IMG/VR virus record: IMGVR_UViG_3300021067_000082 | Span: 1 to 22,773 of that record | DNA length: 22,773 nucleotides | Strand: one strand, 5' to 3' | Origin: a virus | Shown: positions 1-22,773 of the stretch, one piece after another | How the letters are laid out: each line of letters opens with the position of its first letter | How positions within the stretch are numbered: the stretch's first letter is position 1 | Position numbers and translations under genes: made by a program | The notes under the pieces: generated by a model | Databases searched by the model: none | Told to the model about the DNA's origin: nothing | What the model saw: only the letters and a program-made list of their open reading frames with translations

Positions 1-1135
1 CGGCGCCGCTCTCCTTGACGTAGAACGTGCTCCCGGCGCCGCCGTCGCTCTTTCGCAGGAAGATCGATCCGACCGGTGCCGTGACCAACCCCTCCGGCGA
101 GCCCGAGCCGCAGATGATCTGCGCACCCTCGCCCTCATTGTTGGCGAGTCTGATACGGCCAGAGGGCAGGACCTCGAACTTGTCGTCGGGCCCCGACGCA
201 GTAATCAGGTTGTCGTTGGCGTGCGACGTCTCGATTCGGAGGGCACAGCCGCCCGCGTGGTCCCCCATGGAAATGTAGAGCGCATCGCCATCCTGCTCCG
301 CTGCCGGATCCTTGGTGATCTCGAGCACACCGTTGCCGTTGGCCCCGTTGTTCGTCAGCGCGACCGCGCCACTGTCGACCGTGATGGTCCGGCCCGCACC
401 CGCACCGCCGCTGTCATAGGCCTGGTCGAGCGTGCCGCCGCCGCCGCCGCCGCCGCTCTCTGCCTGATAGCTCGGGTCGGCGCCCGCGCCGCCGCTCTTG
501 AGGACGTGGCCGCTCGTGCCCGGCGTCAGGATCGCCCACCCGCTCGCGCCCCGGTACAGGATCGAGCCACGCGTTGAGCCGATCGTGTCGAGAGAGGCGG
601 AGGAGAACGGCGAGCCGCCGCCCCCCGCGCGGGCGACCGCCCCCGAGGCCTCGGTGATCACCAGGTAGTCGATCGCGCTCGCGCCGGCGACGAGCTGGAG
701 GTTGTAGATCGCCCCCTTGACCGTGGGGATCGGACCGAGCGTCTTGTGCGCGCCGGCCACGAGGGCGACGCCTTCGTTCAGCAGCATCGATTTCGTCGTG
801 TTCCCGGCCTTCGCGACGGTGAGCTTGACGGCTCGGCTCGTCGCCAGACTGATGTCGATGTAGAGGACCGAGGAGTCGTAGAGCGGGACGAAACCCGCGA
901 CACCACCCGCGGTGGGGATCAGGTTCGTGTCGTGATTCGTCGACGCGATGTCGGTCTCACGGAACCGCGTCACGCGGTAGCCGCTCGAGTTCCCGGTGCG
1001 GTTCCCGGCCGACTCGTGGATCTCCGCGAGCGTCCCTGCGGCCGACACCGGCGGTGCCGTCGCGCTCATGTAGAGGAGGGCGCTCGTCGAAATGACGAGC
1101 GCCGCGGCGATCGCGCCGAGGATGCGTCCCTTCAT
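1..1135 (-). CDS. Fibre-like protein with signal peptide (partial, runs off left edge)
   Basis: An open frame starts at ATG 1135 and runs without a stop to the window edge, giving 378 codons. AAGGAG lies 6 bases before this ATG. An in-frame ATG at 1150 overlaps the upstream stop by one base but has no such site. Residues 1-32 look like a Sec signal peptide: basic start, hydrophobic core, then VSA before a likely cut after Ala32. Around residues 187-222 is a segment (GSILYRGASGWAILTPG, then HVLKSGGAGADPSY) of a kind common in phage tail fibres. A run of seven glycines follows at about 228-234, then LDQAYDSGGAGAGRTITVD, also familiar from fibres of environmental phages. Near the edge, VGSIFLRKSDGGAG is another fibre-type motif. 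I infer a fibre or virion surface protein. A signal peptide on such a protein is odd. The C-terminus is not visible. Confidence 0.75.
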   Translation of the reverse strand, partial: MKGRILGAIAAALVISTSALLYMSATAPPVSAAGTLAEIHESAGNRTGNSSGYRVTRFRETDIASTNHDTNLIPTAGGVAGFVPLYDSSVLYIDISLATSRAVKLTVAKAGNTTKSMLLNEGVALVAGAHKTLGPIPTVKGAIYNLQLVAGASAIDYLVITEASGAVARAGGGGSPFSSASLDTIGSTRGSILYRGASGWAILTPGTSGHVLKSGGAGADPSYQAESGGGGGGGTLDQAYDSGGAGAGRTITVDSGAVALTNNGANGNGVLEITKDPAAEQDGDALYISMGDHAGGCALRIETSHANDNLITASGPDDKFEVLPSGRIRLANNEGEGAQIICGSGSPEGLVTAPVGSIFLRKSDGGAGSTFYVKESGA

Positions 1136-1149
1136 GCTGCTCTCCTTCA

Positions 1150-1506
1150 TCACTCGCGGCTCGAGCCGAGCTGCGAGACCATGGTCTTGAGCTCGTGCAT
1201 GCGGTCGTCGACGCCGCGCACGGCTTCGAGCGTCTGCGCGCCCTGCTTCCGGATCGCGCCGATCTCCGCCGTCTGGGCGACCTCGGCGAGCGAGAGCCTG
1301 TCGATCGCGTCGCCGCACTTCTTCACGAAGTCGACGTGCGCCTTGTTCATCGCGAGCCAGCTGTTCACGAGCGGCTGGATCACGTGACGAGCGACCCACG
1401 CGGCGCCGAGGCCGAGGGCGATCAGGACGAGGAGGAGGACGGCCGCGGGGATCCCGATGCGCTCGGCGATCTCGGCCCACGTCGCGGGCTGGAGCTGAGC
1501 GATCAT
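1150..1506 (-). CDS. Small membrane protein with coiled coil, holin-like candidate
   Basis: The product has 118 residues. A single strong transmembrane segment spans about residues 18-41 (GIPAAVLLLVLIALGLGAAW). A charged helical C-terminal half follows, with heptad-like spacing from about residue 60 to 112. One helix plus a soluble coiled coil is seen in XhlA-type and some other phage lysis proteins, and the position among small genes near the fibres fits a lysis cassette. No endolysin is visible in the window, so a structural or inner-membrane role remains possible. The ATG overlaps the stop of the preceding 51-residue gene (ATGA), implying coupled translation. The stop lies directly before the signal-peptide fibre gene. 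Confidence 0.7.
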   Translation of the reverse strand: MIAQLQPATWAEIAERIGIPAAVLLLVLIALGLGAAWVARHVIQPLVNSWLAMNKAHVDFVKKCGDAIDRLSLAEVAQTAEIGAIRKQGAQTLEAVRGVDDRMHELKTMVSQLGSSRE

Positions 1507-1658
1507 CGGGCGGCGCTCGCGACGCCGGCGATCGAACCCGAGAGCGCGCGGAGGAGCGCGCCGGCCTCGTGGTGACCGCAGACCATGCAGAGCGCGGCCA
1601 CGACCGCGAGCAGCGTCGAGAGGCCGACCTGGCGCGCGCGGGAGCGCTTCGGCTTCAT
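1503..1658 (-). CDS. 51-residue membrane protein, coupled on both sides
   Basis: This is a short frame of 51 residues. Its ATG at 1658 overlaps the stop of the 96-residue gene by four bases (ATGA), and its TGA overlaps the ATG of the 118-residue membrane protein by four bases. The N-terminus is strongly basic (MKPKRSRAR). A hydrophobic helix follows at about residues 11-27 (VGLSTLLAVVAALCMVC), then a small Ala/Gly-rich tail. The cysteines do not sit in a convincing lipobox. The perfect stop/start linkage on both sides argues that the frame is real. It could be a holin, antiholin or spanin-like partner of the 118-residue protein; I cannot decide between these. Confidence 0.6.
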   Translation of the reverse strand: MKPKRSRARQVGLSTLLAVVAALCMVCGHHEAGALLRALSGSIAGVASAAR

Positions 1659-1945
1659 GCGGACTCCTTTGGCTCGGTCGGCGTCGTCGAGGAGGTCGGA
1701 GGAGGCGCGGGCGGCGCCGGCGCCGCGGCGCGCTCTTCGAGGACGAAGAGGCGCCGGGCCGAGTCGTAGATCAGGCGCGCGTCGGTGGGGAGCCCGAGAC
1801 GCTCCCTCGCCTGGGACACCACGACCATGGAGTCGGCCGCGATCTGCAGGCGCTCCTTGTCCAGCTTCCTCACCTGCTCGGTGAGGGAGTCGAGGTAGCC
1901 GGCCTCGGCCCGCAAGGGAGAGAAGGTCTTCGCGGTGTCGCTCAC
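1655..1945 (-). CDS. Small helical protein of unknown function
   Basis: The product has 96 residues and starts at GTG 1945, with GAGGAG placed about 5 bases upstream. Residues 1-60 are charged and probably helical (repeated Leu/Val with Lys, Glu and Arg), possibly a short coiled coil. The last 25 residues are Pro/Ala/Thr-rich and probably disordered. There is no signal peptide or membrane segment. The stop overlaps the start of the 51-residue membrane protein (ATGA), so the three small genes form a coupled cassette after the fibre gene. I do not recognise the family. A fibre chaperone or lysis accessory would fit the position, but this is only inference. Confidence 0.6.
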   Translation of the reverse strand: MSDTAKTFSPLRAEAGYLDSLTEQVRKLDKERLQIAADSMVVVSQARERLGLPTDARLIYDSARRLFVLEERAAAPAPPAPPPTSSTTPTEPKESA

Positions 1946-1997
1946 GCGATCTCCTCGCGTGGAGAAGGTCGCTGCGGCCGGTGACAGAACCCGGGCG

Positions 1998-4430
1998 CTA
2001 GAGCCGCATCACGCGACCGGCCGAGCCCGCGGCCCCGTCGGGTCGGGTCCCGAATCCGTTGCCGCCGGCCCCGCCCGCGACCGTGACGGTGCCGCTGCCG
2101 CTCTCGGCGCCGACGATCAGGGCGACGACGCCGCCGCCACCACCGCCGCCGCCCGAACCGCCGGTCGGCGCCCCGTCGCCGCCAGCGCCGCCGTTCGCCT
2201 GGATGCTCCCGTTGTTCGTGAGCGAGGCCGTGGAGAGCAGCAGGTAGCCGCCGCCGCCGCCGCCCCCGCCGCCCTCGCTCGAGTTCGTGGAGCCGCCGCC
2301 GCCGCCGCCGCCGCCGCCGCGAACACGCGTCCAGGCGCCGCCGGAGAAGATCGCCCCGATGAGCGCGTTGGTGAGGATCGCGATCGCGTCCGAGCTTGAG
2401 GGCGCCGAGACCGTGCCGCCCGCCCCCGCCGCGTGCGTCGTGCCTGCGCCGCCCGCGCCGCCCGCGCCGCCGAGGCCATTCGTGACGTCGTCGCCGTCGA
2501 GTGCCGCGGCGCCGATCGCGCCGTCGCCGCCGTCGGCGCCGCCGAGGAACTCGCCGTCGGGCGCGCCTGCGCCGCCGGGCCCGACCGCCGACCCCATGGA
2601 GCCGTTGTCGCGGATCGTGCCGTTGTTGACGATGGACGTCTTGCCGAAGACGCCGAACCCGTTGCAGTCGAGCGCGACGGACGCGTCGATCACGAGCTCG
2701 TCGGCGAAGACGTGTCGGGTGAGCGTGTAGAGGGAGCCCGACCTCGTCGCGAAGTCCGGGTAATCCGTCGCGCCGTCGAGCGTGACGTCGCCGTCTCGGC
2801 CGTCGCCATGCGCGAGGGAGGACGAGCTCGAGCCGCCGCCGCCGCCCGTGAGGGCGGTGTCGGTGCCGTCCCAGTGGAGCATGAGCGCGCCGTCGTCGCG
2901 GAGCCACAGGCCCATGCCGGCCTGGACGACCGCCGCCGGCGCCTCCTCGGAGGGCATGCTCGGGATGAGCCCTTGCACCGCGGCGACGAAGTCCGCGGCG
3001 CACGTGCCTTCGCAGTCGAGGGCGGAGGTCGTCGTCGCGCCGTCCGAGTCGATCACGAACGACTTGTCGCGCGTGCGGATGTAGTCGGAGTGGCTCCCGC
3101 CCTGCCGGAGCTTGTCCGGGTCGAGGTAGATCAGGGCGCGCTCGTCCTCGACGTGCCCGACGAAGGCGCGCTCGACGTTGAGGATGCCGCGCACGGGATC
3201 GTCCTCGCCGCCCGACGGCCGCGTCGTGATCGCGCCGTCGCGGCCGACGAGGTACTGCGTCACCTCGAACACCGGGAGCGCGAGCTCGAGCCCCTCCTCG
3301 GGGGCCGTCCAGTGCGCGCCGATCCTCGAGGCCGCGGGCGGGTTCGTCTCCGAGTTCACGTGGACGAGGCCGATGTTCGACGCGAGGTACTCGGGCCCAC
3401 CGAACGCGGCGTGGATCACGCGGCGATCGGCGTTCAGGAACGACGTCAGGAGGTGGACCTGGTCCTCGAGGTAGCGCGCGCCGCCCGGCTGCCCCCACAT
3501 GGGGAGGCGGTAGTTCACGATGTTCGCGCCCGGCTCCGCGGTGGGCGCGCCGTTCGTCGGGACGATGAGCCCGCCGACGATCAGCGCCTCGTCGGTGCTC
3601 GTGACGGGGACCCACCCCCCGACCGGTTGGCCGGGTGTCGTCGGGTCCCACGTCTCGTTCGGGCACGGGACGCCGTTCGGGAACTCCTGCTCGTCGATCG
3701 GGCCGGTCGAGTAGGCGACCTCGGGGATCGAGAGCGGGTCGTAGAGACCGGGATCGCCCGTGTCGGGATCGTAGGCGCGGCCCTGTCCGCCTCCGCCGTC
3801 CGGGCCGCCGCCGGGTCCGCCGCCGCCGGGCCCACCGCCGCCCGGAGCGCCCGGGGCGCCCGGCTTCCCGTCCTTGCCATCCTTCCCGTCCTGGCCGTCC
3901 TTTCCGTCGCGGCCGCCGATGATGTAGACGGGCTTCGGCGGTGGCGTCGTGGGCGTGATCTCCGCGTCGATGTAACCGTAGGCGACGACCTGCCCCGTCT
4001 CGTGGCCGAGGACGCTGTCCTCGTTCGCCTCGCCGCTGTCCCAGGCGAAGCGCAGCTTGATCGGCTTGCCCTTCCGCGGGAACTTCACGCCGGCGACGTC
4101 GAGGTCGTCGAGCGCGAGACGACCGATCCACGGCGCGGCCTCGCCCTTCTCCTGCGTCGTCGGGGGATCGACCGGCGCGTCCGCCGCGACGACGACCGCT
4201 CCCGGGCTCGAGCCCGAGCCGATCGCCTTGCCCGAGCGCCGCGCCTGCACGAACTGCGCGTCGTGGCGGATCGGGAGCGTCCCGATCTCCTGGCCGTCGC
4301 GCCCGAGGAAGAGGTGGCCGAGCGACTCGTCGGGCGCGAAGACCGTCGAGAGCAGGCCGACCTTGATCGCCCCCACGACGTAGCCGCCGGGGATCGCCGC
4401 GCGCTCGACGTGGCCCTCGCCAGCGGTCAC
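1998..4430 (-). CDS. Collagen-like, polyglycine-rich tail fibre/adhesin
   Basis: The product has 810 residues. The GTG at 4430 overlaps the upstream TGA by four bases (GTGA). Residues 1-170 form a mixed domain that probably attaches the fibre. Residues 173-217 are a collagen-like Gly-X-Y stretch (GRDGKDGQDGKDGKDG, then GKPGAPGAPG) that grades into GGGGP repeats. Residues 220-600 are a non-repetitive central region. From about residue 610 to the end the protein is extremely Gly/Ala-rich, with NNGTI and NNGSI-ANGGAGG motifs and runs of eight or nine glycines around 702-727 and again near 770. Known phage fibres carry collagen-like trimerising stalks, and gp38-type adhesins of T4-like phages bind receptors through packed polyglycine II helices. 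I infer a receptor-binding fibre of this style. No C-type lectin variable region is visible. Confidence 0.8.
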   Translation of the reverse strand: MTAGEGHVERAAIPGGYVVGAIKVGLLSTVFAPDESLGHLFLGRDGQEIGTLPIRHDAQFVQARRSGKAIGSGSSPGAVVVAADAPVDPPTTQEKGEAAPWIGRLALDDLDVAGVKFPRKGKPIKLRFAWDSGEANEDSVLGHETGQVVAYGYIDAEITPTTPPPKPVYIIGGRDGKDGQDGKDGKDGKPGAPGAPGGGGPGGGGPGGGPDGGGGQGRAYDPDTGDPGLYDPLSIPEVAYSTGPIDEQEFPNGVPCPNETWDPTTPGQPVGGWVPVTSTDEALIVGGLIVPTNGAPTAEPGANIVNYRLPMWGQPGGARYLEDQVHLLTSFLNADRRVIHAAFGGPEYLASNIGLVHVNSETNPPAASRIGAHWTAPEEGLELALPVFEVTQYLVGRDGAITTRPSGGEDDPVRGILNVERAFVGHVEDERALIYLDPDKLRQGGSHSDYIRTRDKSFVIDSDGATTTSALDCEGTCAADFVAAVQGLIPSMPSEEAPAAVVQAGMGLWLRDDGALMLHWDGTDTALTGGGGGSSSSSLAHGDGRDGDVTLDGATDYPDFATRSGSLYTLTRHVFADELVIDASVALDCNGFGVFGKTSIVNNGTIRDNGSMGSAVGPGGAGAPDGEFLGGADGGDGAIGAAALDGDDVTNGLGGAGGAGGAGTTHAAGAGGTVSAPSSSDAIAILTNALIGAIFSGGAWTRVRGGGGGGGGGSTNSSEGGGGGGGGGYLLLSTASLTNNGSIQANGGAGGDGAPTGGSGGGGGGGGVVALIVGAESGSGTVTVAGGAGGNGFGTRPDGAAGSAGRVMRL
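2247..2321 (-). repeat. GGC/GCC trinucleotide tracts encoding polyglycine
   Basis: Two near-pure CCG tracts (about 2247-2274 and 2291-2321 on the plus strand) encode runs of eight or nine glycines in the fibre C-terminus, separated by STNSSE. Such tracts can change length by slippage and so alter the fibre. Confidence 0.7.
3780..3914 (-). repeat. Collagen-like Gly-X-Y coding repeat in the fibre
   Basis: This segment encodes fibre residues 173-217. It starts with four GKDG/GQDG units, then GKPGAPGAPG, then proline-spaced glycine blocks (GGGGPGGGGPGGGP). Such stretches form triple-helical stalks in phage fibres. Confidence 0.75.
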
Positions 4431-5551
4431 CGCGTCCGCTCCTTGTCCGCCGCGATCGTGCGCGCGGCGAGCTGGTCGACGGCCGCGGCGGCCTGCGCCT
4501 TGAGCTGAGCCGCGCGGGCGAGGAGCGCGCTCGCGGTCTTCGGGCTCCCGGTCGCCTGCGCGATCCGCGCGCGCTCCTCGAGGGCGAACGCGTCGGCGAG
4601 GACCTGGCGTGTGTAGCTCCGGGGGTCGATCTCGAGGCCGGTCGGGCTCCCCGGGCCGACCGTCCCGACACCGTCGAACTCGAGGTCGAGGCCGATCGGG
4701 GGCCCGGGCCCGACGGTCCCGACACCGTCGAACTCGAGGTCGAGCCCGAACTGGTTCGGGCCGCCCGACAGCGTGTCGCGGTGGCTCTGGAACTTCTTGC
4801 CGTCGGTCCGGCCCTGGATCGGGACGGCCGCGCGCACGGCCGAGAAGATCGAGGCGGCCGTCGCGCCGCGCGAGCGCGCCGCCTTCTTCGCCGCGGCGAC
4901 GGCCTCGGGCCCCACGAACGTGACCGCGCCGCTCGAGGGCGTGAGGATCGTCACGCGCTCGAGGCCGGGCCGCTCGAGCACCGCGACACCCGGCGGGAAC
5001 GCCACGGGGCCCTCGTCCTCGAGCTCCTCCTCCTGCTGCTGGATCTCCTCGTCGCCGGCGCCGTCTTCGCTCTCAGCGTCCTCGGGGGGCGAGAGCGGGA
5101 TCGGCGGGCACGTGAGCGCGCGCACATAGAGGCCGTCCTCGGCGCCGACGTTCCGCTCGCTCGTCCCGATCAAGGCCTCGCGCCCCTCGGCGTCGACGAC
5201 GCGGGTCGACGGGTTCGCGGACGTGTAGACGTTGCTCTGGCCGTGCGGGGCGTCGCCCTCGGCCGCGGCGCGGTGGTTCCTCCCGTAGTCGTTCCAGAGC
5301 TGGATGCCGATGCGGACGTCGTCGATCGGCGCACCGCGCTGGCGATCGAGCATGCGCAGGTGCGTCGGCTCGAAGAGGCCCACGTCACGCGGCCCGAAGA
5401 CGGGCGCGCCGGTGAGCGGGTCGCGCTTCGACGGGATGCCGATCCGCGCGCCGAAGGCCTCGTCGTTCTTCCGGAGCGTCCCGCTCACCGCGGACGCGAT
5501 CACGATCAGGATCGGGGCCGAGCCCTCGAGGTGCTTCTCGTCGTGGCTCAT
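4427..5551 (-). CDS. Structural protein with tandem 18-residue repeats, unknown function
   Basis: The product has 374 residues. ATG 5551 overlaps the stop of the 888-residue gene (ATGA). The N-terminal 145 residues look folded (for example VGLFEPTHLRMLDRQRGAP). A very acidic Glu/Gln-rich linker follows around 150-185 (EDGAGDEEIQQQEEELEDEG). Residues 269-304 hold two copies of GLDLEFDGVGTVGPG-xPx, with a degenerate third start (GLEID). The C-terminal 60 residues are Ala-rich and helical. Its place between the large tail protein and the fibre suggests a tail-to-fibre adaptor or baseplate component, but I do not recognise the family. Confidence 0.7.
   Translation of the reverse strand: MSHDEKHLEGSAPILIVIASAVSGTLRKNDEAFGARIGIPSKRDPLTGAPVFGPRDVGLFEPTHLRMLDRQRGAPIDDVRIGIQLWNDYGRNHRAAAEGDAPHGQSNVYTSANPSTRVVDAEGREALIGTSERNVGAEDGLYVRALTCPPIPLSPPEDAESEDGAGDEEIQQQEEELEDEGPVAFPPGVAVLERPGLERVTILTPSSGAVTFVGPEAVAAAKKAARSRGATAASIFSAVRAAVPIQGRTDGKKFQSHRDTLSGGPNQFGLDLEFDGVGTVGPGPPIGLDLEFDGVGTVGPGSPTGLEIDPRSYTRQVLADAFALEERARIAQATGSPKTASALLARAAQLKAQAAAAVDQLAARTIAADKERTR
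4640..4747 (-). repeat. Two tandem copies of a 54-bp repeat
   Basis: Units 4694-4747 and 4640-4693 each encode 18 residues beginning GLDLEFDGVGTVGPG and are nearly identical in DNA. A third, diverged start (GLE) follows at 4639. The near-identity points to recent duplication. Confidence 0.8.
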
Positions 5552-8214
5552 GGCCTCAACCTCTCCCGGTCGTCCTCTGGACCGCGCGGGCGAGGCGCCC
5601 GCTCCTGCGTGCCCTGCCGGCGCGTCTTGAAGGCGCTCGAGCCCGTTGTCACCGTCGTCAGGAAGCCGCAGGGCGCGCCGCTCTCGGGGTCGTGCCTCAT
5701 CTGCACGCGCACGGTCGACACGACGCCGTCGGGGTTCACGGCCCAGGGCCCGAGCATCGTGAGCGTCTCCGAGCGGAGGACGTCCTGGCGCCGGAAGAGC
5801 GTCGCGGCCGCGTCCTGCGCCTGGGCGAGGAGCGCGGCCCGGTTGCCCGCGGCGGCGATCGGCACGAGCTCGGCGAGGTCGGGCCGCTCGAGGCGCGCCG
5901 CGGCGCGGAGGACCTCGTCGGTGACGTCGGCGTCGGGAACCGGCCGGGCGAGGCCTCGGCCGACGCGCTCGTAGACGGCGCGGAAGATCGTCTCGCGATC
6001 GGAGAGCGCCTCGGGCACGACGTCGGGCTCGGCCTTCGCCACCGCGCCCGAGGGCGTGCCGCTCGGGGTCCCGAGAGGACGATCGGTGCGCGGTCGCACC
6101 GTCGCGCCGAAGAGGACGCGCACCGGCAGCGGGACGAAGGTGGTCGAGCCCGAGTCGTGCACGTCCGGATCGAGGAGGTGCCCGGCGAGGCAGCTCGTGC
6201 GGATGATCCCCAGGTCCTCTGAGTAGACGGAAGCTCCGAGGTCGTCCGCGCGGTCGAGGTTCTCGAAGTAGACGCCGCCGATCGACGTGCCGAGTCGGCC
6301 GCCGGCGGCCTCGACCTGACGCTTCTCTGCGAGGAGCTGCCCAACGCGTTCGTCGAGTCGCCTGAGGGCCTCGACCGTCGCGCGGATCTGCGACTGCGGT
6401 CGATCGTTGTTCACCGCCGCATAGGGCTTCGCGAGCTCGTAGAGCTCGGCGTTCCCGGTCCCGTTCAGCTTGTCCTCGGCGTCGAGCTTCTTCTTGAGCG
6501 CGGCCTCGTAGCGCGCCGCGAGGGCGGGGTCGATCGCCTGGATGCGATCGACGGCGATCGCCTCCTGCCGGGCTCGCTCCCAGTCCTCGCCGCCCACGTA
6601 CTTGCCGAACGCGTTGGCGAACCCGAACGACTTCGCCACGAGCTCGAGCCGGAGCGACATGGGGACCGCCTCGAGGCGCTTGTTCGTGAGGTTCCACGGA
6701 TCGGGGACGGACTTGATCGCGGCCGCGTCGCGGATCTGCGTCGAGAGGGACGCGAGCTCGCGGACGGCCTCGCCCACCGCCTCGCTCTCGGCGGTCCGGT
6801 CGTCGAACGTCCGCGACTTCGTCACGTAGCGGTAGATCCGGACGGTCACGTCCATGCGGCCGCGGCCGTCGACCTCGGCGCGGCGCTCGAGCGGCAGGAG
6901 GTGAGCGTTCCTGCCAGGTCGCGCGTCGCCGTCGGCGACGGGGTTCAGGACCTGGGCGAGCGCGAGCTCGCTCGACGCGATCTGCCGTGCCTGCGCCTCA
7001 GGGATCCCCGCGGCCTTGAGCGCCTCGACCTTCGCCTTGAGGAGGGTCTCGCGGACGGCCGCGTCGTAGACGACGGCGCCCGGGAGGCGGTATAGACGGT
7101 AGGCCTGGGACCGCAGCAGGTCGAGGACGGCCTCCGTCACGCCCACAGCGTGCTGGTGAGCGGGGGGCTGGACGAGCCACTTGTGCAGCCACTCGAGACC
7201 GTGTCGACCGACGGTGAGCATGCGGATCGTCTGCTCGGTCAGCGGCACCGGGCGGCCGTGGATCACGAGGACGGGCTCCCATGCGTCCAGCGCGACGGTC
7301 GCGACCCGGACGCCGCCGACCACGACGAGGTAGCGCTCGGGGTAGCCGAACTCGAGCGCGCGTCCATGGCCCGTCCCCCGGAGCCAGGGGCGTAGGTCCG
7401 CGGGCAGGGCCTTGGCGTTCGAACCGGAGGGGACACCGCTCGGGTCGACGTCGGCGGAGCCCGGCACGGCGACACCGTCGGCGCCGAGGACCCCGTCGCC
7501 GGGCTCGTGGAACGCGAGCGTGCCGTCGAGCCTCAGGCATGGCTCGACGCCCATGGCGTCGACCACGGTCCGGATCGCCTGCACCGCCGGCTCGAACGGC
7601 CTCCATCTCCACTCTCGGTAGTCGGTCCCCCACGAGCTGGGCATGGCGCTCACGGTCGGGGCGCGGAAGAGCCGCGCGACGAGCTCGGCGGCCACGAGCT
7701 TCGACGTCGGGAACGGGATCGGAGGGTCCGAGGCCTGGTCGAGGGAGTCGATCGCGAACGACTTCCCGTCCGCGCGGACCCGGTTGTAGCTCCAGCGCGG
7801 CTCGAGGCCGAGGGGCCAGAAGAAGCGCTCGTCGACGAGGTAGACGCGCCAGACCACCGCCTCCGGCGCCTCGCCGCGGCGCGCGAGCTCGAGCCGGAGG
7901 ACGAACAACCCCGCGATCGCGAGCGCACGGAGCTGCCCCTGGAGGACCTCGGCGCACACGAGCGTGCCCTCGGGCTTGAGGAGCGCGCCTGGGACAAGGT
8001 CCGAGGGCGCTGCCGCGTCGTCGAGGATCTGCTCGAAGGTGCGCCGCTCCGGCGCCTCGCGCTTCGCGAGGGAGCTCTCCTGGGGAGCCTCGAGCTCGAG
8101 GTCGGGGCTCGCGATGATCTCGACGATCGACGTGTCCGGCTCGAGCCCGCGGCTGCGGACGAAGTCGACGTCGACGCAGGGGTGACCCTGGTAGCTCGCC
8201 CAGGTGCCGGCCAT
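5548..8214 (-). CDS. Large tail/baseplate protein, unknown family
   Basis: The product has 888 residues, the longest in the window. ATG 8214 overlaps the preceding TGA by one base (TGATG). The frame stays open further upstream to 9324, but that stretch reads as Arg-rich noise opposite two other genes. Residues about 195-240 (WRWRPFEPAVQAIRTVVDAM, then LRLDGTLAFHEPGDG) loosely recall baseplate hub proteins, in which a helical segment precedes a short beta domain. The central part is rich in Ala/Glu/Lys helices. A GTPSGTPSG hinge lies near residue 717. The C-terminal 50 residues are beta-like and then Arg-rich. There are no membrane segments and no long hydrophobic coiled coil, so it does not look like a normal tape measure. 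A hub or tail-tip role is inference. Confidence 0.7.
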   Translation of the reverse strand: MAGTWASYQGHPCVDVDFVRSRGLEPDTSIVEIIASPDLELEAPQESSLAKREAPERRTFEQILDDAAAPSDLVPGALLKPEGTLVCAEVLQGQLRALAIAGLFVLRLELARRGEAPEAVVWRVYLVDERFFWPLGLEPRWSYNRVRADGKSFAIDSLDQASDPPIPFPTSKLVAAELVARLFRAPTVSAMPSSWGTDYREWRWRPFEPAVQAIRTVVDAMGVEPCLRLDGTLAFHEPGDGVLGADGVAVPGSADVDPSGVPSGSNAKALPADLRPWLRGTGHGRALEFGYPERYLVVVGGVRVATVALDAWEPVLVIHGRPVPLTEQTIRMLTVGRHGLEWLHKWLVQPPAHQHAVGVTEAVLDLLRSQAYRLYRLPGAVVYDAAVRETLLKAKVEALKAAGIPEAQARQIASSELALAQVLNPVADGDARPGRNAHLLPLERRAEVDGRGRMDVTVRIYRYVTKSRTFDDRTAESEAVGEAVRELASLSTQIRDAAAIKSVPDPWNLTNKRLEAVPMSLRLELVAKSFGFANAFGKYVGGEDWERARQEAIAVDRIQAIDPALAARYEAALKKKLDAEDKLNGTGNAELYELAKPYAAVNNDRPQSQIRATVEALRRLDERVGQLLAEKRQVEAAGGRLGTSIGGVYFENLDRADDLGASVYSEDLGIIRTSCLAGHLLDPDVHDSGSTTFVPLPVRVLFGATVRPRTDRPLGTPSGTPSGAVAKAEPDVVPEALSDRETIFRAVYERVGRGLARPVPDADVTDEVLRAAARLERPDLAELVPIAAAGNRAALLAQAQDAAATLFRRQDVLRSETLTMLGPWAVNPDGVVSTVRVQMRHDPESGAPCGFLTTVTTGSSAFKTRRQGTQERAPRPRGPEDDRERLRP

Positions 8215-8876
8215 CAGCGCGCGTCTCCGAAGCCGGGGTAGTCCTGGTAATGCGCGTAGCCGCGCGCGCGCAGGAGCTCCGCCGCGCGGTCGCGCTCGCG
8301 CGCCTCCGCGGCGCGCGCCTGCGGGCTCGACGCCCTCGCGAACTCCGCGCGGATCCTGGCGAGGGCGAGGTCCGCGCGCGCTTCGACCTCGGCGAGCTTC
8401 GCGCGGAGGATGCGCTCGACGATCGGCTCCACGAGCGAGCGAAGTTGGGCAATGATCGCCCCGATCCCGGGCACCGCCTCGAGGGCGCGCTGCGCGGTTC
8501 CGTTGAAGTCGCCGGCGTTGAGGCCCTGCGCGGCGCTCACCGAGAACCCCGCGGCGGTGCCGGCCCTGCGACCGAGCGCGAGGACGCGGTTCGCGCCGGC
8601 GACGTCGCCGGCGACGTCCGCGCCCGCGAGGTCGCGTCGCGGTGGTGCGAGGCCGAGCCGCGCCGGGAGGGGAGAGGCGGCCGTCACGCCCGAGACGAGG
8701 GTGTTCGTGAGGCCGCCCTGTCGCGCGTCGTTCGCCGGCGAAGCCTCGGCTCGGCGCGCATCTCGGCGCGCCGCCTCGAGCTCTCCCCGGAGCGTCGCGA
8801 GCTCGCGACCCTGGGCCGCCACGGTCGCACGGAGCTCGTCGACGAGGGAGCGGAGGTGCTCGAACTCGACGCTCAT
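8214..8876 (-). CDS. Coiled-coil protein of the tail module
   Basis: The product has 220 residues. ATG 8876 overlaps the stop of the 455-residue gene (ATGA). Residues 1-45 form a clear coiled coil (MSVEFEHLRSLVDELRATVA, continuing with Glu/Arg/Leu heptads). Residues 45-110 are small and flexible. From about 115 onward the chain is again helical and charged (LRSLVEPIVERILRAKLAEV, then ADLALARIRAEFARA), ending in an aromatic tail (YAHYQDYPGFGD). It lies where a tape measure or its chaperone might be encoded, but at 220 residues it would specify only a very short tail. Family unknown. Confidence 0.65.
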   Translation of the reverse strand: MSVEFEHLRSLVDELRATVAAQGRELATLRGELEAARRDARRAEASPANDARQGGLTNTLVSGVTAASPLPARLGLAPPRRDLAGADVAGDVAGANRVLALGRRAGTAAGFSVSAAQGLNAGDFNGTAQRALEAVPGIGAIIAQLRSLVEPIVERILRAKLAEVEARADLALARIRAEFARASSPQARAAEARERDRAAELLRARGYAHYQDYPGFGDAR

Positions 8877-10240
8877 GCGAGGCCCTTGTAGGAGACGACG
8901 CCGCGGCTGGCCCGGAGGTGGACTCCGGGCGCGATCGCCGGCGGCCGGTCGGCGTGCCACACGGCGGTGAAGCGTCGGACCCAGCGCGACTGCCCGGCGT
9001 CCAGCGCCTCGCCGCCCGGCTCGATCTCCGCGTCGTCCTCTTGGCAGAGGTGGTCCTGGAGCACCCACGGCGCGGGCAGCGGCCCGGGGAGGAGGAGGTC
9101 GCGGTTCGTGAGGAAGAGGCCGTGGCGCACGACGCGGCCGACGACCGTGAGGACGAGGTGCGTGAGCGCCCCCGTCTGGCGCACGGGCCGGAAGCCGCCG
9201 ACCGCTTCCCACGTCTGAGCCTTCCCGCCCCCGGCGAGGGTGATCGACGTGAGCTCCCAGTAGTGCGAGCGCGCCTTGTCCTCGAGGACGAGCCACGTCT
9301 TCGTCGCCGACTGCGACTCCTCATCCTCGGTGTCGTCCTCGATCGCGAAGAAGTTGACCGGCGCCTGCGAGGCGATCCACGCGGCGTAGCCGGGACCCTT
9401 CGCGCGAGCGGTCGTGCGCGTGATCACCGTGCGCGCGTCCTCCGTGCGCTGGATCCGGAGGCCGACGTCGGTGGGCGCGGTGCCCGGCGCGCTCGCGCCG
9501 ATGTCGACGCCCCACTCGCGCACGCGCGAGATCGCGATCACGTGGTTCGGGACGCGGCTGTTGGGCACATCCGAGTCGACGGCCTCGTAGGTGATCCCCT
9601 CCTCGGTGTTCGTGAGGTAGCTCCAGTTGGAGCCGCCCAAGGAGGTGATGTCGATCGCCGCGTATTCCGCCGCCTTCTCGCGCGCGTCGACGCCGGCCTT
9701 CGTCGTGAGCTCGGTCCGGTAGGTGATGACCCGGTTCCCGGCCTCACCGTCGAGGAAGACCTTCTGGTCGAAGAGGACGAGCCCCGTCACGGTCTCGGCG
9801 AACTTCTCGACCGCGGAGAGCCGGAGGTGCACGGCGAGCGACGTCCGGCGATCGCCCGAACCCCTGACCTGCGGCTGCCGCTCGACCTCCATGAGCTCGA
9901 TCCGGAACTTCTCGTAGCCGGCGCCGCCGAGGGTCCGGAGCGTCGAGGGCGTCCCCGAGGGGTCCCAGATGAGCCGCGCGCTGATCGGCGAGGCGGTGCG
10001 CGTCTCGAGGCGCGCGGCGACCGCGAAGAGCTGCTGGAGGAGGTCCCTCGCCGGCGTCGTCGCGTGCGTCGAGACGAGCAGGCACCGCCCGCAGTCCCAC
10101 GTCTCACGCAGCCCGATGAGGACGGGGTCGTCGGCGTTCTCCTTGTATTCCGCGACGTAGCGCGGGAGGACCTCGCCCTCGACCGCGAACGTGAAGGTGT
10201 AGCCCGAGCCGACGAGTTCGAGCGCGTAGAGCTTGGCCAC
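8873..10240 (-). CDS. Structural protein of the tail module, unknown family
   Basis: The product has 455 residues and starts at GTG 10240, with GGGAGG 8 bases upstream (GGGAGGCGTAGCTC-GTG). The N-terminus (MAKLYALELVGSGYTFTFAV) and much of the chain alternate hydrophobic and polar residues, suggesting a beta-rich fold. A short acidic loop (EDDTEDEES) lies near residue 300. It has no signal peptide, membrane helix or catalytic motif that I recognise. It sits between the 528-residue duplicated protein and the coiled-coil gene, so a tail-tube, collar or baseplate role is plausible. The stop overlaps the next start (ATGA), so it is probably translated together with the 220- and 888-residue proteins. 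Confidence 0.7.
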   Translation of the reverse strand: MAKLYALELVGSGYTFTFAVEGEVLPRYVAEYKENADDPVLIGLRETWDCGRCLLVSTHATTPARDLLQQLFAVAARLETRTASPISARLIWDPSGTPSTLRTLGGAGYEKFRIELMEVERQPQVRGSGDRRTSLAVHLRLSAVEKFAETVTGLVLFDQKVFLDGEAGNRVITYRTELTTKAGVDAREKAAEYAAIDITSLGGSNWSYLTNTEEGITYEAVDSDVPNSRVPNHVIAISRVREWGVDIGASAPGTAPTDVGLRIQRTEDARTVITRTTARAKGPGYAAWIASQAPVNFFAIEDDTEDEESQSATKTWLVLEDKARSHYWELTSITLAGGGKAQTWEAVGGFRPVRQTGALTHLVLTVVGRVVRHGLFLTNRDLLLPGPLPAPWVLQDHLCQEDDAEIEPGGEALDAGQSRWVRRFTAVWHADRPPAIAPGVHLRASRGVVSYKGLA

Positions 10241-10255
10241 GAGCTACGCCTCCCG

Positions 10256-11842
10256 TCAGTTGTCGGTCACGGCCACGGGCGCGAACGTGCCCGCCTTCAC
10301 GTAGGTGTCGGGGATCGTCGGGTTCGACGACGCGCTGTTGAGCTCGCCCAGGCCGTGCCGCGCGAGCGTCGACTGGTAGAGGCCCGCGCCCGCGGCGACC
10401 GTGAACGGGATCTCGAACGTGTCGGCCTCGAGGCTCGCGTTCTGTCGGTAGAAGGGGTTCAGCGCGAGCTCGCACTCGTCGTTGTTGCTCGGGCCCGAGC
10501 CAACCTGGCCGCTGACCTGGAGCCCGGACCCGCCCGCGGCCGCCGCGAGGAAGGCGCCGCCCGTCGCGATCCCCTGAGCCATGGCCACGAGTCCGGTGTC
10601 CGTCGCGCTGCCCTGCGCGGCGTCGCGCGCCTCCTCCGAGCTGTAGAAGAAGACATCCCACGCCGAGCCGTTCGACTTGATCAGGACGTAGATGGTCCCG
10701 TAGTCGGAGTTGGCGTTCTTCATCCCCGTGAAGGAGAACGCGCTCGCCGCGGCGAGCTTCGTGTTGCTGCCGTCGTTCGCCTTCGAGATCGTGTTCGTGA
10801 GCGTGAAGGAGATCCCGCCCGGGCCCGTCCACGGCCGCCCGACGATGAGCCCGCCGCACGGGATCCGGGTCTCGTCCGAGCCCTCGTCCTTGGCGTAGTA
10901 GCCGTCGAAGCGCTGGGCGTCGATGTTGTTCGTGTCGGCGCCGGCGGTGCACTTCATGACGAGGCGACCGGCCGGGAGTCGTTCTCCCGGCGTGAACGCC
11001 GACACCGCGCCGACGCCGCGGTTGTTGCTGCCGAAGCTGGCGGCGCCGTCCGCGACGACGCGCTCGAGCACCGACTGCTCGCCGCCGTCCGTGTCGTCGC
11101 GCATCGAGGTGCGCATGGTCTCGATGGCGCCCGAGCGCGTGACCGTCACGAGGCCGTCGACGGAGCGGAAGGCCTCCTGATACGAGACGGTGTCCGCGGC
11201 CTCGAAGAGCTTGTTCGCACGGCCGGCGTGGTTCTCGTCGCCGCACTGGAAGCGCGCGATCGCCGCCCGGATCGCCTGGATTCCCTGCTCGGCGAGCCCC
11301 GCGAGGACCTCGTCCAGGTCGTTCGCGACGTCCGAGCCGAACGCGTCGTCCTCGCTCGAGCCGTCCTGGTTGAACACCTGGGCGACGCGGGCGGGGTAGT
11401 CGATGATCACGCGGAGCTTGAGGCGGTCGGTCGCCTCGGCCGAGATCGAACCGGTCAGCGTGATCGAGCCCGTGATCCCGGAGTCGTTGTCCGCCGTCAG
11501 CGCGGTCGTGCTGCTCGCGGCGACGTTCGTGACGTGGGCGACCTTGTCGCCGCCGCCCGCTCCGGTCGCCCTGTAGAAGTCGACGTCCCAGTTGCCGCCG
11601 TTCGCGGTGATCCGGACGTAGATGTAGCCGTCGACGGTGCAGTTCGTCCCGTAGACGGCGCCGGCGACGGTGATCGAGCTGATGCGCGCGGTGGCGGTGT
11701 CGCCCCAGATCTCGACCTGCGTGCGCTGGCGGACGTGCCGGTCCTTCTTCTCGGACCAGTCGCGCAGCATGCACAGGAAGAGGCCGAGCTCCTTCCCGGC
11801 GTGCCGCGTCCACACGGCCTGGGCGATACTCCGGTCGGCCAT
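10256..11842 (-). CDS. Beta-rich structural protein with internal duplication
   Basis: The product has 528 residues. ATG 11842 lies 3 bases after the upstream stop, with AAGGGGG just before it. Two segments match each other: residues 72-93 (GYIYVRITANGGNWDVDFYR) and 382-402 (GTIYVLIKSNGSAWDVFFYS). They share the pattern G-IYV-I--NG--WDV-FY, and each is followed by an Ala/Gly/Thr-rich segment. The region between them is partly helical around 172-225 and then beta-like. The C-terminus ends in small polar residues. Abundant protein, small residues and beta repeats fit a major tail or head-surface protein. At this position in lambda-like order a tail-tube protein would be expected, but I see no definite match to one. 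Confidence 0.7.
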   Translation of the reverse strand: MADRSIAQAVWTRHAGKELGLFLCMLRDWSEKKDRHVRQRTQVEIWGDTATARISSITVAGAVYGTNCTVDGYIYVRITANGGNWDVDFYRATGAGGGDKVAHVTNVAASSTTALTADNDSGITGSITLTGSISAEATDRLKLRVIIDYPARVAQVFNQDGSSEDDAFGSDVANDLDEVLAGLAEQGIQAIRAAIARFQCGDENHAGRANKLFEAADTVSYQEAFRSVDGLVTVTRSGAIETMRTSMRDDTDGGEQSVLERVVADGAASFGSNNRGVGAVSAFTPGERLPAGRLVMKCTAGADTNNIDAQRFDGYYAKDEGSDETRIPCGGLIVGRPWTGPGGISFTLTNTISKANDGSNTKLAAASAFSFTGMKNANSDYGTIYVLIKSNGSAWDVFFYSSEEARDAAQGSATDTGLVAMAQGIATGGAFLAAAAGGSGLQVSGQVGSGPSNNDECELALNPFYRQNASLEADTFEIPFTVAAGAGLYQSTLARHGLGELNSASSNPTIPDTYVKAGTFAPVAVTDN

Positions 11843-11845
11843 GGC

Positions 11846-12190
11846 TCAGGCCCCCTTCTTCTTGCCGGGCGTGCCGGGCATCCGCTTCACGAGCTCGCCG
11901 TCCCGCGCGACCCAGGTCGCGAGGTGGCGCACGCGCCGGCGCGCCTCGCGTCCGGCGACCCAGGCGGCGAGCGCCTCGTCGTCCTCGGGGGGCTCGCCCC
12001 CCTTCCACGCGAGGGCGAGCGTGTGCGCGGCGCGCGCGTCGTCGGCCGAGCTCGCGAGGACCTCGAAGACGTCGCCCGGCGCCGGCGGCGACGAGTCGCG
12101 CTCGATCACGCGCGGTCGCTCGTCGCGTGCCCGCTTCCGCGGGTCGGAGCTCGAGGACTTCGTCGGGACCCAGAGGTGCATGGTCTTCAC
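11846..12190 (-). CDS. Small basic protein, unknown function
   Basis: The frame ends at 11846. Three starts are close together: GTG 12196 (overlapping the upstream TGA as GTGA), GTG 12190 and ATG 12181. I choose 12190 because GGAG then lies 8 bases upstream; this gives 114 residues. The N-terminal third is Lys/Arg/Ser-rich (PTKSSSSDPRKRARDERP). The middle is acidic and Ala-rich, and the C-terminus is basic, ending KKKGA. It has no membrane segment. In tailed phages, small proteins between the tail terminator and tail tube are often completion or assembly factors, which is all that context suggests here. The upstream frame extension to 12700 is a shadow of the previous gene. Confidence 0.6.
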   Translation of the reverse strand: MKTMHLWVPTKSSSSDPRKRARDERPRVIERDSSPPAPGDVFEVLASSADDARAAHTLALAWKGGEPPEDDEALAAWVAGREARRRVRHLATWVARDGELVKRMPGTPGKKKGA

Positions 12191-12192
12191 GG

Positions 12193-12693
12193 TCACTGCT
12201 CCACGAGCGCGGTCACCGCTCGAAACGCGAGCTCGTAGTAGTCGCCGACGGCGGTGACTCGTTCGGTGCGCGTGGGCCGAACGGGGCCGGGTGAGAGCGC
12301 CTCCCAGGCGTCGGCGTCGAAGTAGCCGACGCGGCCGAAGAGGGCGCGCAGCTCGCGCGCGATCGCGCCGACCTTGTTCAAGAACTCGAACCGGGCGTCC
12401 CACGAGTCGGCCTCGGTCGGGGCGGAGCCGCGGAAGCGCACGACGAGCTCGGCGGTGCCGACCCAGCGCTCGCGCGCGCCGCCGCCGTCGCGCGCCCAGC
12501 GATCGACGGGGCCCTCGATCACGGCGAAGGGGGCGGTCGTGCCCGCGGGCGCGGAGCCCGAGAAGATCTTCGCGAGCGCCGCGGCCTGGTTCGCCGAGTT
12601 CGTCCAGGTCCTGAACGTCGCCGAGTCGGCGATCGTGAGGCGCAGCGTCGACGCCGCGAGCGAGAGGGCGTCCGTCGGGGTGACGTTCGGCAC
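12193..12693 (-). CDS. Putative tail terminator/completion protein (gpU-like size and place)
   Basis: The product has 166 residues and starts at GTG 12693, behind a strong GAGGAGG site 6 bases upstream. The fold looks alpha/beta: a helical start, a central strand region (AELVVRFRGSAPTE), a helix (WDARFEFLNKVGAIARELRA) and a final strand region (YYELAFRAVTALVE). Length, the phrase pattern of an input strand followed by a long helix, and the place just after the connector gene fit tail terminator or minor tail proteins of the gpU/gpZ kind. I see no diagnostic motif, so the name rests mainly on position and size. Confidence 0.6.
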   Translation of the reverse strand: MPNVTPTDALSLAASTLRLTIADSATFRTWTNSANQAAALAKIFSGSAPAGTTAPFAVIEGPVDRWARDGGGARERWVGTAELVVRFRGSAPTEADSWDARFEFLNKVGAIARELRALFGRVGYFDADAWEALSPGPVRPTRTERVTAVGDYYELAFRAVTALVEQ

Positions 12694-12696
12694 GGC

Positions 12697-13065
12697 TCAC
12701 CTCCTCGGGATCGACTCGTCTCCGCCGAACCGCTCGACGGCCGCGGCGAGGGTCTGGAGGGCGACGCGCCCTCCGGTGCGCTGCTTGACCTCGAGGACCG
12801 CGTGCGTGAGGCCGTCGAACGTGAGCGTGTCGCCGGTCGCCTCGGTCGGTCCGGGCGTCCAGCCGCTCACGTCGGCCGTCTCGACGAGGACGACGGCGAG
12901 GCTGTGCTTCTGCGCGCCGTCGGCGAAGCGCCGGTCCAGGACCGCGCCGCGCTTCACGACGGCAGTGATCGCCGGCGCCGGCGTGCCCGCGGGCGCGACG
13001 ACGATCGACTCCCCGTGGACGGCCTTCAGCAAGTCCCAGCCGCCCTCGAAGAGGTCCGCGAACAC
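12697..13065 (-). CDS. Putative head-tail connector (gpFII-like size and place)
   Basis: The product has 122 residues and starts at GTG 13065, with GAGG 5 bases upstream. The start MFADLFEGGWDLLKAVHGES, followed by several short strands (ITAVVKRGAVLDRRF, HSLAVVLVETADV) and a closing strand pair, resembles small head-tail attachment proteins such as lambda gpFII. These also begin with a short helix and then form a beta barrel. It lies between the signal-peptide gene and the putative terminator, the expected place for such a connector. Its stop is 3 bases before the next start. Confidence 0.6.
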   Translation of the reverse strand: MFADLFEGGWDLLKAVHGESIVVAPAGTPAPAITAVVKRGAVLDRRFADGAQKHSLAVVLVETADVSGWTPGPTEATGDTLTFDGLTHAVLEVKQRTGGRVALQTLAAAVERFGGDESIPRR

Positions 13066-13072
13066 GAGGACC

Positions 13073-13609
13073 TCAGTTCGACTGCGCGGTGATCGTGGCG
13101 TTCGCGCCCGACCTGTAGATCACGCGGTAGGGGATCGCGATGTCCCCCGTATCCTCGGCCGAGAGGACGACCTCGATGCGCGCGGCGCCGTCGGGGTCGA
13201 TCAGGCCGAGCGGGATCTCGATGCCCTCGCTCGCCGAGTCGTCGGCCGCGAGCGCCGTGGCGGGATACTTCTTGGTGTTGTCGCGTCGCCAGTTGCTGCC
13301 GTCGACCCGGCGCGAGACGCGGAACTGGATCGTCTCCGTCGTGTAGCCCGCGGCCTGGAAGCCGGAGCCCGACCTGTTGAGGTCGAGCATGACCCGGCAG
13401 TCCTGCAGGGCGTGCGAGTTCTGCGGCTCGATCGTGAGCAAGGCCTGCGCGGACGTGTAGTTCGCGATCGACACGTCCACCCAGGCGGTGCCCGTCGAGA
13501 CCTGGACCTGGCCGCGGTCGAGGCCTCTCACGCTCGTGTCGGCCGCGCGAACGATGCCGGCGATCGCGGCGAGGAGGAGGAGCAGCGGGAGCCAGAGGTG
13601 GCGCTTCAT
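13073..13609 (-). CDS. Exported protein encoded within the structural operon
   Basis: The product has 178 residues. ATG 13609 is preceded by GGAGAGA about 4 bases upstream. Residues 1-22 are a textbook Sec signal peptide: MKRHLW, then a leucine-rich core, then a VRA cut site before ADTS. The mature part is beta-rich and resembles an Ig-like or jelly-roll domain (QVQVSTGTAWVDVSIANYTS, ETIQFRVSRRVDGS, RIEVVLSAEDTGDIAIPYRV). Only one cysteine is visible in the mature chain and there is no lipobox. It stands between the capsid gene and the connector genes, where a capsid-associated or neck protein would be expected. The export signal is at odds with cytoplasmic virion assembly. A superinfection-exclusion or envelope role is one explanation; its true role is unknown. 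Confidence 0.75.
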   Translation of the reverse strand: MKRHLWLPLLLLLAAIAGIVRAADTSVRGLDRGQVQVSTGTAWVDVSIANYTSAQALLTIEPQNSHALQDCRVMLDLNRSGSGFQAAGYTTETIQFRVSRRVDGSNWRRDNTKKYPATALAADDSASEGIEIPLGLIDPDGAARIEVVLSAEDTGDIAIPYRVIYRSGANATITAQSN

Positions 13610-13652
13610 GGTTTCTCTCCTGGTGCGAGCTCAGGGAGCTGGGGAGCTGGTG

Positions 13653-13689
13653 CGCGAGGCGTCGCCGAGGTCCTCAGCGACGCCTCGCG
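13653..13689 (-). promoter_or_regulatory. Perfect 13-bp hairpin after the capsid gene
   Basis: Positions 13653-13665 (CGCGAGGCGTCGC) and 13677-13689 are exact reverse complements separated by 11 bases, forming a very stable hairpin in the transcript. It begins 5 bases after the capsid stop. No uridine tract follows, so it is not a classical intrinsic terminator. It may protect the 3' end of the capsid message, mark a processing site, or slow readthrough so that capsid is made in excess over downstream genes. Confidence 0.65.
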
Positions 13690-13694
13690 AGGGG

Positions 13695-14924
13695 TCAGAC
13701 GTCCTGGCTCGAAGCGGCCGGGGCCGTCGCGGCCTCCGTGCCCTCGAGCGACTGGACGACGAAGACGTTGTCTACCGCGCCGACCTCGACGTCCCAGCAG
13801 ACGCGCGTCCTGTAGGCCTCGCGCGTCCGGAGGTACTGCATCGGATCCGCGTAGACGGAGACCGTCTCGGTGCGGATCTTCCACTTCCGGCGGAACTGCC
13901 GCTTGAAGTCGCCGAGGTACCAGGCGCTCGCCGAGATGTCGTCGAGCTTGGGCGTGCTGACGACCTTGCCCGGCTTGTTGATCCCGCTCGGACCGACCGG
14001 GTTCGGGTCGTTCTCGATCCCGGGCGTCATGAGCGCGGCGGTGAGCCGCCACGCGACGGTCCGGCGCGCGTGCGGGACGAGCATGATCTGGCTCGACGGC
14101 GGGATGTGGATCTTGCGACCGCGCGTGTTCAGGAAGCCGGCGAGGCGGTTCTGCGCGTTCTCGATGTCGGTGTCGTCGACGAGCGCGTTGTTGATCAGCC
14201 GCGTCCCGTTCGGCGTCTGCGGCGTGGCGGTCGTCGAGTAGAGCGCCGCGGCCGCGCCGTTCGGGCGGTACACGCGAGGCTCGGTCGGCGCCACCGCGCT
14301 GCCGTTCTGGTCGCAGACGCGCGCGAGCGTCTGCTCCTCGATCACCTCGGCCGAGAACCCGCCGCCCGTGCTGACGAGTTCGATGAAGCCCCCGAGATCG
14401 TTCTCCTCGAGGACCTCCTGGGTGATCGCGAGCTGGAAGCCCTTCCGCTTGTGCCCGATCACGGTGAACGACTCGGCCGAGCTCATGAGCGGGAACTCGG
14501 CGCCCTCCGCGACCTCGAGCTGCTTGGGCGTGAGGTGGTGGATCTTCGCGATGTGGGTGAACTTCTTGTTGCTCTCCATGTCGGTCACGAGCTCGTGGCC
14601 GACCGTCGGGACGTCCTCGTAGGCACGGTTGAGCTCGGCCACCACGAGGCTGCCCATGAGCAGCGGGAAGGCGCTCGTCGTGATCGAGCGCATGTGGCCG
14701 CCGCCGACGTCGACGAGCGTGGGGATCTGCACGTCGAGGAACGCGCGGAAGAACGACTGGAGGTCCGGGAACGAGCGGAGCGTGAGCTTCCGCGCGCTGA
14801 TCAAGTCCTCGACCTTCCGCATGAACTCGTCGGGGTGACCGCGCGCGTAGTCCGCGAGCTCGGACGGGCTCAGGACCCCGCCCTGCCTGTAGGCGAGGTC
14901 GCTCCGGATGAACGTCCGCTTCAT
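13695..14924 (-). CDS. Major capsid protein
   Basis: The product has 409 residues. ATG 14924 is preceded by GGAGGA 3 bases upstream; an ATG four codons earlier lacks support. Length, position after the protease and decoration genes, and composition fit an HK97-fold capsid protein. A helical N-terminus (KRTFIRSDLAYRQGGVLSPS) leads into a region such as FRAFLDVQIPTLVDVGG and SAFPLLMGSLVVAELNRAYE. A long beta-rich body follows, with a likely E-loop around FTVIGHKRKGFQLAITQEVL. Near the C-terminus, FKRQFRRKWKIRTETVSVYA and a terminal strand region resemble the A domain. The middle loosely recalls Mu gpT-type heads. The very small-residue C-terminal tail is probably disordered. A strong hairpin follows the stop. 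Confidence 0.8.
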   Translation of the reverse strand: MKRTFIRSDLAYRQGGVLSPSELADYARGHPDEFMRKVEDLISARKLTLRSFPDLQSFFRAFLDVQIPTLVDVGGGHMRSITTSAFPLLMGSLVVAELNRAYEDVPTVGHELVTDMESNKKFTHIAKIHHLTPKQLEVAEGAEFPLMSSAESFTVIGHKRKGFQLAITQEVLEENDLGGFIELVSTGGGFSAEVIEEQTLARVCDQNGSAVAPTEPRVYRPNGAAAALYSTTATPQTPNGTRLINNALVDDTDIENAQNRLAGFLNTRGRKIHIPPSSQIMLVPHARRTVAWRLTAALMTPGIENDPNPVGPSGINKPGKVVSTPKLDDISASAWYLGDFKRQFRRKWKIRTETVSVYADPMQYLRTREAYRTRVCWDVEVGAVDNVFVVQSLEGTEAATAPAASSQDV

Positions 14925-14984
14925 TGTTCCTCCCACTGGGCCCCGAGTTGTGGGGCAAAGGGGTGTCGCTGGTGGTGCCGCTGG

Positions 14985-15488
14985 TTACTTCTGGAGCGCG
15001 GCGAGGTAGCTGACCGACTGCTTGATCGTGAAGCGGACCCGCGAGGTCGTCCGGACCGTCGTGCCCGCGTCGAAGCTCGGGGATCGGCTCTGGAAGCCCT
15101 GCGGGGGCAGGAGCGACTCGTCGCACACGTTGCCGAACACGTTCGCGCCGGCGGTCGTGAGCGACGTCGAGCTCGCGATGAAGAGGTCCGCGCCCTGGGC
15201 GGGCGCCGCCGCGGCGTCGAGGTCGCCCTCGAAGAGGTCGCCGGGCCGCGGAATGATGAAGCTCCGGAAGCCGGCGAGGTCGCCCGGGAGGAGCTCGAGG
15301 TCGGCGATCGCGACGACGGCCGCCATGGCCTCGTCGGCCGCGAGCGGGACGAAGTTGCCCGCGGAGAGCTTGCAGATCTCGCCGTGCCGGAGCTCCTGGG
15401 TGGCGCCGGCCTGCATCTTCACGCGGTGCCGATACGGGCCCGGCGCCCCGTAGATGTTGCCGACGTAGCGAAGCTGGTTCGTGGCCAT
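14985..15488 (-). CDS. Putative head decoration/capsid cement protein
   Basis: The product has 167 residues, with AGAGGA about 6 bases before ATG 15488. The chain is beta-rich and hydrophobic-polar alternating (YRHRVKMQAGATQELRHGEI, NFVPLAADEAMAAVVAIADL), with a GD--EGDL loop and a repeated Thr/Ser-rich stretch. Small beta proteins directly before the capsid gene are usually decoration or cement proteins (lambda gpD position, or DUF2190-like proteins), which stabilise the expanded head. The call rests on position, size and this pattern; there is no diagnostic motif. Confidence 0.6.
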   Translation of the reverse strand: MATNQLRYVGNIYGAPGPYRHRVKMQAGATQELRHGEICKLSAGNFVPLAADEAMAAVVAIADLELLPGDLAGFRSFIIPRPGDLFEGDLDAAAAPAQGADLFIASSTSLTTAGANVFGNVCDESLLPPQGFQSRSPSFDAGTTVRTTSRVRFTIKQSVSYLAALQK

Positions 15489-15559
15489 GGCGTGTCCTCT
15501 TCAGTCGCGTTCGTTCTTTGAAGGACCCTGTCGTCGTCGATCGCGGTGACAGCTCAAGC

Positions 15560-16048
15560 TCAGTCGTTCAGGCTCTCGAAGGACCTGAGCAGCACCTCGG
15601 GAGTGATCTCGCGCACGGCGGGCGCCGCCGGCGGCTGCGCGGCGCCGCCGCGCTGGGGCGGCGCGGTCGGCGCGACAGGCTCGGGCGTGCCGAGCGGCGC
15701 GAACCGCTTCGCCTGCTCCTCGAGGAGGACCTTGCGCGTCGCCTCGAAGTCGAGGCCCTGCGCGATCGCGCGCTCCGCCACGTTCTCGAGGCCGCGCGGC
15801 GTGATCGCGAGGACCTCGCGCTTGTGCGCTTCGCGCATGGCCGCGCGCGAGAGCGCGTCGACCGCCGCGGGCGCGAGCTGGACGCCCGGAGCCGAGCTCG
15901 AGGGCGCAGGCCCCGAGGGCGGCGCGGGGATCACGGGAGGGTTCGCCGGCGGCGTCGGCAGCGGCGACGTGCGCTCGCCGGGGGTGCCCAGCGGAGCGCC
16001 GAGCTCGGGGGCGCCGGTCACGCCGGCGCCGTAGTTGATGGACGACAT
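15560..16048 (-). CDS. Nested scaffold-like product inside the protease gene
   Basis: An in-frame ATG at 16048 (residue 186 of the protease) is preceded by GAGGAGG with an ideal 5-base gap. Translation from here would yield 162 residues sharing the protease C-terminus: a Gly/Pro/Ala-rich linker (about residues 5-55) and then helices (AAVDALSRAAMREAHKREVL, RGLENVAERAIAQGLDFEAT). Lambda makes its scaffold Nu3 in exactly this way from an internal start in gene C. No separate scaffold gene is seen here, which supports the idea. The site alone does not prove use. Confidence 0.5.
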   Translation of the reverse strand: MSSINYGAGVTGAPELGAPLGTPGERTSPLPTPPANPPVIPAPPSGPAPSSSAPGVQLAPAAVDALSRAAMREAHKREVLAITPRGLENVAERAIAQGLDFEATRKVLLEEQAKRFAPLGTPEPVAPTAPPQRGGAAQPPAAPAVREITPEVLLRSFESLND

Positions 16049-16603
16049 GCGGCCCTCCTCGTGGTGGTGGATCTCGTCGTAGAAGCTGCGCCGGAGCGCG
16101 TCCTCGTCGGCCCCGATGGCGACGTTGGACACCTCGAGCAGTTCCCATTCGTTCGCGATGTCGGCAGGGCCCTCGACGCGGGCGTCGCCGGCGCCGTCGT
16201 GCTCGCCCTCGCGGAGTCGGCGGACCTTCGCGCGGTTCACGACGTAGCCGATCGAGATCGCGCGGACGCTGCCGGCGCGGACCTTCTTCCAGACGCGCTC
16301 CGAGCGCTCGTCCTCGTCGTAGGTGATGACGGCGTGGAGCTCGCGTCCCTGGACGGTGACGGTCGCGCTCCCGATCACGTCCTCGACGGAAGAGCGGCGG
16401 TGCGAGTCGAGGACGACGGGGTTCCGCTTGTAGCGCTTGAGGCGTGCGCCCTTCATGCGCAGGACCTCGGGCGGTCCCCATGGCGACACGGCGACCGCGC
16501 GCTCCGTCGCGGCCACGAACGTCGCCTGCCTCTTCTCCTCGTCGATCCCGCGGACCTCGCACTCGAGCTGGCAGCGCAGGATCCTCTCGGCCCTCTGGCT
16601 CAC
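15560..16603 (-). CDS. Prohead maturation protease (S78/HK97 family) with scaffold-like tail
   Basis: The product has 347 residues. GTG 16603 overlaps the portal stop (GTGA), with GGAGG 5 bases upstream; the longer open frame to 17467 is a shadow of the portal gene. Residues 1-175 match the HK97-type prohead protease pattern. His68 sits in NPVVLDSHRR followed by IGSATV. Ser117 sits in VRAGSVRAISIGY, which fits the catalytic serine motif. Glu153/154 in ANEWELLEVSNVAIGADEDA completes the family pattern. The protease is expected to cleave scaffold and capsid N-termini during head maturation. Residues 186-347 are a linker plus a helical region that probably acts as scaffold and may also be made separately from an internal start. 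Confidence 0.85.
   Translation of the reverse strand: MSQRAERILRCQLECEVRGIDEEKRQATFVAATERAVAVSPWGPPEVLRMKGARLKRYKRNPVVLDSHRRSSVEDVIGSATVTVQGRELHAVITYDEDERSERVWKKVRAGSVRAISIGYVVNRAKVRRLREGEHDGAGDARVEGPADIANEWELLEVSNVAIGADEDALRRSFYDEIHHHEEGRMSSINYGAGVTGAPELGAPLGTPGERTSPLPTPPANPPVIPAPPSGPAPSSSAPGVQLAPAAVDALSRAAMREAHKREVLAITPRGLENVAERAIAQGLDFEATRKVLLEEQAKRFAPLGTPEPVAPTAPPQRGGAAQPPAAPAVREITPEVLLRSFESLND
16054..16060 (-). promoter_or_regulatory. Internal ribosome binding site in the protease gene
   Basis: On the minus strand GAGGAGG lies 5 bases before an in-frame ATG at 16048. It is stronger than most start sites of whole genes in this window and falls exactly at the border between the protease domain and the scaffold-like domain. 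Confidence 0.55.
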
Positions 16604-18234
16604 GCGGCCTCCTTCGCCGCCTTGCGCGGCGCGGGCATCTGCTCGATCGCGGGGCGGCGCGGCTGGGCGCCGGGCTTCGCCGCGGCGACCTCCTCGAGGG
16701 TGGGCAGCCCGAGCTCGGCGCGGAGATCGCGCTCGAACTTCTCGGCCACGAGCTTCTGGCGGACGAGCTCCTGCCAGTCGCGCCCGAGGCGCGCGGCCTC
16801 GATCTGGGGTGTCGTGAGGCCGAGCCGGAGCATGGCCTCGATCGCGTCGGCCTCGGCCTGGGGGTCGACCCACTGCTCCTCGTCGCCGATCCACTCGACG
16901 TGGACCAGGTCCTCGACCGTGACGCCGGCGGCGAGGAGGCGCGGGTTGCCCCGGAGCAGCTCGTCCTCGAGGACGAGGCGCCACTCCCACGAGAGCGACT
17001 GCGACGCGAAGTCGCTGCGCTCGGCGCGGAACGTCTGCCGATCGTCGATCTTGATGGTGCGCGCGCCGCTGTAGTTGACCCCCTCCCACATGCGGAGGAC
17101 GGCCTGGGGCGAGAGCCCGATCGCGGCGCCGATCCGGCGCGCGATGATGAGCGAGAGGACCTCGAAGTCGGCGTTCCCGGTGTTCGGGTTGAGGAACTGG
17201 ACTTCCTCGCCCGGGTACAGCCGGAAGAGCATTCCCGGGGTGAGCTTCTCGTCGAGCTGGTAGCCGTAATCGGTCGCGGTCAGCGAGATCAGGTCGGACG
17301 AGTCCGCCGCGGACGTGAGGAACGCCGAGAGGCACGCGCCGACCTGCTCCTTCTTGATCCGAGCGAGCATCAGGAGGTCGAGGTCGCGCAGGTCCTGGAG
17401 GATCGCGTGCGCGCGCGGCACACCGCGCGTCTGGCCCGGGCGCGTGATCTGCGCGCGGTCGTGGCACACCGACCAGGCCTCGACCCGGTCGAACGACGCG
17501 CGGCCGAACGGCGAGACGCGCTCGGCGAGCGACCCGACCTTCGTCCGCGCACCGGTGTCACCCGGGTGGTGCCGCAGGATCCAGTACGCGACGACGCGCG
17601 AGTGGCGGTCCTTCTCGATCCCGTCGACGATCCGTCCCTGCGGATCCGCCGGCGTCGCGTCCGCCGGCGTGCAGACGCGCTCGGCCTCGACGTTCTCGAT
17701 CCAGAGCGGCTCGCCCGGAGCGGCGACGGCCGCGCGCCGGAACACCTCGCCATCCTCGATCCGCTTGCCGTAGACGAGACGCTGGAGGAGGCCGTGCGAG
17801 AGCCCGCCCTCGCCCGGCGCGAGGTGGTTCGCGCGCGAGGCCCAGACCGCCTCGAGGGCGTCGTCCTTCGCGTCGTCGCCCGTGCGGGCCTGCGGGCGGA
17901 GCCCGGTGCCCACCACGCCGCGGACGAAGGTGTTGGTGATCCCGCACGCGAGCGCGTCGTCCCGGTTGGCCGCACGCGTGCGGTTGCGCAGCGTCGGCAG
18001 GTCCTGGAGCAGCTCGCCGTCCGCTGAGCGGTCGCTCGCGTTGAGCCAGGGCGTCGCGTTCTTGTCGTGCGAGGCGGCCTTGTAGCCCCGGAGGCGCGCC
18101 GCGAGGTCGAACGCTCGAGCGTACTGAGCGTCACGCTCCATGCTCCGCCGGTGGCGGCGAAGTAGCGCCCGCCGGCGGCCGCCGACGAGGCCAACGACGG
18201 CATCGCCGACGCGCTCATACCACGCGTCAGCCAT
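16600..18234 (-). CDS. Portal protein, lambda gpB family
   Basis: The product has 544 residues, close to lambda gpB (533). ATG 18234 lies inside the end of the gpW-like gene, an 8-base overlap. Typical features are an Arg-rich N-terminal helix and AANRDDALACGITNTFVRGV followed by VGTGLRPQ, the hallmark of lambda-type portals. Next comes a central part with GLLQRLVYGKRIEDGEVFRR and IDGIEKDRHSRVVAYW-type strands. RPGQTRGVPRAHAILQDLRD and LLMLARIKKEQVGACLSAFL match the long conserved helix. The Ala/Pro-rich C-terminus ends before the protease start. The portal forms the dodecameric ring through which DNA is packaged. Confidence 0.9.
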   Translation of the reverse strand: MADAWYERVGDAVVGLVGGRRRALLRRHRRSMERDAQYARAFDLAARLRGYKAASHDKNATPWLNASDRSADGELLQDLPTLRNRTRAANRDDALACGITNTFVRGVVGTGLRPQARTGDDAKDDALEAVWASRANHLAPGEGGLSHGLLQRLVYGKRIEDGEVFRRAAVAAPGEPLWIENVEAERVCTPADATPADPQGRIVDGIEKDRHSRVVAYWILRHHPGDTGARTKVGSLAERVSPFGRASFDRVEAWSVCHDRAQITRPGQTRGVPRAHAILQDLRDLDLLMLARIKKEQVGACLSAFLTSAADSSDLISLTATDYGYQLDEKLTPGMLFRLYPGEEVQFLNPNTGNADFEVLSLIIARRIGAAIGLSPQAVLRMWEGVNYSGARTIKIDDRQTFRAERSDFASQSLSWEWRLVLEDELLRGNPRLLAAGVTVEDLVHVEWIGDEEQWVDPQAEADAIEAMLRLGLTTPQIEAARLGRDWQELVRQKLVAEKFERDLRAELGLPTLEEVAAAKPGAQPRRPAIEQMPAPRKAAKEAA

Positions 18235-18511
18235 GGCTCACACCGAAGCGGATCGTGCGCCTGCGATCGCGCGTCTCGACCTCGCTCGCGGCCTCGGCCG
18301 CGGCGAGAGAGCGCTCCTCGGCGTCGAGGGACTCGACCTTCGGGAGCGACACCTCGACGCCGTCGATCAGGGCCTTGTCGGGGAGGACCACCCGGATCGC
18401 GCGCGCGTTCACGAGGTGCTCGCGCGCCGTGTCCCAGTCGCCTGCCGCTCGAGCGGTGGCGTACGACTGGAGCTCGGCCTGGAGGCCCGCGATCGTGAAC
18501 GTGAGGGGCAT
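18227..18511 (-). CDS. gpW-like head-tail joining protein
   Basis: The product has 94 residues. ATG 18511 is preceded by only a weak site (GAGCCGC). The layout is a helix (IAGLQAELQSYATARAAGDW), a second helix, a beta hairpin (ALIDGVEVSLPKVES), a charged helix and a basic tail containing RRR. This matches the helix-hairpin-helix-basic tail order of lambda gpW, and the gene sits between large terminase and portal just as W does. The protein is longer than lambda gpW (68 residues) because of the N-terminal extension. Known gpW plugs the portal after packaging and prepares the tail-docking surface. Confidence 0.6.
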   Translation of the reverse strand: MPLTFTIAGLQAELQSYATARAAGDWDTAREHLVNARAIRVVLPDKALIDGVEVSLPKVESLDAEERSLAAAEAASEVETRDRRRTIRFGVSHG

Positions 18512-18551
18512 GCGGCTCAGCGTGCCCGCGCTCGCGACCGACAGAAGGTTC

Positions 18552-18570
18552 GGGCCGCCAGTTCTGGCCC
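18552..18570 (-). other. Small inverted repeat after the 45-residue gene
   Basis: GGGCC at 18552-18556 pairs with GGCCC at 18566-18570, two bases past the stop of the small membrane gene. An alternative inner pairing GCCAG/CTGGC exists. The stem is short and has no uridine tract. It might be incidental in DNA this GC-rich. Confidence 0.25.
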
Positions 18571-18572
18571 TT

Positions 18573-18710
18573 TCAGAGCCCGAACGACCAGCGGACGACC
18601 TTCAGGAGAGTCCCAGCGGCGAACGTGATCCAGACGAGAAGCGGAAGCCAGAGGAACCCGAGCGCGGCGAGCACGGCGGCCACGTCCTCACCGAACCTCT
18701 TCTGCGGCAT
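18573..18710 (-). CDS. 45-residue single-pass membrane protein
   Basis: This frame is short but well supported. ATG 18710 is preceded by GGGAGG with a 7-base gap, and the ORF ends at TGA 18573. The product begins with a basic, polar stretch (MPQKRFGED). It then has a long hydrophobic helix at about residues 10-35 (VAAVLAALGFLWLPLLVWIT, FAAGTLL) and ends KVVRWSFGL. It fills an otherwise empty gap between the RMF/zinc-ribbon gene and the gpW-like gene. A lone membrane protein in the packaging module is unusual. Holin, pinholin or superinfection-exclusion roles are possible, but I cannot assign one. Confidence 0.65.
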   Translation of the reverse strand: MPQKRFGEDVAAVLAALGFLWLPLLVWITFAAGTLLKVVRWSFGL

Positions 18711-18722
18711 CGATCGACCTCC

Positions 18723-19214
18723 CTATCGCTGCAAGACGGGCAACTTGAACGTGTGCCCGCAGAGCCGGCACCGGAGCCGCGCGACGCCCTCGCCGATCCG
18801 CGTCGCGACGACGGCCTGTCCGGCGCTCGCGGAACGCACCGCGCGGCAACTGGGGCACGGCAGCCGCTGCCGTTCGTAGTGGGAGGGGAGTGGCTTGTCG
18901 CTCGGCCACTTCACGATGTCCGCGTTCAGGGCCCGGGGAGCGGGCGCGTCCGGGGGCGAGCTGGCGGGCGTGTCGGTCACCTGCGGGCTCGAGCTCTCCG
19001 TCGGCAGCTCGCTCACCGTCGGCAGCTCGCCGGCGTTCCAGCCCTCGAGCCATGCCGCGCGGATCGGCGCGCCGTGGTAACTGCCGAACGGACACGACTC
19101 GCGCGGCGCGCCGCGCGCGCGAGCTTCTCGCCCGCGTTCGCGTGCGTCGGAGATCAGACGAGCCTCCTTCCGAGCCTCTCGCCTCGCCTGCTTCAGCGTC
19201 CGATCCCGGGCCAC
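18723..19214 (-). CDS. RMF-like domain fused to a zinc ribbon
   Basis: The product has 163 residues. GTG 19214 has GGGAGG 5 bases upstream and overlaps the end of the large terminase gene by 22 bases. Residues about 24-62 (ARERGREARARGAPRESCPF, then IRAAWLEGWNAG) match the ribosome modulation factor pattern: A-x-x-x-G, then CP[YF], then R--W--GW--A/G. A Ser/Thr/Pro linker (63-95) contains a duplicated ELPTVS/ELPTES. The C-terminus carries a four-cysteine zinc ribbon: Cys120, Cys123, Cys149 and Cys152, then HTFKLPV. RMF itself is only about 55 residues and dimerises stationary-phase ribosomes; the plasmid protein CrpP is a disputed relative. The role in this phage is unknown. Modulating host ribosomes or binding nucleic acid are both conceivable. 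Confidence 0.75.
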   Translation of the reverse strand: MARDRTLKQARREARKEARLISDARERGREARARGAPRESCPFGSYHGAPIRAAWLEGWNAGELPTVSELPTESSSPQVTDTPASSPPDAPAPRALNADIVKWPSDKPLPSHYERQRLPCPSCRAVRSASAGQAVVATRIGEGVARLRCRLCGHTFKLPVLQR

Positions 19215-21076
19215 TCGTCCCTCCCGTCGCGAGCTCGCGACCGCGGCTCACGATCGGTGGGTGCCCTGACGCGAACGGCCCAGGTCGGGCCGGAGCGGTC
19301 CTCGACGCGGCTGAACTCGGCGAGCCAGCACTGATATCTGGAGCAGTCCCAGAGGTGGTTCGCGGCGCTCTGCGAGCGCTTCTGCCAGAGCCACCGACTG
19401 CCCGTCGGCGTCTGCACGAGGACCTTTTGCTCGGAGGTCATCTGGCGCGTGTAGGCCTTGTCGCCGGCGCCCTCGCACTCCTCCCAGACGACGGGCTCCG
19501 CGTTGATGAGCGCCGCGAGCTCGTCGGACCAGTACGTCTTGTTCACGAGGTGCAGGTCGATCTCGTCGGGCTTGTTCTGGCTCACCCGGACGGACGTCGT
19601 ACGCCACGGGACCTGCAGCGCGTCCTTGTCGGCCTCGCCCTTGATCGCGAACGCCCTCCGCGTGCGCCGCACGAGGCGGTACACGTCGCGCGTGCGCGAG
19701 CCGTCGGGCGTCTCCATGCCCCCGCCCGAGTCGATCGCGAGCGCGTGCGTCGTCGCGCGCAGGGCGAGGCCGCCCTCGATCGCCCAACGACGCCTGAGCG
19801 TCGCCTCGAGGAGCGCTTCCTCGTCCTCGGCCCAGCCCCAGTCGAGGAGTCGGGAGCGCGCGCCGAGACCCCAGGCGCGGCAGACCCACCACCACCCGTC
19901 CTCTTGCGTGTCGGCCGTGGCGAGGACCGTCGTCGCCCATGAAGGGACGAGGCCGCGCGGGTGGATGGCGCGCGCCTCGAAGGTGGACGCGGCGATCGCG
20001 CTCGAGCTCGCGCGCCAGGGTCGCCCCAGCGAGCCGTTGTAGAAGCCCTGGATCGCCGAGGGCGTGAGGCAGCGCAGGAACTTCACCACGAGCGCGCTGA
20101 GCGTCGTCTTCCAGTGGAACCACTCGGGCACGTGGAACGCGCGGCGCTTTTCAGTGGGCTCGGCGCCGGCGTCCGGGATCCACCCCGCGCCCGGCCTCCA
20201 CTGGTCGAGGTGCGGCTGCAGCCGTCCCGCACAGCCGGCGACGCGGCACTCGACCCACGCGGACTGGTCGCGCTCGATCACGGCCGCGAGGCGCAGGCGC
20301 TCCTCGGGGGCGCTCGGCGCGCTCTCCCACCCGCCGCCCGGCCAGCGCACGCGCGTCTCGTCGATCGCCTGGACGCTGTCGCACGTGGGGCAGGGCACCG
20401 CGAAGACGCGGCGGTCGAGGACCTGGCCGTGGTTGACGCAGATGATGTCGCCGTCGGCCTTCGGCGAGGACAGGAGCACGATCAAGCCGAGAGGACCGAA
20501 GACCTTCGTCCGCTCCTTGCAGAAGTCCACGGGGTTCGTCTCGCCGTGGACCTGCCAGCGGTACTTCGCCGCCTCGTCGAGGATCACCCTGCGAAACGGG
20601 TCGCTCGAGAGCGACTGGGGCGAGCCGGCCCAGCCGATCACGATGCGCATGCCGTTCGTCAGGCGCATCTCGAGTAGGGTCGTGTCCGAGCGCCGCGGCG
20701 AGACGAGCTCCCGGAGCGAGGGCGTGCTCCGGAACATGGCCCGGAGCTTCTCCATGGCCTTCTCCGCGGCTTCGCGGTTGGCCATGACCCACAAGACGTC
20801 GCCCGGATCGTGCAGCGCCCAGCGGCCGATCGCGCAGCGGATCAACTCCGAGACGCCCATCTGGGCGCCCTTCAGGATCACGACCCAGCCGATCAGCGGG
20901 TCGGCAAGCGCCTCGAGGACCTCGACCTGCCACGGGATCGACCGCCAAGGGCCCGGGTCGGGGCTCTCCTCGGCCGAGAGGACGCGCTCGAGCTCGGCCC
21001 AGGCCGCGCCCCCGAGGCGCTCGCGCGGGAGCCAGGACGCCGCGACCTCGAGGACCCAGGCGGGCGCGTCCACCAC
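19193..21076 (-). CDS. Terminase large subunit, GpA family
   Basis: The product has 627 residues (lambda gpA has 641). GTG 21076 directly follows the upstream TAG. The ATPase half has a Walker A-like loop KGAQMGVSE at 69-77, after an adenine-motif-like PWQVEVLEALAD, and Walker B VILDEA at 164-169. A zinc-ribbon insertion uses Cys229, Cys232, Cys277 and Cys282, as in GpA proteins. The nuclease half has RNase H-type acidic residues: Asp389 in LATADTQEDGWWW and Asp449 in ALAIDSGGG. It cuts concatemeric DNA and drives it through the portal, with the small subunit encoded three genes upstream. Confidence 0.92.
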   Translation of the reverse strand: MVDAPAWVLEVAASWLPRERLGGAAWAELERVLSAEESPDPGPWRSIPWQVEVLEALADPLIGWVVILKGAQMGVSELIRCAIGRWALHDPGDVLWVMANREAAEKAMEKLRAMFRSTPSLRELVSPRRSDTTLLEMRLTNGMRIVIGWAGSPQSLSSDPFRRVILDEAAKYRWQVHGETNPVDFCKERTKVFGPLGLIVLLSSPKADGDIICVNHGQVLDRRVFAVPCPTCDSVQAIDETRVRWPGGGWESAPSAPEERLRLAAVIERDQSAWVECRVAGCAGRLQPHLDQWRPGAGWIPDAGAEPTEKRRAFHVPEWFHWKTTLSALVVKFLRCLTPSAIQGFYNGSLGRPWRASSSAIAASTFEARAIHPRGLVPSWATTVLATADTQEDGWWWVCRAWGLGARSRLLDWGWAEDEEALLEATLRRRWAIEGGLALRATTHALAIDSGGGMETPDGSRTRDVYRLVRRTRRAFAIKGEADKDALQVPWRTTSVRVSQNKPDEIDLHLVNKTYWSDELAALINAEPVVWEECEGAGDKAYTRQMTSEQKVLVQTPTGSRWLWQKRSQSAANHLWDCSRYQCWLAEFSRVEDRSGPTWAVRVRAPTDREPRSRARDGRDEWPGIGR

Positions 21077-21616
21077 CTACGCACCGCTCCCGCGCGGGTA
21101 GAGGAACACGTAACCGTCGCGGATCGCGAGCGTGGTCCCGTCTTCCGCCGGCTCGATCGCGAACGACTGGGGCGGGGCGCTCTGGTGGAGCCACTCGCCG
21201 CCGCGCCGGACGTACACCGACGTCGCGTCCTGAACGCGCACGGACGTCTCGTGACGTCGCCGCGCTGCGTGCCCAGCCCCCGCGCGCTCGACGAGCTGCT
21301 CGAGGAAGCCGTTCGCCGCGCGGCGGGGCGGGCGCTCGTCCTCGAGGCCCGCGCGGCGGCGCGCACGCGCGCGCTCGACGAACACCCGCGCGAGGGTGTC
21401 CTCCGCCGCAAGACGGACGAGGGCCCGCGCGAGACGGCGACCCTCGCGGCGCTCGAGCACCCTCTGCGCCCGACGACGCCGCGCCTCCTCGCGATCCGTG
21501 GGGAGCACGGCGCGGGCGGCGCGCGCGATCTCGTCGAGCGTCTCTCCGGTCCGCTGACCGGAGCGGGCGAGGCGCTCGATCCTCGCGATCGCGAGCTCGA
21601 GGCTCCGGCGGTTCAT
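21077..21616 (-). CDS. Arg-rich helical protein, unknown function
   Basis: The product has 179 residues. ATG 21616 overlaps the upstream stop (ATGA). Residues 1-110 are Arg/Ala/Glu-rich and helical (LELAIARIERLARSGQRTGE, ARAVLPTDREEARRRRAQRV). Residues 125-179 form several strands (SVRVQDATSVYVRRGGEWLH, FAIEPAEDGTTLAIRDGYVF). The basic helical part could bind DNA or the terminase. The product fits no family I know. It sits between the terminase subunits and is translationally coupled on its upstream side; its stop touches the large terminase start. Confidence 0.65.
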   Translation of the reverse strand: MNRRSLELAIARIERLARSGQRTGETLDEIARAARAVLPTDREEARRRRAQRVLERREGRRLARALVRLAAEDTLARVFVERARARRRAGLEDERPPRRAANGFLEQLVERAGAGHAARRRHETSVRVQDATSVYVRRGGEWLHQSAPPQSFAIEPAEDGTTLAIRDGYVFLYPRGSGA

Positions 21617-21984
21617 CCCGAGCGCGGCTTGTCGTGGAGGAAGGCGTGCACGCTGAACGGCTGCGCGGGGCGCTTCCTCTGCGTGACCTGGAGCGCGGGG
21701 ATCTCGAAGCCGTCGCGCACGACGTCGAACGACGGGTGGCCGAGGACGACGTTCACGAGGCGCGTCGCGACGTCGAACCAGACGGCATGGAGGGTCACGT
21801 CCTGGGGCACGGGCTCGAGCTCGGACAGGCAGGCCCGCACGCGCGCCTCGAGGCCGAGGCGGTCACGTCGGTCCCAGACGGCGAGGTAGTCGCCGGCGAG
21901 ATCGTGCATCACGGTGTGCGGGATCCGGACGAGGACCTCGCGCCGAGGAAACCGGAGCACGTCGACGTTCACCCACGTGTTCAA
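21613..21984 (-). CDS. Conserved-looking small protein between terminase subunits, unknown
   Basis: The product has 123 residues. ATG 21984 overlaps the small-terminase stop (ATGA). The chain looks compact and beta-rich (NTWVNVDVLRFPRREVLVRI, VTLHAVWFDVATRLVNVVLG), with a central helix (LEARVRACLSELEP) and no membrane segment or signal. The repeated hydrophobic strands and the Phe-Asp-Val motifs suggest a folded domain, not noise. I do not recognise it. Co-translation with the small terminase suggests a packaging accessory. Confidence 0.65.
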   Translation of the reverse strand: MNTWVNVDVLRFPRREVLVRIPHTVMHDLAGDYLAVWDRRDRLGLEARVRACLSELEPVPQDVTLHAVWFDVATRLVNVVLGHPSFDVVRDGFEIPALQVTQRKRPAQPFSVHAFLHDKPRSG

Positions 21985-22559
21985 GCAGGCACCTCCACCG
22001 CGAAGGCCTTCAAGAGCTCGGTGAGCTCGTCCTCGAGGGCCTTGTAGATCTCGTCGTGCTGGCGCCCCACGAGGCGCAGCGCGAGCTTCCCGGGCAGCGC
22101 CACGAAGTGGCTCTTGACGACCTGGATCTGGCGACGCCAGTGCCGCTTCACGTCCTCGATCGCGACGAGCTCGCGGCGCGCCTGCGCGTTCTCGAGCTCC
22201 TTCTTTTCGGCGTCAGCGTGCTCGCGACGGAGTCGACAGAGCTGGGCGAGAGCCTTGAGCTTCGCGGGGCTCACGCGGCGCGCGAGGTCGACCAGGTCGC
22301 CGTCCTCGAGGGCGGACACGTCGTCCTCGAGCGTCGCGAGGTCGTCGGCCGAGAGCTCCACGCCCTCGACGCGGTCCGGCTCGGGAGGGCGTCCGGCGCC
22401 GCGTAGCAGGCCCGCGCGCTCCGCCCACGCGCGCAGCTCCTCGAGGTCGACGGAGCCGTCCTCGCCGAACGGCGCGCCGTCCCGCTTCCGCCACCGCTGG
22501 AGCGTCTTGCGCGAGAGGCCGAGCTCGGCGGCCGCAGCGACGAGGCCTATGCGATCCAT
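21981..22559 (-). CDS. Terminase small subunit (Nu1/gp1-like)
   Basis: The product has 192 residues from ATG 22559. Residues 1-50 hold a winged helix-turn-helix (VAAAAELGLSRKTLQRWRKR, then VDLEELRAWAE) of the type that opens lambda Nu1. The C-terminus (ALPGKLALRLVGRQHDEIYK, ALEDELTELLKAF) is the usual ending of this family and contacts the large subunit. The frame stays open upstream, with other possible starts at 22628 (GAGG 5 bases upstream) and 22715. I prefer 22559 because family members begin at the helix-turn-helix and because repeats and low-complexity sequence fill the extension, although 22628 has the better ribosome site. The protein recognises packaging-start DNA. Confidence 0.85.
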   Translation of the reverse strand: MDRIGLVAAAAELGLSRKTLQRWRKRDGAPFGEDGSVDLEELRAWAERAGLLRGAGRPPEPDRVEGVELSADDLATLEDDVSALEDGDLVDLARRVSPAKLKALAQLCRLRREHADAEKKELENAQARRELVAIEDVKRHWRRQIQVVKSHFVALPGKLALRLVGRQHDEIYKALEDELTELLKAFAVEVPA

Positions 22560-22580
22560 GGCCGCAGCATGGGACACCTC

Positions 22581-22592
22581 GGGGACAGTCCC
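22581..22592. repeat. Palindromic GGGACAGTCCC repeat, copy 1
   Basis: GGGGACAGTCCC contains an 11-bp palindrome centred on one base (GGGAC-A-GTCCC). It lies 22 bases upstream of the chosen small-terminase start. A second copy lies at 22744-22754, and partial copies (GGGGACATCC at 22621, GGGACACC at 22571) are nearby. It could be an operator or a half-site of a dispersed repeat. Confidence 0.55.
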
Positions 22593-22743
22593 TCGAGCGA
22601 GCGCGCCCGAGGCGTCACGAGGGGACATCCCGCCCTCGCCCGCGCGGCCCCGTGCCACGCGCCTTCCGATTCCGGAAATCCGTTTGGCACGGCGGGTTCT
22701 GGCACGCGCCACCATGCGCCTGGGTCCTTCCTATTGCGCGAGC

Positions 22744-22754
22744 GGGGACAGTCC
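22744..22754. repeat. Palindromic GGGACAGTCC repeat, copy 2
   Basis: GGGGACAGTCC repeats the first 11 bases of the copy at 22581. The core GGAC-A-GTCC is palindromic. It lies in the sequence upstream of the packaging operon near the right edge. Its context beyond the window is unknown. Confidence 0.5.
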
Positions 22755-22773
22755 GGGGGGTGGGGGCGCCCCT

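Follow-up and report, generated by a model that had tools for sequence, protein, structure and literature searches.

The window, as the whole stretch of DNA analysed here is called, is a 22.8-kb IMG/VR virus record with a G+C content of 72%. According to the ORF list and the reading of the sequence, its minus strand carries an ORF that begins with a GTG codon and encodes a protein of 163 residues, in which a domain of the RMF/CrpP family is followed by a linker and a likely zinc ribbon (Table 1). RMF is known from bacteria, where it silences ribosomes under stress.

Table 1. Features of the RMF-ribbon gene and of the neighbouring genes of the window
Feature	Position	Strand	Basis
Whole gene: RMF-like domain, linker and likely zinc ribbon	18723..19214	-	ORF list; codon log-odds favour the frame on its own strand
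Shine-Dalgarno-like GGGAGGG, 4 bases upstream of the GTG start	19219..19225	-	sequence reading
RMF/CrpP-family domain, residues 20-62	19029..19157	-	PF04957 28.0 bits, NF041886 30.3 bits; AlphaFold helices 2-33 and 49-61, pLDDT about 87-97
Acidic linker rich in P/S/T/A, residues 63-112, predicted flexible	18879..19028	-	net charge -4 over 63-110; block pLDDT mostly 52-59
Likely C-terminal zinc ribbon, residues 113-160, CPSC-25-CRLC	18735..18878	-	Cys 120/123/149/152; three predicted strands within 135-157; Zn_ribbon_4 19.6 bits (below cut-off)
Large terminase, GpA family; 3' end overlaps the start of the RMF-ribbon gene by 22 bases	19193..21076	-	PF05876 142.8 bits, PF20454 111.3 bits
45-aa membrane-protein-like ORF directly downstream of the RMF-ribbon gene, GGAGG before ATG	18573..18710	-	sequence reading, translation
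94-aa ORF in the gpW (head completion) position	18227..18511	-	position only; no family match
Portal protein, lambda family	16600..18234	-	PF05136 224 bits, TIGR01539 180.7 bits

The mean codon log-odds of the RMF-ribbon frame is -0.001, compared with -0.51 and -0.52 for the other two frames of the same strand. The second-best value of the six frames is that of frame 1 on the opposite strand (-0.035), which is nearly equal, and codon usage by itself is therefore insufficient for choosing the frame. The idea that the ORF is not a real gene was rejected on the profile match described below, the Shine-Dalgarno site and the position in the operon, together with the frame-specific codon usage.

The gene lies between a GpA-family large terminase and a lambda-type portal protein, as the sequence-only reading had proposed, and is separated from the portal gene by the membrane-protein-like ORF and the ORF in the gpW position. 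No promoter or terminator pattern specific to the gene was found, the RNA structure downstream of it is no better than that of shuffled sequences, and the defence-system models gave no match. The nearest terminase relatives (24-28% identity) are not accompanied by an RMF-ribbon gene; in these relatives the terminase-portal interval is either short or holds other inserts, for example, in Pararheinheimera phage KLER1-1, a methyltransferase. With the terminase as query no relative was found among the viral contigs, and the alignment of the distant terminases was too diverse to be used as a search query. The RMF-ribbon gene is most readily understood as an insert specific to its lineage, placed in the variable terminase-portal interval and now a member of the operon, since it starts within the end of the terminase gene and no promoter or terminator pattern sets it apart. 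Because of this overlap inside the packaging operon, the protein is probably produced along with those for packaging. Elsewhere on the minus strand of the window, two genes of 179 and 123 residues with overlapping starts (21077-21616 and 21613-21984) are found between the small and large terminase, without a clear family match, and a long ORF (1998-4430), which has glycine-rich repeats and a GxxGxx stretch resembling collagen, possibly encodes a tail fibre.

The N-terminal region passes the cut-off of the NCBIfam family NF041886 (30.3 bits, cut-off 28, E 2.3e-7, residues 24-62) and, barely, that of the Pfam RMF family PF04957 (28.0 bits, cut-off 27.9, E 2.2e-6, residues 20-62), which bears out the RMF pattern that had been noticed at residues 24-62 and answers the proposed comparison with Pfam RMF. 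The scores remain below the cut-offs of the RMF equivalog NF011162 (24.8 versus 40 bits), the phage equivalog NF041887, Rmf_like_phage (20.9 versus 40), and CrpP, NF033696 (16.9 versus 55). Relatives were gathered by scanning viral-contig DNA for the pattern CP[FY]...R-xx-W-xx-GW, after which a profile was built from the matches; most pattern matches in two scans were chance occurrences or host RMF genes. In the resulting alignment of the window protein with 42 phage RMF-like domains, the invariant C, P, R, W, G and W are an artefact of the search pattern, which demands them. Positions outside the pattern are also conserved, namely G28 (39/41), A31 (34/42) and G35 (28/42), and the profile of the window protein and the 42 phage domains recovers known RMF structures at E 2.4e-13.

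This is also in agreement with the predicted fold. The AlphaFold model made with the phage-domain alignment has helices at residues 2-33 and 49-61 (block pLDDT 87-97; about 95 for the RMF helix pair), which is the two-helix arrangement of RMF that had been anticipated for the modelled domain. The top Foldseek match comes from the hibernating E. coli ribosome (9iot), whose RMF superimposes at 0.7 A over 42 columns with a probability of 0.99, the E value of 0.55 reflecting the small size of the domain. The top three matches of VIA-align are likewise RMF chains (Z 6.8, 5.4 and 5.1). On the evidence of profiles, alignment and fold, the kinship of the window protein to RMF is real.

The window protein shares with E. 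coli RMF the helix-linker-helix fold, the G-xx-A-xxx-G and CP[YF] motifs, the R-xx-W-xx-GW core and a net charge of +7, whereas E. coli RMF consists of 55 residues and the window protein of 163, with the linker and the putative zinc ribbon added, and is encoded in a phage operon. Similarly, it passes the broad cut-off of the Rmf/CrpP family NF041886 but has a two-domain architecture. In a review of RMF, R3, K5 and R11 are assigned to ribosome binding and G23 and R45 to dimerisation (PMC8778775). The equivalents in the window protein are R15, E17, D23, G35 and N60, in a register that is less certain before residue 20, such that two of the five are kept (R15 and G35) and K5, R11 and R45 are replaced by E, D and N; the set of residues reported for RMF function is thus not preserved. 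The Pseudomonas RMF homologue PA3049 (BatR), a closer relative, has been reported to be without a role in hibernation and to interact with the kinase SrkA (PMC13411936), so that a hibernation function is not implied by RMF kinship.

It is possible, although somewhat unlikely, that the window protein is a ribosome-directed factor. Its family and fold match to RMF as bound on the ribosome, its charge of +7, found in E. coli RMF and unlike that of most phage relatives, and the Shine-Dalgarno-like sites on the genes of the window phage would agree with such a role, but this has to be weighed against the match of only R3 and G23 among the five residues, the score far below the RMF equivalog cut-off and the report on PA3049. 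The last three points, together with the association of the phage relatives with RecT or replication genes described below, weaken the ribosome-hibernation part of the earlier proposal: ribosome dimerisation is unlikely, and a role in translation is possible.

The linker between the RMF-like part and the C-terminal region is disordered in the AlphaFold model. The C-terminal CxxC-25-CxxC arrangement (Cys 120, 123, 149 and 152), as first described, is confirmed, and a double CxxC motif of this sort arises in 148 of 200,000 shuffles of the window protein. In the model the two CxxC pairs are placed on a small beta sheet (strands 135-140, 144-149 and 155-157), as is characteristic of a zinc ribbon, at moderate confidence, lower than for the helices. 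The closest named family, Zn_ribbon_4, gives 19.6 bits against a cut-off of 30.3, and none of the curated NCBIfam and Pfam cut-offs is reached by the C-terminal region. In structure it weakly matches (Z 2-3.5) the zinc ribbons found in ribosomal proteins, RNase P, NrdR and RNA polymerase subunits, which would point to the ribbon fold and nothing more specific. A zinc ribbon is likely, as judged from the motif and the model; this part of the sequence-only reading holds for fold and motif, but the scores lie under the Pfam cut-offs. An origin of the ribbon as a copy of the terminase's own CPxC region was also considered and found unconvincing (just 9/23 identities, E 0.046). The net charge is +7 for residues 1-62, equal to that of the whole E. 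coli RMF, -4 for the linker and +8 for residues 111-163, whereas the phage RMF-like domains are near neutral (mean -0.1).

No full-length relative of the window protein was found by tblastn in phages or by peptide-pattern scans of viral and genome contigs, and the ribbon alone gave nothing better than E 3 against phages. Scans for WLxGW with two CxxC pairs did not find the layout of the window protein again, and the survey that had been suggested for the same two-domain layout adjoining a terminase did not recover it in the same form. The collections searched provided no full-length homologue in which the cysteines or the fusion could be compared.

The RMF-like domain itself has many phage relatives. 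Collecting RMF-like proteins of phage or prophage type gave a non-redundant set of at least 64, among them the window protein and a few from genome contigs. Most have a length of 46-120 residues, and they mostly stand alone. A recheck of 40 records with Pfam RMF gave 39 matches, 24 of them above the cut-off. No match to the RMF family was found in 195 genomes of the phylum of the Archangium locus. The stand-alone proteins of the phrog_10492 type (for example those of 51-56 residues in loci L264 and L283) have the same core as the window protein, with at most 53% identity over 36 residues, but stand-alone phage members are single-domain, mostly near neutral and mostly encoded beside replication genes, unlike the window protein. 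Among the 25 commonest neighbour families, DNA helicases, primases and exonucleases lead around the phage RMF-like genes, whereas portal, head and endolysin families lead around random points in control contigs, a rough contrast that is based on these 25 families per set. The place of the window gene in a packaging operon is atypical for its kin, because phage RMF-like genes mostly neighbour such replication-type genes.

RMF-like domains also occur at the C-terminus of RecT-type phage recombinases, at L452:3296-4276 (minus strand) and in L348, L280, L244 and L422; the fusion of L452, the one that was scanned, matches Pfam RecT with 49.3 bits and RMF with 34.6 bits. Another tail of this type (24.8 bits, below the cut-off) is carried by a 367-residue phrog_3657 protein near a YqaJ/RecE-like exonuclease (L202:6289-7392, minus strand). 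Two further sequences have NPY in their RMF-like stretch: a predicted membrane protein with NPY in place of CPY in its tail, in a genome of the order of the Cupriavidus locus (L462:1468-2214, minus strand), and an OmpA/Pal-type-looking lipoprotein in the genome of the Holophagaceae locus (L188). RMF-like domains are common in phages, mostly alone, and also fused to RecT and, in the window protein, to a putative zinc ribbon.

Like the window protein, two other proteins combine an RMF domain above the Pfam cut-off with a four-cysteine cluster. The 115-residue protein of L199:821-1168 has RMF followed by CxxC-15-CxxC, the pairs being 15 residues apart as compared with 25 in the window protein, and its gene adjoins a DUF5131 gene in an early prophage-like region, where a methyltransferase and a repressor are also close by. 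In the 97-residue protein of L448:4893-5186 (minus strand) the cysteines, C-x5-C...C-x2-C, precede the RMF domain (34.4 bits), and the gene is located about 1 kb upstream of a GpA terminase. The fusions in L199 and L448 are probably independent of that in the window, since orders and spacings differ.

The L448 protein bears on the alternative that the window protein is an accessory of DNA packaging or DNA handling, which would bind the DNA of the phage, or the complex of terminase and portal, while heads are being filled. This alternative, which we regard as unlikely, is favoured also by the location between terminase and portal with the start overlapping the terminase stop, and by the RecT-RMF fusions, which link the domain to DNA work. 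However, the nearest terminase relatives manage without the gene, so that it is not required for packaging, and the interval also holds unrelated inserts such as the methyltransferase. An equally unlikely alternative is that the RMF-like part serves as a general-purpose tail for protein contacts, through which a partner from the host or the phage is recruited, the zinc ribbon carrying the activity. The module is indeed joined to very different proteins (RecT, the phrog_3657 protein, the membrane protein and the OmpA-like lipoprotein), and PA3049/BatR is reported to bind SrkA (PMC13411936), but no partner is known for any phage member, and the unusually basic character of the window protein fits nucleic acid.

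The reading that we place first, with about an even chance of being right, is that the protein is an accessory of the phage and carries two modules for binding nucleic acid. At its N-terminus a strongly basic RMF-type helix pair and at its C-terminus a basic, presumably zinc-holding ribbon, joined by a flexible acidic linker, would both bind nucleic acid; the protein would be expressed late, together with the packaging proteins, and would handle DNA or RNA in late infection rather than form 100S ribosome dimers. Zinc binding, nucleic-acid binding by both ends and late expression are inferred; the reading is favoured by the family cut-offs passed, the profile match to RMF structures and the fold match to RMF on the ribosome (Z 6.8, 0.7 A), the charges of the ends (+7 and +8) and the linker (-4), the matches of the C-terminal part to the zinc ribbons named above, the RecT fusions and the helicase, primase and exonuclease neighbours of related domains, and the overlapping operon free of promoter or terminator patterns. 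Against this, the ribbon scores lie under the curated cut-offs and its structural matches are weak, no homologue was found in which cysteines or fusion are conserved, and, with a mean charge of -0.1, the phage family need not bind nucleic acid, so that a protein-protein role is possible. Of the earlier suggestion that the protein works late, on ribosomes or on nucleic acid, the nucleic-acid part is plausible, both ends being basic, and the hibernation part is weakened.

The nucleic-acid-binding reading and its three alternatives overlap. A bolder reading, which we hold to be less probable than any of them, is that a ribosome-silencing fold was captured and combined with a zinc ribbon in a packaging operon, where it would reprogramme host ribosomes late in infection, as one branch of a large phage RMF-like family that is also found on recombinases. 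No functional test of any phage RMF-like member was found in the literature searched. The window protein lends itself to such a test, as the RMF fold and charge are kept, the reported functional residues are mostly lost and a second module is added; its binding to ribosomes and to nucleic acid would tell whether RMF was borrowed by phages to act on ribosomes or whether its fold was put to new use in contacts with DNA or protein.
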